A stretch of 64,000 bases of DNA, from NCBI GenBank assembly GCA_002840975.1, contig PHDN01000010.1, positions 1 through 64,000 on the forward strand, given 5' to 3'. This stretch comes from Bacteroidetes bacterium HGW-Bacteroidetes-16 (GTDB taxonomy: Bacteria; Bacteroidota; Bacteroidia; Bacteroidales; F082). The notes beneath the pieces were generated by a model that saw only the letters and a list, made by a program, of their open reading frames with translations, was not told the origin of the DNA and searched no databases. Both the position numbers and the translations under genes were made by a program. This document shows positions 1 to 64,000 of the stretch, piece by piece (the first letter of the stretch is position 1; every line of letters begins with the position of its first letter).

Positions 1-60
1 AAAGCCCAACCAACTCAAAAAATGATGGAGCTTATCGCAAAATTAGAGTCACCGCACTAA
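1..60 (+). CDS. C-terminal tail of an unidentified gene (partial)
   Basis: Reading frame 1 is open from the window edge and ends in TAA at 58-60. It encodes 19 residues ending in KLESPH. The tail is too short to name a family. It lies 67 bases before the next start on the same strand and may belong to the same operon as the ABC exporter downstream. It could also be a chance open frame, because only 19 codons are visible. Confidence 0.4.
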   Translation, partial: KAQPTQKMMELIAKLESPH

Positions 61-127
61 AAGGGACAAGTCAGGAAAACGGCTCCAGGATGATTTCCTG
101 ACCGGTAAAAACGTTTAGATTTGCTTT

Positions 128-601
128 ATGAAGACCGCTACCGTAAAAGAATTAAAACTCGAATTAAGCACCCGATCGCCCAAAGAGTTGTTGGAAATAT
201 GTCTTCGGCTATCAAAGTTTAAAAAAGAGAACAAGGAGTTACTGACATACCTACTGTACGAGTCAAACGATGAAGGAGCTTATATACAAGGTGTTAAATT
301 TGAAACAGACCAACAATTTGAAGTAATCAACAACCAGAATTGGTATTTAATTAAGAAAAGCGTCCGCAAGATTTTGCGTACCACCAAGACCTATATCCGG
401 TATTCCAAAAACAAGCAGACCGAAGTAGAATTACTCATCCACTTTTGTACGCGATTAAAGAACATGAAACCTTCCATCAAAAACAATGCTGTTTTAACGA
501 ATCTTTTGGAGCGGCAGGTACAGATGATCAGAAAATCATTGCTTTCGCTGCATGAGGATTTAAGGTATGATTATGAAAGCCTCATGAATGAATTGTTTTA
601 A
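128..601 (+). CDS. Small basic hypothetical protein
   Basis: I do not recognise this 157-residue protein. It is rich in Lys, Leu and Glu and predicted mostly helical, with no signal peptide and no membrane segment, so it should be cytoplasmic. The ATG at 128 is preceded by an AT-rich stretch without a Shine-Dalgarno sequence, as usual in Bacteroidota. It ends 29 bases before the ABC permease gene on the same strand, so the two are probably co-transcribed. A role as partner or regulator of the exporter would be a guess from position only. Confidence 0.75.
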   Translation: MKTATVKELKLELSTRSPKELLEICLRLSKFKKENKELLTYLLYESNDEGAYIQGVKFETDQQFEVINNQNWYLIKKSVRKILRTTKTYIRYSKNKQTEVELLIHFCTRLKNMKPSIKNNAVLTNLLERQVQMIRKSLLSLHEDLRYDYESLMNELF

Positions 602-630
602 ATGATTTCCACACAACCACCAGACAATAA

Positions 631-1578
631 ATGATTGCAGCTTTTTTAAACATCAGAATCAAACAATTCATCCGGGCCATGTCGGGGTTGGGGCTGTTCA
701 GGGTTGTGTTTCTGTCAGGACTCCTGGGATTTGGGGCATTTGTAATTTTCATGCTGAGTTCAGGGGAACCCAATTCCTATTATGTGACGGGCGGAATGGT
801 TCTGATGCTGATAATACTTCATCTGAACCGCCGGGATAAAGCTTTTCTAAAAACTCATTTCAATGCTTACCGACTCCTTTTTTTGGTCGAATACGCACTG
901 ATAGCCTTTCCCATCGCACTTGTTTTGAGTATTCATTCTCAGTGGATTCCATTGCTTTTGTTAATAGCCTCAATCGGTATCGTAACACAACTGGACTACA
1001 AACCAAAGCAAAGAAGTACGAACAGTCTGCTTCAACGCCTCATCCCATCTGCCGGTTTTGAGTGGAAAGCCGGTATCCGGCGGTCATTGTTTTTTATAGT
1101 ACCCCTTTGGTTCATCGGGCTGGGAACTTCTTTTTTTATTGGAAGTGTGCCGATTGTGCTGTTTATTCTTGGAATCATTCCCATCAGCTTTTATGAAAAT
1201 GGAGAGCCCATTCAAATGATTTTATCCTACGAAAAGAACAGCCATCAGTTTCTCTGGTTGAAAATTAAACTGCAACTCATTTTGTATTCCGCCATCACGC
1301 TGCCGCTGATTGGTGCTTTTATCCTCTTTCACACTGAATTCTGGTACATTCCATTCATAGAATATCTGGTTTTCATTACTTTACATATATTTCTCATTCT
1401 TACGAAGTATACTTTCTATCAACCCAACAGCAAATCGCCTGCTGCCTCCATCTTCGCATCCATTGGTGCCCTTGCATCCATTATCGCCGTCTTTTTGCCC
1501 ATTGTCTGGCTGTTGTCCATACGCTTTTATGTTAAATCCGTAAAAAATCTCAATTTCTATTTAGATGATTACAATTAA
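631..1578 (+). CDS. ABC exporter membrane subunit (putative)
   Basis: The 315-residue product is very hydrophobic, with roughly eight to ten membrane segments, for example around residues 23-43, 52-64, 84-102, 107-117, 148-170, 173-187, 214-232 and 272-297. It has no recognisable catalytic motif. The reason to call it a permease is its neighbour: its last 14 bases overlap the start of an ABC ATPase gene. Overlap of this kind usually means translational coupling of subunits of one complex. The substrate cannot be told. ABC exporters with such divergent permeases are common next to regulators in Bacteroidota. Confidence 0.7.
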   Translation: MIAAFLNIRIKQFIRAMSGLGLFRVVFLSGLLGFGAFVIFMLSSGEPNSYYVTGGMVLMLIILHLNRRDKAFLKTHFNAYRLLFLVEYALIAFPIALVLSIHSQWIPLLLLIASIGIVTQLDYKPKQRSTNSLLQRLIPSAGFEWKAGIRRSLFFIVPLWFIGLGTSFFIGSVPIVLFILGIIPISFYENGEPIQMILSYEKNSHQFLWLKIKLQLILYSAITLPLIGAFILFHTEFWYIPFIEYLVFITLHIFLILTKYTFYQPNSKSPAASIFASIGALASIIAVFLPIVWLLSIRFYVKSVKNLNFYLDDYN

Positions 1579-2251
1579 AGACCTGACCGTTTCATACGAA
1601 AAACCCATAAAGGTGATTAACGGACTCAGCCTGTCGCTTGGCGAGGACACCATTCATGGAATTGTGGGCCTGAACGGGTCGGGCAAAACCACCCTGCTAA
1701 ATACGTTGTATGGGATAAAAAAACCGGATGCCGGTGAAATCAGGCACGATGAATCGCCACTGACTAAAAAACTAATGTCGTATCTCGTAACGGAGAACTT
1801 CTTTTACTCAAATATCACAGGCAGGGAATACCTGGGATTGTTTAAAAATCAGGCTTTTGACGAGGACAAATGGAACCAGTTGTTTCTGCTTCCGTTGGAT
1901 CAGATTATTGATGGATATTCAACCGGGATGAAGAAAAAACTGGCGCTGCTGGGCATCTTAAAACAGGACAAACCCATCATGATTCTGGACGAACCTTTCA
2001 ATGGTCTGGACATTGAGACTTGCCGCGTTATCCGGTCCATCCTCCTGCGTTTAAAAGAAAAAGGGAAAACCATTGTCATCACTTCCCACATCATCGAGAC
2101 ACTGACAAACCTGTGCGATTTCATCCACTTTCTGGAAAACGGGGCAATCAAGATCAGCCACGATAAAACAGGGTTTAATGCCTTTGAACGGGAAATTTTC
2201 GAATCCATTGAAAACAGGAATGTTCAGATGATTGATGATTTGATGAAGTAG
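1565..2251 (+). CDS. ABC transporter ATP-binding protein
   Basis: A 228-residue single nucleotide-binding domain. Walker A is GLNGSGKTT (about residues 35-43), the signature is YSTGMKKKL (a variant of LSGGQ with STG in the middle), Walker B is IMILDEP and the switch histidine is in TSHI. The short length and the DrrA/CcmA-like layout fit an exporter ATPase. It overlaps the permease gene by 14 bases, and together they should form one transporter in the inner membrane that couples ATP hydrolysis to export. The substrate is unknown. Confidence 0.92.
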   Translation: MITIKDLTVSYEKPIKVINGLSLSLGEDTIHGIVGLNGSGKTTLLNTLYGIKKPDAGEIRHDESPLTKKLMSYLVTENFFYSNITGREYLGLFKNQAFDEDKWNQLFLLPLDQIIDGYSTGMKKKLALLGILKQDKPIMILDEPFNGLDIETCRVIRSILLRLKEKGKTIVITSHIIETLTNLCDFIHFLENGAIKISHDKTGFNAFEREIFESIENRNVQMIDDLMK

Positions 2252-2390
2252 TTAACAGGAGCTATTAAATTGAACATTTGTTAAAAACTTCAATTTACGA
2301 CTTGTCGTTATTACACATTTATATTTTATCTATATTTACCCATTGATAGTATTTAGTTTTCGGAGTGTAGCCTGATTAATCCACCTAATA

Positions 2391-3725
2391 ATGAACCAAC
2401 TAAAATTCGAATATAAAATCACTGCCGCCTACCTGATCATTGGCGGATTGTGGATATTATTCTCCGATGAGGTACTCTTTTCCTTTATTCAGGATGCTGA
2501 TTTGCTTTCGGAAGCACAAACCTACAAAGGATGGTTTTATGTGATCATTACCGCCGCGTTGTTTTACTCATTCCTGAAAAAACACCTCGAAAAACTGCGT
2601 TATGCCGAATTGAAAGCCAAGGAAAGCGACCGGCTTCAAAGTGCTTTTCTACAGAATATCTCGCATGAAATCCGCACACCAATGAACGGCATCATTGGAT
2701 TTTCAACCCTGCTCAACAACGATCAACTCTCTGATAACCAAAAGCAACACTACCTGGAAATTATTACCCGAAGCTCAAACCAATTGCTCAGTATCATTAA
2801 CGATGTACTCGATATTTCACTCATCGAAACAGGTAATATACAAGCATATAACGAGAGTTTTTCGCTTAATGAACTGTTGGATGAGCTTTATTATGAGAGG
2901 AATCAGTTTATGAAAGATGGAGTTTCCCTTACACTATCCAAAGGATTGTCTGACGCACAAAGCATGATCATGTCGGACGAACTGAAGGTCAGACAGATAA
3001 TGAATAATCTTTTGAACAATGCCATTAAATTTACCGATGAAGGATTCATCAATTTCGGGTATCAGCTAAAAAACAATGAGCTGGAATTTTTTGTCCACGA
3101 CAGTGGGATTGGAATTGCCACCGATTTGCACGATAAAATATTTAACCGCTTCCATAAAGCCGAGATCGAAATTACAAGATTGTACGAAGGCATTGGTCTG
3201 GGACTGGCTATCTGTAAGGGAAATATAGATTTGCTGGGTGGCCGGATATGGGTTGAATCCGTATTGACCAAAGGATCCACTTTTTATTTTACCATACCGT
3301 ACCTGCTTTCAAAACGAACTGAAATTCAGAAATCAAGTAAATCAAATACACCCGAAATCAATCCAACCATCCACATTCTGGTAGTGGAAGACGACCAAAC
3401 CAATTATCAATATATTAAAGAGATTTTAACAGACCTGGGATATCCCGTTTATCCGGCTTTTAATGGAAAAGAAGCCCTGGAACTCTGTTTTAAACACAGG
3501 AAAATCAAGATGATCCTGATGGACATCAAACTGCCGGTGATGAATGGACTAGAAGCGACCAAACTGATTAAAAAGGAGTTCCCTGAAATGATCATCATTG
3601 CCCAAACAGCTTTTACAGAAAACGAGCATATAAAATTTGACCGTGATGCAGGTTTTGACGGCTACCTTTCTAAACCTTTTAGTAAAGAACAATTAATCAA
3701 TATGATAAAAATTCATGAGAAATAA
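2391..3725 (+). CDS. Hybrid sensor histidine kinase with C-terminal receiver
   Basis: The 444-residue protein starts with two membrane helices (about 11-27 and 46-62) separated by a short loop. This N-terminus (GGLWILFSD, then YKGWFYV) is often seen in membrane-bound sensor kinases. There follows a HisKA domain with phospho-acceptor His92 in SHEIRTPMNG, a HATPase domain with N-box NNLLNNAIKFT, and G-boxes DSGIGIA and GIGLGLAICKG. A receiver domain ends the protein, with phospho-acceptor Asp378 in LMDIKLPVMNG. It has no DNA-binding output, so it probably passes phosphate on or acts on a partner. Its end overlaps the next gene by 11 bases, which couples it to a lipoprotein. Confidence 0.93.
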   Translation: MNQLKFEYKITAAYLIIGGLWILFSDEVLFSFIQDADLLSEAQTYKGWFYVIITAALFYSFLKKHLEKLRYAELKAKESDRLQSAFLQNISHEIRTPMNGIIGFSTLLNNDQLSDNQKQHYLEIITRSSNQLLSIINDVLDISLIETGNIQAYNESFSLNELLDELYYERNQFMKDGVSLTLSKGLSDAQSMIMSDELKVRQIMNNLLNNAIKFTDEGFINFGYQLKNNELEFFVHDSGIGIATDLHDKIFNRFHKAEIEITRLYEGIGLGLAICKGNIDLLGGRIWVESVLTKGSTFYFTIPYLLSKRTEIQKSSKSNTPEINPTIHILVVEDDQTNYQYIKEILTDLGYPVYPAFNGKEALELCFKHRKIKMILMDIKLPVMNGLEATKLIKKEFPEMIIIAQTAFTENEHIKFDRDAGFDGYLSKPFSKEQLINMIKIHEK

Positions 3726-4500
3726 ATTACTGAGTCTCTTTGCCTTAATATTCATGCTGGCTTCGTGCCAATTGGCCAAATCACCCATCGAAATTGCAAG
3801 CCAAACCACCCGATCCATCGACACCATTGGCAGCATTACCTATCGTCAGTCACTCGTTCGGGGAATAACCTCGGGTTTCGAAGAGCCAATACCTTCAATA
3901 AGAGATTTTTATTATGAGCAACTTGCCGGAGATTCGGTGATTGGTGCGAAAGCACATATTTATTATTACGACAGCAACTTTGTGGTCATTCATGAAGACA
4001 TTTATGACGGCAACCGCCTGATCAGAACATTAAAAAAGGACACAACGGCACTGGTATTTGATTTGTTGAAATATCCCGAATTCAGAAAAAAAACATTCTG
4101 GAGCAAGCTTACGCCCTACACCATCCGATATATGCTGAACTATGCCATGCAACACAAAGATCATTACAAAATAGTTCTGGGTAACGACACCACCATAAGC
4201 GGAGTAGTATGTTATTCATTGAGGACCATTTTGGAAGGAGGCGCGTTGATTCCGGGCATGAATAAAATGACCCTCGACACCAACCGGACCGAAACCATGT
4301 ACTTGTTTATCAACAAGAAAAACCTATACCCTCAAATGGTCAGGATGGAGATTGTTTTTCATTCCAATCCCGATAAAGTGTATTATTCCAACCATTTGTT
4401 CAGCAACATCAGGTTTAATCCCATCCTGAACGACACCCTGTTCAACACTTCGGATGAAGTAACAAAAGGTTATAAAATTACCGAAAGAAAGCCTTATTAA
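3715..4500 (+). CDS. Lipoprotein of unknown function coupled to the hybrid kinase
   Basis: The 261-residue product has a lipoprotein signal: basic MRNK, a hydrophobic stretch, then the lipobox LASC with Cys19. The mature part is a predicted beta-rich soluble domain with repeated short motifs containing Tyr, Asp and Thr. I do not recognise a named family; the general look is that of Bacteroidota outer-membrane-associated lipoproteins. The start overlaps the kinase gene by 11 bases, so the two are almost certainly made together. Being a sensor accessory protein is an inference from this overlap only. Confidence 0.8.
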   Translation: MRNKLLSLFALIFMLASCQLAKSPIEIASQTTRSIDTIGSITYRQSLVRGITSGFEEPIPSIRDFYYEQLAGDSVIGAKAHIYYYDSNFVVIHEDIYDGNRLIRTLKKDTTALVFDLLKYPEFRKKTFWSKLTPYTIRYMLNYAMQHKDHYKIVLGNDTTISGVVCYSLRTILEGGALIPGMNKMTLDTNRTETMYLFINKKNLYPQMVRMEIVFHSNPDKVYYSNHLFSNIRFNPILNDTLFNTSDEVTKGYKITERKPY

Positions 4501-4555
4501 GCCATAAAAAACTGACCATCCGATAGAGAAACTGCCTTTTGGAAAATTAATCGAC

Positions 4556-4589
4556 AAAAAAATCGCCGGCCTGATTCAGTCCGGCGATT
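4556..4589 (-). terminator. Rho-independent terminator of the secreted-protein gene
   Basis: A perfect 9-bp stem, AATCGCCGG (4561-4569) with CCGGCGATT (4581-4589), encloses an 11-base loop. The A-run just before it on the plus strand (about 4555-4562) becomes the U-run for minus-strand transcripts. It therefore ends the gene at 4618-5541. It has no T-run on the plus-strand side. Confidence 0.85.
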
Positions 4590-4617
4590 CCTGCAATGAA
4601 AAAAAACATGATATTGA

Positions 4618-5541
4618 TTACAGCTCAACACGTTGTGTAACTGAAGCATTTTTCTGAACCATCTGGATAAAGTACGTTCCGGGTTGCTTGGCACTCAGAT
4701 CGATGGTTAGTTGATATACATCACCAACCATCTCAGGTTTTCCGGTGTAAACCTTGTCGCCAAAGTAATTATAAACAGTCACTTTTGTGGAACGATTGTC
4801 ATCTTTTGGCATAAACCGAAGGGTGATCACACCACCACGGTTGTCAATGTCCAGGGTAGTGAGCACCAGCTGATCGGGTTGACATTTAATTCCGGCATCA
4901 CGCAATTCTTCCTGTGAAGCCACCCCGTCATCGTCAAATCCGCCATGAAAAAAGTACCTGTTTCCCGGATGTTCAGGATGCATGGGACGTGGTGGTTTTG
5001 GAGGCCGTGGAGGCATACTAACCCATTTCATTCTCTCTCCATTCATCAACTCCATTTCTCTTTCCACATCTTCACGCTGACGCATGGCTTCCTCCACCTG
5101 TCTTTCGATGTCTTCGTTTAAGCCTTCCATATTTTCTTTATCCAGGTTGAATTCAAATTCCATGTTTCGGACGTCTTTATCCACCCAATGCCTTACTTTA
5201 TGGTTAAATGCCGGTGAAGATATCATCGAAATATCATCATCTCCCGTAAATACCATCACCTTATAGGGACGTCCGGTTGAATCGGAGCCATTGGCAGACA
5301 GCTCAATAGAAATCGTTTTGCTTTGGGGCGAATCAACATCCGCCACCTTATCGATCAACAACTTGATATCTTGCTCCATGTCACCCTTTGAGGTGAAAAC
5401 GGTATCAAAAGTGGTCGTTTTTCCATCCACCACCTTGACCAACTTAACTTTTACCTCCTTTTTTTCATCCACCTGGGCATAAATGAATGCCGGGACAACA
5501 AGCAGGAAAATCATCAAATAAAATAGGTTTACTTTTTTCAT
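4618..5541 (-). CDS. Secreted proline-rich protein with T9SS-type C-terminus
   Basis: A 307-residue exported protein: signal peptide MKKVNLFYLMIFLLVVPAFIYAQ, then a domain with many Asp and Lys, and an acidic helical stretch around residues 135-165. A proline-rich linker follows (PPRPPKPPRP, near 178). The last 70 or so residues look like a type A T9SS sorting domain: a beta-sandwich with VYNYFGDKVY and PGTYFIQM, ending in QRVEL, although the usual PNP start is missing. It should be sent to the cell surface or medium. It faces away from the kinase/regulator pair, and the shared 149-bp region holds a probable regulator array. The function is unknown. Confidence 0.85.
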   Translation of the reverse strand: MKKVNLFYLMIFLLVVPAFIYAQVDEKKEVKVKLVKVVDGKTTTFDTVFTSKGDMEQDIKLLIDKVADVDSPQSKTISIELSANGSDSTGRPYKVMVFTGDDDISMISSPAFNHKVRHWVDKDVRNMEFEFNLDKENMEGLNEDIERQVEEAMRQREDVEREMELMNGERMKWVSMPPRPPKPPRPMHPEHPGNRYFFHGGFDDDGVASQEELRDAGIKCQPDQLVLTTLDIDNRGGVITLRFMPKDDNRSTKVTVYNYFGDKVYTGKPEMVGDVYQLTIDLSAKQPGTYFIQMVQKNASVTQRVEL

Positions 5542-5572
5542 TTTTTAAAGTTTTAAATACTTCACAAAACTA

Positions 5573-5630
5573 GGTTACGCCCTTTTCGATAAAGGTTAAC
5601 AGGGGTTAAAAAAGGTTAACATCAGGTTAA
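5573..5630. promoter_or_regulatory. Phased GGTTAA direct-repeat array (probable response-regulator operator)
   Basis: GGTTAA occurs at 5594, 5604, 5614 and 5625 and a near copy, GGTTAC, at 5573. The spacings are 21, 10, 10 and 11 bases, which puts all copies on one face of the helix. Tandem direct repeats one helical turn apart are the usual site shape for OmpR/PhoB-type regulators. The array lies between a secreted-protein gene and the operon encoding such a regulator (7376-8083), so autoregulation and control of the divergent gene are the simplest reading. The binding itself is inferred. Confidence 0.65.
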
Positions 5631-5639
5631 AGTATGATC

Positions 5640-5653
5640 ACAATGTACATTGT
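5640..5653. promoter_or_regulatory. 14-bp perfect palindrome upstream of the kinase gene
   Basis: ACAATGTACATTGT is a perfect 14-base palindrome. It lies ten bases downstream of the last GGTTAA box and five bases upstream of the -7 box of the kinase gene, so a dimeric protein bound here would sit in the core promoter. No specific regulator can be named. A palindrome of this length may also occur by chance. Confidence 0.35.
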
Positions 5654-5658
5654 TTCAT

Positions 5659-5666
5659 TAGCTTTG
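5659..5666 (+). promoter_or_regulatory. Bacteroidota -7 box for the kinase/regulator operon
   Basis: TAGCTTTG matches the Bacteroidota -7 consensus TAnnTTTG exactly and lies 24 bases before the TTG start at 5691. There is no clear TTTG -33 element at the usual distance. The GGTTAA box at 5625-5630 lies near -43 to -48 instead, as expected for an activator-dependent promoter. Confidence 0.6.
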
Positions 5667-5690
5667 CTCAAAATCTCAAATTAACGGTAG

Positions 5691-7379
5691 TTGAAAAAAC
5701 GTTTTAACCTGATTGTCCTTTTTATGTCGGTCAGCCTGGCAGGAATTATTTTCACCCAGGCATTGTGGATCAGGCATGCCATGAAAATGGAAGCCTCCAG
5801 ATTTGAGAAATCGGCCCATGAGGCCATGCTGGAAAGCATCGACAACTGGGGCCGATTCGACAGGTTTTCGTTTATTAAAGATAAGATGAACCTGCCTCCT
5901 CCTCCACCTGCAAGGCCGGTACGTCCAGCCAGAACTTTTTACAGTGTTACTCCCGGAGCCAACAGTCGTGTGTCGGTGGAAGTGGATACGGTTGTAAGTC
6001 AGCATGGTTCAACAAGCCATGTCATCAGCATCACTTCCAAAAACAAAGTGAGCACACAGGCAACTGTCAATATGGATTCTATTCATAACAACTTTCAATT
6101 CGATTATGATCTGGAATGGGTATCTGACTCTGAACCAGATGTTGTAATGGTTACAAATAAGGATCCGCAATTTTTTGAACTGCAGAGAATACACGACAGT
6201 ATTCGGCATAAAATGGATGAACACAGTCTCAGGGCGGAAGAAGAAAAAGCCAGGGTGATAGAGGAAAAGCTGGAGCTATTCAACAAAAACATGGAAGAAT
6301 GGGTGGTGGAATACGGCTTCGACCCGAATAAAATGCTGAAATATTTTCCTGTTTCCAACCTGGACACGCTGCTTCGAAATGCCCTGTTTTCAAGAGGCAT
6401 CGACCTGCCTTTTTACTATCAGGTTGTGCAGGAGACAGGCGATTCTGTTCATGTAATTTCCTCCACCAAGGACGCACCGGCAGAGTTGAAAACTGCCTTC
6501 AAAGTCAATCTGTTTCCCGACGATTTCTTCCGCAAAAACATGTACCTGCTGTTAAGTTTTCCCTCCAAAAACAGCTACATCTTCAAATCGCTCACCTTAC
6601 TTATCAGCGGAAGTGTAGTCTTTACCCTCATTATCCTCACCACCTTCTGGTTTACTGTTTTTTATATGCTGAAGCAGAAAAAAATGTCGCAGATAAAAAC
6701 CGATTTCATCAACAACATGACTCATGAGTTTAAAACGCCCATTGCCACCATCGCTCTGGCTGCGGATGCCCTTTCTTCACCCAAGGTCTTCGGGCAAACC
6801 GATCCCACCAACTATTATCTGGGCATCATCCGGCAGGAAAATAAACGCATGAACAGTCAGGTAGAAAAAGTACTTCAAATGGCTTTGATTGAAAGAGGAA
6901 ATATCCACATCGAACCACAACCCATGAATGCACACGAAGCCATTGAGCATACCATTGAAGTGCTGCAACTTTCGGCACAGCAAAAAAACGGGCGCATCAT
7001 TTCTGTCCTGCGTGCTTCCTGTGATCAGCTCCTGGCCGATGAAGTACATTTTGCCAACTTAATGAACAATTTGCTTGATAATGCCATCAAATACACCGAA
7101 AAACCACCTGAGATTGTGGTTGAAACCTACAATCAGCAAAACTCACTGATTATCAGGGTAGCCGATAATGGTGTGGGCATGACCAAAGAAGTACAGCAGC
7201 ACATTTTCGATCAGTTTTACCGCCGGCCAAGCGGCAACATACACAATGTAAAAGGCTTCGGACTTGGATTGAGTTATGTAAAAGCCATTGTGACCGCTCA
7301 TGGCGGAACCATCCGGGTACACAGCGAACCCGGAAATGGCAGTATCTTTACCCTGACTTTTAATTGCTACAAATCATGA
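5691..7379 (+). CDS. Sensor histidine kinase with large periplasmic domain
   Basis: A 562-residue membrane kinase. An N-terminal membrane helix (about 7-26) and a second one near 305-327 enclose a periplasmic sensor region of about 275 residues. That region carries a proline-rich stretch (PPPPPARPVRP) and a charged helical segment around 180-210. The catalytic core has His345 in THEFKTPIATI, the N-box NNLLDNAIKYT, and G-boxes DNGVGM and GFGLGLSYVKA. The start must be the TTG at 5691: an in-frame TAG directly precedes it, and the residues that follow, MKKRFN, look like a normal export start. The gene overlaps the response regulator by four bases (ATGA). Confidence 0.93.
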   Translation: MKKRFNLIVLFMSVSLAGIIFTQALWIRHAMKMEASRFEKSAHEAMLESIDNWGRFDRFSFIKDKMNLPPPPPARPVRPARTFYSVTPGANSRVSVEVDTVVSQHGSTSHVISITSKNKVSTQATVNMDSIHNNFQFDYDLEWVSDSEPDVVMVTNKDPQFFELQRIHDSIRHKMDEHSLRAEEEKARVIEEKLELFNKNMEEWVVEYGFDPNKMLKYFPVSNLDTLLRNALFSRGIDLPFYYQVVQETGDSVHVISSTKDAPAELKTAFKVNLFPDDFFRKNMYLLLSFPSKNSYIFKSLTLLISGSVVFTLIILTTFWFTVFYMLKQKKMSQIKTDFINNMTHEFKTPIATIALAADALSSPKVFGQTDPTNYYLGIIRQENKRMNSQVEKVLQMALIERGNIHIEPQPMNAHEAIEHTIEVLQLSAQQKNGRIISVLRASCDQLLADEVHFANLMNNLLDNAIKYTEKPPEIVVETYNQQNSLIIRVADNGVGMTKEVQQHIFDQFYRRPSGNIHNVKGFGLGLSYVKAIVTAHGGTIRVHSEPGNGSIFTLTFNCYKS

Positions 7380-8083
7380 CCAACGAACCTTACCTGCTCC
7401 TTGTAGAAGATGATGTTAATTTTGGTTCTGTGCTCAAGAGCTACCTCGAACTAAATGATTTTAAGGTAGATTGGGTTTCGGATGGAAAGGATGCCAACGA
7501 AAAATTCATCCGGGGGAATTACCAGTTGATATTGCTTGATGTGATGCTTCCCAACCTGGATGGGTTCTCCATCGCAAAACAAATTAAGGCATCGGGCCGC
7601 AACACCCCCTTTATTTTTATTACCGCCAAAACCCTGCGCGAAGATGTGGTTGCCGGCTATAAAACCGGGGCCGACGATTACATCACCAAACCATTCGATT
7701 CGGAGATCCTGTTATACAAAATCAAAGCCGTGCTCAGCAGGCATCAAAATAATCCCGAAACAGGCTCCCTAACAGGAATCCTGACCCTTGGCCATTTTTT
7801 ATTTAACTACCGGTCGAGGAAACTCACCAATCAACAGAACAACCACAGCACCTCGCTCACACCCAAGGAAAGCGAACTGCTTTATTTGTTGATCATGCAA
7901 CAAGGAGAACTGCTTTCCAAGGTAGTGGCGCTTAACAAAATCTGGGGCAACGCCAATTATTTCACCACCCGCAGCATGGATGTGTACATCACCAAGCTCC
8001 GAAAACACTTATCTTCAGATACTTCCATCCAGATCATCACCATTCATAGAGATGGTTACCGGCTGGTAACCGAAGGCAAATGA
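7376..8083 (+). CDS. OmpR-family response regulator
   Basis: A 235-residue two-domain regulator. The receiver domain (about 1-120) has the acidic pair EDD (11-13), phospho-acceptor Asp55 in LLDVMLP, and the conserved Lys in TKPFDSEIL. The C-terminal winged helix (about 140-233) shows TPKESELLYLL and the recognition-helix region SMDVYITKLRKHL, followed by the wing motif IHRDGYRLV. The ATG at 7376 overlaps the kinase stop codon as ATGA; an upstream TTG is a less likely start. It should be phosphorylated by the kinase encoded just upstream, and is a good candidate to bind the GGTTAA array. Confidence 0.93.
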   Translation: MTNEPYLLLVEDDVNFGSVLKSYLELNDFKVDWVSDGKDANEKFIRGNYQLILLDVMLPNLDGFSIAKQIKASGRNTPFIFITAKTLREDVVAGYKTGADDYITKPFDSEILLYKIKAVLSRHQNNPETGSLTGILTLGHFLFNYRSRKLTNQQNNHSTSLTPKESELLYLLIMQQGELLSKVVALNKIWGNANYFTTRSMDVYITKLRKHLSSDTSIQIITIHRDGYRLVTEGK

Positions 8084-8426
8084 TGGTTCAGAAAAATCCC
8101 CTTCAGATATCCGAACTACCTGTTTAACAAATACATGAATAAAGCAACAGCTATTTCTTTGTGAATCTCTGTGGCTTCTTTGTGTAACTCTGTGAAACAG
8201 CACGATTACCGGCGTGCGTTTAGCGATATCGTAACGCGTGACAGCACACTTCCTTAACAAAAATCTCTGATCAATCTTTATGCATTAAAACAGTTGTTTA
8301 GAGCCGCCTCCTGCCAAAAGACTCTGTTGGGTCATGTCCACCATTTTATTTGTAGTTGCGTAAAGATTGTCTTTACTCACAGCGCACCGCGCGTCAGAGT
8401 TTGATGAACTTACCTCACATATACAC
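8084..8426. other. Intergenic region with a short tandem repeat
   Basis: No gene is supported here. It contains two 19-base near copies (8155-8173 and 8176-8194) of the type TTCTTTGTGnAnCTCTGTG, matching at 17 of 19 positions with a 21-base period. The rest is unremarkable. I see no terminator with a U-run directly after the regulator gene. Confidence 0.5.
8155..8194. repeat. Two-unit imperfect tandem repeat, 21-base period
   Basis: TTCTTTGTGAATCTCTGTG and TTCTTTGTGTAACTCTGTG follow each other with two bases between them. Short CTTTGTG/CTCTGTG repeats in intergenic spaces are familiar from other Bacteroidota genomes. Function unknown. Confidence 0.6.
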
Positions 8427-8939
8427 TCAATGATCCTTCAGCATTTTCTCAATGGCCGGGTGCAACATTAAATTGATGAGGATAGAATCGCCACCGCCGG
8501 CTTCACGCAGGATGTCGGATAACTGACGTTTTTTATCATCGGTTGGTAAATCAGCGGTTACGATATGCCTGAGTTTTTTTACCTGATTGCCTTTCAACTC
8601 ATCAAAAATAATGGCAAGTAACTCTTTCAGTAGTTTTTCCACCTGGTTGTCTTTCTTTGGCAGCCCCATCATTTCCAGCTCATCAATGGCCGATTGCAGG
8701 ATTTCAGCGGCCATGCGCTGGTTGCGTTCTTCATAGGATTCGTTGCCCGTGGCGTCGCGTAACGACCAGGAGTTGAATTTGTTACTCAGTGCCTCAATTT
8801 GCTTTGAACGGAAGTTGTCAGTCCCGAAAATGCTGTCCAGCATCAAACAGGCCGAGGCTTTCCAAACATTTAAATCTAAGTCAGGCGATTGCAGTTTATT
8901 CAACTGGTTCTCAATCCATTTTATTTCTTTTAGTGCCAT
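8427..8939 (-). CDS. Conserved-looking hypothetical cytoplasmic protein
   Basis: I do not recognise this 170-residue protein. It is mostly helical, with no signal peptide or membrane segment. Features are an N-terminal MALKEIKWIENQLNKL, a Met-rich middle and a C-terminal RQLSDILREAGG segment. The ATG at 8939 is preferred over one three codons upstream because MALKEIKW reads as a natural start. It is transcribed away from atpD, sharing a 89-base intergenic space that carries the atpD promoter. No function can be inferred. Confidence 0.7.
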   Translation of the reverse strand: MALKEIKWIENQLNKLQSPDLDLNVWKASACLMLDSIFGTDNFRSKQIEALSNKFNSWSLRDATGNESYEERNQRMAAEILQSAIDELEMMGLPKKDNQVEKLLKELLAIIFDELKGNQVKKLRHIVTADLPTDDKKRQLSDILREAGGGDSILINLMLHPAIEKMLKDH

Positions 8940-8987
8940 AATGAACAAGGTTTCCTGTAAAAATACATCATTTATTTAAGAAATTGC

Positions 8988-8995
8988 TATATTTG
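8988..8995 (+). promoter_or_regulatory. -7 box of the atpD-atpC promoter
   Basis: TATATTTG matches TAnnTTTG and lies 33 bases before the atpD ATG. A clear -33 TTTG is not visible. A transcript would start near 9002, giving a leader of about 27 bases. Confidence 0.6.
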
Positions 8996-9007
8996 CGCCC
9001 ACATTAA

Positions 9008-10540
<1,533 letters not shown>

Positions 10541-10544
10541 CACT

Positions 10545-10778
10545 ATGTATGTTGAGATCATGACTCCTGATGTGGAGATTTATAAGGGCGATGCCGAATT
10601 GGTTCAGTTGCCGGGTATCGATGGTTCTTTCGAGTTGTTGAATAACCATGCACCCTTGATTTCTGCCCTTGCCAAAGGGAAAATCAAAATCAGGACCGGT
10701 GGAAAAGAACGATTCTTCGACATCGCAGGAGGTGTTATTGAGGTTCACGACAACAAAGTGCTGATCTTAGCCGAATAG
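10545..10778 (+). CDS. atpC: F1Fo ATP synthase subunit epsilon (short form)
   Basis: The 77-residue product is the N-terminal beta-sandwich of the epsilon subunit: MYVEIMTPD, then LPGIDGSFELLNNHAPLISAL and the final FDIAGGVIEVHDNKVLILAE. The family is usually 130-140 residues, with a C-terminal helical hairpin that inhibits ATP hydrolysis. That hairpin is absent here. Short epsilon subunits are usual in Bacteroidota, so it is probably not a truncation. The gene lies four bases after atpD and is followed by a strong terminator, so the two form a separate operon. Confidence 0.95.
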   Translation: MYVEIMTPDVEIYKGDAELVQLPGIDGSFELLNNHAPLISALAKGKIKIRTGGKERFFDIAGGVIEVHDNKVLILAE

Positions 10779-10801
10779 AATCTTCATTCAAATTAGATTT
10801 T

Positions 10802-10834
10802 AAACCCGGGTTGTTTTCAATCCCGGGTTTTTTT
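10802..10834 (+). terminator. Rho-independent terminator of atpDC
   Basis: A perfect 9-bp stem, AAACCCGGG with CCCGGGTTT, encloses an 11-base loop and runs into a T-tract (10828-10834). It is 23 bases after the atpC stop codon. Confidence 0.92.
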
Positions 10835-10863
10835 GTACCTTGTCGGCTGAAATCGACCTGCTT

Positions 10864-11562
10864 ATGAACCCCACAACCTGGTTAACGGATTTGCTGGGAT
10901 TGGTTTTCCCAAACCTGTGTTCCGCCTGTGGACAGCCACTGGTGCGTAACGAGGAGGTGATTTGCGTATCCTGTAATCATCGTCTTCCGCGAACAGATTT
11001 TCACTTTTTTGAAGACAATCCGGTTTCACGCATCTTTTGGGGAAGGGTGAATTTACACGCCGCCACTTCCTTTTTGTATTTTAACAAAGGGGGCAAGGTG
11101 CAACATTTGATTCATCAGCTTAAATACAAGGGAAATAAAGAGGTCGGAATTCATCTGGGTCGGTTGTTGGGCCGTGATCTAAAATCACGTGGTTTGCTCA
11201 AAGAAGTCGAGGTGGTGATCCCGGTTCCATTACATCCCAAAAAACAGCACCAGCGTGGATATAACCAGAGTCAGCAAATTGCTATTGGTATCGCCGAAGC
11301 AATGAACATCCCATATTCCTTTCAAAACCTGATTAGAAATACGTTTACCGAATCGCAGACCAGAAAGTCGCGTTACAGCCGCTGGCAAAATGTATCTGGA
11401 AAGTTCACGGTTTTGTATCCGCATAAGCTGGAAGGTATGCACGTGTTGCTGATTGATGATGTGCTTACCACAGGCGCCACTTTGGAAGCCTGTGCCCAGG
11501 AACTGGCAGGGGTTTCCGGAATAAAAATCAGCGTGGCGACTCTTGCATATGCTCAGGGATAG
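10864..11562 (+). CDS. comF: ComF-family phosphoribosyltransferase-like protein
   Basis: A 232-residue ComF protein. The N-terminus has a zinc-binding double CxxC (CSAC near 17-20 and CVSC near 38-41). The C-terminal half is a type I phosphoribosyltransferase fold with the PRPP loop VLLIDDVLTTGATLEAC. In naturally transformable bacteria ComF works in the cytoplasm on incoming single-stranded DNA; in Bacteroidota its role is less clear. I chose the ATG at 10864 because an upstream TTG at 10840 lies right against the atpC terminator. Its last 35 bases overlap the opposite gene. Confidence 0.9.
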   Translation: MNPTTWLTDLLGLVFPNLCSACGQPLVRNEEVICVSCNHRLPRTDFHFFEDNPVSRIFWGRVNLHAATSFLYFNKGGKVQHLIHQLKYKGNKEVGIHLGRLLGRDLKSRGLLKEVEVVIPVPLHPKKQHQRGYNQSQQIAIGIAEAMNIPYSFQNLIRNTFTESQTRKSRYSRWQNVSGKFTVLYPHKLEGMHVLLIDDVLTTGATLEACAQELAGVSGIKISVATLAYAQG

Positions 11563-12172
11563 CAGGAATGGTATCCTTATCACGCCCCATTTTTCGCATC
11601 AACTCATTGTATTGTTCCCGGTTTCGGATCAGTTTTCGTTCCAGTCGTGCGAGGTGATTAAAATGATCGTACAAAGCCTGAATGGGCCCTCCGAAGGTAG
11701 CCGGCGTTGGTTCCCGATAGAGGAGTTCTGTTCCTTCCCAAACGGGATAAAACTGGCTCATGTCAATGGGTTTCATGTTGATGACCATTTGTTTAAACAC
11801 TTCATATTCAAAAAAGGCCCTGATAATGACTTCGTTAATCATCAATGTATCCTTTTGGAGCAAGATTTGAACCGTTCCCGGGATGGATTTAATGCTATCG
11901 GTGATATACAAAATCAACGGACTAAAGCCGATGGATGTGATCAGCAGACTGTCGTATGGATCAATCATCATGTTGAACTGACCTTCATCATTGCTGATGG
12001 TGCCAACACGGTTAAATTTACTGATAATATGGGCATTGGGAACCGGAAGTAAACTGTCGCTGGTAAGGACTGTTGCATCGAGTAATAGCAATTTCCGCTC
12101 AGGTTTTTGCGACCAACTGTTATTGGCAAACAGAATAAAAAATGAGAAGATTAACATCACTCTGAAACACAT
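11528..12172 (-). CDS. Exported protein with carboxypeptidase-regulatory-like domain
   Basis: A 214-residue protein with a signal peptide (hydrophobic stretch 6-17, cleavage near SWSQ). Residues of about 27-110 form a carboxypeptidase-D-regulatory-like beta-sandwich: LLPVPNAHIISKFNRVGTISNDEGQF, then DSLLITSIGFSPL and VQILLQKDTLMINEVII. This domain also opens TonB-dependent receptors, but no plug or barrel follows here. The remainder is a helical, charged tail. It probably stays in the periplasm or on the outer membrane. Its 3' end overlaps comF by 35 bases on the opposite strand. Confidence 0.8.
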   Translation of the reverse strand: MCFRVMLIFSFFILFANNSWSQKPERKLLLLDATVLTSDSLLPVPNAHIISKFNRVGTISNDEGQFNMMIDPYDSLLITSIGFSPLILYITDSIKSIPGTVQILLQKDTLMINEVIIRAFFEYEVFKQMVINMKPIDMSQFYPVWEGTELLYREPTPATFGGPIQALYDHFNHLARLERKLIRNREQYNELMRKMGRDKDTIPAIPEHMQESPR

Positions 12173-12292
12173 GCGATTACGAATTGATTAAGATCATTCT
12201 TTGACAATTTGGCCTGAGAATCGATATAAAAATTAATTTAGCTTTCAAAATGCGAAATTGCATAATTGTTTACTCTTAAAAACGTTAAAAAT

Positions 12293-13186
12293 ATGAAAAA
12301 GATTTTTACCATTTTTTTTATTTTCTGCCTAGTTTCTGCTTTAAATGCACAAACCTTACCCAATGCTTCTGTTGAAAACTGGCAAGAGTTTAGTTTTCCA
12401 AGTTATATGCAGCCTGAATTCTGGAGTACACCTAATCCATTTACGTCACAGGCCACTGTGCTTGTAGTAACCCGATCAGAGGAGGCCTATTCGGGTACTT
12501 ATTCTGCCAGACTGGAGACGAAAGACCTTGCTGGCGGATTGTTTCAGGCGCCGGGATTGCTAACCCTGGCCACATTTAATGTGAATTTATCCACTTTTGA
12601 GTATGCTTTTGGTAACGGACTTCCTTTGCAGGAAAAAGTGCTTAGCTTTACCGGCATGTACAAGTATGAAGGCGCTCAGGAAGATAGTGCTTCGGTTGCG
12701 ATTTATTGCTACAAAAAGGATGGTGATGCGTATGATACCATTGGGATGGGTCATGCTTTTTTACACGATGCAGCCAATTGGACACTCTTTGAAGTAAACA
12801 TGAATTATTTGAACGATCACCAGCCTGATACCTTTAATGTGATTATCATGTCTTCCGGAATTGCTTCACTGAATCCCGGTTCGGTGATGTTCGTCGACAG
12901 CTTAAGTGTAAACACCAACGTGGGGGTGATTGACCTGGATATGCCAAAACTTGTAGTGAACTGCTATCCCAATCCTGCAAACAATCAGGTGACTTTTGAG
13001 GTGGCCCTGCCATCTGCCGATCGGGTTGTTTTCTTTTATGATTTGCTTGGTAAAGAGCTTGGCAAAATAGCTTTTCCATTCACTAATTTGCAGGTCAGTT
13101 TGGGAGAATATCCCTCCGGAACCATTCTTTACCGCATTGTAGATCCTAAAAAGGGAATGGCAACAGGGTCGGTGGTTAAAAACTAA
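12293..13186 (+). CDS. T9SS-secreted protein with jelly-roll domain
   Basis: A 297-residue secreted protein. A signal peptide (MKKIFTIFFIFCLVSALNAQ) leads into a beta-rich domain with ASVENWQ, SGTYSARLETKD and FVDSLSVNTN. That domain resembles the carbohydrate-binding-like PCMD/jelly-roll domains of Bacteroidota surface proteins. A type A T9SS sorting domain follows from about residue 225 (CYPNPANNQVTFEV, then FFYDLLGKEL). The ATG at 12293 is preferred over one nine codons upstream because the signal peptide starts there. The stop codon (13184-13186) sits directly at the left end of a mobile-element-like repeat. Confidence 0.85.
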   Translation: MKKIFTIFFIFCLVSALNAQTLPNASVENWQEFSFPSYMQPEFWSTPNPFTSQATVLVVTRSEEAYSGTYSARLETKDLAGGLFQAPGLLTLATFNVNLSTFEYAFGNGLPLQEKVLSFTGMYKYEGAQEDSASVAIYCYKKDGDAYDTIGMGHAFLHDAANWTLFEVNMNYLNDHQPDTFNVIIMSSGIASLNPGSVMFVDSLSVNTNVGVIDLDMPKLVVNCYPNPANNQVTFEVALPSADRVVFFYDLLGKELGKIAFPFTNLQVSLGEYPSGTILYRIVDPKKGMATGSVVKN

Positions 13187-13481
13187 TGGGATATCCGATC
13201 ATCTCCCGTAAATAATGAATAGCTTTGTTAGATGAAATATCCAACAAATATCTGGAAATTAAGGAATAAATCTGATCGACTTGCAGTCGGATAAATCCGG
13301 CTGCAATGGATGTCCAATAAACGCATTCATTGTAAATGAATAAACCACAATAAATTCCATTCCTTGCAGCCTGGCTTTAGCCGGCTGTAATAATAAACCC
13401 CTTATCTTTAAACAACTGTTATATTGTAAAATCTGAAAATATCAGAAAATATCAGCATGGGAGATGATCGGATACCCCATT
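13185..13481. mobile_element. MITE-like element, family 1, copy A
   Basis: A 297-bp non-coding segment with 23-bp terminal inverted repeats (13185-13207 and 13459-13481; one mismatch; core GGGAGATGATCGGATA). It is flanked by the direct repeat TAAAAACTAA at 13177-13186 and 13481-13490, the likely target-site duplication. It carries no gene. The insertion point is the stop codon of the preceding gene, whose final codons are part of the duplication. A second element with the same ends is at 24738-25090. Confidence 0.8.
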
Positions 13482-13540
13482 AAAAACTAAATCAGGCCTG
13501 ACTCTAAAAAGTAGGGTTAGTAAAGATTTGGAGTAAATAT
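13187..13540. other. Intergenic region filled by the MITE-like element
   Basis: Apart from the element at 13185-13481 and a short AT-rich end before the next (minus-strand) gene, nothing is seen. Inside the element are short self-complementary pieces such as GCAGTCGGATAAATCCGGCTGC (in two halves around 13284-13305) and GCCTGGCTTTAGCCGGC near 13369. Confidence 0.5.
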
Positions 13541-13927
13541 TTACAGTTGTTTTCCGGCTGGTCCTTTATATTCCGCAAGTCCAAAGGCCAGTATTGGATA
13601 GAAGATAGGGCTTAATAGCACCAATCCAACCGTAAATCCGGTACTTTTTCCAAAACTTAACGATAACATGTTGACCATCCAAATGGCAAAAATGATGTTG
13701 ACAACCGGAATTAAAAATAGGAGTATCCACCACCAGGGTTTGCCAATAATTTCAAGCAACATCAGAGTATTGTATATTGGAATCAGGGCGGCCCATCCCG
13801 GTTTTCCGGCCTTTTCGAAAATACGCCAATAGGTGTACAGGTAAAAGGCAATAATAAACAAGATCAATAACCATGTTCCTGTTCCGAAACCTTCTTCAAA
13901 ATAATTCATCGAGTCGTCCATCATCAT
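13541..13927 (-). CDS. Small membrane protein, DUF5684-like
   Basis: A 128-residue integral membrane protein with four hydrophobic stretches. Its central pattern GKPGWAALIPIYN, followed by the WWW of EIIGKPWWW, is the look of DUF5684 proteins. These are small membrane proteins of unknown role, sometimes fused to or next to signal peptidases. The start at 13927 (MMMDDS) is chosen because the longer version has an unlikely N-terminus. It stands alone between a mobile-element-like repeat and the leucine-degradation operon end. Confidence 0.75.
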   Translation of the reverse strand: MMMDDSMNYFEEGFGTGTWLLILFIIAFYLYTYWRIFEKAGKPGWAALIPIYNTLMLLEIIGKPWWWILLFLIPVVNIIFAIWMVNMLSLSFGKSTGFTVGLVLLSPIFYPILAFGLAEYKGPAGKQL

Positions 13928-14012
13928 ATAAAATTTAGGTGTAACAATATAAGAGCGGATCAAATGTAATCAAAATGACATAAGAAAAACTTCCATTCAG
14001 TTGTTTGTGGAA

Positions 14013-14669
14013 TCAGAGTTTCATCTCGGGTATTTCCCCATCCACCTCCAGTGAGGCACCCGTTTTAGCCACAATTTCTTCCACGCTCACACCCGGTGCG
14101 CGTTCTATCAATTTAAAACCGTTTTTGGTAATGTCTACAACAGCCAAATCGGTTACCACACGCTGCACACATTGTACCCCGGTAATGGGTAACAGGCAAT
14201 TTTTGAGTAATTTAGGATTTCCGTCCCTGTCGGTATGCGTGGTGGCCACAATAATGTTTCTGGCGGAAGCCACCAGGTCCATGGCGCCGCCCATTCCCTT
14301 TACCATTTTCCCCGGGATTTTCCAGCTCGAAATATCTCCTCCTTCGGATATTTCAAAAGCGCCCAATACGGTCAAATCCACATGTCCGCCACGGATCATG
14401 GCAAAGCTGGTGGCAGAATCGAAAAAGGCCGATCCTTTGGTGTAGGTCACGGTTTGTTTTCCCGCGTTGATCAAATCGGCATCTTCTTCTCCCTTTACGG
14501 GAAAAGGGCCGATGCCCAACAATCCGTTTTCCGATTGAAGTATCACTTCCATCCCATCGGGGATATAATTCGCCACCAAAGTAGGGATACCAATGCCCAG
14601 ATTAACATAATATCCGTCCTGTAATTCCTGTGCGATACGTTTTGCTATTCCATTTTTATCGAGTGCCAT
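14013..14669 (-). CDS. 3-oxoacid CoA-transferase, subunit B
   Basis: A 218-residue CoA-transferase beta subunit. The active-site glutamate is in [10 protein letters not shown], within the family motif SENG. The N-terminus is typical for ScoB/AtoA ([15 protein letters not shown], then [14 protein letters not shown]). Together with subunit A it moves CoA between acyl-CoA and acetoacetate, probably from succinyl-CoA, to activate or release acetoacetate. It is the last gene of the leucine-degradation operon, 66 bases after subunit A, and fits the acetoacetate made by HMG-CoA cleavage. Donor specificity cannot be told from sequence alone. Confidence 0.9.
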
Positions 14670-14735
14670 GGTTCAATTTTTATTCAAATAATAAGGTATA
14701 TAAATTGTAATAACGTCAGTTCCATCAGGTGGATA

Positions 14736-15428
14736 TTACCCCCTGGTGGTAACAAATTCAATCCGTTTTTCGTAATCATCGCCCTGAAAAATCCGTTGTA
14801 CGAAGATGCCGGGGGTATGAATAAAATTGGGATCAAGTTCGCCGGCAGGAACCAGTTCTTCTACTTCAGCTATGGTAATTTTTCCGGCCATGGCCATCAT
14901 GTTATTGAAATTGTTGGCCGTATGGCGATAAATCAGGTTTCCGGCAGTATCGCCTTTCCAGGCTTTCACGATGGCAAAATCGGCGGTTAAAGCGTGTTCG
15001 AGCAAGTGCATTTTACCGTTGAACTCACGAATTTCCTTTCCTTCGGCTACTTCTGTACCATAGCCCGCCGGCACGAAGAAAGCAGGAATTCCGGCTCCGC
15101 CGGCCCGGCAGCGTTCGGCCAGTGTGCCTTGCGGAATGAGGTCTACTTCGAGTTCTCCCGACAACAACTGTCGCTCAAATTCACCGTTTTCTCCCACGTA
15201 GGAAGATATCATTTTTTTGATCTGGTGTTTGCGCAACAACATGCCCAGTCCAAATCCATCCACGCCGGCATTGTTGCTGATGCAGGTTAATCCGGTTACA
15301 CCGCTATCCACCAGTGCCTGTATGGTTTTTTCAGGGATGCCGCATAGTCCGAAGCCACCCAGCATCAGGGTCATATTGTCTTTTATTCCTTTTAACGCCT
15401 CCGTGGCATTTTTTACAACTTTGTTCAT
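14736..15428 (-). CDS. 3-oxoacid CoA-transferase, subunit A
   Basis: A 230-residue alpha subunit with the family glycine-rich start ([16 protein letters not shown]). Other family motifs are [14 protein letters not shown] and the conserved EF / [17 protein letters not shown] segment. The start at 15428 ([12 protein letters not shown]) is preferred over a version seven codons longer. It pairs with subunit B downstream. The likely role is succinyl-CoA:acetoacetate CoA transfer in the cytoplasm, closing leucine or ketone-body breakdown. It follows the acyl-CoA dehydrogenase gene by 30 bases. Confidence 0.9.
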
Positions 15429-15458
15429 AATAGGTTGTTTTAATGTCAAAAATATTGA

Positions 15459-16604
15459 TTAGCATCCTATCAGCCTGGAGATCACCATGCGTTGGATTTC
15501 GCTGGTGCCTTCTCCAATTTGAAGCAGGCGCTGGTCGCGGTAAAAGCGTTCAATGGCATAATCTTTCATCAAACCATAACCGCCATGAATTTGAACCGCT
15601 TCATCGGCTACTTCTTTGGCTACTTCACTGCAATACAGCTTTGCCATGGCGGCTTCTTTACTATAAGGCCTGTGTTCGTCTTTCAACCAGCAGGCTTTAT
15701 ATAGCAGGTTGCGAGCCAGTTCAACTTTTAGCGCCATATCAGCCAGTTTAAAGGCGTTGATTTGAAACTTGGCAATGGGTTTGCCGAATTGTTTGCGTTC
15801 GTTGGCATAAGCCAGGGCCATTTCGAAGGCTCCCTGAGCCAATCCCAATCCCATGGCGCCAATGGACAACCGGCCTCCATCGAGGGTATGCAACATAATA
15901 TGTGATCCATCGCCCACCTTGCCCAACAGGTTTTCTTTTGGGACACGGACATCATCAAAAAACAATTCAGCCGTATCCGAGGCCCTCCACATCATTTTGT
16001 TGTGCATGGGAACTCGCCGGAATCCGGGTGTATCCTTTTCAACAATAATGGTTGTAAAGATTTTATTGCCGTTTTGCTCTCCTGATACAGCCTGAACCGT
16101 GCATCCCAGACTAATATCAACGGAGGCGTTGGTAATAAAGATCTTTGATCCGTTAATGACCCACTCATCACCATCCAGTACGGCCGTCGTTTTTGAGCCC
16201 CTTGAATCGGATCCTGCACCCGGTTCCGTTAAGCCAAAACTCCACAAACCGGTTCCGGTGCAAAGCGAGGGCAGGTACTTCAGTTTTTGCTCTTCAGTTC
16301 CATAATCCAAAAGAGGGCCTATGCCCAGTGAGTTGTGTGCTGCCAGGGTAGCGGCCTGGGAACCATCAACGCGGGCCATCTCTTCAACGGCAATGATGTA
16401 GGATAAAGTATCCAGTCCCTGTCCTCCAAATTTTTCAGGGATGTTCATTCCAAACAATCCAAGTTCACCTATTTTGCGGGTTAGTTCATAGGAAAATTCG
16501 CTTTTTTCATCCAGTTCCTGTGCGACGGGTTTTACTTCCCTTTCTGCAAATTCACGCACCGTTTCGCGAATCATGATCTGCTCAGGGCTTAAGTCAAAGT
16601 TCAT
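15459..16604 (-). CDS. Acyl-CoA dehydrogenase (isovaleryl-CoA dehydrogenase-like)
   Basis: A 381-residue flavoprotein of the short-branched acyl-CoA dehydrogenase type. Visible are the N-terminal helical domain, the beta domain with FGLTEPGAGSDS and ITNASVD, and the C-terminal domain with RKQFGKPIAKFQ, IHGGYGLMKDYAIERFYRD and LLQIGEGTSEIQ. It should bind FAD and pass electrons to ETF. By context it is the isovaleryl-CoA dehydrogenase step that makes 3-methylcrotonyl-CoA, although short-chain specificity is also possible. The gene starts three bases after the carboxylase alpha gene ends. Confidence 0.88.
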   Translation of the reverse strand: MNFDLSPEQIMIRETVREFAEREVKPVAQELDEKSEFSYELTRKIGELGLFGMNIPEKFGGQGLDTLSYIIAVEEMARVDGSQAATLAAHNSLGIGPLLDYGTEEQKLKYLPSLCTGTGLWSFGLTEPGAGSDSRGSKTTAVLDGDEWVINGSKIFITNASVDISLGCTVQAVSGEQNGNKIFTTIIVEKDTPGFRRVPMHNKMMWRASDTAELFFDDVRVPKENLLGKVGDGSHIMLHTLDGGRLSIGAMGLGLAQGAFEMALAYANERKQFGKPIAKFQINAFKLADMALKVELARNLLYKACWLKDEHRPYSKEAAMAKLYCSEVAKEVADEAVQIHGGYGLMKDYAIERFYRDQRLLQIGEGTSEIQRMVISRLIGC

Positions 16605-16607
16605 ATC

Positions 16608-18605
16608 TTAGTCTTTTAATATTTCTTTATCATGTAATTTAATCAACAGTCTATCGGTATCAACCATATCACCAACCTGCACAGTTACCAATTCAACGAT
16701 GGCATCGTGCGTGGCAACAATGTTGTTCTCCATTTTCATGGCTTCCACCACCAACAGGATGCTGCCTCTTACCACTTCGTCGCCAGGCTTTACATTTACT
16801 TTGATCACTTTCCCGGGCATGGGTGTAAAATAACTTCCGGCATCTTTACCTTGATCGGCAGATGTGTAAAACTCTGTATCTATCAGAAAATCCTCTCGTT
16901 TCATATCATAATGAACACCACTAATGGTCAAATGACCTTGCCCTTTGTTGTTTTCGGAGACATAAACCCGGTAAGACATTTGGTTTATCGAAAGCTCCAG
17001 TATTTGATTGTGGACTGCGATCAACCGGGATTGGAATTGTTGTTCATCAATTTGAAAATGAAATTCATTGCCGTTGTGTGACTCTATTTCAACCTCTATG
17101 GTTTCATGATCCATTTTCACCGCAACCAACATGCGGTTTCTCCAATAACCGATTGTTTCCCAAATGTTGGAGGGAGCATGGTTGAGAAGCAGGGAGTGAA
17201 TTAAAAATCCAATCACAGGAACCCCCTTTTGGATTTTGTCTTTTTGTTGTTGGATCGCCAGAAGCAGTTGTTCTGAATGGGTGTCGCAAAATTTGGTGGA
17301 AATATGGTTGCCTAAGAATGCTTCATGCTGAACTACTTGCAGCAGATAAGGAATGTTGGTTTGGATTCCCTGAATCACGAATTTCTTTAACATCTTTTCT
17401 GTTTTCAGGATGGCTTCCATACGGGTTGGTGCCCACACCACCAATTTACCGATCATGGGATCGTAGAAACTCAGGATGGTTTCCGGACGGTCGAGGGAAG
17501 TGTCGATGCGCACATTCTCACCTTGCGGCATGTTTAGCAATGTGATTTCGCCCGGTGAAGGCAAAAATTGATTCGCGGGATCTTCGGCATAAATACGACA
17601 TTCGATGGCATGCCCATTCTGTTTTACCTGATCCTGTGAATAGCGAAGCGGATTGCCCGCCGCCACCAATATTTGTTCTTCTACCAAATCGATGCCTGTT
17701 ACCATTTCTGTCACAGGATGTTCTACCTGAATGCGTGTATTCATTTCAAGAAAGTAGAAATTCAGGTTTTTGTCCACCAGAAACTCGATGGTTCCCGCAC
17801 TGTTATATCCTATTTTCCGACCAATCGCGATGGCAGCAGCACCCATTTTTTCCCTGATTTCAGGAGTCAGCGTGGGCGATGGTGATTCTTCGATAATTTT
17901 TTGATAACGCCTTTGGATGGAACATTCACGCTCGTAGAGATGAATCAGGTTACCAAAATTATCTCCCAGAAGTTGAATTTCGATGTGGCGGGGTTCTTCG
18001 ATGTACTGTTCAATATAAATGGTTTCATCACCAAAATAGCTTAGCGCTTCACGGCTGGTGGATTCAACCACCTCTTTCAACTCATCAGGATGGTGCACGA
18101 TGCGCATGCCTTTTCCGCCACCTCCGGCAGCCGCTTTCACCAGAACGGGAAAAGTAAGTTTTGGTGATTGATCGAACAATGTTTTCAGGTCACCCGTGAT
18201 GCCTTTGGTCATGGGAATACCAATTTCTTCCACAAATTTACGGGCTTCTATCTTATTACCCATCAGGGTAATTGCTTGTGTATGAGGCCCGATAAAGGTG
18301 ATGTTGTTTTTTTTGCAAGCAGCCACCAGCAAAGGGCTTTCCGATAAAAATCCATATCCGGGATGGATGGAGTCGCAGCCGCTGCTCAGTGCCGTTTCTA
18401 TTATTTTATCTGTATTAAGATAGGTGTCGCTGAGTTCGTTGCCTCCGATACAAATGGCTTCATCGGCCGAGCGCACGTGCAGGCTGTTTCTATCTGCTTC
18501 GGAGTAAACGGCTACTGTACGAATGTGTAATTTTTTTGCCGATTTCATCACCCTAACGGCAATTTCGCCCCGGTTTGCAACCAATATTTTTTTAAATAAT
18601 TTCAT
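16608..18605 (-). CDS. Acyl-CoA carboxylase alpha subunit (biotin carboxylase/BCCP), methylcrotonyl-type
   Basis: A 665-residue two-domain biotin protein. Residues of about 1-445 are biotin carboxylase, with the ATP loop AAAGGGGKGMR, ECSIQRRYQKIIEE, and the catalytic region EMNTRIQVEHPVTE. The C-terminal 70 residues are the biotinyl domain, with biotin acceptor Lys near 624 in VVEAMKMEN. The unassigned middle resembles the BT-domain region of acyl-CoA carboxylases. With the carboxyltransferase and a hydratase in the same operon, the best call is the alpha subunit of 3-methylcrotonyl-CoA carboxylase. Geranyl- or propionyl-CoA carboxylase are less likely by context. Confidence 0.9.
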   Translation of the reverse strand: MKLFKKILVANRGEIAVRVMKSAKKLHIRTVAVYSEADRNSLHVRSADEAICIGGNELSDTYLNTDKIIETALSSGCDSIHPGYGFLSESPLLVAACKKNNITFIGPHTQAITLMGNKIEARKFVEEIGIPMTKGITGDLKTLFDQSPKLTFPVLVKAAAGGGGKGMRIVHHPDELKEVVESTSREALSYFGDETIYIEQYIEEPRHIEIQLLGDNFGNLIHLYERECSIQRRYQKIIEESPSPTLTPEIREKMGAAAIAIGRKIGYNSAGTIEFLVDKNLNFYFLEMNTRIQVEHPVTEMVTGIDLVEEQILVAAGNPLRYSQDQVKQNGHAIECRIYAEDPANQFLPSPGEITLLNMPQGENVRIDTSLDRPETILSFYDPMIGKLVVWAPTRMEAILKTEKMLKKFVIQGIQTNIPYLLQVVQHEAFLGNHISTKFCDTHSEQLLLAIQQQKDKIQKGVPVIGFLIHSLLLNHAPSNIWETIGYWRNRMLVAVKMDHETIEVEIESHNGNEFHFQIDEQQFQSRLIAVHNQILELSINQMSYRVYVSENNKGQGHLTISGVHYDMKREDFLIDTEFYTSADQGKDAGSYFTPMPGKVIKVNVKPGDEVVRGSILLVVEAMKMENNIVATHDAIVELVTVQVGDMVDTDRLLIKLHDKEILKD

Positions 18606-18625
18606 TCTAAAAGTTCGGTTTTACA

Positions 18626-19444
18626 TCACTCAAATTCAATGGGACGTTGAGTTTTTTTAATCCAGGCGGGTTTTCTTTTTTCTAAAAAAGCGGCCATCCC
18701 TTCCTGTCCTTCTTCATCAGCGCGCAGGTTGGCGATGATGCCGGCGGTATAATCAATCAGTTCGGTCAACTCCGGGCCATCATACATCAAATACTGTATC
18801 AATTGCTTTGTTGCCCGGGTGGCTTTTGGGGCGGCGGTGATGAATTCATTAATATATTTTTTAACGGTTTCAATTAACAAGCTTGTTGGAACGGCTTTAT
18901 TGATGAGCCCGGTTTTTTCCGCCTCCTTACCTTTAAACTTACGGCCGGTGAGCATCAGGTCGCGGGCATGATATTCACCAATTCGGCGTATAATAAACGG
19001 CATGATGGTAGCCGGACCAATTCCTATCTTGACTTCGCTGAACGCGAAAGTGGTGTTTTCGTCGGCCAATACCACGTCGCAGGCAGCAAACAATCCGTTG
19101 GCACCACCAAACGCAGAACCATGCACGATGGCCATGGTAGGTACGTGACATTTATACACGGTTTTAAACATCTTGGCCAACCGCTGTCCGTCTTTATAGT
19201 TTTCGTCTTTGCTATGGTGGGCAATGTGGCTCATATAGTTTAGGTCGGCACCGGCACAAAACGATTTCCCTTTACCTTTCAGCACCACCAACCGCAACAA
19301 TTCATCTTTTGATGCTTCCGCATAAACGGATGTCAACTCACTTATCATCAGTTCATTGATTGCATTATGAACTTCAGGGCGGTTAAGATAAACATATAGA
19401 ATATCTTCTTTTTTTTCTACAATAAGGGTTTCGAACTGATTCAT
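18626..19444 (-). CDS. Enoyl-CoA hydratase family protein (methylglutaconyl-CoA hydratase candidate)
   Basis: A 272-residue crotonase-fold protein: oxyanion-hole motif KSFCAGADLNYM, then VHGSAFGGANGLFAACDVVLADENTTFAFSEVKIGIGPA. The N-terminus LNRPEVHNAIN is typical of the family. It lies between the two carboxylase subunit genes, ten bases after one and twenty before the other. This placement supports 3-methylglutaconyl-CoA hydratase, the step after 3-methylcrotonyl-CoA carboxylation that yields HMG-CoA. The start at 19444 (MNQFETLIVEKK) is chosen for the natural family start. The exact substrate is inferred from context. Confidence 0.88.
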   Translation of the reverse strand: MNQFETLIVEKKEDILYVYLNRPEVHNAINELMISELTSVYAEASKDELLRLVVLKGKGKSFCAGADLNYMSHIAHHSKDENYKDGQRLAKMFKTVYKCHVPTMAIVHGSAFGGANGLFAACDVVLADENTTFAFSEVKIGIGPATIMPFIIRRIGEYHARDLMLTGRKFKGKEAEKTGLINKAVPTSLLIETVKKYINEFITAAPKATRATKQLIQYLMYDGPELTELIDYTAGIIANLRADEEGQEGMAAFLEKRKPAWIKKTQRPIEFE

Positions 19445-19454
19445 TAATAAACGT

Positions 19455-21062
19455 TTACATTCTAAATACACCAAAATTTTGTTCAGGGAAAGGCTGGTTC
19501 AGCGAACTGGCAATTCCCATGGCCAACACCTTGCGGGTGTCTGCCGGATCAATGATGCCATCGTCCCATAAACGCGATGTGCTATAATAGGCCGATCCTT
19601 CCGTCTCATATTTTTCGAGGATGGGTCGTCGCAATTTTTCAATTTCTTCGGACGACATTTCAATTCCTTTTGCCAGCAATTGTTCCTGCTTCACTGTGAC
19701 CAACACGGTTGCAGCCTGTTCTCCGCCCATCACCGATATTTTGGCATTGGGCCACATGAACAGGAATCTGGGGTTATAGGCCCTGCCGGCCATGCCATAG
19801 TTTCCGGCACCAAACGAACCCCCAAAGATGACAGTAAATTTTGGAACATTGGCATTGGCCACGGCATGTACCATCTTGGCTCCGTCCTTTGCAATCCCGC
19901 CACGCTCGAATTCCTTACCCACCATAAAACCGGTGATGTTTTGCAAAAAGATCAATGGGACTTTGCGGGCAGTACATAATTCGATGAAATGCGTAACCTT
20001 GAGCGCTGACTCGGAAAACAGTACGCCAAAATTGGCAATGATGCCAACAGGAAAGCCCATGATGTGGGCAAAACCCGTGACCACGGTTACGGCGTATCTG
20101 GTTTTAAACTCCTGAAAACGACTGCCATCCACAATTCGCATAATAATTTCTCGTGGATCGACCATCTTTCGAAAGTCAATCGGTGCAATGCCATACAGCT
20201 CTTTTGGGTCATATATTGGTTCCTCGATAGGAATGGTTCTCAATGGTTGTTTTGCACGATACTCCAGATTTTCAAAAATGTGACGACAAATTTGTATTGC
20301 ATGCGTGTCGTTGTCAGCCAAATGATCGGCCACCCCTGAAATGCTGGTATGCACTTCTGCACCACCCAGTTCTTCGGCACTTACCTCTTCGCCTGTTGCA
20401 GCTTTTACAAGAGGAGGTCCCGCGAGAAAAATGGTGCCCTGCTCCTTTATAATAATCGTTTCATCGCTCATGGCAGGTACGTAGGCACCTCCGGCCGTGC
20501 ATGATCCCATCACAATACTGATTTGAGGGATACGCATGGCCGACATCCTGGCCTGGTTATAAAAAAATCGTCCAAAATGATCACGATCGGGGAATACCAA
20601 ATCCTGTTCCTGCAAAAAAACACCACCCGAATCGACCAGATAAATGCATGGCAAGTGATTCTCCATGGCAATTTCCTGCGCACGTAAATGCTTTTTAATG
20701 GTAAATTGCATATAAGTGCCTCCCTTGATGGTGGCATCATTTGCAATCAGGATGGTCTCACGCCCGTGAATAATTCCAATGCCTGTGATGATACCGGCAG
20801 AAGGAAATTGGTTGTCGTATTGGTTGTATGCTGCCAGGGCAGAAAGTTCAAGAAAGGGTGTGTTGCGATCTACCAACAAGTTGATTCGCTCACGGGCCAA
20901 CAGTTTCCCGCGTTCTTTATGACGCTTCACAGCTTCCGGGCTTCCTCCCTGTGTATTCTGTTTTAGTACTTTACGATATTGTTCGAGCAGCGTGATAAAT
21001 GCTTTCCTGTTTTCCTGAAACTCAATAGCATGGGTATCGATCTTGGTTTTTAATCTGTACAA
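19455..21062 (-). CDS. Acyl-CoA carboxylase carboxyltransferase subunit, methylcrotonyl-type
   Basis: A 535-residue carboxyltransferase beta subunit. Family features are [17 protein letters not shown] near the N-terminus, [19 protein letters not shown], the acyl-CoA-binding [16 protein letters not shown], and the C-terminal [38 protein letters not shown]. It moves the carboxyl group from biotin on the alpha subunit to the acyl-CoA. The sequence pattern and the operon suggest 3-methylcrotonyl-CoA as substrate. It is the first gene of the six-gene minus-strand operon, whose promoter lies in the 259-bp region shared with the HMG-CoA-lyase-like gene. Confidence 0.9.
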
Positions 21063-21160
21063 GGTATTATTTCTTTAATTATTCCTGGTATTTCACTATT
21101 CAGAATAGGTGGAAATACGGTGTGCAAGTATAGGCATAAAAGAGCAATAAAAAAAGAGGC

Positions 21161-21180
21161 TGCAAACGTTTTAATGCAAT
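21161..21180. promoter_or_regulatory. TGCAAACG motif site 1 (possible operator)
   Basis: TGCAAACGTTTTAATGCAAT contains the centred AAACGTTT and shares TGCAAACG exactly with the palindrome at 21280-21301. It lies 99 bases upstream of the carboxyltransferase start. A repeated CG-centred site in a divergent region suggests a LacI-type repressor site, but this copy is less symmetric and may be coincidental. Confidence 0.4.
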
Positions 21181-21277
21181 AAACTTTGTAAATATACAAG
21201 ATAATAAACTAAGCTCTTTATTGCAAAAATGGAATTGCTTGCTGTTGCTGCTCGATTTTTATTTCTATTTTTGATCC

Positions 21278-21285
21278 TAATTTTG
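21278..21285 (+). promoter_or_regulatory. -7 box upstream of the HMG-CoA-lyase-like gene
   Basis: TAATTTTG matches TAnnTTTG exactly, 37 bases before the ATG at 21322. It overlaps the left arm of the palindrome at 21280-21301, which is where a repressor would block the core promoter. Confidence 0.55.
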
Positions 21286-21301
21286 CAAACGATTGCAAAA
21301 T
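21280..21301. promoter_or_regulatory. 22-bp palindrome, probable LacI-type operator
   Basis: Perfect 9-bp arms (ATTTTGCAA at 21280-21288 and TTGCAAAAT at 21293-21301) are separated by ACGA. The centre CG with symmetric TTGCAA flanks is the form of LacI-family operators. It overlaps the -7 box and lies 20 bases before the start codon. The regulator is not encoded in this window. Confidence 0.55.
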
Positions 21302-21321
21302 CCTGAAAAAACGATGAATTT

Positions 21322-22332
21322 ATGAACTATCCCAAAAAAGTAGTTATTGGCGACATAACAGTAAGAGATGGGTTTCAGCATGAAGAGAAATATGTTCAAC
21401 CCGAAGCCAAACTATGGGTGCTCGAGGAAATGATACTTGCCGGAGTGAAGCATCTGGAAGTTACCAATTTTGGCAATCCACTAGGTATGCCTCAGTTTAA
21501 GGATGCTGATCTATTGTTTAAAGCCATTAGAAAAAGTAAACGTGTGAGCCACTTGTTGCACGAAGTGAGTTTAACAGCTGTTACCATTCGTGAATCAGCC
21601 ATAGAAAGGGCCATTGAAGCAAAAAAAGCCGGCTATGGTCCCGATAGGATATTATTGATGGTCAGCACTTCCGAGTCGCACCAGAAAAAAAACTCAGGAC
21701 TTACCTTGGACGAGTACTGGAAAATGGCTGAAAAATATATCCCCAAGGCACATGATGCCGGATTAAAGGTAAACGGTACGGTGAGTACGATTTGGGGATG
21801 CCCCATCGAAGGTCCAACGGATATGATGGATGCTGTTAAGTTTGCAAAGAGATGGTTTGATATTGGAGCCAATGATGTGGAACATGCCGACCATGATGGC
21901 AGTGCATCGCCCAATCGGGTATACGATTATTATTCCATGTTGCTTGATCATGTACAAAATCCACAAAAACAAATCGTTCATTTTCATTCGTTGCGGGGAT
22001 GGGGCCTGGCCAATGTATTGGCGGCGTTGCAGGCCGGCATGACCAACTATGAGTCTACCCTTGGAGGAATTGGCGGGCAACCGGCTAATTTTGTGGACGG
22101 GGTTCCCGTAAGCGGAACAGGGGCCTATTACTACAAGGATCCCGGGAACGTTGGGCTAGTTTCTACTGAGGATATGGTGGTGATGATGGATGAAATGGGT
22201 ATTGATACGGGTCTCGACATTGACCGGGTTTTGAAAACCGGGAAAATGGTTGAAAAGATACTTGGCAGAAGATTACGCTCCGAAACGATCCTCCAGGGGC
22301 GCATTCCAAAAGAACTTTCGGGCAGGAAATAG
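21322..22332 (+). CDS. HMG-CoA-lyase-like DRE-TIM metallolyase
   Basis: A 336-residue TIM-barrel enzyme of the HMG-CoA lyase/isopropylmalate synthase superfamily. The metal ligands are recognisable: Asp16 in TVRDGF and the HxH pair His220/His222 in IVHFHSLRGWGLAN. In standard HMG-CoA lyase the glycine loop contains a catalytic cysteine (GLGGCPYA). Here the matching loop reads GGIGGQPANF, with Gln253 in place of the cysteine. By context it should split HMG-CoA to acetyl-CoA and acetoacetate, but the changed loop leaves room for another substrate. It is transcribed away from the carboxylase operon under a probable operator. Confidence 0.78.
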   Translation: MNYPKKVVIGDITVRDGFQHEEKYVQPEAKLWVLEEMILAGVKHLEVTNFGNPLGMPQFKDADLLFKAIRKSKRVSHLLHEVSLTAVTIRESAIERAIEAKKAGYGPDRILLMVSTSESHQKKNSGLTLDEYWKMAEKYIPKAHDAGLKVNGTVSTIWGCPIEGPTDMMDAVKFAKRWFDIGANDVEHADHDGSASPNRVYDYYSMLLDHVQNPQKQIVHFHSLRGWGLANVLAALQAGMTNYESTLGGIGGQPANFVDGVPVSGTGAYYYKDPGNVGLVSTEDMVVMMDEMGIDTGLDIDRVLKTGKMVEKILGRRLRSETILQGRIPKELSGRK

Positions 22333-22500
22333 CTTCAAGAGTTAATGATTTTCTAACTATTTTTTTTCAATTGAACAGGAATGACAAGCCTTTGACAGGA
22401 TTTGAACTGACAACTGATTGGTTTTAAACTTAATTGAAAATAATTTTTCATACTTCGATCAACATTTGTACATTTGCACCTCATTTTTAAATATTAACTA

Positions 22501-24618
22501 ATGGCAGTAATAGGAAGTATCAGAAAACATTCTACGTTTCTGGTGATTATCATTGGAGTGGCTTTGGCAGCCTTTGTTTTGGGCGATTTTGCCAGAGGTG
22601 GTGGTGGTTCACGCGACATCAATATTGGCGAAGTGGCAGGTGAGGAGATAACCATCATGGATTTTAATGCCAAGGCTGAACAAAACATCGACAACAAACT
22701 ACAGCAACAAAAAACCGATCGGTTATCGTTAGATGAACAATTCAGGGTAAAAGATGAAACCTTTAAACAGATGGTTTTCAGAATTATCATGGACAAGGAA
22801 TACGAGGAGATTGGTTTGACTGTTACACCTGAAGAATTGTTCGATCTGGTTCAGGGGTCAAATCCTCACCCACTCATTGTTCAGTATTTTTCGGATCCCA
22901 ATACTGGAAAATTCGACAGAAACCTGATTATTCAGTATCTGCAAAATATGGATAACATGCCTGAACAGGCCAAGCAACAGTGGTACCAATTTGAAAAATA
23001 TATCAAGGACGACCGCTATCGGTCTAAATTCAATAATTTGCTGGTTAAGGGTTATTATGTTCCTGCCGCACTGGCCAGGTTAACCTTTGAAGAAGATAAC
23101 AACAAGGCGGATATAGATTACATTGCCGCGACATACAAGAGTTTAAGCGACAGTCTTTTCGTGCCTTCGGAAAATGACTACAAGGAATACTATACAGCTC
23201 ATAAGGAGGCCTATAAACAAGAGGCCACTCGTGATATCAAATATGTGGTTTTCGATGTAAAACCATCTAATACTGACCTGGACATGGCAGCCAATGAGGC
23301 CCGACAGATTTACAGGGAGTTTGCAACCGCATCTGATGTGATGCGTTTCGTAAAGGTGAATTCTGAAAATAATTATGACAGTACCTGGTTTGGTCAGGGA
23401 CAATTACCGGTTCAAATCGACTCTGTCATGTTTAACAGTCCGGTAGGCACGGTGGTAGAACCTTATCTCGAAAACAATGTGTTTCATGTGGCACGGTTAG
23501 TTGCTGAATCCATGCGTCCCGACTCGATGAAAGCAAGCCACATCCTCATTGCTTATCAAGGTGCTTATCAGGCAGATAACAAAATTACCCGCCTAAAGGT
23601 TAGTGCTAAAAGTTTAGCCGATAGTTTGTTGGCTGTTCTTAAGAAATCGCCAAAGGAAATGGCAAAACTGGCAACACAGTTTTCTACTGATCCTTCTGCC
23701 GCCACCAATTCAGGTGATTTGGGCTGGTTTGCCGACGGACAAATGGTTCCTGCCTTTAACGAAGCTGCACTGATCACTCCTGTAAATGAGTTTGCCATTG
23801 CAGAAACCCCTTTTGGATTTCACGTGATTGAAGTAACCGGCAAAAAACCCTTAGTGAAAAAAGTGCGCGTGGCCATTATTGACCGTGAGGTATTGCCAAG
23901 CAACGAAACTTATCAGGGTATTTTTGCCAATGCAAGTAAACTGGCTTCTGAAAATAAAACCCTCGAACAGTTCAATAACTATGTTCGGACAGAAAATCTC
24001 AACCCCCGTGAAATGCCAAGACTTACCGAAATGAGTAACCGCATTCCCGGACTTGTAAACCCACGACAAATAGTACAGTGGGCCTTTAAAGAAACTACCG
24101 CCGTGGGCGATGTGTCACCGGTCTTTGATCTGGAAGACATGTTTGTGGTTGCCGTGGTAACCAAAGCAATCCAAAAAGGGTATCCTGCCTTGGATGATGT
24201 GAAACCCAATATTGAACTACTCGTAGTAAATGAGTTAAAAGGTAAGCATTTGGTAAAGCAAATGGCCGCATACAATGGCGATCTGGCCAGGGCCGAAACC
24301 GAAATGAACCTGAATCCTGTCAATGTAAGTCCTTTTTTCTTTTCTTCCAGGAACCTGAAAGGTTTTGGAGCTGAAAACAAGGTAATCGGATCTGTTTTTG
24401 GATTGCCTGATGGAAAAGTTTCACAGCCCATCATTGGAAATGCCGGTGTATTTATGGTACGACTCAACAGCCTGACAAAAGCTGCCGAGCCTGCTTCCCT
24501 CGATCAGGTGATCAATACCATGCAAAACTCCTTCAAACAGAGCATCGATCAGGAACAGGCCTATCGCGCATTGGAAGAATCGCTCAACCTCGTGGATAAC
24601 CGCATCAGGTTCTACTAA
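22501..24618 (+). CDS. PpiD/SurA-type periplasmic peptidyl-prolyl isomerase
   Basis: A 705-residue chaperone anchored by one N-terminal membrane helix (about 13-28, FLVIIIGVALAAFVLGDF). The large remainder faces the periplasm. An N-terminal SurA-like helical region precedes a parvulin-type PPIase domain around residues 345-450, visible from MKASHILIAY, through the DLGWFADGQMVPAFNEAAL stretch, to PFGFHVIEV. This layout matches PpiD, which helps outer-membrane and secreted proteins fold as they leave the Sec channel. A second, degenerate parvulin-like region may follow near 560-690. It is probably a single-gene unit and ends in a terminator. Confidence 0.88.
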   Translation: MAVIGSIRKHSTFLVIIIGVALAAFVLGDFARGGGGSRDINIGEVAGEEITIMDFNAKAEQNIDNKLQQQKTDRLSLDEQFRVKDETFKQMVFRIIMDKEYEEIGLTVTPEELFDLVQGSNPHPLIVQYFSDPNTGKFDRNLIIQYLQNMDNMPEQAKQQWYQFEKYIKDDRYRSKFNNLLVKGYYVPAALARLTFEEDNNKADIDYIAATYKSLSDSLFVPSENDYKEYYTAHKEAYKQEATRDIKYVVFDVKPSNTDLDMAANEARQIYREFATASDVMRFVKVNSENNYDSTWFGQGQLPVQIDSVMFNSPVGTVVEPYLENNVFHVARLVAESMRPDSMKASHILIAYQGAYQADNKITRLKVSAKSLADSLLAVLKKSPKEMAKLATQFSTDPSAATNSGDLGWFADGQMVPAFNEAALITPVNEFAIAETPFGFHVIEVTGKKPLVKKVRVAIIDREVLPSNETYQGIFANASKLASENKTLEQFNNYVRTENLNPREMPRLTEMSNRIPGLVNPRQIVQWAFKETTAVGDVSPVFDLEDMFVVAVVTKAIQKGYPALDDVKPNIELLVVNELKGKHLVKQMAAYNGDLARAETEMNLNPVNVSPFFFSSRNLKGFGAENKVIGSVFGLPDGKVSQPIIGNAGVFMVRLNSLTKAAEPASLDQVINTMQNSFKQSIDQEQAYRALEESLNLVDNRIRFY

Positions 24619-24640
24619 ATCCGGTTTACGATCATAATTC

Positions 24641-24678
24641 AAGGGCTGGCTCAAGTTTTGAATCAGCCCTTTTGTTTT
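24641..24678 (+). terminator. Rho-independent terminator after the PPIase gene
   Basis: AAGGGCTG (24641-24648) pairs with CAGCCCTT (24664-24671). The inner bases can extend the stem with bulges, and a TTGTTTT tail follows. It is 23 bases after the stop codon at 24618. Confidence 0.8.
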
Positions 24679-24737
24679 GCTGTCACCATTTCCAAACTGA
24701 TAACCTGAGACATCAATCGCGGAGTAAAATTGAATAA

Positions 24738-25090
24738 AATGGGGTGTCCGATCATCTCCCGTTATAAAATTTAAGGTGCAAATCAACAGATACGGAGTAC
24801 CGATAATATTTATAGAAAAACAAGAACACACTTTTTAAGGTGCAGCGCACCGTCCTATTTTCGCGTTTATTTAAACATATAATCAATATTACGGTGCTCT
24901 GCACCTTATATCTATTGATAACAAAATAGCTATAGATATTTTCGGTGCTCTGCACCTCAATATCTACCTACAAAACCAATACAGAATATATTAGTTTGCA
25001 GCTCCACCCATTGATTAATAAGTCCGGTCTAAAAAGGTGAATCATGAAAGTAATCAAAAGTCAGCATGGGAGATGATCGGATACCCCATT
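24738..25090. mobile_element. MITE-like element, family 1, copy B (composite)
   Basis: A 353-bp non-coding element whose ends match copy A: left 24738-24760, right 25068-25090, with GGGAGATGATCGGATACCCC on the right. It is flanked by TTGAATAA at 24730-24737 and 25091-25098. Its inside differs from copy A. It holds three short palindromes of the GGTGCnnnGCACC type and one end (25020-25038) of the family 2 repeat found at 46980-47168. It carries no gene. Confidence 0.8.
24839..24956. repeat. Three REP-like palindromes GGTGCnnnGCACC
   Basis: GGTGCAGCGCACC at 24839-24851, GGTGCTCTGCACC at 24893-24905 and the same at 24944-24956. Each is a 5-bp hairpin with a 3-base loop, spaced 54 and 51 bases apart. 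Such short palindromes resemble REP elements, which in other bacteria are spread by Y1 transposases (RAYT). No such gene is in the window. Confidence 0.7.
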
Positions 25091-25151
25091 TTGAATAATT
25101 TCTGAATATCAGTTCTGTAAATTAGTTGTTATTCTTATAAAATGTTAGCAA

Positions 25152-26411
25152 TTACAACACATTCAGCCTGTTGGCATCTTGTTTAATAAAGATGAAAAGA
25201 AGGATAGTAAAAGCCCAAAGTGAAGAGCCTCCATAACTAAAAAAAGGCAGGGGAATTCCCACAACAGGAGCCAGTCCGATGGTCATACCGATGTTGATGG
25301 CAATGTGAAAAAACAACACTGAGGCCACTCCGTATCCATATATCCGGCTAAACCGCGAACGCTGTCGTTCGGCCATGTGAACCAGGCGGATAAGCAAGGC
25401 TAAAAACGTGAGAACAACAACAGAAGTGCCAAAAAACCCCCATTCTTCACCTACTGTGCAAAAAATGAAGTCGGTACTTTGTTCAGGGACAAAGTGATTT
25501 CTCGTCAACATTCCATTTCTAAATCCTTTGCCTGTAAGGCCTCCCGATCCAATTGCAATCTTCGATTGATTTACATTATAACCGGCGCCTTGCAAATCTT
25601 GTTCGATGCCTAGCAGTACATTGATACGCTTTTTTTGATGAGGTTCCAGTACATTCTCAAAAGAGTAGTGAACACTAAAAACAAATGTAGAGGCCATAAT
25701 GACAATACCCAACAGGAGCTTGAATTGTTTTCTCCACTTTTTTTTCAAAAGAAAGGTAAGCAATCCTATTGCAGATAAACCAGCGATTACCCAATATTCT
25801 CCGAGGAGCAAGGTAAGCACAAAAAGCACCCCCATCACAATCCCGATAACAATGATCATTCCTGAGAACCCTTCCCGAAAGAGGACCAAAGCAAACGCAA
25901 AATATACCAAAGCAGAACCTGTGTCGTTTTGAAGCAATATTAATGCTGCCGGAAAAAAAAGAATACCCAGGGTGTATAATTTGGTTTTGAGTTGGGAGAT
26001 GTCAATATTCAAGGTGCTTAGATACCTTGCTAAGGCCAGGGCTGTGGCAAATTTGGCGAATTCGGCCGGTTGTATGGCAAAGTTTGCGATTTTGAACCAC
26101 GACTTTGAACCTGCTACCATGCTTCCAAAAAACAACACACCGATAAGTATCACGATCAGGAAGCCATAGATCCAAAAAGAAAAGGCACTAAAAAACTTAG
26201 CTTCAACAATTAAAATCATGATAGCCAATATGATGGCTAAAATAATCCAAATGAACTGTTTACCGTATCTTTCGCTGAAATCGAAAATTCCGGCAATATC
26301 CTCTCCGGCGGAAGCAGTAAAGATGCTGAGCCACCCCATGAGAACTAACAACAGGTACAGTGTAACTGTTAACCAATCGATATTGCCAAATATGTATTCT
26401 CTGTTTCTCAC
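25152..26411 (-). CDS. rodA: Rod-shape peptidoglycan polymerase RodA (SEDS family)
   Basis: A 419-residue SEDS protein with about ten membrane segments. Conserved SEDS patterns include AGSKSWFKIANFAIQPAEFAK, the loop IAIGSGGLTGKGFRNG, QSTDFIFCTVGEEWGFFG, and the C-terminal VGIPLPFFSYGGSS. Note that it has five Gly/Ser-rich turns typical of the family. With PBP2 it forms the glycan polymerase-transpeptidase pair of the elongation machinery in the inner membrane. The pbp2 stop lies seven bases upstream of the start, so both are co-transcribed. Confidence 0.95.
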   Translation of the reverse strand: MRNREYIFGNIDWLTVTLYLLLVLMGWLSIFTASAGEDIAGIFDFSERYGKQFIWIILAIILAIMILIVEAKFFSAFSFWIYGFLIVILIGVLFFGSMVAGSKSWFKIANFAIQPAEFAKFATALALARYLSTLNIDISQLKTKLYTLGILFFPAALILLQNDTGSALVYFAFALVLFREGFSGMIIVIGIVMGVLFVLTLLLGEYWVIAGLSAIGLLTFLLKKKWRKQFKLLLGIVIMASTFVFSVHYSFENVLEPHQKKRINVLLGIEQDLQGAGYNVNQSKIAIGSGGLTGKGFRNGMLTRNHFVPEQSTDFIFCTVGEEWGFFGTSVVVLTFLALLIRLVHMAERQRSRFSRIYGYGVASVLFFHIAINIGMTIGLAPVVGIPLPFFSYGGSSLWAFTILLFIFIKQDANRLNVL

Positions 26412-26418
26412 CTCTTAG

Positions 26419-28260
26419 TTATTGTGCTTTTCGTTTCTCACTTCTATTGGGATCAAGTAAATTCACTTCCATTATCTTTTTTTCCAATTCCAGGCGCTTG
26501 GTGCCTCCTTTTAAGAACTTTTCAATCATCAGGCTGGCAATTGGTGCTGCCCAGGTGGATCCATATCCCGCATTTTCAACAACCACCGCCAAAGCGATTT
26601 GGGGATTTTCCATAGGCGCAAAGGCAATAAACAAGCTGTGGTCGTCGCCATGCGGGTTTTGAACCGTACCGGTTTTCCCACATTGCCTGATGCTGTCGAG
26701 ACGGTAATAACGTGCCGTACCATGATCACCATCAAACACCTCTAACATGGATTCCTGAACGATGTCAAAATGGAGTGATGCTACACTGGTACGGTATAAC
26801 TTGTTGAATACCGTCATCAAACTATCCGAGCCTTCAAGCTTTTTTAAGAAATGGGGCGGATAGAACGAACCTTTGTTGGCGATGATTACGCCTAAATTGG
26901 CCAACTGAATAGGGGTCACTAAAATTTCACCTTGTCCAATACTCAGCGATCGGACAGTCATCGCATTCCACCGGCCATTGTAAGCCTTATCGTAATAGTC
27001 TTTTGATGGAATGTTCCCTCCTACCTCGTATGGAATATCTGTTTTAAAACCATGACCAAACCCAAAACTGACTACATCACGATACCAGCTTTCGTATCCT
27101 TTGTGCACATCTCTGAATTTATGGTTGTTCAAAATGGCATTAAAAGTATTCCAGAAATAAGAGTTGCAGGATTGTTGGATGGCCATGTCCAGTTTTAATG
27201 GGCTGACGTGGTCGTGAGTGCACTTAATGGGAGAAGTCCTTTTTCCCTGACACGAAAAATACGTGTTTTGAGTGATTGCGTTTTCTTGCAAGGCCACCAA
27301 AGCGTTGACCATTTTAAAAGTTGACCCGGGTGGATATGTTCCCATGGTGGCACGGTTCATCAAAGGCAAGATCGAATCGTTGAGCAAGAGGTTATAATTT
27401 TTGGTTCGTTCCCTTCCTACCAATAAATTGGGGTCGTAAGCAGGACTGCTGATAAGTGCCAGTATTTCGCCAGTTTTTGGGTCAATGGCGACCACACTGC
27501 CTTTTTTATTTTGCATCAGTTGCTCACCATATTCTTGTAGGTTGAGGTCAATAGTTAAAACAAGGTCCTTTCCCGGAACGGCCAGGGTATCGAATTTCCC
27601 TTCCATATAACTGCCTTTTACCCGGTTGTGAACATCCACTTCCACCACGGTCAAACCGCTCTTGCCACGAAGAAATTTTTCATAGTAACGCTCAATCCCT
27701 GATTTTCCAATATAATCCCCTGCTTTATAAAAAGGATCATGTTCCATATCCGACTGGCCCACCTCTCCAATATTTCCAAAGAGATGGCCTGCGATGGGGT
27801 GGGTATAGTGCCGCAGTGTTCTGGTTTGCGAATAAAATCCATCATACATGAATAGCTTTTCTTCTATTTTACCCATGTCTTGTTTTGAAACCTGTTTCAA
27901 AAACACAGAAGGCTTGTAATAGGAATACCGTTTGGCTTTTTTCAATTGGGCAATAAATACGGATGTGTCGATACCAAGCAGGCGGCAAAATGCGAGGGTA
28001 TCCAGTTTTTTTACCTGTCGGGGAATAACCATGATATCGTATGCAGCCTCGTTGTAAATCAGTAAGTTATTACTGCGATCGTAAACACACCCCCGTGGTG
28101 GATATTCCCTGATATTGCGAAGCACGATGTTGTCGGCCGATAGCTTGTAACTGTTATCAATGATTTGCAGATAAAAAAGACGGAGTAAAAATAGTATTCC
28201 CATCAGAATAAACATCCCAATGATGACATACTTTCTGCCTGAATAATCTTTTAAATACAT
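26419..28260 (-). CDS. mrdA: Penicillin-binding protein 2 (class B transpeptidase)
   Basis: A 613-residue class B PBP: one N-terminal membrane helix (about 10-30), a non-catalytic dimerisation domain (VYDRSNNLLIYNEAAYD), and a transpeptidase domain. The active-site serine is in PPGSTFKM, with SCN in QQSCNSYF and the KTG box in CGKTGTVQNPHGDDHSLF. These are the three standard penicillin-binding motifs. It cross-links peptidoglycan for side-wall growth together with RodA encoded right after it. The usual mreCD genes are not upstream here; a lipoprotein gene is. Confidence 0.95.
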   Translation of the reverse strand: MYLKDYSGRKYVIIGMFILMGILFLLRLFYLQIIDNSYKLSADNIVLRNIREYPPRGCVYDRSNNLLIYNEAAYDIMVIPRQVKKLDTLAFCRLLGIDTSVFIAQLKKAKRYSYYKPSVFLKQVSKQDMGKIEEKLFMYDGFYSQTRTLRHYTHPIAGHLFGNIGEVGQSDMEHDPFYKAGDYIGKSGIERYYEKFLRGKSGLTVVEVDVHNRVKGSYMEGKFDTLAVPGKDLVLTIDLNLQEYGEQLMQNKKGSVVAIDPKTGEILALISSPAYDPNLLVGRERTKNYNLLLNDSILPLMNRATMGTYPPGSTFKMVNALVALQENAITQNTYFSCQGKRTSPIKCTHDHVSPLKLDMAIQQSCNSYFWNTFNAILNNHKFRDVHKGYESWYRDVVSFGFGHGFKTDIPYEVGGNIPSKDYYDKAYNGRWNAMTVRSLSIGQGEILVTPIQLANLGVIIANKGSFYPPHFLKKLEGSDSLMTVFNKLYRTSVASLHFDIVQESMLEVFDGDHGTARYYRLDSIRQCGKTGTVQNPHGDDHSLFIAFAPMENPQIALAVVVENAGYGSTWAAPIASLMIEKFLKGGTKRLELEKKIMEVNLLDPNRSEKRKAQ

Positions 28261-28429
28261 CCGAAAAAGCCGCTGAATAATTGAAATACAAATGTAGGTG
28301 AAAACAATTAGTTTAGTTGGATTGGCCGCTTTGTTTTTATTTAAAATGCCAATGAATCGAACTATTTTTTTGAGCTCGGAAAAAATTGAAGTCAGACAAA
28401 CACAACCAAATGTCCAGGGTGTTGAATTT

Positions 28430-28972
28430 TTACTGCACCCTCACAATTTCATCAGTACTGAATGAATTGCTGGGATTAAGTGCCCTGTCGTAGATGAAGG
28501 CTTCGAATTTGATGGTGTCGTAATCGGAGAGCGGATTGTAGATGAAAAGCGTATCTTGAAACGTGCCTTTGATGGCCTGATTGCCACTTTCAGGTGTAAG
28601 TACCGGGAAACGCGAGTTAAAGGTTAGGGTGTCGAACCTGGCCGAGTCGGCATTCCAGGAGAGGAGTGGGACTTCAGTAAAAATACCATTTTGTTTCTCA
28701 AAATATTTGATAATCAGGTTATAATAGTATTTGCTATTCCGATCATAAGGGAAAAGTGTGTCGCCCGGGTCTAGTCCCAGATCGCCATTTCCATCCGTAT
28801 AATCGAATACCAGGACACCCCTTTCGGTGATACCCGTTGCAGGATTCATCAGAACAATAAAATCTTTGTAGGCGATGGCCGGAATATCCGGAAACTTTTC
28901 AAACTTCTGACAGGCATAAAAAACCAGCAGGCCCATCACCAGAAGAAATCGTATTTTTGTCAGAAATTTCAT
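28430..28972 (-). CDS. Lipoprotein of unknown function
   Basis: A 180-residue lipoprotein: MKFLTKIRFLLVMGLLVFYACQKF has a lipobox ending in Cys21. The mature part shows an Asp/Gly-rich segment (VFDYTDGNGDLGLDPGDTLFPYD) that resembles a calcium-binding loop, and a short beta-rich remainder. I do not recognise the family. It is the upstream neighbour of pbp2, 169 bases away, on the same strand, but transcription together is not shown. The likely location is the inner leaflet of the outer membrane. Confidence 0.78.
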   Translation of the reverse strand: MKFLTKIRFLLVMGLLVFYACQKFEKFPDIPAIAYKDFIVLMNPATGITERGVLVFDYTDGNGDLGLDPGDTLFPYDRNSKYYYNLIIKYFEKQNGIFTEVPLLSWNADSARFDTLTFNSRFPVLTPESGNQAIKGTFQDTLFIYNPLSDYDTIKFEAFIYDRALNPSNSFSTDEIVRVQ

Positions 28973-29031
28973 GATCAGTTGAAATGAATCAGTAAAAGTA
29001 CAAATTTGGCCGGACTTGATGTCAGACCTAA

Positions 29032-30048
29032 ATGATTAAAACTTATTGCATGCCAATGCACGATCCCAAAACCTTGATCAATCGACTTTTTCAGCCTCAC
29101 GACCAACAAGGCTTTAACGAGTTGTGCATCGAATTATTTCGGTTTCAATACAAAAACAATACCAGTTATCGGCAATTTGTGGATTTTTTGGGAAAACGGC
29201 CTGACCAGATTCAATCCTATCACGAAATCGCATTTCTGCCCATCCACATTTTCAAAACAAAACAAATAACCACAGGCGAATTTATACCGGAAGTGGTATT
29301 TACCTCCAGTGGAACTTCCGGATCAGTTACCAGTCAACACTTTGTGAAATCAAAAAACTTGTACATTACGAGTTTATTGACAGGATTTAACACCTTTTTC
29401 GGTTCACCCGAAAATTTTGTGATCCTGGCGTTGTTGCCATCCTATCTGGAACGTGAAGGGTCATCGTTGGTGCTGATGGCCGATGAGTTGATCCGAAAAA
29501 GCAAGCATCCTGAAAGTGGTTTTTTTCTCCATGATTATCAACAACTTTCTACCTTGTTGCATCAACTGAGACGACAAAAAAAGCCAACCATCCTTCTTGG
29601 TGTGACTTATGCTTTGCTTGATATGGCGGAACAATTTCCGATGGATTTCCCCGAACTGCTGGTAATGGAAACCGGTGGTATGAAAGGAAAACGCAAAGAA
29701 ATGGTACGTGATGAACTGCATCAACAGTTGAAGGCAGGTTTTGGAGTTGGCCAGATTTATTCAGAATATGGAATGACCGAGTTGCTTTCTCAGGCGTATT
29801 CAACAGGTGAGGGAATCTTCAGGACTCCGCCATGGATGAAAGTGCTGATCCGCGACACCAACGACCCGTTGACATTGCTGTCTGAAAATCAGAGCGGGGG
29901 CATCAACATCATCGATTTGGCCAATGTATATTCCTGCGCATTTCTCGAAACTCAGGATTTGGGAAAAACCTATGCCGATGGTAGTTTTGAAGTGCTGGGG
30001 CGTTTCGACAACAGCGATGTACGCGGTTGTAACCTCTTGGTGGATTGA
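29032..30048 (+). CDS. LuxE-like acyl-protein synthetase
   Basis: A 338-residue adenylate-forming enzyme of the LuxE acyl-protein synthetase family. The P-loop-like motif TSSGTSGS is near residue 87, and the second half shows MVMETGGMKGKRKEMVRDEL and YSEYGMTELLSQAYS, typical for this family. LuxE activates fatty acids and transfers them to an acyl carrier or LuxC. Here no luxC, luxD or luxAB neighbours exist, so light production is very unlikely. It might activate an acyl group for an unknown pathway. An alternative start (MPMHDPKT) lies six codons in. It is followed by a helicase gene. Confidence 0.8.
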   Translation: MIKTYCMPMHDPKTLINRLFQPHDQQGFNELCIELFRFQYKNNTSYRQFVDFLGKRPDQIQSYHEIAFLPIHIFKTKQITTGEFIPEVVFTSSGTSGSVTSQHFVKSKNLYITSLLTGFNTFFGSPENFVILALLPSYLEREGSSLVLMADELIRKSKHPESGFFLHDYQQLSTLLHQLRRQKKPTILLGVTYALLDMAEQFPMDFPELLVMETGGMKGKRKEMVRDELHQQLKAGFGVGQIYSEYGMTELLSQAYSTGEGIFRTPPWMKVLIRDTNDPLTLLSENQSGGINIIDLANVYSCAFLETQDLGKTYADGSFEVLGRFDNSDVRGCNLLVD

Positions 30049-30142
30049 TTAAAAATTTTGTTAAAAAAAATCAGAACGTTTGCCGGGGATATTCTTGAAT
30101 TGTTTTAGTAATTTTACTCACCTATTAAATGATACCCTGTTC

Positions 30143-32626
30143 ATGATCATTCAAAACACACCTCAGTTACAGCTTGCACACGATTTTGTTGAATATACGG
30201 GCAAAAATATTTTTCTCACAGGAAAAGCCGGAACAGGTAAAACCACTTTTTTGCACGATATACGAGGTAAGTCGTTTAAACGCATGGTGGTGGTAGCTCC
30301 GACCGGAGTTGCAGCCATTAACGCGGCCGGGGTGACAATACATTCTTTTTTTCAACTCCCTTTTGGCCCTTATTTGCCCGGATATGAGTCGGTTGAAAAT
30401 AAGGGTGTGGAGGGCACAGGCAATAATTCTAACGCCCATAGGTTTAGCCGACAAAAAATCAATATCATACGCAGTCTCGATCTGTTGGTTATAGATGAAA
30501 TCAGTATGGTGAGGGCTGATTTACTCGATGGAATTGATGCCACATTGCGCAGGTTCAGGAGGTCGAAAGAGCCTTTTGGTGGAGTTCAATTGCTGATGAT
30601 CGGCGATTTGCGTCAGTTGTCGCCCGTGGTGAAAGATGATGAATGGGCTTTGCTTCGAAATCACTACCAAACGCCTTATTTTTTTAGCAGCAATGCCCTG
30701 ATGCAAACCCGTTTTATTGGTATCGAACTCACCCAGGTTTTCCGTCAAAGCGATGAGCATTTTATTGGATTGCTTAATCAGGTGAGAGGAAACGGAATCA
30801 ACCAAAAAACCATTGATGAACTCAATAAGCGGTATATTCCAGGTTTTGATGTTAAAGAAGGGTACATTACCCTGACTACGCACAACAACAAGGCCAGAGA
30901 CATTAATGATGCGAAATTGAATGACCTCAAGGGCAAACAGTTCAAATTTAAAGCCACCGTGTCGGGCAATTTCCCTGAATACATCTATCCTACCGATTAT
31001 GAGTTTGTTGTAAAGGTCGGGGCTCAGGTTATGTTTGTTAAAAACGATCCTTCTCCCGGAAAGAGTTTTTATAATGGTAAAATAGGCAAGGTGGTCGAAG
31101 TAAAGGGAGAGACCCTGAGTGTGAAGTGTGAAGGAGATGAACAGGTGATAACGGTGACTTCACTCGAGTGGAAAAACATCAAATACACCTTGAACGATGA
31201 AACCAAAGAAATAAACGAAACCGTTGAAGGGGTGTTCACACAGATCCCGCTTAAACTGGCCTGGGCCATCACCATTCATAAAAGCCAGGGGCTCACTTTT
31301 GAAAAAGCCATTATTGATGCCGAAGCCGCCTTTGCACACGGACAGGTGTATGTGGCATTGAGCAGGTGTAAAACTTTGGAAGGAATGGTGCTGAGTTCTC
31401 CAATCAGATCCGACAGTGTAAAACACGATAAATTGGTGGATAGTTTCACCCTGGAAATTGAAAGCAATCAGCCTGACGGCAGGCAGCTGGAAGAACAGAA
31501 ATGGATTTTTCAGGAACAATTGCTGATCGATCTGTTTCAATTTGAAGCCATGCAGATCGGTATTTGGGCTTTGTTAAAAATCCTGCGCGAGCATCAGGTT
31601 TCATTGCCATCAGGTTTTATGGCGGTACTTTCGGTGATAAACGATGAAGTGAAGAAAACCATCTCCGATGTCTCGGTCACTTTTCAGCAACAAATTAAGC
31701 GTCTTCATGCCGGTGACGTTGAGGGAAACGCTCCTCTTCAGGAGCGGGTTAAAAAAGGAGCATCTTATTTCTCAGAAAAGTTAGATCGCCTTGTCATCAA
31801 AGTACTGGATAATCTCGATGTAGATATTGATAACCGCCAGGTAAAAAAGAGCATTGTGGATCAGGTCAATCGAGTTCTCGAAGAAGCACACTTTAAAAAG
31901 GGGTGCCTTGATTCATGTCTGCCCGGATTTGTGATGAAAGATTATCTGGTGAGCCGTGCCAAGGCATCCGTAGTGGTTCCGGAAAAGAAAAAACCCAAGT
32001 ATGAAACCGGTGCTTTAGTTTCGACAAAAACTCAACGCCCGCAACTTTATCAGAAACTCAAACTTTGGCGCGACCAGCTGGCAGAAGAAAAAAATGTTCC
32101 CGTGTACCTGATACTTCCTGCTAAAACCATGGTCGAATTGTCCAACACAGTGCCAGTTACACTTTCGCAACTGAAAAATGTGAATGGCTTTGGCAAGAAA
32201 AAAATACAACAGTTTGGAGAAGAAATATTGAACCTGTTGCTCGAAGAGATACCCGAGGACCAACGTGGGTTGATTCGCGAAGAAGAGGAAGAAGTGGTTG
32301 TTGTGAAAAACCCCACCCACGAAATCAGTTTCGACTTATGGAAATCAGGGTTAACCATCGACGAAATTGCAGTTGAAAGGGGCTTCGCGGTATCCACTAT
32401 TCAGGGGCACCTCCTAAAATATGTGGCAAGCGGCGACATTGACTTGAATATATTAATTGCCCCGGAAAAAATCGCGACCATGCAAGAAATGTTTCAGGTA
32501 TGCGGACCCATCAACCTGAGTGAAGCCAGAGATATCCTTGGCGAAACATTTGCCTATTGGGAGCTTCGTTTTGTTAAGGAAAGCATGGTTTTTAAGGAAG
32601 GAGAAGAGGATAAAAATCCATGGTAG
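30143..32626 (+). CDS. PIF1-type DNA helicase with C-terminal HRDC and HTH domains
   Basis: An 827-residue helicase. Motif I is GKAGTGKTTF (around 27), and other motifs are VVAPTGVAAINAAGVTIHSFF, VIDEISMVRADLLD (motif II), MIGDLRQLSPV and TIHKSQGLTFEKAI (motif VI area). This order is that of PIF1/RecD-like SF1B helicases. After about residue 640 there is an HRDC-like domain (LILPAKTMVELSNTVP, then VNGFGKKKIQQFGEEIL). The C-terminus has a helix-turn-helix (ISFDLWKSGLTIDEIAVERG). The domains suggest 5'-3' unwinding of DNA or R-loops at forks. Similar long PIF1 proteins are common in Bacteroidota. The start at 30143 (MIIQNTPQ) replaces a longer frame. Confidence 0.9.
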   Translation: MIIQNTPQLQLAHDFVEYTGKNIFLTGKAGTGKTTFLHDIRGKSFKRMVVVAPTGVAAINAAGVTIHSFFQLPFGPYLPGYESVENKGVEGTGNNSNAHRFSRQKINIIRSLDLLVIDEISMVRADLLDGIDATLRRFRRSKEPFGGVQLLMIGDLRQLSPVVKDDEWALLRNHYQTPYFFSSNALMQTRFIGIELTQVFRQSDEHFIGLLNQVRGNGINQKTIDELNKRYIPGFDVKEGYITLTTHNNKARDINDAKLNDLKGKQFKFKATVSGNFPEYIYPTDYEFVVKVGAQVMFVKNDPSPGKSFYNGKIGKVVEVKGETLSVKCEGDEQVITVTSLEWKNIKYTLNDETKEINETVEGVFTQIPLKLAWAITIHKSQGLTFEKAIIDAEAAFAHGQVYVALSRCKTLEGMVLSSPIRSDSVKHDKLVDSFTLEIESNQPDGRQLEEQKWIFQEQLLIDLFQFEAMQIGIWALLKILREHQVSLPSGFMAVLSVINDEVKKTISDVSVTFQQQIKRLHAGDVEGNAPLQERVKKGASYFSEKLDRLVIKVLDNLDVDIDNRQVKKSIVDQVNRVLEEAHFKKGCLDSCLPGFVMKDYLVSRAKASVVVPEKKKPKYETGALVSTKTQRPQLYQKLKLWRDQLAEEKNVPVYLILPAKTMVELSNTVPVTLSQLKNVNGFGKKKIQQFGEEILNLLLEEIPEDQRGLIREEEEEVVVVKNPTHEISFDLWKSGLTIDEIAVERGFAVSTIQGHLLKYVASGDIDLNILIAPEKIATMQEMFQVCGPINLSEARDILGETFAYWELRFVKESMVFKEGEEDKNPW

Positions 32627-32837
32627 CTAATCAGTTTGTTTGAGAATTTGCATTTGGTTTTCAAATAATCAAGGGTTATTTTCAATAAATGGTGCATCAA
32701 GAAACCCGAACCACCGGTTATGATCTGCACAGGAGTGATTACTTTGGGTGTCTCTCGTTTATTTTGTTAAACAACTTTAAGATTTTTACCACAATAGCGA
32801 TAAGTTTATACATTTGCATGCTTAAATTTTTGAAAAT

Positions 32838-33242
32838 ATGCGACGTTTTTTCAACATTTCTTTATTTATTTTTACGGCTTCATGGATCATGGTTTCGTGC
32901 ATTTCCAGCGCTGAAAGCAAACTGATAGGTACCTGGAAGGCCCAGAAAGTTGAAACTGATTTTAATGAAAACAAGTTAACTCCTGATATGATCAGTCAGG
33001 TAGTTGAAATGCAGAAGCAGACTTATTTTCGGATGGTTAACGACAGCGTCATGACCATCATTTCCAAAAACAATACCCATGAAGCAAAATGGAGCTTCGA
33101 TAAAGAGACACAAACCGTATCCTATTATTTTAATGGGATGGGAAACATACCGAGTATTTTGGGTAAATTTACGGAGGGTAAAATTGTTTCAGAATCAAAA
33201 ACGCCCATGGGTAAAATAACCATTTATTACGAAAAGGAGTAA
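32838..33242 (+). CDS. Small lipocalin-like lipoprotein
   Basis: A 134-residue lipoprotein: MRRFFNISLFIFTASWIMVSC gives a lipobox with Cys21. The mature 110 residues look like a compact beta-barrel of the lipocalin-like type often seen in Bacteroidota (LIGTWKAQKVETDF, then AKWSFDKETQTVSYYF, ending in GKITIYYEKE). It probably binds a small hydrophobic ligand or a membrane partner, but no ligand is known. The gene ends 12 bases before the Lnt gene on the opposite strand; that convergent space has no clear terminator. Confidence 0.8.
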   Translation: MRRFFNISLFIFTASWIMVSCISSAESKLIGTWKAQKVETDFNENKLTPDMISQVVEMQKQTYFRMVNDSVMTIISKNNTHEAKWSFDKETQTVSYYFNGMGNIPSILGKFTEGKIVSESKTPMGKITIYYEKE

Positions 33243-33254
33243 CAGAGCAGCCTG

Positions 33255-34859
33255 TTACCGAAAGCTTTTGCGCTTGCGAAGAAATCCCTGGGTGAAAGAA
33301 ACCAGTAACAGCAATCCGCTGATAAACGCAGAAACACGTCCTAAATAGTCCCCGTTTTTTACATAGTAAGTCATTTCATTGTTGGCTCGCATGGTTTGAG
33401 AAATGACTGCCGGTTCCCAATAGGATGTTTTTTGCAGGATATCTCCCCGTTGGTTAATAAATGCCGAGATACCTGTGTTGGCAGATCGTGCCAAATCACG
33501 GCGGGTTTCGATGGATCGCAATACCGAAAACAGTAAATGCTGGCGATACCCGGGAGAATTTCCCCACCATCCATCGTTTGTAATCACCACAATGATCCCT
33601 GCCCCAAGGCGAATGGAGCGAGCAACAAATTCGCCATAAACCGATTCGTAGCAGATCACCGGACTGACATTGAAACCCGGGTTGTCACGGGTAAACATCA
33701 TGGGGTGATCTTCTCTTCCCAGCGTACCTACCGTTCCACCCAAATCGATGGCCATACTTTCCAGTGGTTGGAGAATCCACCAGGAAGGCATGATTTCAAC
33801 TCCGGGAGTCAATTTTGATTTATGGTGCAATTGAAATGCTTTATTATTTTCAATAAGAAAAGCGGTGTTGAAGGCATAATAGTATCCATCTTGTTGGTGA
33901 TATTTTCGGGCGGCATTGGTCATCGGTTCACCGGGCAATATGTTGTAATAGGTGGTAGCACCGGCAATCATGGCCAGGTTGGGATAGTTTGCCATAAAGT
34001 CCTTCAACCGGTTCAGGTTTTGTGAACGGGGCAAAGCTTCTTCCCAGATGTCTTCTTGCAAGGCCGATTCAGGCAAAATGAGATAATCGGTTTGTTGTGT
34101 GATTTTTTCTTTGGCCAGGTACAAATACCTTGAAACCAGGCTATCAGGTGAGAGGGTGTATTGTTCGTTATAGGGATCGGTGTTGGGTTGTACCACGACA
34201 ACATTGACCGGATCCCCCTTTTCAACGTAATACTTATAGGTGATGCCTGACCAAACAAGGGGGGCTATGATAACGATCACCAACATACTACCCGTCATGA
34301 AGGCATAAAATTTAGGTCTCATGGCGATAAAGCCATTGATTAGTTGAAAAATGAGGATGTTAACGGCCAAAATCCAGAACGATCCTCCCAGAGCACCCGT
34401 AACATCGTACCACTGAATCCAGGATGGATGGGTTGCCAGGGCATTTCCCAGATTAAGCCACGACCAGGTTAAATCCCAGTTCATGTGGAAAAATTCCCAG
34501 GTAATCCAATAAAACAAAAGAATAAAGTAACCTTTCTTGTTGTTGAACAATTTCTTCTTTGATAAATGAAATAAGAAAAAGACAGTGGCCATAAACAACG
34601 AATTCAGCAAAAATGCGGCTACGGAACCCCATTCGGTGCTGTTCCAAATCCACCAGGTAGAAAGCACATTCCAAATAAGAAAAGCCAGCCATGCATACCA
34701 GAACATTCCTTTTTTTCCGGTATCTCCCAATTGTTGTTGAACAAAAAACAGGGGCACTAAAGCTACAAATAATAAAGGGGTAAACCCATTCTCGGGCCAG
34801 GCTAACGACAGCAGTATGCCTGATAGTACAGCATACAATAAATGCAAAATTCTCTTCAT
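33255..34859 (-). CDS. lnt: Apolipoprotein N-acyltransferase
   Basis: A 534-residue membrane enzyme: six to eight hydrophobic stretches in residues 1-215 and a periplasmic nitrilase-like domain after that. The catalytic triad can be read: Glu in LPESALQE, Lys in HHKSKLTPGVE, and Cys403 in VICYESVYGE. A C-terminal membrane helix ends the protein. It adds the third acyl chain to the N-terminal cysteine of lipoproteins, which matches the many lipoprotein genes in this window and lspA at 43865. It is read towards the lipocalin-like lipoprotein gene. Confidence 0.95.
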   Translation of the reverse strand: MKRILHLLYAVLSGILLSLAWPENGFTPLLFVALVPLFFVQQQLGDTGKKGMFWYAWLAFLIWNVLSTWWIWNSTEWGSVAAFLLNSLFMATVFFLFHLSKKKLFNNKKGYFILLFYWITWEFFHMNWDLTWSWLNLGNALATHPSWIQWYDVTGALGGSFWILAVNILIFQLINGFIAMRPKFYAFMTGSMLVIVIIAPLVWSGITYKYYVEKGDPVNVVVVQPNTDPYNEQYTLSPDSLVSRYLYLAKEKITQQTDYLILPESALQEDIWEEALPRSQNLNRLKDFMANYPNLAMIAGATTYYNILPGEPMTNAARKYHQQDGYYYAFNTAFLIENNKAFQLHHKSKLTPGVEIMPSWWILQPLESMAIDLGGTVGTLGREDHPMMFTRDNPGFNVSPVICYESVYGEFVARSIRLGAGIIVVITNDGWWGNSPGYRQHLLFSVLRSIETRRDLARSANTGISAFINQRGDILQKTSYWEPAVISQTMRANNEMTYYVKNGDYLGRVSAFISGLLLLVSFTQGFLRKRKSFR

Positions 34860-35133
34860 CCGAAAGGTGTGTTATGGTTGGAGGCTAAAGTAATAAAAAG
34901 TTTGGAAAACGGAACCTTTGTGAATTTCTCAAATGTGATGGTGATTGGACTCCGGAGTGGGTAATTCCGGGTAGGGGATCCGGAGCAAGGGAAATAAATA
35001 CCACAAGGGCCCGAGGTATCGAAGAATGAATAATTTAGTCCACTCCCTTAACCAAATATTTTTAATGAGTCTTGCTTTTTTGTGGCAATTGATTTAATTT
35101 TAGGGTGTTATTACACATTTAAACTTTATTCCG

Positions 35134-35802
35134 ATGGATTTGCTAGGATATCTCAATAGCAGGCTTGCTCTTTCAGAAAGCAGAAAACCCGGCCAATTGC
35201 CCTTTATAACTATTTCGCGCGAAACAGGGTGTGGGGCAATCAGTATTGCCAAACTCCTTATCACGGAAATGAAAAAAAGGGGCCAGACCTGGAAATATAT
35301 TGATAAAGAGGTTCTTCATGAGGCTTCCAAAAAACTCAAAATCGGGCAGGAAAAAATTAACTATGTGTTTGAAGCAGAGAGGAAAACACATGTTGATGAT
35401 ATCTTGTCAGCACTTTCAAACCGATATTACAAGAGCGATAAAGCGGTTCGTAAAACAATTTCAGAAGTGGTGAAACATTATGCCGAAGAAGGACAAGTGA
35501 TAATTGTTGGAAGAGGTGGCGTGGCTATCACTGCCGGAATGGAAAAAGGGTTGCATATTAAATTGGTAGCACCCGAAAGTTGGCGTGTTCATTCATTAAT
35601 GGACAGAAAGCAAAAGCCAATGGAGGAAATGGCAGCTTTTATAAAGGAAAACGATCTGAAACGTGAAAAGCTGTTGCAGGATTTTTTAAAAAAAAAGCCG
35701 GGTGAATTTTGTTACGACATCGTTATTAACTCGACTTCCTTTAGTGAAAAACAAGTTGCGGAAATTATTTTGGATGCCCTGCACAAGCGGGAACTGATTT
35801 AA
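35134..35802 (+). CDS. Cytidylate-kinase-like family protein
   Basis: A 222-residue protein of the cytidylate-kinase-like family (Cytidylate_kin2 type). Its start FITISRETGCGAISIAKLL is a variant P-loop, followed by WKYIDKEVLHEA, VIIVGRGGVAITAGM and a lid-like stretch around MDRKQKPMEEMAAFI. Its fold is that of nucleoside monophosphate kinases, although true CMK is another, shorter-lineage protein. The substrate is unknown. The gene stands alone; the next gene is convergent seven bases away. Confidence 0.85.
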   Translation: MDLLGYLNSRLALSESRKPGQLPFITISRETGCGAISIAKLLITEMKKRGQTWKYIDKEVLHEASKKLKIGQEKINYVFEAERKTHVDDILSALSNRYYKSDKAVRKTISEVVKHYAEEGQVIIVGRGGVAITAGMEKGLHIKLVAPESWRVHSLMDRKQKPMEEMAAFIKENDLKREKLLQDFLKKKPGEFCYDIVINSTSFSEKQVAEIILDALHKRELI

Positions 35803-35809
35803 CTCACTG

Positions 35810-37429
35810 TTAATTCACTTTGTTAAGTTCATAAACAGCCCGATTAAAAGTAGTGTCAATCTGGTGGAAAATGGGATAAAACCCTTTTTCGTCCAACACA
35901 TTCCTGCCAATATAGGCCTTAAAAAGTGTTTTGATTTTATTTTTCGAGAGGGCAACCTGCCCGGATTTTTCCATGATCCCTTTTTCTTCGGCATAAAGAA
36001 CCAACTCCCGATAGGTTTTATCATCCATGTTAAATCCATGATTGAAGCTTTCAAAATCGGTAAATTGGTTTAACTCAGGGCGGTGTTTATCGGTATAATC
36101 AAAGGCAAAAGTAAATATTAACCCTTTATTGGCCAACAAGTTATAGTAAGTTTGCAGTGTGTCGGTTATTAATGGCACATAAATATCAGGCATAATCCCT
36201 CCGCCTCCGTATACCACTTTACCTCCCGGCGTAACATACCGCAGGCTGTCGTTAAGTTGTACACTATCGGCATTCAGCATTTCACCTGTGGTATACCTGT
36301 GAAATGCTTCAGAGTAATAATCGTTAAAATCTTCGTCTTTAGCATAGGGTTTTTGAATGCATCTGCCGGTGGGTGTATAATATCTGGCTACTGTAAGACG
36401 CAGTGCCGAACCATCCGGGAGGCTCATCTGTTCCTGAACCAATCCTTTTCCAAACGACCTTCTTCCAATAATAAGGCCTTTGTCGTTGTCTTGCAATGCG
36501 CCGGTCACAATCTCGCTAGCCGAAGCCGATCCTTCATCAATCAAAATGGCTACCCGGCTGTTTTCCAGGCTACCTGACTTGGTGGCATAGGCATAACGCC
36601 TGTTGCGGTTTTTTCCTTCGGTATAAACAATTAGCTGTCCGTCGCTTAAAAATTCATCAGCAATATCGATGGCTGCCTGCAAATATCCTCCTGGATTTCC
36701 ACGCAAGTCAAGGATGAGCTTTGTCATGCCATCGTTGCGAAGTCGGTCAACGGCCAGGTTAAACTCTTCAAAGGTGGTGGCCGAGAAAGTATTTAGTTTG
36801 ACATAACCAGTTGTGGCATTTACCATGTAAGCCACATCCAGGCTATAGGTTGGAATGACATCACGCGTTATAGCGAAATGAAGTAGTTTAGGAATTCCCC
36901 GCCTGAAAATGGTGAGGTTAACCAGGGTACCTTTTTTGCCTTTCAGCTGTCGCATCGCGTCGTTGTTGGTAACCCCAATGCCTGCCACCAGTGAGTCATT
37001 AACATTTATTATGCGATCGCCGGCCATCAATCCTACTTTTTCAGAAGGACCACCGGGGATAGGATTAATTACGGTAATGGTGTCTTTTTCAATACGGAAT
37101 GAAATTCCAATCCCCTCAAAACTTCCCAACAAAGGATCGTTAACCTGATGAAATTCTTCGGCTGTTATATAGGCCGAATGTGGATCCAGATCCTCAAGCA
37201 TTCCTTTGATGGCATCAGTTTGTATGGTTTCAAGTTCAACTGAATCTACATAATCGTGTACGATATAATCCAGAATATCGCTTACTTTATTGTAGCCGGG
37301 AGAGGCTGCCGGGAAAAGCGGATTGTTTGGATTGTTGTTTTGTGGAAGCATGGTTCCGGCCCAGATGCCAACAATAAGTATGGCGGCAAAAACCAGGGGC
37401 AGGTATTTATAGAATTTGTTCATTGACAT
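35810..37429 (-). CDS. C-terminal processing peptidase, S41 family
   Basis: A 539-residue periplasmic protease. A signal anchor (YKYLPLVFAAILIVGIWAG) leads into an N-terminal helical region (YVDSVELETIQTDAIKGMLEDLDPHSAYIT). A PDZ domain covers about 95-175 (GIGISFRIEKDTITVINPIPGGPSEKVGLMAGDRIINVND). The S41 core has DLRGNPGG, the catalytic serine in SASASEIV, and the lysine in RSFGKGLVQ. Ser/Lys dyad proteases of this type cut proteins at their C-terminus. The start M is at one of two near codons. It is likely a single-gene unit. Confidence 0.93.
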   Translation of the reverse strand: MSMNKFYKYLPLVFAAILIVGIWAGTMLPQNNNPNNPLFPAASPGYNKVSDILDYIVHDYVDSVELETIQTDAIKGMLEDLDPHSAYITAEEFHQVNDPLLGSFEGIGISFRIEKDTITVINPIPGGPSEKVGLMAGDRIINVNDSLVAGIGVTNNDAMRQLKGKKGTLVNLTIFRRGIPKLLHFAITRDVIPTYSLDVAYMVNATTGYVKLNTFSATTFEEFNLAVDRLRNDGMTKLILDLRGNPGGYLQAAIDIADEFLSDGQLIVYTEGKNRNRRYAYATKSGSLENSRVAILIDEGSASASEIVTGALQDNDKGLIIGRRSFGKGLVQEQMSLPDGSALRLTVARYYTPTGRCIQKPYAKDEDFNDYYSEAFHRYTTGEMLNADSVQLNDSLRYVTPGGKVVYGGGGIMPDIYVPLITDTLQTYYNLLANKGLIFTFAFDYTDKHRPELNQFTDFESFNHGFNMDDKTYRELVLYAEEKGIMEKSGQVALSKNKIKTLFKAYIGRNVLDEKGFYPIFHQIDTTFNRAVYELNKVN

Positions 37430-37474
37430 TGAAAATATTTTTGCAAAAATAGTGAATCATCAACAGCAGAAATG

Positions 37475-39622
37475 TTAAAAAGAGTTATTGGTCTTTATTA
37501 TTCGGGTGATCCATTTTTGATGATCTTTGGTCCCTAGTTTTATAAAATAAATCCCCGGCGCGATATCCAAATTTAGGGCAACCGTCTTCTTCCCTTCGAA
37601 ACTTTGAATCAGTATTATTTTCCCCAAATAATTTATTAAGAAGACCTCCGTAATCTCCGATGTGGTGCTCTCAATATACAATTGGTTTATAAAAGGATTG
37701 GGATAAACCTTGAAATGTGCCGAAAATAGAGGATCATCAATTCCATTATTTGAAATGGTTTTTCCAGATAAAAATACCTGTCGTGAGATGCGTTGTTTCA
37801 AAACTTCGGTGTCAATGTCATGGCAAAAAGTGACTACATCATTAAAAATACCCAATGAATCGGGAACAAACCGAATGGTGAACGATTTGGTTTCGTTTGG
37901 GGAAAGAGTGACGGGTAACTCATCAGTTAGCTTAAAAGCGTGGCCATGGAAAAAGACCTTGTTGATCTCCATCTGCTCGTGAAAGTTGTTTGTGATTTCC
38001 ACCTGCGATGAAGTTGAATCACCCGGATGAATGGTGTCAAAATCCATTGAATCGCTATTCGACAGCAAACAAGGCGATTGCCAGTTGAACCGAAAAGCCC
38101 TGTAATTTATATAGTTAAACGAAAACTGCAAATGAATGTTCCCCGTTGAATCAAATTCAGTGATGCTGGGGATTCCACTTCCCCAACCAACAACGGTTCG
38201 CCCGTTATCCAGTCGTTGAGCGTTGCCCATGAAGCTGCCAAAAATGTCAGGGTTGCCCCTGAACCGATTCACAAGAGTTGCGGTCATCAGCTGGTCGTCA
38301 AGCAAGTATTCGGCAGCACACGAGAAATGAGGGAGGTGGCAATTTCCATTATCAAACACGCTGATGTGATTTAATCCGGACATGATTCTGGCATCGTGTT
38401 GCTGGCAAAAAAGCTGTGTTTCATTCTCTATTTGAAATTGATTTTGTTTACCTCCAAAACGCCAGATAATTTCACCGTTATTGCGGTTAATGCGGGTTAC
38501 TTCACTCATGTTTCTTGAAGAGATCATCATAGACGAATCAGTATCTATTTCTATGGAATTGCCGTGAACATAGTCGATGATACTGCCTGACAGATTAATT
38601 TCATCGTCAGCATCGGTAATTTGAAAGTGATCCCAGCTGCGCCATTGGAAAACTACCTCGTGATTTTCGTCAAGTTCCTGAATAACAAGCCCAATAACAG
38701 TAGCCTGAGGATTCCCTCCCGGCACAATGAGACTCATATCCACCAATTGTGGATCGTATGCCAGTAAAAATTTGTGTCCATTCCCAAAAAGTAACAACTC
38801 ATGGTTGTCGGCCAAAAGTCCATTTTTAGCCCTAATGGTGTCAATCACTTCAAAAAACGGGTTCATTTCGTAAAACTCCCAATTTGTACGGCCATGATAG
38901 CTCAGGTTTCCATTGGGCTGTATCTTAAAATCGGATCCTGTATTCCCCGGGAGGATGCGATAAAATACCGGATTGGCCAGGTTGTCGTACATAGCCAAAT
39001 ACCCATCCGACCGTGCCTTGTTGTCCATGGTAGCCAAAAATAAATAACCCGGCGAAGGATCATCGAAATGTGTGATGGTGATGTCAGGCAAACCATGGGG
39101 CAGATCTTTTGGAGCAGTTTTATCCGGTTGAAGCTGATCGGTTACAGAGTCAATACTACTGTATATTATCTCTGTAAGTACTTCTTTTTGAAATGATAAT
39201 GGGGTGTTGCTTATATAAAATCGATACGAGAAAAAGGTGTTTGTTTCATCGTTTTGAATGCCAACCTCTACCATTTCGCCTGGTTGGAAGGGGCGAATGG
39301 GTTTAAAAATATAGGTGATACCGTCAGAAGCAATGTAAGCGTTTCCGGGGATTTCAAGACTCACCGAGCCTACCACGGCCACATTAAAATCGCTCACATC
39401 TGTGATTTGATTTTTGTTTTTTAACCGAAAGGCGATACTACTTTCCGGATTTACCATCCGGGCTTCAGGCAAAGGCGAAAGATACACAAAGGGGTTGCTT
39501 GATTGCGATTGGCTTGACAATTCTTTCCCGCTAAAAAGCAATAAACAGGCCATCAGTGAAATAACAATATTATTATTGATTGTACTTACTGTAAGAGGAT
39601 ATTGGAAATAATTCTGTAACAT
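37475..39622 (-). CDS. Secreted arylsulfotransferase-like protein with T9SS domain
   Basis: A 715-residue secreted protein. The start at 39622 precedes a hydrophobic export region (ISLMACLLLFSGKELSSQ). Residues of about 160-560 match ASST-type arylsulfotransferases (Arylsulfotran_2): IDYVHGNSIEID, EVTRINRNNGEIIWRFGGKQNQF, QQHDARIMSGLNHISVFDNGN. A DUF1573-like beta domain around 565-640 (FDTIHPGDSTSSQVEI) comes next. The end is a T9SS type A domain (VYPNPFINQLYIEST). Being T9SS cargo, it should act on or outside the cell. Its real donor and acceptor are unknown. Confidence 0.82.
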   Translation of the reverse strand: MLQNYFQYPLTVSTINNNIVISLMACLLLFSGKELSSQSQSSNPFVYLSPLPEARMVNPESSIAFRLKNKNQITDVSDFNVAVVGSVSLEIPGNAYIASDGITYIFKPIRPFQPGEMVEVGIQNDETNTFFSYRFYISNTPLSFQKEVLTEIIYSSIDSVTDQLQPDKTAPKDLPHGLPDITITHFDDPSPGYLFLATMDNKARSDGYLAMYDNLANPVFYRILPGNTGSDFKIQPNGNLSYHGRTNWEFYEMNPFFEVIDTIRAKNGLLADNHELLLFGNGHKFLLAYDPQLVDMSLIVPGGNPQATVIGLVIQELDENHEVVFQWRSWDHFQITDADDEINLSGSIIDYVHGNSIEIDTDSSMMISSRNMSEVTRINRNNGEIIWRFGGKQNQFQIENETQLFCQQHDARIMSGLNHISVFDNGNCHLPHFSCAAEYLLDDQLMTATLVNRFRGNPDIFGSFMGNAQRLDNGRTVVGWGSGIPSITEFDSTGNIHLQFSFNYINYRAFRFNWQSPCLLSNSDSMDFDTIHPGDSTSSQVEITNNFHEQMEINKVFFHGHAFKLTDELPVTLSPNETKSFTIRFVPDSLGIFNDVVTFCHDIDTEVLKQRISRQVFLSGKTISNNGIDDPLFSAHFKVYPNPFINQLYIESTTSEITEVFLINYLGKIILIQSFEGKKTVALNLDIAPGIYFIKLGTKDHQKWITRIIKTNNSF

Positions 39623-39856
39623 GCTAGATGGTAATGAAATGGTATGATTCCAGCTGCAAAGATAGTAAAACCAATTTCTTATGACCCTTGATTTCCACGG
39701 TGTCATAATACAAAGCAGGGAGAATTACTTTTTCATACCTATTATTGTACTACCAGATAAAGGATCGGTTTCCGGGACCATGAGCTCTTTAATTCCAACC
39801 TCCTTATTCCCAGAGATTGAATCCGTCATCGCGATCATGGAAATGGGAATTTTTCT

Positions 39857-39864
39857 TAATTTTG
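39857..39864 (+). promoter_or_regulatory. -7 box upstream of ileS
   Basis: TAATTTTG matches TAnnTTTG and is 39 bases before the ileS ATG at 39903. A -33 TTTG is not evident. It is the only plus-strand candidate in the 280-base space between the divergent genes. Confidence 0.45.
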
Positions 39865-39902
39865 CCGACTTATTTAAAAAAGGTCGTTAATCCATCGTGT
39901 AA

Positions 39903-42900
39903 ATGTCTAAAAAATACAACGAATATAACCAATTGAACCTGCCTCTTCTTGCTGAGGAGGTAAGGAAATTTTGGGACGAAAATGAAATCTTTGAAAAAAG
40001 CCTGGCAAATAGAGAAAACAACGATCACTTTGTTTTTTACGAAGGCCCGCCTTCAGCCAACGGCGTGCCTGGAATTCACCATGTCATGGCGCGCACCATC
40101 AAGGATTTGTTTTGCCGCTATCAAACACTCAAAGGTAAATTTGTTCAGCGTAAAGCCGGTTGGGATACACATGGACTTCCGGTAGAGATCAGTGTGGAAA
40201 AAACACTCGGAATCACAAAAGAAGACATTGGCAAGAAGATCAGTATAGAAGAATACAACAAGGCATGTCGCGTAGAAGTGTTGAAATACAAAGACCTATG
40301 GGATGATCTGACCAAAAGAATCGGTTATTGGGTCGATCTGGAGAATCCCTATATAACCTTCGACAACAAGTACATCGAGTCGGTTTGGTATTTACTCAAG
40401 ATGCTTTATGAAAAAGACCTCATGTACAAAGGCTATACCATTCAGCCTTATTCTCCGGCTGCCGGCACAGGGTTAAGTACCCACGAACTCAACCAGCCCG
40501 GATGTTACAAAGATGTGACCGACACCACCATTGTAGCTCAATTTAAGGTGGTTAGAGAAAGCGTGTCGGAGAAACTGTATCAACCTGTTATTGGTGATTT
40601 GTATTTCCTGGCCTGGACCACCACACCATGGACCCTGCCATCGAATACTGCGCTGGCCGTTGGTGATAACATCGATTATGTTCAAGTGGTTACTTTTAAT
40701 CCTTACACAGGTATCCCCATCACAGTGATCCTGGCGAAAAACCGCATGTCAGCTTTTTTTAATGAAAATAATGCCGGGCTTGCTTTTGAAGATTACAAAA
40801 CCGGAGATAAAAAGATCCCGTTCAGGATAGTGGGTGAATACAAGGGATTTGAGCTAACCGGAATATGCTATGAACAACTTTTCCCATGGGTTAAACCCAA
40901 TGGTAAAGCTTTCGAGGTCATACCGGGAGACTTTGTTACTACTGAGGATGGAACAGGTGTCGTACACATTGCACCTACTTTTGGCGCTGACGACGACCGC
41001 GTTGCCAAAGCAATGGGAATTGAACCACTCATCCTGATGGATGCCATCGGCGAACGCCGCCCGATGGTGGACTTAACCGGAAGGTTTTTTCAACTCGATG
41101 TGTTGGACCAGGATTTTGTAAAACAATTTATTGATGTTGAGGCCTACAGTGAATTTGCCGGTCGCTTTGTAAAGAACGACTATGACGAAAATCTGGGAAA
41201 AGAGGATTCGTCATTGGATGTGGATCTGGCCGTTAAACTGAAAAAAGAAAATTTGGCTTTTCGTATCGAGAAGCATGTCCACAGTTATCCGCATTGCTGG
41301 AGAACCGATAAACCAATCTTATATTATCCTCTTGATAGCTGGTTTATAAAGACCACCAGCTTAAAAGACCGAATGATTCAGTTAAATAAAACCATTCAGT
41401 GGAAACCAAAGGCCACCGGCGAAGGCCGTTTTGGCAACTGGCTCGAAAATCTACAGGATTGGAACCTGAGCCGTTCGCGATTCTGGGGAGTACCGCTGCC
41501 AATTTGGGTAACTGAAGACAGAACAGAAAAGATTGCCCTGGGTTCGGCCACTGAACTAAAGGCTGAAATTGAAAAGGCTGTGGAGGCGGGCTTTATGGAT
41601 CAAAACCCGATGGCAGATTTTGAACCGGGGAACATGGCGAAGGAGAATTATGAAACCTTTGATTTTCATCGTCCCTATGTCGATAACATTATTCTGGTAT
41701 CTGAAACCGGGCAAAAGATGTTCCGTGAAAGCGGTTTGATAGATGTTTGGTTTGACTCTGGTGCCATGCCCTATGCACAATACCACTATCCTTTTGAAAA
41801 TAAAGAGTTTTTTGAAAAGAATTTTCCCGCTGACTTCATAGCCGAAGGGGTAGATCAAACCCGTGGTTGGTTCTTTACCCTGCATGCCATTTCTACCATG
41901 CTGTTCGATTCGGTGGCTTATAAAAACGTGGTTTCTAATGGTTTGGTATTAGACAAAAACGGCAATAAAATGTCGAAGCGGTTGGGAAATGCAGTCGATC
42001 CGTTTCTGACCATTGACCAATATGGTCCCGATGCAACGCGTTGGTACATGATTACCAACTCGCAACCCTGGGATAACCTGCGATTCGATTTGGCCGGAAT
42101 TGATGAAGTTCGCCGCAAGTTTTTTGGCACTTTATATAATACCTACAGCTTTTTCGCGCTGTATGCCAACATCGATGGTTTCAAATACAGCGAGCAGGAA
42201 CTCCCCATTTCAGAACGCAGTGAAATCGACCGCTGGATTTTATCTGAGCTTAATTCACTGATAAAGATTGTGGATGAATCACTTACGGCTTATGAACCCA
42301 CCAAAGCGGGACGTGCCATTCAGGATTTTGTTACAGAACACCTGAGCAATTGGTACGTTCGCCTTTCGCGCCGTCGGTTCTGGAAAGGCAATTATACCAC
42401 AGACAAGATTGAAGCCTATCAAACCCTTTACCGGGTTTTGGAAGTGGTAGCCCAGCTCAGTGCTCCCATCGCACCTTTTTTTGCCGACCGGCTGTTTATC
42501 GATTTAAATACTGTTTCGGGCCGGTTTGATGCTGAATCTGTTCACCTGACTGACTTCCCCCTTGTAAATGAGGAACTCATCGACAAGGATTTGGAAGAAC
42601 GGATGGAGCTTGCCCAGCTGATATCGAGCATGGTACTTTCGTTAAGGAAAAAAAATAACCTCAGGGTACGCCAGCCACTATCCAAAATCATGCTGCCGGT
42701 GCTAAATCCAAAGTTTAAAAAACAGGTTCAGGCAGTAGAAGAGTTGATACTTTCAGAGGTTAATGTGAAGAGCATCGAATATCTTTCTGAAGATTCAGAC
42801 GTGCTGGTGAAAAAAGTAAAACCGAATTTTAAAACCCTTGGCCCGAAGTTTGGAAAGCACATGAAATCGTTGGCTGTTTTAATTCAGGAATTATCCCCCG

Positions 42901-43334
42901 GAGAAATTAAACAACTGGAAAAAGAGGAAACACTGGAGTTGTACCTCGACAATAACTCACATACCATTACCATCGATGATGTCGAAATCCTCACCGAAGA
43001 TATTCCTGGTTGGAGTGTAACCAGCGAAGGACTCATTACCGTAGCTCTTGACCTTACCTTAAATGAAGCCTTGCAAAATGAAGGCTTAGCACGTGAGTTG
43101 GTCAACAGGGTTCAGAATTTAAGAAAAGACAAAGGGTTTGAGGTGACGGACCGGGTTTTGTTAACAGTAGTTAAAAATCCACAGACGGATGAGGCATTTC
43201 AATCGTTTAAAGATTACATTTGCGCGGAAACATTATCTGATTTCAGATTGGATGAAACATCTGTAAACAAAGAGTTTACAACGGATGAACTTCTTGACGG
43301 AATATTAGTAACGTTTAATGTAGATAAAGAATAA
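39903..43334 (+). CDS. ileS: Isoleucyl-tRNA synthetase
   Basis: A 1143-residue class I aminoacyl-tRNA synthetase. The HIGH-region variant is GIHHVMART near residue 58, preceded by PPSANGVP; KMSKRLGN gives the KMSKS variant near 680. A large editing domain (TTPWTLPSNTALAV region) is present and a long anticodon-binding end follows. The GIHH and KMSKR forms, plus the length above 1100 residues, fit the eukaryote-like type 2 IleRS, the type usually resistant to mupirocin. It charges tRNA-Ile. The DksA-like gene and lspA lie downstream in the same direction, probably one transcript. Confidence 0.96.
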   Translation: MSKKYNEYNQLNLPLLAEEVRKFWDENEIFEKSLANRENNDHFVFYEGPPSANGVPGIHHVMARTIKDLFCRYQTLKGKFVQRKAGWDTHGLPVEISVEKTLGITKEDIGKKISIEEYNKACRVEVLKYKDLWDDLTKRIGYWVDLENPYITFDNKYIESVWYLLKMLYEKDLMYKGYTIQPYSPAAGTGLSTHELNQPGCYKDVTDTTIVAQFKVVRESVSEKLYQPVIGDLYFLAWTTTPWTLPSNTALAVGDNIDYVQVVTFNPYTGIPITVILAKNRMSAFFNENNAGLAFEDYKTGDKKIPFRIVGEYKGFELTGICYEQLFPWVKPNGKAFEVIPGDFVTTEDGTGVVHIAPTFGADDDRVAKAMGIEPLILMDAIGERRPMVDLTGRFFQLDVLDQDFVKQFIDVEAYSEFAGRFVKNDYDENLGKEDSSLDVDLAVKLKKENLAFRIEKHVHSYPHCWRTDKPILYYPLDSWFIKTTSLKDRMIQLNKTIQWKPKATGEGRFGNWLENLQDWNLSRSRFWGVPLPIWVTEDRTEKIALGSATELKAEIEKAVEAGFMDQNPMADFEPGNMAKENYETFDFHRPYVDNIILVSETGQKMFRESGLIDVWFDSGAMPYAQYHYPFENKEFFEKNFPADFIAEGVDQTRGWFFTLHAISTMLFDSVAYKNVVSNGLVLDKNGNKMSKRLGNAVDPFLTIDQYGPDATRWYMITNSQPWDNLRFDLAGIDEVRRKFFGTLYNTYSFFALYANIDGFKYSEQELPISERSEIDRWILSELNSLIKIVDESLTAYEPTKAGRAIQDFVTEHLSNWYVRLSRRRFWKGNYTTDKIEAYQTLYRVLEVVAQLSAPIAPFFADRLFIDLNTVSGRFDAESVHLTDFPLVNEELIDKDLEERMELAQLISSMVLSLRKKNNLRVRQPLSKIMLPVLNPKFKKQVQAVEELILSEVNVKSIEYLSEDSDVLVKKVKPNFKTLGPKFGKHMKSLAVLIQELSPGEIKQLEKEETLELYLDNNSHTITIDDVEILTEDIPGWSVTSEGLITVALDLTLNEALQNEGLARELVNRVQNLRKDKGFEVTDRVLLTVVKNPQTDEAFQSFKDYICAETLSDFRLDETSVNKEFTTDELLDGILVTFNVDKE

Positions 43335-43422
43335 CATAAATAATAAGAAAAACACTTTTCCTTTTGAAAAAATGTTTACATTTATGAGCTTTTTCAAAAG
43401 AAAAGTATAAATACTGAAGGAT

Positions 43423-43839
43423 ATGGATGACAAGATTATTGAGGAAAAGAAAAAGAACAGATATTCAGATGCCGAATTGGAAGAATTCAGGGAGATTATT
43501 CTGAAAAAATTGGCCATTGCCCGTGAAGATATGGCGATGTTAGTTGAAGCCTATAGCAATCAAAGTGATCACGATACCAACGATACTTCGCCAACTTTTA
43601 AGGTGCTTGAAGAAGGACAGCAGGTTTTATCGAAAGAGGAAAACAGCCGGATGGCAGCCCGCCAGCAGCGTTTTATTTCAAACCTGGAAAACGCGTTGAT
43701 TCGAATCGAAAACAAAAGCTATGGTATTTGCCGTGAAACAGGTAAGCTGATAAGCAAAGAAAGGTTGCGCGCTGTTCCTCATGCCACCCTAAGTATTGAT
43801 GCAAAGAATAAGCAGGTTCAAAACGACACCAGTTTTTAG
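43423..43839 (+). CDS. TraR/DksA-like protein lacking most zinc cysteines
   Basis: A 138-residue DksA/TraR-family protein. An N-terminal coiled-coil (about 10-100) with MAMLVEAYSNQSDHDTND at its tip leads into the family C-terminal fold YGICRETGKLISKERLRAVPHATLSI. The zinc finger of DksA uses four cysteines; only one (in GICR) is present here, the others being Thr, Leu/Ser and so on. Cysteine-poor DksA-like proteins occur in Bacteroidota and are common next to ileS-lspA. Whether it binds RNA polymerase like DksA is not known. Confidence 0.88.
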   Translation: MDDKIIEEKKKNRYSDAELEEFREIILKKLAIAREDMAMLVEAYSNQSDHDTNDTSPTFKVLEEGQQVLSKEENSRMAARQQRFISNLENALIRIENKSYGICRETGKLISKERLRAVPHATLSIDAKNKQVQNDTSF

Positions 43840-43864
43840 TTTTGTACTGTAAAACCATTTCGAT

Positions 43865-44479
43865 TTGAAAAAGGCAGCATTCATCATTTTTCTGGTTCTC
43901 ATCCTGGATCAGTCGTTAAAGTTGTGGGTAAAATTAAACATGACCCTGGGAGAGGAAATTCCCATAATAGGTTCTTGGTTTAACCTTTATTTTACCGAAA
44001 ACAACGGGATGGCATTCGGCATGCAGTTTGGTGGTGAATGGGGAAAATTGGCACTCAGCATTTTCCGTATACTGGCTGTTATTGCCATCGGTATTTACCT
44101 CATCATTATTTCAAGGAAAAAAAAGCACAACGGTTTAATATTCAGCCTTTCGATGATATTTGCCGGGGCCATGGGCAATATTATCGATAGCGCCTTTTAC
44201 GGATTGCTGTTTACCCAGAGTTCCTATCATACCTTAGCTACTTTTGCCACTGAAGGACAAGGATATGCCACATTTTTACACGGACGTGTGGTAGATATGT
44301 TGTATTTTCCATTGATAGATCTGGTTCAGGCCGATGTACCTTCATGGGTACCCTCCTTTGTTTTTGGTGGAGATGGTCATTTTATTTTTTTCAGACCCAT
44401 ATTTAATCTGGCCGATTCCTCAATCACCATAGGCGTTTTCTGGCTATTGCTCTTTGAGCGGAAAAAACTGGGCCGGTAG
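43865..44479 (+). CDS. lspA: Lipoprotein signal peptidase (signal peptidase II)
   Basis: A 204-residue inner-membrane aspartyl protease with four membrane helices. Catalytic aspartates are in MGNIIDSAFYG and NLADSSITIG, the latter the family motif NxADxxI. FTENNGMAFG and FLHGRVVDMLYFP are also typical. It cuts the signal peptide of prolipoproteins. The start is the TTG at 43865: an in-frame TAA lies 15 bases upstream, and no ATG is available in between. It is the last gene of the ileS group, and its end touches the end of the next, opposite gene with no base between. Confidence 0.94.
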   Translation: MKKAAFIIFLVLILDQSLKLWVKLNMTLGEEIPIIGSWFNLYFTENNGMAFGMQFGGEWGKLALSIFRILAVIAIGIYLIIISRKKKHNGLIFSLSMIFAGAMGNIIDSAFYGLLFTQSSYHTLATFATEGQGYATFLHGRVVDMLYFPLIDLVQADVPSWVPSFVFGGDGHFIFFRPIFNLADSSITIGVFWLLLFERKKLGR

Positions 44480-45487
44480 TTATATCCTCCTCATCTTAAA
44501 GTCCCTTCCTTTTACTTCGATGCTCTCCGTGAACTTTACGGATTGTAGATCATTCATCAATTGTAAACGATTGAGCCCCTTATGTCCTATGGCATAGTTT
44601 AGCTGCCCTTTCGGGATGATAAATTCAACCCTGGTGTGTTTCACATCCGAAATGGCCGGTCCTAATTTGTTTAACCAGATTTCTGATAAGACCAATTCCC
44701 TGAACTGGGGATGATAGGGACCTGCAACCAAATCTTTACCAAAAACCAACCCTTCAGAGGGGTGAAGCCCGGTTCTGATCACCTTTACATTTCCTTTTTC
44801 AAAAATAGGCAGCAATTGAGTGGTCCAATGAACAGCCTCTTCGAGCGAAAGTGGTGTATATCGGCCCTTTTTATACCAATCGTGCAAGGCGGTATCTTTA
44901 ATTACCAATGTGGGGTAAATTCGTGTGGAAGTAGCGCCCAACTCAACAATGCGGGAAGCTGTATAGAGCGAACTCTGCAACGAATCGCCGGGTAACCCAA
45001 TCATCATTTGTAATCCCAACTGAAATCCCTTTTCGAGGATGGCTTTGGCCGCTTGTTCTGTTTGACTGGCAGTATGGCCGCGATGCGATTTTTTAAGTAC
45101 TTTGTCGTCAAATGATTGTGCCCCGATTTCGATGGTCGTAACCTGATAGGTTGAAAGTACATCCAGTACTTCCGGGTTGATATAATCTGGTCTGGTGCTG
45201 AGCCGAATCCCCTGAATTTCTCCGGAGGATAAAAATGGTTGAACGAGTTTCAGGTAGGCTTCCTGCTCATGCAGAGGTAATCCCGTGAAATTTCCTCCAA
45301 AAAAAGCCACATCCACGCTGCGATTTAACTGTTTAAATGAAGCCAGGTGGGCATTAACAATTTTTATGACCTCGCTGTGATCAGGTATTGAAATATGCCC
45401 GCTTATTTTACGTTGATTACAAAATACACATTGAAAGGGGCAAGCCAGCTCGGGAATAAAGACCGGAATGGTATAATGTTTTAGCAT
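44480..45487 (-). CDS. Radical SAM protein (Elp3-type core)
   Basis: A 335-residue radical SAM enzyme. The iron-sulfur motif CPFQCVFCN (CxxxCxxC) is near residues 14-21. Other family features are AFFGGNFTGLP and QLGLQMMIGLPGDS, with TTIEIGAQSFDDKVL similar to Elp3-like proteins. It should bind [4Fe-4S] and S-adenosylmethionine in the cytoplasm. The substrate is unknown. The start at 45487 (MLKHYTIPVFI) is preferred over a longer frame that would need an odd N-terminus. Its stop lies directly against the lspA stop on the other strand. Confidence 0.85.
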   Translation of the reverse strand: MLKHYTIPVFIPELACPFQCVFCNQRKISGHISIPDHSEVIKIVNAHLASFKQLNRSVDVAFFGGNFTGLPLHEQEAYLKLVQPFLSSGEIQGIRLSTRPDYINPEVLDVLSTYQVTTIEIGAQSFDDKVLKKSHRGHTASQTEQAAKAILEKGFQLGLQMMIGLPGDSLQSSLYTASRIVELGATSTRIYPTLVIKDTALHDWYKKGRYTPLSLEEAVHWTTQLLPIFEKGNVKVIRTGLHPSEGLVFGKDLVAGPYHPQFRELVLSEIWLNKLGPAISDVKHTRVEFIIPKGQLNYAIGHKGLNRLQLMNDLQSVKFTESIEVKGRDFKMRRI

Positions 45488-45524
45488 AATAAAGTTGAAT
45501 ACAAAATTCACGCATTTTTTTGAA

Positions 45525-45532
45525 TATTTTTG
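45525..45532 (+). promoter_or_regulatory. -7 box upstream of the exported two-gene unit
   Basis: TATTTTTG matches TAnnTTTG and lies 48 bases before the ATG at 45580. No consensus -33 element is visible, but AT-rich sequence surrounds it. Confidence 0.45.
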
Positions 45533-45579
45533 CAAAATGTTTTAATTATTTCAGTATTAACTAAAACCATCTTGATCAA

Positions 45580-46242
45580 ATGAACCAAATCATTAAAAAA
45601 TCATCAGGTCTACTTCTTGTAACACTGATGGCATTGCTGATAGCCGGAGGTTCAACTTCTTGCAAAAGCAAGAAAAAACTGGCACGTGAACAGGCTGCAG
45701 CCGAGTATGCAGCCAAAGTTGAACAATCTAAAACGGACCTGAACGCGATTGTTGATGGTACCACGCATTGGACCCTCGACGAGCAGGATAAACGTCTGGA
45801 AGTAATTAAATCGTACAACCTCGACGATCAGGAAGTTAAAGACCTGATTGTAAAAGCAGAATCTACCATTTCGATGAAACGGGCCGAGATGGAAAGGAAA
45901 GCCGAAGAGGAAAATCTGCGAAAAGCTGAAGAAGCGCGAAAACTGGCGGCGCAAACCAGGTACGCTCCCATAGAGAGTCAATTTGATGCCGTCGCGTATG
46001 CCAAAAGCGTTGAAGAGGCCAACCGCCAAATTGAAATGACCTTACCGATGTATGCCACTCCCGATGTACCCGTGTTGATTATTATTAGTCGGGAAGCCGG
46101 GATTAACGATTACGACCGCCCCACGACCATCTCCATGTTTTTAAACTACCTGAAGGATAAAAAACGTAATATCTATAAGGTGGAGACAGTAAAAAATGAC
46201 AGCCAGGGAAAAATCACGGAACTCGAACTTATTAAAAAATAA
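45580..46242 (+). CDS. Coiled-coil exported protein, probable lipoprotein
   Basis: A 220-residue protein with an export signal (SSGLLLVTLMALLIAGGSTSC) that ends in a lipobox-like STSC, so it is probably lipid-anchored. A long charged helix (about 80-135, Glu/Lys/Arg/Ala-rich with repeated KAEE) predicts a coiled coil. The last third (VPVLIIISREAGINDYDRPTTISMFLNYLKD) is a folded domain I do not recognise. Seven bases separate it from the next gene, so the two are made together. No function can be given from the sequence. Confidence 0.8.
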   Translation: MNQIIKKSSGLLLVTLMALLIAGGSTSCKSKKKLAREQAAAEYAAKVEQSKTDLNAIVDGTTHWTLDEQDKRLEVIKSYNLDDQEVKDLIVKAESTISMKRAEMERKAEEENLRKAEEARKLAAQTRYAPIESQFDAVAYAKSVEEANRQIEMTLPMYATPDVPVLIIISREAGINDYDRPTTISMFLNYLKDKKRNIYKVETVKNDSQGKITELELIKK

Positions 46243-46248
46243 ACAGTC

Positions 46249-46821
46249 ATGAAGAAAGTCACCATATTATTATTCTTTATCCTTGGATTGGGATCTGTAT
46301 CTGCCTTTGCTCAGGACCTGAGCCCTGAACGTAAAATGGCCATCGATAGCCTTGCTCTTGAAAAAGTTCGCGACCTGAGTAAATACATCAGCATTATTGG
46401 TAACAAGGAAACTCCATGGAGCGAAGCCAACCGCGTAATCGACCGGGCGGAGGAACTTTTTATGCAAGGCAGTGAAATGGGTGTGTCATCGCTCACGAAG
46501 TCTGAAATAAACTATTATACCGTTCGCAAGTATTTCGAGCGTTTGATGCGTTTGAATTACAACAAAGTGGACATTGAATGGTATAACATTGAGTATGTAA
46601 GCGACTTGCAGCGCCAACCTGACGGAACCTATGTAGGGGTTATCACCATCTTTCAAAAATTCTCAGGCTACGATGCAGAAGGTCAGCTGGTGTACCAGGA
46701 TACCACCAAAAAGGACATCACGGTATATGTTAAACGCAAAGAAACACAAATCGGGGGCCGGTTAATTGGATTTTGGGATGTGTTGCTGGGAGATATTCGT
46801 GTAAAAGAAACGGCGAAATAG
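46249..46821 (+). CDS. Exported protein of unknown function, partner of the upstream gene
   Basis: A 190-residue protein with a signal peptide (MKKVTILLFFILGLGSVSAFAQ). The mature part has a helical N-terminal half (ALEKVRDLSKYISIIGN, RVIDRAEELFMQGS) and a beta-rich C-terminal half (VGVITIFQKFSGYD, KDITVYVKRKET). It has no cysteine motif or known active site. It lies seven bases after the coiled-coil lipoprotein gene and is followed by a terminator. The pair reads as a periplasmic or outer-membrane complex of unknown role. Confidence 0.78.
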   Translation: MKKVTILLFFILGLGSVSAFAQDLSPERKMAIDSLALEKVRDLSKYISIIGNKETPWSEANRVIDRAEELFMQGSEMGVSSLTKSEINYYTVRKYFERLMRLNYNKVDIEWYNIEYVSDLQRQPDGTYVGVITIFQKFSGYDAEGQLVYQDTTKKDITVYVKRKETQIGGRLIGFWDVLLGDIRVKETAK

Positions 46822-46918
46822 GTAGGTTGTTTTGGAACACACCTGCCGGCCGCAGGCGGGGGTAACCCTCCTGGCCTGATCGGCAGGCAGGGATTATACG
46901 GATAATCACGGATTTATG

Positions 46919-46942
46919 AAGCCACCTTTGGGTGGCTTTTTT
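46919..46942 (+). terminator. Rho-independent terminator of the exported two-gene unit
   Basis: An 8-bp stem, AAGCCACC with GGTGGCTT, has a TTTG loop and is followed by a T-run to 46942. It lies about 98 bases after the stop at 46821, beyond the REP-like sequence. Confidence 0.85.
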
Positions 46943-46979
46943 ATTGGGGCTTAGTCTTCAAATTAAATATTATATAATT

Positions 46980-47168
46980 GAGTCCGGTCTAAAAAGGTAG
47001 TAAAACGATTTCAGCCACTTTTACCCCTCCCTGCCTGCCGGTAGGCCGGAATCCCCTAAAGGGGAAGTGGCTGAAAATCAGTTCTCCCTTTAGTCCCGAT
47101 GTCAATATCGGGAGGGGTGAAAACTGATTTTCAATTATGTTCAGGATTCATCTTTTTAGACCGGACTC
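46980..47168. mobile_element. MITE-like element, family 2
   Basis: A 189-bp non-coding segment with perfect 17-bp terminal inverted repeats (GAGTCCGGTCTAAAAAG at 46980-46996 and its complement at 47152-47168). It is flanked by ATAATT at 46974-46979 and 47169-47174. Inside, two long hairpins compete for the same strand: 47007-47020 with 47065-47079, and 47073-47083 with 47122-47132. The matching end AGTCCGGTCTAAAAAGGT also occurs once inside the family 1 copy B element. Confidence 0.8.
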
Positions 47169-47476
47169 ATAATTTACAAATCATCACCAGCATACCTTCC
47201 ATCACCTGGATTAAAATCCAGGCATACAATATCGGTCGTGCCTATCCCGATACCAATCGAGACTTTGTAATGGGTGCAATTGATTGTTATAACCAGCATA
47301 AAAATCAGCGCCTGCCCCGTTTGTAGGGATTCCTTTATTGCAACCTTCGTGCCTCAGTATGCTCAATCGGAATGACAGAAATACCTGATATACGGGTTTT
47401 TGCATTGTGTTTTCCTCGAAATGGTTGTTGTGAAAAATCCGTGTTAATCCGTTCAACCAGCGTCATCAGTGTTCCA

Positions 47477-48643
47477 TTAATTCTTCCCGAAAGTAAGCGT
47501 AATATCCAGGATCTCTGGCCGTGAGTTGGTACGAACCGGCGGCCCCCAGCCACCAATCCCTGACGAAACCAGAATATGCGTATTTCCTTTTTTTATCAAC
47601 CCGCGACTTACCTCAAAAATCCGGTTTGTAATATAGTTAAAAGGCCAAAGTTGCCCATGGTGGGTATGTCCTGAAAGTTGCAAATCAATTCCGGTTGATT
47701 CTGCCTGTGCCAATCCGATGGGCTGGTGATCAAGCAAAATCATGGGTTTGCTGGTGTTAAGATCGTTAACAATATCCGAAAGTTCTTTTCTCCGTTTACC
47801 CGAAAACTGACCGATGGCCAGATCTTCCCTGCCCACCACATAAAAACTGTCGTCAATCAGTACGGCGGTATCACTCAGCAGTTTGATTCCGTGGTTGGTC
47901 AGGTATTCCTTTGCTTTATTCACGCCACCAATGTATTCATGGTTTCCGGTAACGGCATATACACCATATTTGGCCCTTAACTGAAGCATGACTTCCCCGA
48001 CATTGGTGTGGATTACAGGTGAAATATCTTCATCAATGATGTCGCCGGGAATGAGAATAATATCAGGGTTCAGTGCATTCACCTGATTTACTATACCTCT
48101 CAAATGCCGTTTTTCGATGATCGTTCCCAAATGCACATCCGAAAAGGCAACAATGTGTAACGATTTCAAGTTTCCTGCCTGCTTGTCAATGGGGATTTGA
48201 ATTTTATTAATGACAGGAAACCACGTGTTGATGTGTCCTATCAAAACAACCAAAATGGTAACTCCGACGACGACCAACGAGACACCCTTTCTTACCATTT
48301 CAGGATTGGCGGAGAGAAAAGCCGGGAAGAAGTGAAACAACTTGTCAAGTCCTCTGGCCAGATCGATCATGGCCAACTGCAGCACCAGGTAAATCATGAT
48401 GGCCAGCCAGAATGAGCCTATCCAGATGAGGGCTGTACTCACAAAATTTACCGAAACGCGTTCAGTGAAACGTCCAATTAGAAAGGAAGCGGCTAAAAAC
48501 ACAACTCCCCAAATAAACAGGTTTCTCCATACAGGAGGTTGGTTATCAGTTAAAGGTAGCCCGTTTCGGATGATATAATAATTTAACAGAGAATAAATCC
48601 CCAATATCAGGGTGATAACCACAATAAATCCAACGGTTTTCAT
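47477..48643 (-). CDS. Membrane-anchored metallophosphoesterase
   Basis: A 388-residue calcineurin-like phosphoesterase. Four N-terminal membrane helices (about 5-140) lead into the catalytic domain. The metal-binding motifs are SDVHLGTIIEKRHL, LIPGDIID, YAVTGNHEYIGG and QLSGHTHHGQLWP. This domain order is that of the YkuE/YaeI-type metallophosphoesterases, which may act on lipid-linked phosphates. The start at 48643 (MKTVGFIVV) is preferred over a longer frame. It is downstream of an SDR gene on the same strand, 37 bases away. Confidence 0.9.
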   Translation of the reverse strand: MKTVGFIVVITLILGIYSLLNYYIIRNGLPLTDNQPPVWRNLFIWGVVFLAASFLIGRFTERVSVNFVSTALIWIGSFWLAIMIYLVLQLAMIDLARGLDKLFHFFPAFLSANPEMVRKGVSLVVVGVTILVVLIGHINTWFPVINKIQIPIDKQAGNLKSLHIVAFSDVHLGTIIEKRHLRGIVNQVNALNPDIILIPGDIIDEDISPVIHTNVGEVMLQLRAKYGVYAVTGNHEYIGGVNKAKEYLTNHGIKLLSDTAVLIDDSFYVVGREDLAIGQFSGKRRKELSDIVNDLNTSKPMILLDHQPIGLAQAESTGIDLQLSGHTHHGQLWPFNYITNRIFEVSRGLIKKGNTHILVSSGIGGWGPPVRTNSRPEILDITLTFGKN

Positions 48644-48680
48644 GAAAATTGAATTGATTTGATAAAGTAATTTGAGATGA

Positions 48681-49448
48681 TTAAAAGCTGTTGATGGTAA
48701 ACCCACCATCCACAGTGATGCACTGCCCGGTGATATACGAAGAAGCCGACATACTCAGGAAGGCAACCACATTGGCAATTTCGGACGGTTCGGCAATCCG
48801 ACCCATGGGTGTCTTTTGTATCACTTCATCCAGGTAGTCTTTGTTTTCAAAAAGCTTTTCTACCAACGGAGTCAATGTATACCACGGAGCTACTGCATTT
48901 ACCCGGATGTGGTCTTTAGCCCACTCTACGGCCAAGTTTCGGGTAAGTTGCATGAGGGCGGCTTTGGTCATGGCGTAGGGCGCTCCGGTGCGCAGGTGGG
49001 TAAATCCGGCCACCGAAAGCACGTTCACCAGCACTCCCTGACCTGATTGTTTTAAAAAAGGATACATGGCTGTGCTCACTCCGAAGTTGCTGTGCAGGTT
49101 GGTCTGCATGATGTGGCTGTATTCACTTTCCTCATAATCAACCATTTTTTTACGGATGTTGGTGCCCACGTTGTTCACCAGGATGTCCAGTTTACCAATG
49201 GATCGGACAAAATCAACTAGTTTTTCTCTCCCTTCCGGGGCAGACACATCTGTGGACACTCCGGAAGCGTGATATCCTTCAGATAATAAATGAGTTACAA
49301 ACTGATTTACTTCTTCAAGATGTCGTGAAACTATGAGCACATGAGCGCCAAGCCCAACCATTTCCTGTGCAATCGCGCGTCCAATTCCTTTGGTACTTCC
49401 TGTTATCAGGGCGGTTTTCCCCGATAAAGTCCATTGATTTTGTTTCAT
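48681..49448 (-). CDS. Short-chain dehydrogenase/reductase (SDR)
   Basis: A 255-residue classical SDR: cofactor motif TGSTKGIG (16-23), NNVGTNI, the catalytic Ser in VLSVAGF, and YAMTK with Tyr and Lys. The C-terminus [16 protein letters not shown] is the usual end of the family. A cytoplasmic NAD(P)H-dependent oxidation or reduction of a small alcohol or ketone is expected; the tropinone-reductase-like look does not settle the substrate. It reads in the same direction as the metallophosphoesterase and away from the gene at 49516. Confidence 0.92.
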
Positions 49449-49515
49449 AGGAGTAATATATTTTCATTTGCAAAAGTGTGCAAAATTTGGATTATCTACC
49501 TTTACGAAAAAAACT

Positions 49516-50205
49516 GTGAAGGTAATTGTTTCTGCTTCCATCCTCCAGAAGGCTTTAAATCAGCTTAAAGCACAATTTGAGGTGGTGTTGTTTCACACGG
49601 AAAACATTACCTATCCAGCCATTTCAAATCATCCTGATGTGTTTATCTGTCCTGCTCAGGATGGGTTTTTGGTGGCATCGAATTTCCCTGAAAAGGCAAA
49701 AAAAATGTTTGCGAATGGCTGTATTCCGATACAATATGGAAACTTGCCCGTGGGAATGACCTATCCTCAGAGTGCCAGGTACAATGCTGTTGTCACGGAG
49801 AAATATTTCATCCATCACCTGAAGCATACTGATCCAGAGCTTCTCCGCATTCATCGGGATAAAAAGCAAATTCATGTAAACCAGGCATATACGCGGTGCA
49901 ACCTGCTCGCTTTGCGCGATAACTGGTTTGTTACTTCCGATCGGGGTACTGAAAAAACACTGATGGATCAGGGGTTGAGGGTTATATATGTGGATCCAAT
50001 CGGTATTCAATTACCTGGTTTTGATCATGGTTTTTTTGGCGGTACTTGCGGAATTATAGATGATACTGTTTACTTTATCGGAGATTTAGCCTATCACAAA
50101 CAAGGGGAAGAAATCAGCCTGCTTCTCGAAAAACTTGGATATCAAACATGTGCGTTGTATGATGGACCTTTGTTCGACGGAGGTAGCTTGTTTTTTTATC
50201 CGTAG
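49516..50205 (+). CDS. DUF6873-like conserved hypothetical protein
   Basis: A 229-residue protein resembling the DUF6873 family, which is known mainly from Firmicutes. Shared features are NQAYTRCNLLALRDNWFVTSDRG, LPGFDHGFFGGTCGII, FIGDLAYH and the final DGGSLFF. The role is unknown. The GTG at 49516 (reading MKVIVSASIL) is the preferred start: the upstream TTG would add 16 odd residues. It stands alone between divergent and tandem genes. The mapping to DUF6873 is by memory of motifs and not verified. Confidence 0.65.
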   Translation: MKVIVSASILQKALNQLKAQFEVVLFHTENITYPAISNHPDVFICPAQDGFLVASNFPEKAKKMFANGCIPIQYGNLPVGMTYPQSARYNAVVTEKYFIHHLKHTDPELLRIHRDKKQIHVNQAYTRCNLLALRDNWFVTSDRGTEKTLMDQGLRVIYVDPIGIQLPGFDHGFFGGTCGIIDDTVYFIGDLAYHKQGEEISLLLEKLGYQTCALYDGPLFDGGSLFFYP

Positions 50206-50387
50206 AAATGTATAAACAGCAAAGTCGTGCAATGTCATGTGCAGAGTCACGCAAAGGAAAAAGCACAACGCGACCTTGCGGTTAATTCCTTAAATTGCAT
50301 TTCACCATCCCGCCATTTTTGTTAATTTCGCAGGCTGAATTATTGGCTGGAAGACAGTCATCATTACGGATCATAAATAGAAAAATC

Positions 50388-52148
50388 ATGTTGCGAACAC
50401 ATACCTGCGGAGCACTTGCCCTTGCTGATGTTAATAAAGAAGTTACCTTGTCGGGATGGGTGCAAAAAACCCGTGACAAAGGAGGCTTGATCTGGATCGA
50501 CTTGCGCGACCGCTATGGCCTCACCCAACTGGTGATGGAAGAAGGACGCTCTGCGGCAGAGGTGATTGAGGTGGCCCGCACGCTGGGACGCGAATATGTG
50601 GTTTCGGTTAAAGGGATCGTAATTGAAAGGGTTTCGAAGAACCCGAAAATGGCTACCGGTGACATCGAAATTGATGTTACTTCCATCAAAATATTGAACA
50701 AATCAAAAACCCCGCCTTTTACCATCGAAGATAAAACCGACGGTGGCGAAGAATTAAGGATGAAATACCGTTACCTCGATCTACGCCGCAATCCGCTGAA
50801 AGATAGTTTAATGTTGCGCCACCGGTTGTCGCTCGAAACGCGAAAATACCTCGATAGTCAGCAGTTCATCGAAATTGAAACTCCTTATCTCATCAAATCT
50901 ACTCCCGAAGGTGCCCGCGATTTTGTGGTACCTTCCAGGATGAACGAGGGCCAGTTTTATGCCTTGCCCCAATCGCCTCAAACCTTTAAACAATTGCTGA
51001 TGGTGGCTGGTTACGACAGGTATTACCAGTTAGTGAAATGCTTCCGCGATGAAGACCTGCGTGCCGACCGTCAACCCGAGTTTACTCAAATCGACTGCGA
51101 AATGGCTTTTGTTGAACAGGAAGATATCCTGAACACTTTCGAAGGTTTGATCAAACACCTTTTTAATGAAGTAAAAAACGTTGACATTGAGAAAATGCCC
51201 CGAATGACTTACGATGAAGCCATGAAACTCTATGGTTCCGATAAGCCCGATTTGCGGTTTGATATGCAGTTTGTTGAGTTGAATGAGCTGGTAAAAGACA
51301 AGGGCTTTTCCATTTTCGATGAAGCTGATCTCATCGTTGGGTTCAATGCAAAGGGTTGCGCCGAATATACCCGTAAGCAGCTGGATGCTTTAACAGAACT
51401 GGTAAAAAAGCCACAAGTCGGAGCCAAGGGACTGGTTTATTTAAAATACAATACAGACGGCACTTTTAAATCTTCGGTAGATAAATTCTACAACGAAACG
51501 GAGCTAAAAACCTGGGCCGATAAAATGAATGCCCAACCCGGAGATTTGATGCTGATATTATCAGGAGAAGACGAAAAATCGCGCAAACAGTTAAGCGTGT
51601 TGCGTTTACATATGGCCGATTTGCTTGGATTAAAAGATCCGTTTAACTATAAACCGCTTTGGGTGGTTGATTTTCCCTTGCTCGAATGGGATGAGGACAC
51701 CCAGCGTTATCATGCTATGCACCATCCTTTTACCTCACCCAAACCACAGGATATTTCATTATTGGAAACGAAACCGGGTGCTGTGCGCGCCAATGCCTAT
51801 GATTTTGTAATCAATGGTGTGGAAATTGGAGGAGGTTCCATCCGTATCCACGACCGTGATTTGCAAAAACTCATGTTCAAACATCTGGGATTTTCTGATG
51901 AACAAGCCCAGGATCAGTTTGGCTTTTTGATGAATGCCTTCGAGTATGGCGCCCCGCCTCATGGTGGTATTGCCTTTGGTTTCGACCGCTTGGCTGCTTT
52001 GTTTGGAGGTCAGGATTCCATCCGCGATTTTATCGCCTTTCCGAAAAACAATGCCGGACGTGATGTGATGATCGACAGTCCGAGCATCATTGCCAATGAA
52101 CAACTGGATGAGCTTAGGTTGAAGGTGGTGATTCCAAAGAAGGACTAA
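50388..52148 (+). CDS. aspS: Aspartyl-tRNA synthetase
   Basis: A 586-residue class II synthetase. The N-terminal OB fold ([24 protein letters not shown]) binds the anticodon, and the catalytic core shows motif 2 ([21 protein letters not shown]) and motif 3 ([12 protein letters not shown]). The insertion domain of bacterial AspRS lies between about 285 and 420. It charges tRNA-Asp. The ATG at 50388 ([10 protein letters not shown]) replaces a longer frame. It is likely a single-gene unit. Confidence 0.97.
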
Positions 52149-52218
52149 GGTCCTTGCCTTATTTGACAACGATGCTTAAATAGGTGGGCATTTTGTGATC
52201 GCAATAACTGAATTTACC

Positions 52219-53784
52219 TCACTCCACCAACAGCATTTTCTGCTTTTTAACTGTTTGGCTGGTGCTAAGCGTAAAATAATAAACTCCCGGTTTTAACTGA
52301 TAGTCGTCCGCATGAAAGACATCGGTATATTTCCCGGCATTGGTCAGTTGATTGTTGATTAAAGTCGTAATTTTTCTGCCAAATACGTCATACACCGCTA
52401 AATTGATGACAGCAGGTTCACGAAGTTTATAAGAAATAAAGGTAGAAGCCCTAAACGGATTGGGAAAATTGACATCCAGTTGAATAGGAGCCTTGCTTAA
52501 TTCAATTGTTTCCGGTTGATCAACATATTCATCGATGATCGCAGTCATGATGGACATGTCTCCATTTTCAAGCCTTCCCCAAATGGGACGAACACGTCCG
52601 TTGTGTGCCACGATATTGGTGTAATCCCCAAAAAAGACGCTCGAATAGGGTAAAAACGGAGATTCACTGATTTTGAAATTTGAAAAAGTCTGGCCTCCAT
52701 CCGTAGAACGGGCCAAATACACATCCGTATTGGCATTGTTATAGTTGCGTCTGTCGTAAAACACCACATACACATCTCCATTGGCCTGATCGATGGTCAT
52801 CCACGAAAAAAACTGGGCACGGTCGGTATTGTCATCATTCACCAAAATCGGCTCCGACCAGGTATCACCACCATCAATTGATTTGGCAATCCACACATCC
52901 GGGTTGCTGTCACCATTGCGCTGATCTGTCCAGTTTACATAAATAGTTCCCTTATGAGGTGAGTTTGTACTGACGTCGCAACAGGTAACGGGCAATCCGT
53001 TGCAACGGAAAATACCCGAAACATCGTAGGCCCAGCCACCGGGTTGGTCGCTGATGAATATGTCCTCGTCAAGCCAGGTTTGTCCGCCATCCGGCGAACG
53101 ATCAAAAACAAGCCCTGCAGGACCCGACCATGCAACATAAATCTGGCCTTCAGGGCCAACCGCGGGTACGGCACCTTCCGTGGTGTTGTCGCTGTCGACA
53201 CAATCGCCGGAAATTTCATTGATCTGCAGCGCAGATGCCCAACTCGCCCCGCCATCAGTTGATTTGCTGAACATGATGTTGCTGTACTTTTCAGGATTAG
53301 AAGTCCCGTACTGGTCAAACTGTGTCCAGGTGACATAAATGGTGTTGTTGGCACGGTCTACTATTGCCCATTCTTTGTCTTGTTTCTTGGTTCCGTTTAA
53401 ACCCATGTAGTTGTCGTTACTCCATAAATTGGTTTCGATGTCATATTTTTGACACACAATCCGGTCGATCCAGCTTCCAGCGGTAGGATTGGCCAAATGA
53501 AGGTAGTAGAAAGCCCCGGCGGTGTCTACAATAATACAGGGATCGCCAGAAACACCGTTTTCGGCAGAAGTAAGCGTCTCGCGTGTCCAGTTATGACCTC
53601 CATCCTTGGAATAATAATAACTGTTCAGGTTGGCACCCGCCACCAATAAGTCGGTATTTTTAATGTCCATCGAGATGGATGGCTCGTTGGGACTATATTG
53701 ATTGCTGATGATAATGTTTTGGTATTGCCCAAAAACGATGGCTGCTGACAGGATAGCGATTAAGGTGAGTAGGTGCTTTTTCAT
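52219..53784 (-). CDS. Secreted Asp-box (BNR) protein with T9SS domain
   Basis: A 521-residue secreted protein. After the signal peptide (MKKHLLTLIAILSAAIVFGQ) come at least five Asp-box motifs: SKDGGHNW, STDGGASW, SPDGGQTW, SIDGGDTW and STDGGQTF. These repeats form a beta-propeller of the kind found in sialidases and related surface proteins. The sialidase active-site FRIP motif is not seen, so an enzyme function is uncertain. A type A T9SS domain follows from about residue 435 (NFPNPFRASTFISYKL). The start at 53784 is chosen for the signal peptide. Confidence 0.87.
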   Translation of the reverse strand: MKKHLLTLIAILSAAIVFGQYQNIIISNQYSPNEPSISMDIKNTDLLVAGANLNSYYYSKDGGHNWTRETLTSAENGVSGDPCIIVDTAGAFYYLHLANPTAGSWIDRIVCQKYDIETNLWSNDNYMGLNGTKKQDKEWAIVDRANNTIYVTWTQFDQYGTSNPEKYSNIMFSKSTDGGASWASALQINEISGDCVDSDNTTEGAVPAVGPEGQIYVAWSGPAGLVFDRSPDGGQTWLDEDIFISDQPGGWAYDVSGIFRCNGLPVTCCDVSTNSPHKGTIYVNWTDQRNGDSNPDVWIAKSIDGGDTWSEPILVNDDNTDRAQFFSWMTIDQANGDVYVVFYDRRNYNNANTDVYLARSTDGGQTFSNFKISESPFLPYSSVFFGDYTNIVAHNGRVRPIWGRLENGDMSIMTAIIDEYVDQPETIELSKAPIQLDVNFPNPFRASTFISYKLREPAVINLAVYDVFGRKITTLINNQLTNAGKYTDVFHADDYQLKPGVYYFTLSTSQTVKKQKMLLVE

Positions 53785-53863
53785 TGGTGTTGTAAAAAGT
53801 TTATAACCAGGTGTTTTTATAATAGACAGCGGTGCCATTAAAAAGTTGTCTGCTGTTTAAAAA

Positions 53864-55177
53864 TCAATTTCGATTGGCTACAGAAAAATCCAACTGGTTT
53901 TCACCTGAGGCTACCAACGTAGTGATGGTCAGGTCACCAGTCACGTTAACGACAGTACGCAGCATATCGAGTGGTCGGTCAACAGCAAATATCAGGGCAA
54001 TTCCCTCTGTTGGAATACCCACGGATGAAAGCACAATCACCAGCATGACCATCCCAGCGCCCGGCACGGCTGCTGATCCAATACTGGCCAGCGTGGCGGT
54101 TAGAACGATGGTAAGTTGGGCTGACAACCCCAATTCCATCCCGTAAACCTGAGCTAAAAACATGGCCGCTACGGCCTGGTACAAACTCGTCCCATCCATG
54201 TTGATTGTGGCACCCAGAGGCAATACAAAACTGGCTGTTTCGTTGGAGATACCCAGTTTCTCCTCGGCTGTTTCCATGGTTAGAGGCAAGGTAGCGGCAC
54301 TTGAACTGGTAGAAAAAGCCAGTAGCTGTACAGGTACAATAGCGCGCATAAATTTTGCATAACGAAGTGGTGAGAAAAAGCGGATAATAATTGGATACAC
54401 AACGAATATGATGATCAGAAGCCCGATAATAACCGTAAGACTGTACAATCCCAGGGCGGCAAAAAGAGAAATTGAATCTGCAGGGTTGTCACCTGCCATA
54501 TCAACAATCAGCCCGGCCAGCAATGCAAACACACCGTAAGGAGCTGTCAACATTATCAGGTCAATCATCTTCAACACCACGAAATTTAAGCTATTAAAGA
54601 ATTTTTTTAAAGATTTGGTTTGCCTTTTTGGAAGCAACACCATAGCCACGCCAAATAGCAAGGAAAAAAAGATAACCTGGAGCATGTTGGCGTTATCCGA
54701 CATGGAATCAACAATATTCGAGGGTACAATATCTACGATAAATTGCAACGGAGTAGCATCTTGCATTTGCTGAGCACTGCTTTCATTGGCCTTCACGCTC
54801 TCGGCAAATTTTTGTTGAAATTCGATGGCTTTTTCCTGGGGGAAAACCTTCCCCGGTCTGGTCAGGTTTACCACCATCAGCCCCACTGAAACAGCAATGA
54901 TGGTGGTCAGAATGTACAGGGAAATGGTTTTTAGGCCAATGCGGCTTAAATTGGAAACGTCTTTCAGGTTGCTGACGCCATCAATCAGAGAAACGATTAT
55001 CAAAGGTACGGCAATTAATTTGAGTAAATTAATAAAAACTGTCCCCCATGGCTTGATATAAAACAAGGTAAACTCATTCCATTGAAAATAAACGGTGAGA
55101 AGTCCAAACAACACACCCAGCGCCATTCCAATTAAAATTTTCCAGTGAAAAGCAAGTTTTTTCTTTAACATGTTCAT
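53864..55177 (-). CDS. Dicarboxylate/amino-acid:cation symporter (DAACS family)
   Basis: A 437-residue inner-membrane carrier with eight helices and two hairpins. Family motifs are FSTSSSAATLPLTMETAEEKLGI (hairpin 1), LPLGATINMDGTSLYQAVAAMFLAQVYG and AAVPGAGMVMLVIVLSSVGIP, the substrate-binding region. It takes up glutamate, aspartate or C4-dicarboxylates with Na+ or H+. The exact substrate cannot be told. The ATG at 55177 (MNMLKKK) is preferred over an upstream TTG. It stands alone. Confidence 0.93.
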   Translation of the reverse strand: MNMLKKKLAFHWKILIGMALGVLFGLLTVYFQWNEFTLFYIKPWGTVFINLLKLIAVPLIIVSLIDGVSNLKDVSNLSRIGLKTISLYILTTIIAVSVGLMVVNLTRPGKVFPQEKAIEFQQKFAESVKANESSAQQMQDATPLQFIVDIVPSNIVDSMSDNANMLQVIFFSLLFGVAMVLLPKRQTKSLKKFFNSLNFVVLKMIDLIMLTAPYGVFALLAGLIVDMAGDNPADSISLFAALGLYSLTVIIGLLIIIFVVYPIIIRFFSPLRYAKFMRAIVPVQLLAFSTSSSAATLPLTMETAEEKLGISNETASFVLPLGATINMDGTSLYQAVAAMFLAQVYGMELGLSAQLTIVLTATLASIGSAAVPGAGMVMLVIVLSSVGIPTEGIALIFAVDRPLDMLRTVVNVTGDLTITTLVASGENQLDFSVANRN

Positions 55178-55401
55178 GCTAGGGGTCAATTAATAATCCA
55201 TAAAATTAGATATCATTTTCAAAGGTATACTTTTTACCCATTCATCAGAAATGTCACCAGAAAATGGATCGCTGGATTGTCTTTTCAATAGAAATAAACT
55301 TTATAAATCATCTTGTGATTTGTAAAAGATGTTACAGTTTTATCTATTTTTGGTTACATCCATCTCGACCAACTATTATAAAAGAGCAAAGTAAAAAAAT
55401 C

Positions 55402-56307
55402 ATGAATTATAAAATAAATAGTTTAATCCGGATTGTCTTTTCGGTAGCCATCATGTCTATTTTATTTATCAGTTGTATGAAAGAATCGCCAATTAGTAAC
55501 AGTGTAAATCCGGTAGTAAAATACACCGATATCACAAATGCCAAAATTGCCTATAAAGTTTATGGGGCCGGCGATCCATTAATCATGTGCATGGGTTATG
55601 CCACCAATATGGATATGTGGAGTACCAAAGCCATCGAGTTGCTTCAAAAGAAATACAGCCTGATCGTATTCGATTATCGTGGAATGGGATTCAGTACCAA
55701 TACCGATACTGCTTTTACAATTAGCACACTGGCAGATGATGTAAACGAACTGCTTATTTCCTTAAAAATTGCCAAAACACATGTTTTGGGATGGTCGATG
55801 GGCGGTTATGTGGCACAGATGTTTGCCATTAATCATCCCGAAAAAGTAAATAAGCTGGTGCTGTATGCTACCAACGGCGGGGATACAATTACCGTCAACC
55901 CATCTCAGGAAATCATCGACATTCTTTCTAATCCTTCCTCAACACCTGAGGAATTGCTGGGAACACTTTTTCCGGACGATTGGCTTGCAACACATCCGGA
56001 GCCTTGGAAATACCTTCCCGAAGCAGCCGAGCCATTCAAACCCGAAACAATAGGGTTACAGTATTACGCTGTGCAAAAGTGGTTAAGCCCGGGTGGTGGT
56101 TCTTTTGGTCATCTTGGTCAATTGACTGTGCCTGTTTTGTTGATCTGTGGTGATCAGGACAAGGTAGTGCCACATGTTAATTCATCCATTCTGGCCGATT
56201 CCATTCACACTTCAACCTTAATCAGAGTGCCGGATAGCGGACATGGCATGATGTATCAGCTTCCTGAAACCTTTGCCAACTATGTGTTAACCTTTTTAGC
56301 CGATTAG
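55402..56307 (+). CDS. Alpha/beta hydrolase lipoprotein
   Basis: A 301-residue alpha/beta hydrolase that is a lipoprotein: VAIMSILFISCMKESP has lipobox FISC. The nucleophile is the Ser of GWSMGGYV. The acid is in CGDQDKVVP and the His in DSGHGMMY. DYRGMGFS is the family oxyanion-side motif. It looks like a secreted or surface esterase/peptidase-type hydrolase of unknown substrate. The ATG at 55402 is chosen because the longer frame has a very poor N-terminus. It is not in an obvious operon. Confidence 0.87.
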   Translation: MNYKINSLIRIVFSVAIMSILFISCMKESPISNSVNPVVKYTDITNAKIAYKVYGAGDPLIMCMGYATNMDMWSTKAIELLQKKYSLIVFDYRGMGFSTNTDTAFTISTLADDVNELLISLKIAKTHVLGWSMGGYVAQMFAINHPEKVNKLVLYATNGGDTITVNPSQEIIDILSNPSSTPEELLGTLFPDDWLATHPEPWKYLPEAAEPFKPETIGLQYYAVQKWLSPGGGSFGHLGQLTVPVLLICGDQDKVVPHVNSSILADSIHTSTLIRVPDSGHGMMYQLPETFANYVLTFLAD

Positions 56308-56392
56308 TACCTTTATGCGGTTTAATATCAATGAATGATCATGTTAATAAAGTAAGTAATTTTAACCCTTATTTAAGCGATCATAGTGAGCC

Positions 56393-57427
56393 ATGGATAA
56401 AAGCAAAAAGAAGAGAATTGGCATTCTCACAGCTGGGGGCGATTGCCCTGGTTTAAATGCTGCCATCAGGGGCGTGGGGAAAACAGCTATCGTCAAATAC
56501 GGAATGGAAGTGGTTGGGTTTTCATCCGGTTTCCTTGGCCTGATTAACAAGGAATATGTGCATTTGGAAGAAAAACGACTTTCCGGCATTCTTACTTTGG
56601 GAGGTACCATATTGGGCACCTCACGCGAGAAACCTTTCAAGCGGGGAAGTCAATTGGATATTAATAAGCCTGCATTGATCAAGCAACATTACGATGAATT
56701 GGGTTTGGATGCCCTGGTATGTATAGGAGGCAACGGAACCATGAAAACAGCATCGTTGCTTGCCAACGAGGGAATGAACATTATTGGCATCCCCAAAACC
56801 ATCGACAATGACGTGTGGGGAACAGATTTAACGTTCGGATTTGATTCTGCCTTGTGGATTGCAACCGATGCCATCGACCGCCTCCATACTACCGCCAACT
56901 CGCATAACAGGGTGATGGTGATAGAAGTGATGGGCCATGATGCCGGATGGCTCGCCTTGTATTCCGGTGTGGCCGGTGGCGGCGATGTGATTTTGATCCC
57001 TGAGATTGAATATCAAATGCCGGTGGTGAATAAATATCTGAAAGCCAGGGCGCGTAAGAAAAAATCCTATTCTATCGTGGTGGTGGCCGAAGGTATTAAA
57101 TTTCCTGCAGGAACTTCTGCTGCTACTTATGTTGCAGAACAAATTGAAGCGGGTACAGGATTGGAAACCCGGAAAACCATTTTGGGTTATATTCAGCGGG
57201 GGGGAAGTCCTTCGCCCATGGACCGCATACTGGCAACGCGATTTGGCGCCTATGCTGTTGAATTGATTGCTAAAGAGAAGTTTGGTAAAATGGTGATGAA
57301 AAAAGGCGAGAAAATAAAAGCGATTTCTTTAGATGAAGTAGGGGGAAAGATCCGGCTGGTACCTCAAAAACACCCTCTGGTGATCAAAGCAAGGGGATTG
57401 GGCATTTGTTTGGGAACGGGGAAGTGA
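56393..57427 (+). CDS. 6-phosphofructokinase family (mixed motif type)
   Basis: A 344-residue phosphofructokinase. The N-terminal GILTAGGDCPGLNAAIRG and the catalytic PKTIDND (134-140) are clear. The phosphoryl-donor site reads GGNGT (112-116). In ATP-dependent enzymes this region is GGDGS and the other motif PGTIDND; PPi-dependent enzymes have GGDDS and PKTIDND. Here the Gly of the ATP type is joined with the Lys of the PPi type, a combination also reported for other actinobacterial-type enzymes, and the Asp is Asn. The donor must be tested. A terminator follows. Confidence 0.88.
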   Translation: MDKSKKKRIGILTAGGDCPGLNAAIRGVGKTAIVKYGMEVVGFSSGFLGLINKEYVHLEEKRLSGILTLGGTILGTSREKPFKRGSQLDINKPALIKQHYDELGLDALVCIGGNGTMKTASLLANEGMNIIGIPKTIDNDVWGTDLTFGFDSALWIATDAIDRLHTTANSHNRVMVIEVMGHDAGWLALYSGVAGGGDVILIPEIEYQMPVVNKYLKARARKKKSYSIVVVAEGIKFPAGTSAATYVAEQIEAGTGLETRKTILGYIQRGGSPSPMDRILATRFGAYAVELIAKEKFGKMVMKKGEKIKAISLDEVGGKIRLVPQKHPLVIKARGLGICLGTGK

Positions 57428-57475
57428 GTTTTTCAAATAGAGGCTTGATATTTTAATAAAAGGAATTCATTAATG

Positions 57476-57512
57476 AAAAAAAAGGCGACCTGATGATGGG
57501 TCGCCTTTTTTT
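57476..57512. terminator. Bidirectional terminator between pfk and the EF-G-like gene
   Basis: A-run 57476-57483, GGCGACC (57484-57490), an 8-base loop, GGTCGCC (57499-57505), T-run 57506-57512. The symmetric A and T tracts let it work for both convergent transcripts, which end at 57427 (plus) and 57532 (minus). Confidence 0.92.
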
Positions 57513-57531
57513 AGAAACAAAATTAAGATGA

Positions 57532-59667
57532 CTAATCTTCTTCTTTCTCTGATTCTTCGTATTCTTTCAGCAGTTTTTCCTGAACATCAGTTGGAACCTG
57601 CTGATAAGCATCGTAGGTTAGGCTGAAAGTACCCCGACCTGAAGTCAGTGCACTTAATGAAGTAACGTATTTACTCATTTCGGCACCCGGAACCTTGGCT
57701 TTTATGATTTGATTTTTCCGGGCCGACTCCATGCCCATAATAATGGCACGACGACCTTGTAAATCAGTCATTACGGCACCCATCATATCTTCAGGAACAC
57801 ATACCTCTAAATTATAAATAGGTTCCATGATTTTAGGTCCGGCCGATTTAAAGGCTTCGATGAATGCAAAACGTCCGGCGAGTTTAAATGAAATTTCATT
57901 TGAATCAACCGGGTGCATTTTCCCGTCATATACATATACTACGATGTCGCGGGCATACGATCCTGTTAAAGGTCCTTCGGTCATGCGTTCCATAATCCCT
58001 TTTAGGATGGCGGGTAAAAAACGCGCATCAATGGCACCTCCCACGATACTATTTTTAAAAATCAGTTTTCCTCCCCACGGTAGTTCGTGTTCTTCGGTTC
58101 CTCTTACAGGGAAATCGGTAGGATCCTGATAACCTTCGAAGTAAGGCTGAATGGCCATGTGGACTTCGCCAAACTGACCCGATCCACCCGACTGTTTTTT
58201 ATGACGGTAGTTGGCACGGGCTGCTTTGGTAATGGTTTCGCGGTATGGAACTTTTGGGGCAAAGGTTTCAACATCCACTTTGTACACGTTTTTCAGATAC
58301 CATTTGATGGTATTCAGATGGAATTCTCCCTGTGATTTAATCAACATTTGTCTTAATTCGCGTGAAAGTCCTACCGAAATGGTAGGATCGGTTCGGTGCA
58401 TTTCGTTTAATGCACTTGCGACCTTTTCGTCATCAGTTGAATTTTCGGCCTTCACAGCAACCGTATAAAGCTCTGTTGGCAGGTTAAGTTCTTCAAAGCG
58501 ATCGTCTCCAAATTTGGGATCCATTAACGAATCTCCGGTTTTGATATCTTTTAATTTAATCGCAATGGCAATGTCGCCAGCCATTACTTTATCTACTTTT
58601 TCGCGGTTTTTACCATTTAAAATGAACAGTTGTGATAAACGTTCTTTATGACCGTTGCGAGGGCAAATCAGGTCGGTGCCTTCGGTGAGTGTACCCCCAA
58701 AAAGTTTAAAGAAAGTTACTTCTCCCAGGTGTTGTTCAACAGAGGTTTTGAAAACAAACATTCCTACCGGATCCTGAGTGCTACTCGAAAAAACCCTTCC
58801 GTCTTTGGTTTTTACGGCAGGCATGTCTAAAGGTGAGGGACACGAATTGTTAACGAAGTCCAGTATTCGGGATATGCCAATACCATGTTTGGCCGATGAA
58901 CACATTACCGGGAATATAGTTCTGGTGGTAAGTCCTTTACGAATACCTTCACGCATCTCACTCAGTGACAAGGTGTCGTTTTCAAAATATTTTTCCATCA
59001 AGGCTTCGTCCCCTTCTGCAGCTCTTTCAACCAATCCCAGGTGGAGTTTTCCGGCTTTATCCTGTTCTGAAGGCGGGATTTCAGTAATCTCTGGTTCTCC
59101 ACCACCTTCATTGAATTTAAGCTGTTTCATCAGCACCAGGTCGATTATGGTACTAAAACCTTCTCCCGGATTAACAGGATATTGTATCACAGTGACTTTA
59201 TCTCCAAAATAATCCTTCAATGCGGTGACAGTTTCTTCAAAATTGGCACTATTGTGGTCGAGTTGGTTGATGGTAAATACAACTGGTGATCCGGCAATTT
59301 CTGTTTGCTTCCAGGCAGTTTCGGTGGTAGCTTCCACACCTGACTGACCATTCACGAGCATCAGGGCGGTATCGCAAACCCTGAGTGCTGCGATGGTTTC
59401 GCCAACATAATCGGAAAAACCAGGAACGTCTACAATATTAATCTTGTTGTCGTTATAAGTTGAATAAAGCAGTGAAGAGTGTACCGAGTGTTGACGCTCG
59501 ATCTCGATTGGCCTATAGTCGGAAACAGTATTGTGGTCTTCAACAGTACCCTTCCGGTTAATTATTTTTCCCTCAAACAGCATAGACTCGGCCATAGTAG
59601 TCTTGCCGGATTTCGCACCTCCAATCAGCGCAATGTTTCTGATGTTTTTTGTTTCGTATACCTTCAT
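57532..59667 (-). CDS. EF-G paralog (EF-G2 type) with changed GTPase site
   Basis: A 711-residue EF-G-like protein with all five domains, including domain IV (RANYRHKKQSGGSGQFGEV) and the C-terminal LQGRRAIIMGM. The GTPase motifs differ from canonical EF-G: G1 is GGAKSGKT (16-23), and G3 reads DVPGFSDY with Phe84 where EF-G has the catalytic His of DTPGH. G4 reads NQLD (134-137) instead of NKMD. This matches the paralog called EF-G2 in Bacteroides, which supports translation during starvation and was reported to lack GTPase activity. The assignment is by pattern and memory. Confidence 0.85.
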   Translation of the reverse strand: MKVYETKNIRNIALIGGAKSGKTTMAESMLFEGKIINRKGTVEDHNTVSDYRPIEIERQHSVHSSLLYSTYNDNKINIVDVPGFSDYVGETIAALRVCDTALMLVNGQSGVEATTETAWKQTEIAGSPVVFTINQLDHNSANFEETVTALKDYFGDKVTVIQYPVNPGEGFSTIIDLVLMKQLKFNEGGGEPEITEIPPSEQDKAGKLHLGLVERAAEGDEALMEKYFENDTLSLSEMREGIRKGLTTRTIFPVMCSSAKHGIGISRILDFVNNSCPSPLDMPAVKTKDGRVFSSSTQDPVGMFVFKTSVEQHLGEVTFFKLFGGTLTEGTDLICPRNGHKERLSQLFILNGKNREKVDKVMAGDIAIAIKLKDIKTGDSLMDPKFGDDRFEELNLPTELYTVAVKAENSTDDEKVASALNEMHRTDPTISVGLSRELRQMLIKSQGEFHLNTIKWYLKNVYKVDVETFAPKVPYRETITKAARANYRHKKQSGGSGQFGEVHMAIQPYFEGYQDPTDFPVRGTEEHELPWGGKLIFKNSIVGGAIDARFLPAILKGIMERMTEGPLTGSYARDIVVYVYDGKMHPVDSNEISFKLAGRFAFIEAFKSAGPKIMEPIYNLEVCVPEDMMGAVMTDLQGRRAIIMGMESARKNQIIKAKVPGAEMSKYVTSLSALTSGRGTFSLTYDAYQQVPTDVQEKLLKEYEESEKEED

Positions 59668-59809
59668 CCTTCTATAAATTAATATTGTTTATAACTATTA
59701 AAACCTATGTGGATATTTCGTAGATGAATCCGATTAATTAAAAAATGTCTTCGGAAAATATCCTTAGCATTCAGCTTGTTAACAACAAAGGGGGTTTTTA
59801 ACAAGAAGG

Positions 59810-59817
59810 CAAATGTA
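59810..59817 (-). promoter_or_regulatory. -7 box candidate for the EF-G2-like gene
   Basis: On the minus strand TACATTTG matches TAnnTTTG. It would give a leader of about 136 bases before the ATG at 59667. An upstream inverted repeat CTTGTTA...TAACAAG (59775-59805) overlaps this region. Weak evidence because no -33 element is visible. Confidence 0.35.
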
Positions 59818-59936
59818 ATAAATTAACTGTTAGCGGCATAGCTCTTTTCTTATTTAGAGTGTGTCTAATAAGCAATTTCTTCCAGGCGTTTTTAATGTAT
59901 TTTGAAAGAGATTATTTGTGATCGGCAGATTAATTG

Positions 59937-61532
59937 TCAGAAACCGTTCAATTGGATGGTTACGGTCGGGATGAGAAGCAGCCACCCAAGTAATATTAAA
60001 ATGACCATGAATGGCCAGATCCATTTTACCCATCGGTCGTAAGGAATTTTAGCCACTCCCAACACACCAATCAGCACACCTGAGGTAGGGGTGATCATAT
60101 TGGTGAATCCATCTCCAAACTGAAAAGCCATGACAGTAGCCTGTCGCGATAAATTAACCAGATCAGAAAAAGGAGCCATCACAGGCATGGTAAGGGCAGC
60201 TTTAGCCGACCCACTGGGAATAATGATGTTGATCATGTTTTGAATGACATACATCGTGCTAACGGTACCAAATTTGCCCATCCCTTCCATGGATGTTGAA
60301 ACGCTGTGCAGGATGGTGTCGATCACCCGGCCATTTTCGAGCATCACCAGAATGCCACCAGCCAGGCCAACAACCAATGCCGCAGAAAGAATATCCCCGG
60401 CCCCTTCGATAAACAATTTGGTAATCTTGTTGGCAGTGTAATTGTTGGCTGCTCCTGAAAGCAATCCCAATGCCAGAAACAAACTGGCAATTTCTTCGAT
60501 ATACCAGCTATAACCCATCACTCCGATAATGAGATATACGATAGTAAACATGAGCAGGGTGAGAACAAAGAAATGGATGGATTTTCTTAGACTGAAGAAG
60601 CCGAATATCAGAAACAAACCGGATGCCACCGGAACCATGGGAAATGTTTCAGAAGCATTTCCAATTTTCATGGTAGTTAAAGGGTGCACCACAGAAAAAA
60701 TAATCAATCCCAGAAGCGTGATCAAAAACACGAACCAGGCCATTTTGGGGGTGTGGTAAGTGATTTCACTGTCTGAAACCTCCACGTGTTTTCTCCAATA
60801 GGCGTCACTGTGAAAAACAAGGGATTTTTCAGGATGTTTTTTTACTTTGGCAGCATAAATCAACACCCAGGTAATGCCTACCAGATTAATAACAAACCAG
60901 CAAAACAACCGATAACTAAAGCCCGAGAATAAGGGAAGATCGGCAATGCCCTGAGCAATTCCAATGGTAAAAGGATTTAGGACGGCTCCGGCAAACCCCA
61001 ATCCTGCGGCCACAAAACACATGCTCACCCCCACAATGCTGTCGTATCCCATGGAAATGGACAATGGAACCAGGATGATAATAAAGGCGATGGTTTCCTC
61101 GCTCATGCCAAATACAGCCCCAAATACACTAAATACCAACATGACTAATGTGATGATCAGGTTGTTGACACCTATCTTGTTAAGTATCCTGTTTTTCTCC
61201 AGTTTTTTGGCTGAGTTTAAAAAAGAGAAGATTCCGATATCGATGGCCTTGGTACTATTCACGATCCAAAAGGCACCACCTATCATTAATATAAACACGA
61301 TGATACCTGATTGTCGGGTGAATCCCTCAAAAAAAGCAGAAAATATTTGCCAGGTTTGTGGCTGGCTGTCGGTATAGTGAAAAGAATCTTTGTCTATGAC
61401 TGTACGATCGATGCCGTTTACCTGGATAATCTCCCGTCCGTATTCACCTCCCGGGATAATCCAGGTGAGGACAGCAGAAAAAAGGATAAGGGAAAATATG
61501 ATGACATAAGTATGCGGAATCTTCTTAAACAT
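59937..61532 (-). CDS. YfcC-family membrane transporter
   Basis: A 531-residue membrane protein with about 12 helices. The pattern GGAFWIVNSTKAIDIGIF, FGAVFGMSEETIAFIIILVPL and NPFTIGIAQGIADLPLFSG is that of the YfcC/DcuC-like IT-superfamily carriers (arginine- or C4-dicarboxylate-like substrates). The C-terminal half has ALVVGLAGGILVMLENG, IIPSGSAKAALTMPVMAPFSDL and TPTSGVLIGVLGVAKIPY. Substrate and coupling ion cannot be told. The start at 61532 (MFKKIPHTYV) is preferred over a longer frame. It follows the sirtuin gene on the same strand, 62 bases later. Confidence 0.88.
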   Translation of the reverse strand: MFKKIPHTYVIIFSLILFSAVLTWIIPGGEYGREIIQVNGIDRTVIDKDSFHYTDSQPQTWQIFSAFFEGFTRQSGIIVFILMIGGAFWIVNSTKAIDIGIFSFLNSAKKLEKNRILNKIGVNNLIITLVMLVFSVFGAVFGMSEETIAFIIILVPLSISMGYDSIVGVSMCFVAAGLGFAGAVLNPFTIGIAQGIADLPLFSGFSYRLFCWFVINLVGITWVLIYAAKVKKHPEKSLVFHSDAYWRKHVEVSDSEITYHTPKMAWFVFLITLLGLIIFSVVHPLTTMKIGNASETFPMVPVASGLFLIFGFFSLRKSIHFFVLTLLMFTIVYLIIGVMGYSWYIEEIASLFLALGLLSGAANNYTANKITKLFIEGAGDILSAALVVGLAGGILVMLENGRVIDTILHSVSTSMEGMGKFGTVSTMYVIQNMINIIIPSGSAKAALTMPVMAPFSDLVNLSRQATVMAFQFGDGFTNMITPTSGVLIGVLGVAKIPYDRWVKWIWPFMVILILLGWLLLIPTVTIQLNGF

Positions 61533-61594
61533 GAGCGAATTGTGTTGATTAAGGCCCACAAAGATATTGAAAGGTTTGGATATGGAAACCGGCC

Positions 61595-62278
61595 TTATGT
61601 CAATAACTCATCCATCAGTTTCCTCACCCCAACACCCGCTTTTTCCTGAATAATATGCAGGTTACTGATCCCGGGGATGGGAAAGGCTTTTGGATCGATA
61701 TAGTATTTTGGGATATTACGATGCACATAATGAATCAGGCTGGCAGCCGGATACACAGCCATGGAAGTTCCAATCACTACCAGAATATCGGCTTGGGAGG
61801 CGATTTCAATCGCAGGTTCTATCATGGGCACGGCTTCACCAAACCACACAATGTGTGGACGAAGTTGGCTTCCTTTTGGGCAAAGGTCGCCCATTTTTAA
61901 TTCCCAACCTTCACAATTATAAATCAATAAAGGATCGACCGAGCTACGGATTTTTTTCAACTCACCATGCAGGTGGAGCACGTTTTTTGAACCGGCACGT
62001 TCGTGCAGGTCGTCCACATTTTGGGTGATAATTTGTACATCGAAATGAGCTTCGAGTTGAACCAGGGCATGGTGGCCAGCATTCGGTTCTACTTCAAAAA
62101 GCTGCTTTCGGCGTTGGTTATAAAAATCATTTACGAGGGAGGGATTTCTTTCCCATGCTTCTGGTGTAGCCACATCTTCCACACGGTGGTTGTTCCACAA
62201 TCCATCGTGATCGCGAAAGGTGCTGATGCCACTTTCGGCGCTGATGCCGGCACCGGTTAGAACGACTAGTTTTTTCAT
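61595..62278 (-). CDS. Sir2-family NAD-dependent deacylase (CobB-like)
   Basis: A 227-residue sirtuin: GAGISAESGISTFRD, the catalytic His in NVDDLHERAG/VLHLHGEL, and RPHIVWFGEAVP. The Tyr/Arg pair of the substrate pocket (FYNQRR) is that of class III enzymes, which also remove succinyl groups. The zinc ribbon usually has four cysteines; here only two are near its place (YNCEG, DLCPKG), as in many bacterial homologs. The start at 62278 (MKKLVVLTG) is chosen because the longer frame runs through a terminator. It lies downstream of mdh but beyond that terminator. Confidence 0.92.
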   Translation of the reverse strand: MKKLVVLTGAGISAESGISTFRDHDGLWNNHRVEDVATPEAWERNPSLVNDFYNQRRKQLFEVEPNAGHHALVQLEAHFDVQIITQNVDDLHERAGSKNVLHLHGELKKIRSSVDPLLIYNCEGWELKMGDLCPKGSQLRPHIVWFGEAVPMIEPAIEIASQADILVVIGTSMAVYPAASLIHYVHRNIPKYYIDPKAFPIPGISNLHIIQEKAGVGVRKLMDELLT

Positions 62279-62311
62279 GCGATTGATTTTCATCAAAGAT
62301 ACATAGGAATT

Positions 62312-62341
62312 AAAAAAAAAAACGCCCTCCAGAGAGGGCGT
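62312..62341 (-). terminator. Rho-independent terminator of mdh
   Basis: On the plus strand an A-run (62312-62322) precedes ACGCCCTC (62322-62329), a CAGA loop and GAGGGCGT (62334-62341). Read on the minus strand, this is a stem followed by a U-run, 47 bases after the mdh stop codon. Confidence 0.9.
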
Positions 62342-62388
62342 CGTCAAGTCTATACAAGAATCGCAACCATCAATGAATAGACCCTAGG

Positions 62389-63330
62389 TTATTCAAATAA
62401 TTTCATGTCGTCGAGCGATTTCATTAATTCTCTTACCGCTTGGGCAGAAGTATTAAGCAACGCTTGTTCTTCTTTATTCAAGGCTATTTTAATGATTTCT
62501 TCGATGCCATTTTTACCAATTTTACAAGGCACGCCCAAATATACATTTTTTAATCCATATTCACCATTGAGCATCGCACACACCGGCAATACCCGGTTTT
62601 GATCGTCAACAATGGCTTCCACAATTTGTGCTGCTGCAGCGCCCGGGGCATACCACGCACTGGTTCCCATCAGGTTAACGAGTTCACCACCCCCTTTTTT
62701 GGTACGCTCAACAATTTTGTCCAGCTCCTCTTTTCCCAATAATTCGGTAACAGGAATACCGTTCACAGAAGTGTATCGTGGTAGGGGAACCATGGTGTCG
62801 CCATGACCTCCCATGAGCAAGGCGTGAACATCAATGGGATCCACATTGAGTGCGTTGGCAATAAATGCCCGGTAACGACCTGTATCAAGAGTTCCTGCCA
62901 TCCCAAAAACCTTACTGGAAGGTTTATTGGCAGCCAGGTAGGCAGCATAAGTCATCACATCCAACGGATTGCTCACAATAATGATGATGGCATCCGGTGA
63001 ATATTTAGTGGCTTTCTCTGTGACTTCCTTCACGATGGCAGCATTGGTTTTAATCAGGTCGTCGCGCGACATACCTGGTTTTCGGGGAATACCGGAAGTG
63101 ATGACGATAACACCTGATCCTTTGGTGGCCAGGTAATCATTAGTAACCCCGGTTACACGGGTGTTGAAATGGTTAATAGGAGCTGATTGCCAGATGTCCA
63201 GGGCTTTTCCTTCAGCAGTTCCTTCTTTGATATCTACCAGCACCACTTCCTTTGCCAGGTTTTTGTGCGCTATCACATTGGCAACTGTTGCTCCAACGTT
63301 CCCGGCTCCAATTACAGTAATTTTTTGCAT
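62389..63330 (-). CDS. mdh: Malate dehydrogenase (LDH-like type)
   Basis: A 313-residue enzyme: NAD-binding GAGNVGATVA (7-16), Asp in VVLVDIKEG, substrate arginine loop IPRKPGMSRDDL, the catalytic Asp in NPLDVMTY and the His in GGHGDTMVPL. The type is the LDH-like, tetrameric MDH of many bacteria. It interconverts malate and oxaloacetate in the TCA cycle. The ATG at 63330 (MQKITVIGAG) removes 52 extra residues of an upstream open frame. A terminator follows. Confidence 0.96.
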   Translation of the reverse strand: MQKITVIGAGNVGATVANVIAHKNLAKEVVLVDIKEGTAEGKALDIWQSAPINHFNTRVTGVTNDYLATKGSGVIVITSGIPRKPGMSRDDLIKTNAAIVKEVTEKATKYSPDAIIIIVSNPLDVMTYAAYLAANKPSSKVFGMAGTLDTGRYRAFIANALNVDPIDVHALLMGGHGDTMVPLPRYTSVNGIPVTELLGKEELDKIVERTKKGGGELVNLMGTSAWYAPGAAAAQIVEAIVDDQNRVLPVCAMLNGEYGLKNVYLGVPCKIGKNGIEEIIKIALNKEEQALLNTSAQAVRELMKSLDDMKLFE

Positions 63331-63373
63331 AATCTGAGATATTATTTTTGGTTTAATCTTTTGTTTCATCAGC

Positions 63374-63381
63374 CAAATGTA
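63374..63381 (-). promoter_or_regulatory. -7 box candidate for mdh
   Basis: TACATTTG on the minus strand matches TAnnTTTG and lies 43 bases before the ATG at 63330. No clear -33 element. Confidence 0.4.
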
Positions 63382-63601
63382 CAAATATTTTGTAAAGTAA
63401 TTATGATTGTGATTGATAGTTACCTTTGATTGAACGGTTTTAAAAAAGCCCCAATTGATTCGGATCTTTTTTAATTGAACTACCATGCAAATTTAAACAT
63501 CTGGCTGGATTCTTTCGCATCATCCTTTTAAATTAACTTTTATTAATGAACGAAAGGAAGTTGACAGCCTGATTGACGTCTGAATGCCCACTATTTTTAG
63601 T

Positions 63602-63609
63602 TATTTTTG
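63602..63609 (+). promoter_or_regulatory. -7 box candidate for dut
   Basis: TATTTTTG matches TAnnTTTG and lies 49 bases before the dut ATG at 63659. A TTG at 63573-63575 is somewhat too far upstream (26 bases) to be a standard -33 element. Confidence 0.4.
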
Positions 63610-63658
63610 CCTCCATACATTACCATGGTTACCAAGTTGAGATAAACCGATCCTATTC

Positions 63659-64000
63659 ATGAAAGTAAAAGTTGTTAATACGTCGCTTCATCCACTGCCT
63701 CAGTATCAAACACAGGCCTCGGCAGGCATGGATTTAAGGGCATTTTTAAGCGAACCGGTTCAAATCAAGCCACTCGAAAGGGCGCTCATTTCAACAGGTT
63801 TGTTTATTGAATTGCCCGTTGGATATGAAGCGCAGGTTCGCCCAAGAAGTGGGTTGGCTGCCAAACATGGTATCACGGTTCTCAACACACCGGGTACCAT
63901 TGACGCGGATTATCGCGGCGAAATTAAGGTGATACTGGTCAATCTTTCGAACGAACCTTTTGAAATAGTCAATGGTGAACGCATTGCTCAAATGATTATT
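63659..64000 (+). CDS. dut: dUTP diphosphatase (partial, cut by window edge)
   Basis: The first 114 codons of a dUTPase are present with no stop before the edge. Family motifs are visible: motif 1 ASAGMDLRA, motif 2 [11 protein letters not shown], motif 3 [15 protein letters not shown], and motif 4 [10 protein letters not shown] at the edge. The trimeric enzyme hydrolyses dUTP to dUMP and keeps uracil out of DNA. The remaining C-terminal motif 5 lies beyond the window. It is read divergently from mdh. Confidence 0.95.

Follow-up and report, generated by a model that had tools for sequence, protein, structure and literature searches.

Four exact GGTTAA hexamers stand at intervals of 10, 10 and 11 bp in the 149-bp gap between two divergent genes, one coding for a secreted protein and the other opening a kinase/regulator operon. 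With a probability of roughly 80%, the adjacent regulator uses these four boxes as its operator and would activate both its own operon and the secreted-protein gene from one array. Since the arrangement is found again across Bacteroidota, control of this operon and of the neighbouring gene very probably runs through binding of the regulator to the array. Four points can be read directly from the genomes compared: the presence of the array, its conservation, the fixed spacing to a -7 box on either side and the link to one kinase family. Coordinates refer to the window, i.e. the whole stretch of 64,000 nucleotides that was analysed.

A phased GGTTAA array between two divergent genes

The features of the locus are as follows.

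4618 to 5541, minus strand: gene of a secreted protein of 307 aa, with a signal peptide, an N-terminal beta hairpin and a C-terminal type IX-like sorting domain (weak Por_Secre_tail)
5565 to 5572, minus strand: -7 element TAGTTTTG (CAAAACTA on the plus strand, where the pattern is CAAAnnTA) of the secreted-protein gene, 22 nt before the first GTTAA; no -33 element
5573 to 5578, plus strand: GGTTAC, judged to lie outside the operator
5594 to 5599, plus strand: putative operator half-site 1, GGTTAA, exact; GTTAA core kept in all orthologues
5604 to 5609, plus strand: putative operator half-site 2, GGTTAA, 10 bp on; invariant in the orthologue alignment
5614 to 5619, plus strand: putative operator half-site 3, GGTTAA, 10 bp on; invariant in the orthologue alignment
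5625 to 5630, plus strand: putative operator half-site 4, GGTTAA, 11 bp on; invariant in the orthologue alignment
5659 to 5666, plus strand: -7 element TAGCTTTG (TAnnTTTG) of the kinase/regulator operon, 28 nt after half-site 4; no -33 element
5691 to 7379, plus strand: histidine kinase gene, 562 aa, TTG start; Pfam domains HisKA and HATPase_c; orthologues of 94 to 45% identity carry the array
7376 to 8083, plus strand: gene of an OmpR/PhoB-type response regulator, 235 aa, the presumed ligand of the array; Pfam domains Response_reg and Trans_reg_C

The GGTTAA copies that the preliminary description had placed at 5594, 5604, 5614 and 5625 are exact in the sequence. The GGTTAC at 5573, which it had added as a further member, is present as well, but its status as a box does not stand. 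It is common to the two nearest relatives (L002 and L003) only, and the remaining seven of the aligned orthologues have other bases in its place; it was therefore rejected as a fifth box.

Over the whole window, GGTTAA occurs 49 times, compared to 42.9 expected, and is thus not enriched. In 300 resampled windows, however, the largest GGTTAA cluster comprised two copies in 45 bp, compared to the four observed, and GGTTAA is the sole hexamer in the 64 kb with at least three copies in a 10/11-bp register. The clustering of GGTTAA is not due to chance. Half-sites 3 and 4 form the sequence GTTAA-N6-GTTAA, and the remaining intervals are N5. The locus shares three properties with the tandem operators of the OmpR/PhoB family: the four GGTTAA half-sites are oriented head to tail at 10–11 bp (10, 10, 11), the array is helically phased to the promoter, and a regulator of this family is encoded beside the site (7376–8083). 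The latter had been proposed from the reading frames and was confirmed by the Pfam assignments.

The TTG start of the kinase gene at 5691 is apparent and is likewise found in the same-genus relatives L002–L004; most other orthologues begin with ATG. In the AlphaFold model of the kinase the sensor region is poorly modelled, and no signal is therefore proposed for this enzyme.

Conservation of the array and its distances to two -7 boxes

Orthologues of the kinase were sought in 61 genomes. The closest ones, which have 94 to 45% sequence identity and belong to several genera, all possess the array between the kinase gene and a divergent gene for a secreted protein. In their alignment the boxes are nearly invariant and the flanks drift. 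A family-wide search for three-box arrays identified 20 of 173 genomes from 6 of 16 genera, and in all 20 the array is located at this locus. The preliminary description had named a lack of the repeats in orthologous regions as the observation that would speak against an operator; both the closest orthologues and all 20 array-bearing genomes of the family keep them at this locus.

The same description had noted a -7 box without a -33 element just downstream of the array, which corresponds to TAGCTTTG at 5659–5666. It had missed a second, divergent -7 box (CAAAACTA, 5565–5572), which is assigned to the secreted-protein gene. The distance from this divergent box to the first GTTAA is 22 nt in 20/20 array-bearing genomes of the family, and the forward box follows the last GTTAA after 27–28 nt in 19/20, the contig of the remaining genome being too short. 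Among 59 aligned promoters, the columns between the array and the -7 box contain no -33 signal and little information, with a modest A/T preference just before the -7 box. A larger set of 86 arrays was compiled from the upstream regions of relatives and from whole-genome relatives. In this set, the distance from the last box to TAnnTTTG is 26–29 nt in 61 arrays, with outliers near 17, 39 and 48 nt, and CAAAnnTA occurs 21–23 nt before the first box in 41 arrays, with outliers near 12, 33 and 44 nt. On both sides, the outliers are about one helical turn away from the main distance.

Beyond the family, the comparison covered 80 named relatives of the kinase, which gave 78 usable upstream regions. 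For pairs at 10/11 bp, GTTAA ranks first of all 5-mers and is found in 51 of these regions across Bacteroidota; the shuffle control gave a mean of 0.2 and a maximum of 2, and control spacings gave 0–2. The commonest four-box spacing among the relatives is 11-10-11. Where a regulator gene is located next door, 43 of 53 regions contain an array, compared to 8 of 24 where it is not (Fisher p = 7e-5, calculated from raw counts and ignoring relatedness). The expectation that arrays of this type precede related kinase operons is thus borne out with respect to the GTTAA core, the spacing and the fixed -7 distance across the phylum.

The composite pattern GTTAA-N5/6-GTTAA-N27/28-TAnnTTTG was detected in 80 of 149 genomes of the class, compared to 9 for the reversed control. 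At 18 of the 29 composite-pattern loci that were read, a window-like kinase starts within 12 nt; the others precede genes for DUF1573 proteins, an HtrA-like protein and a few enzymes, all named by eye from the sequence. In the host genome, a wider pattern (N26–29) has three matches, namely this locus and one each on the contigs C10 and C18, all before kinases belonging to the family of the window kinase. A PhoBR-like operon of the host has no array. Upstream of a gene for a MoxR-type ATPase lies a two-box module in reversed orientation, CAAAGTTA-22-GTTAA-N5-GTTAA (L246, 1501–1545; G000:C24:16676–16720), and a reversed half-module counterpart is found before the same gene in 5/5 genomes of the genus.

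Several minor observations were made at these loci. At the 18 kinase loci, which are among the composite-pattern matches L250–L278, the start codon follows the -7 box after 1–12 nt, and the corresponding mRNAs would have little or no leader; the distance in the window is 24 nt. At L261, L272, L274, L275, L277 and L278 the genes that follow the forward module code for small, exported, DUF1573-like proteins with a CGCTVP motif, and near position 1501 of L258 the module precedes a gene for an HtrA/DegP-like protease, a typical envelope-stress target (all by eye). At L069–L072, which are of Flavobacteriales type, GGTTAA copies at 11-11 lie between a divergent kinase gene and a gene for an outer-membrane beta-barrel; in three of these four loci no -7 box is found at the usual distance to the kinase. 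Long GGTTAA-like runs with a 9–10 bp spacing at several loci of genome G579 (L075, L079, L082, L083) look more like a separate, dispersed tandem repeat than an operator and were excluded as evidence.

The presumed ligand and its likely mode of action

The best NCBIfam model for the regulator is RprY, with a score of 239.8 bits that is below the cut-off of 370; no Sae model is among its best 25 matches. In a quick tree calculated with the recognition helix masked, the regulator belongs to a clade of its own (SH-aLRT 100), apart from the RprY-like clade (99). RprXY of Bacteroides and Porphyromonas is the closest named regulator family, of which the window regulator is a member neither by score nor by clade. 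GTTAA arrays are present in relatives outside the Bacteroides clade. In contrast, the classical rprXY upstream regions of the Bacteroides-like clade contain an array in only 3 of 20 cases, one of them partial, and 17 are without, which ruled these promoters out as an experimental anchor; the module is therefore not universal. At these classical promoters (L199–L218) the array has mostly been lost and the recognition-helix region is unchanged. A consensus site for RprY is given in neither of two RprY papers.

The recognition-helix region YFTTRSMDV of the window regulator is kept in its orthologues. Clades with YFT-RSMDV tend toward a purine before GTTAA, and those with YFN toward a T. By counts, the correlation between the helix residue (N or T) and the preceding base is strong; it corresponds to 4–5 changes on the tree and 3–4 independent pairs, which are too few for proof, and it may be taken as a hint.

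The general type of operator is known from other bacteria, and the earlier statement that no GGTTAA operator of this kind had been published has to be withdrawn. SaeR from Staphylococcus binds GTTAAN6GTTAA, and the autoinduced sae P1 promoter contains two such sites (PMC5083920). In Salmonella, the consensus of the PhoP box is (T/G)GTTTA-N5-(T/G)GTTTA, and some natural half-sites read GGTTAA (PMC3335776). The sae P1 promoter of S. aureus resembles the window in its GTTAA direct repeat of about 11 bp and in the presence of four half-sites at the promoter of the regulator's own operon; half-sites 3 and 4 match the SaeR binding sequence. SaeR is also of the OmpR/PhoB type, and its DNA-binding domain is, by less than 1 bit, the closest solved one to that of the window regulator by sequence. 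However, SaeR belongs to a different phylum and regulator family; with RprY as its best model and a host from the Bacteroidota, the window regulator is not a SaeR orthologue. Moreover, the window array mixes spacings of 10 and 11 bp, is combined with the -7-only promoters of Bacteroidota, and serves two divergent genes at once. PhoP boxes are likewise direct repeats at 11 bp whose activating effect depends on helical phasing: directly oriented boxes are functional when 12, 23 or 33 nt separate them from the -10 box, and for reversed boxes the permitted distances are 27, 37 and 48 nt (PMC3335776). Steps of integral turns and an orientation-dependent offset of the distance are also found for window-type arrays. 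In contrast, the PhoP consensus half-site is GGTTTA, which the window half-sites do not match, GGTTAA being a variant in some natural boxes only; there are usually one or two boxes per promoter, the promoters are of the -10/-35 type, and the two orientations are used by separate promoters.

No operator of this kind from Bacteroidota was found described in the open-access text searched, and the same is true for DNA sites of the RprY-group regulators, which are widespread in the phylum. Within this scope, three aspects appear undescribed: the system in Bacteroidota, the rigid layout with two promoters, and the secreted partner that recurs with it.

Most likely, the phosphorylated regulator, a relative of RprY, occupies the array as a pair of dimers that are arranged head to tail along the same helix face. 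In this position it would contact or recruit RNA polymerase at two divergent promoters that lack a -33 element. One of these would serve the kinase/regulator operon through the TAnnTTTG box 28 nt downstream of the array, the other the gene for the secreted type IX-tail protein through the -7 box 22 nt upstream on the opposite strand. The outcome would be a positive autoregulation that is coupled to the production of a surface partner. The identity of the bound protein, the dimer stoichiometry, the dependence on phosphorylation and activation rather than repression are the parts of this scheme that we infer.

Activation is not certain, because RprY from P. gingivalis, which binds its own promoter in gel shifts, looks like a repressor, as its authors suggest (PMC3646045). 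The array, which covers the expected -33 position of the divergent gene, might correspondingly be a repressor operator at which the regulator blocks one or both promoters. This is unlikely, given that both promoters lack a -33 element and are helically phased to the array in the manner of activator-dependent promoters, and that SaeR and PhoP arrays of such type activate their own promoters (PMC5083920, PMC3335776). The bound protein, in turn, could be a paralogue, because the host has three such regulators, which share the GTTAA core. The site would then be bound mainly by the regulator of C10 or C18, or by several of them, and be cross-regulatory instead of autoregulatory. The recognition-helix regions of the paralogous regulators are indeed alike, and both paralogous operons carry arrays that agree in the GTTAA core and in the spacing. 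Yet each of the three host operons has an array of its own. The base before GTTAA is G in 4/4 boxes of the window, which matches the YFTT helix of the clade, whereas both paralogues have TGTTAA. As arrays moreover accompany adjacent regulator genes, binding mainly by a paralogue is quite improbable.

A tandem repeat of chance or selfish origin with no role in regulation has next to no probability. Short direct repeats in an AT-rich gap and the long arrays of genome G579 could be taken for such an origin, but it is refuted by the conservation tests. More than two copies were never seen in resampled windows, a single locus is conserved over six genera with fixed distances to two promoters, and related operons across the phylum carry the array. 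The preferred reading thus remains an operator of the adjacent regulator, which would activate transcription in both directions.

The secreted partner and a possible wider module

The family of the secreted protein is conserved opposite related kinases. A profile constructed from the orthologues matched 25 of 58 divergent ORFs, compared to 1 of 766 other ORFs (E <= 0.001), and this single match (L098) is itself divergent from its kinase. From the third iteration on, the HMM also recruits type IX tails that are unrelated to the family, and only the first rounds were therefore used. Common to the members are a signal peptide and, at the N-terminus, a pattern like V-K-V-x-x-x-x-DGK-x-x-x-x-DTTF; most of those scanned contain a C-terminal type IX sorting domain, and some contain PDZ domains. 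For the protein of the window, the match to Por_Secre_tail is weak (25.9 bits, cut-off 27), and the AlphaFold model has a mean pLDDT of 53.6, with the C-terminal tail alone being confident.

In E. coli, the two-component operon CpxRA and the divergent gene cpxP, which codes for an exported protein, are both under a tandem direct-repeat site of the regulator. The window resembles this arrangement in that a member of a conserved exported family is encoded divergently from the kinase operon at the same site (4618–5541, minus strand). In contrast to CpxP, the partner is an unrelated type IX-tail protein: Pfam shows a weak type IX tail only and no homology to CpxP or Spy.

A more far-reaching, tentative proposal, which is rather less likely to be correct than not, is that CAAAnnTA-22-[GTTAA repeats]-27/28-TAnnTTTG constitutes a phylum-wide module. 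In much of Bacteroidota, a regulator of the RprY superfamily might use it to drive the operon that encodes it together with its kinase and, in genomes that have one, the gene of a divergent surface protein exerting kinase feedback, which would form an envelope-stress circuit reaching HtrA, DUF1573 and the MoxR operon. Since the half-site, the spacing rule and the two-promoter geometry are readable from sequence, regulons may be predicted in many uncultured genomes, and the same rules render both the signal and the function of the secreted partner accessible to experiment. Furthermore, one array with fixed, unequal distances to two opposite promoters without a -33 element provides a natural test of the contact between OmpR-type regulators and the RNA polymerase of Bacteroidota.

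Opposite a paralogous kinase with a TGTTAA array, L183 (2351–2641) encodes a Cys/Lys-rich exported protein of 97 aa that has no Pfam match.
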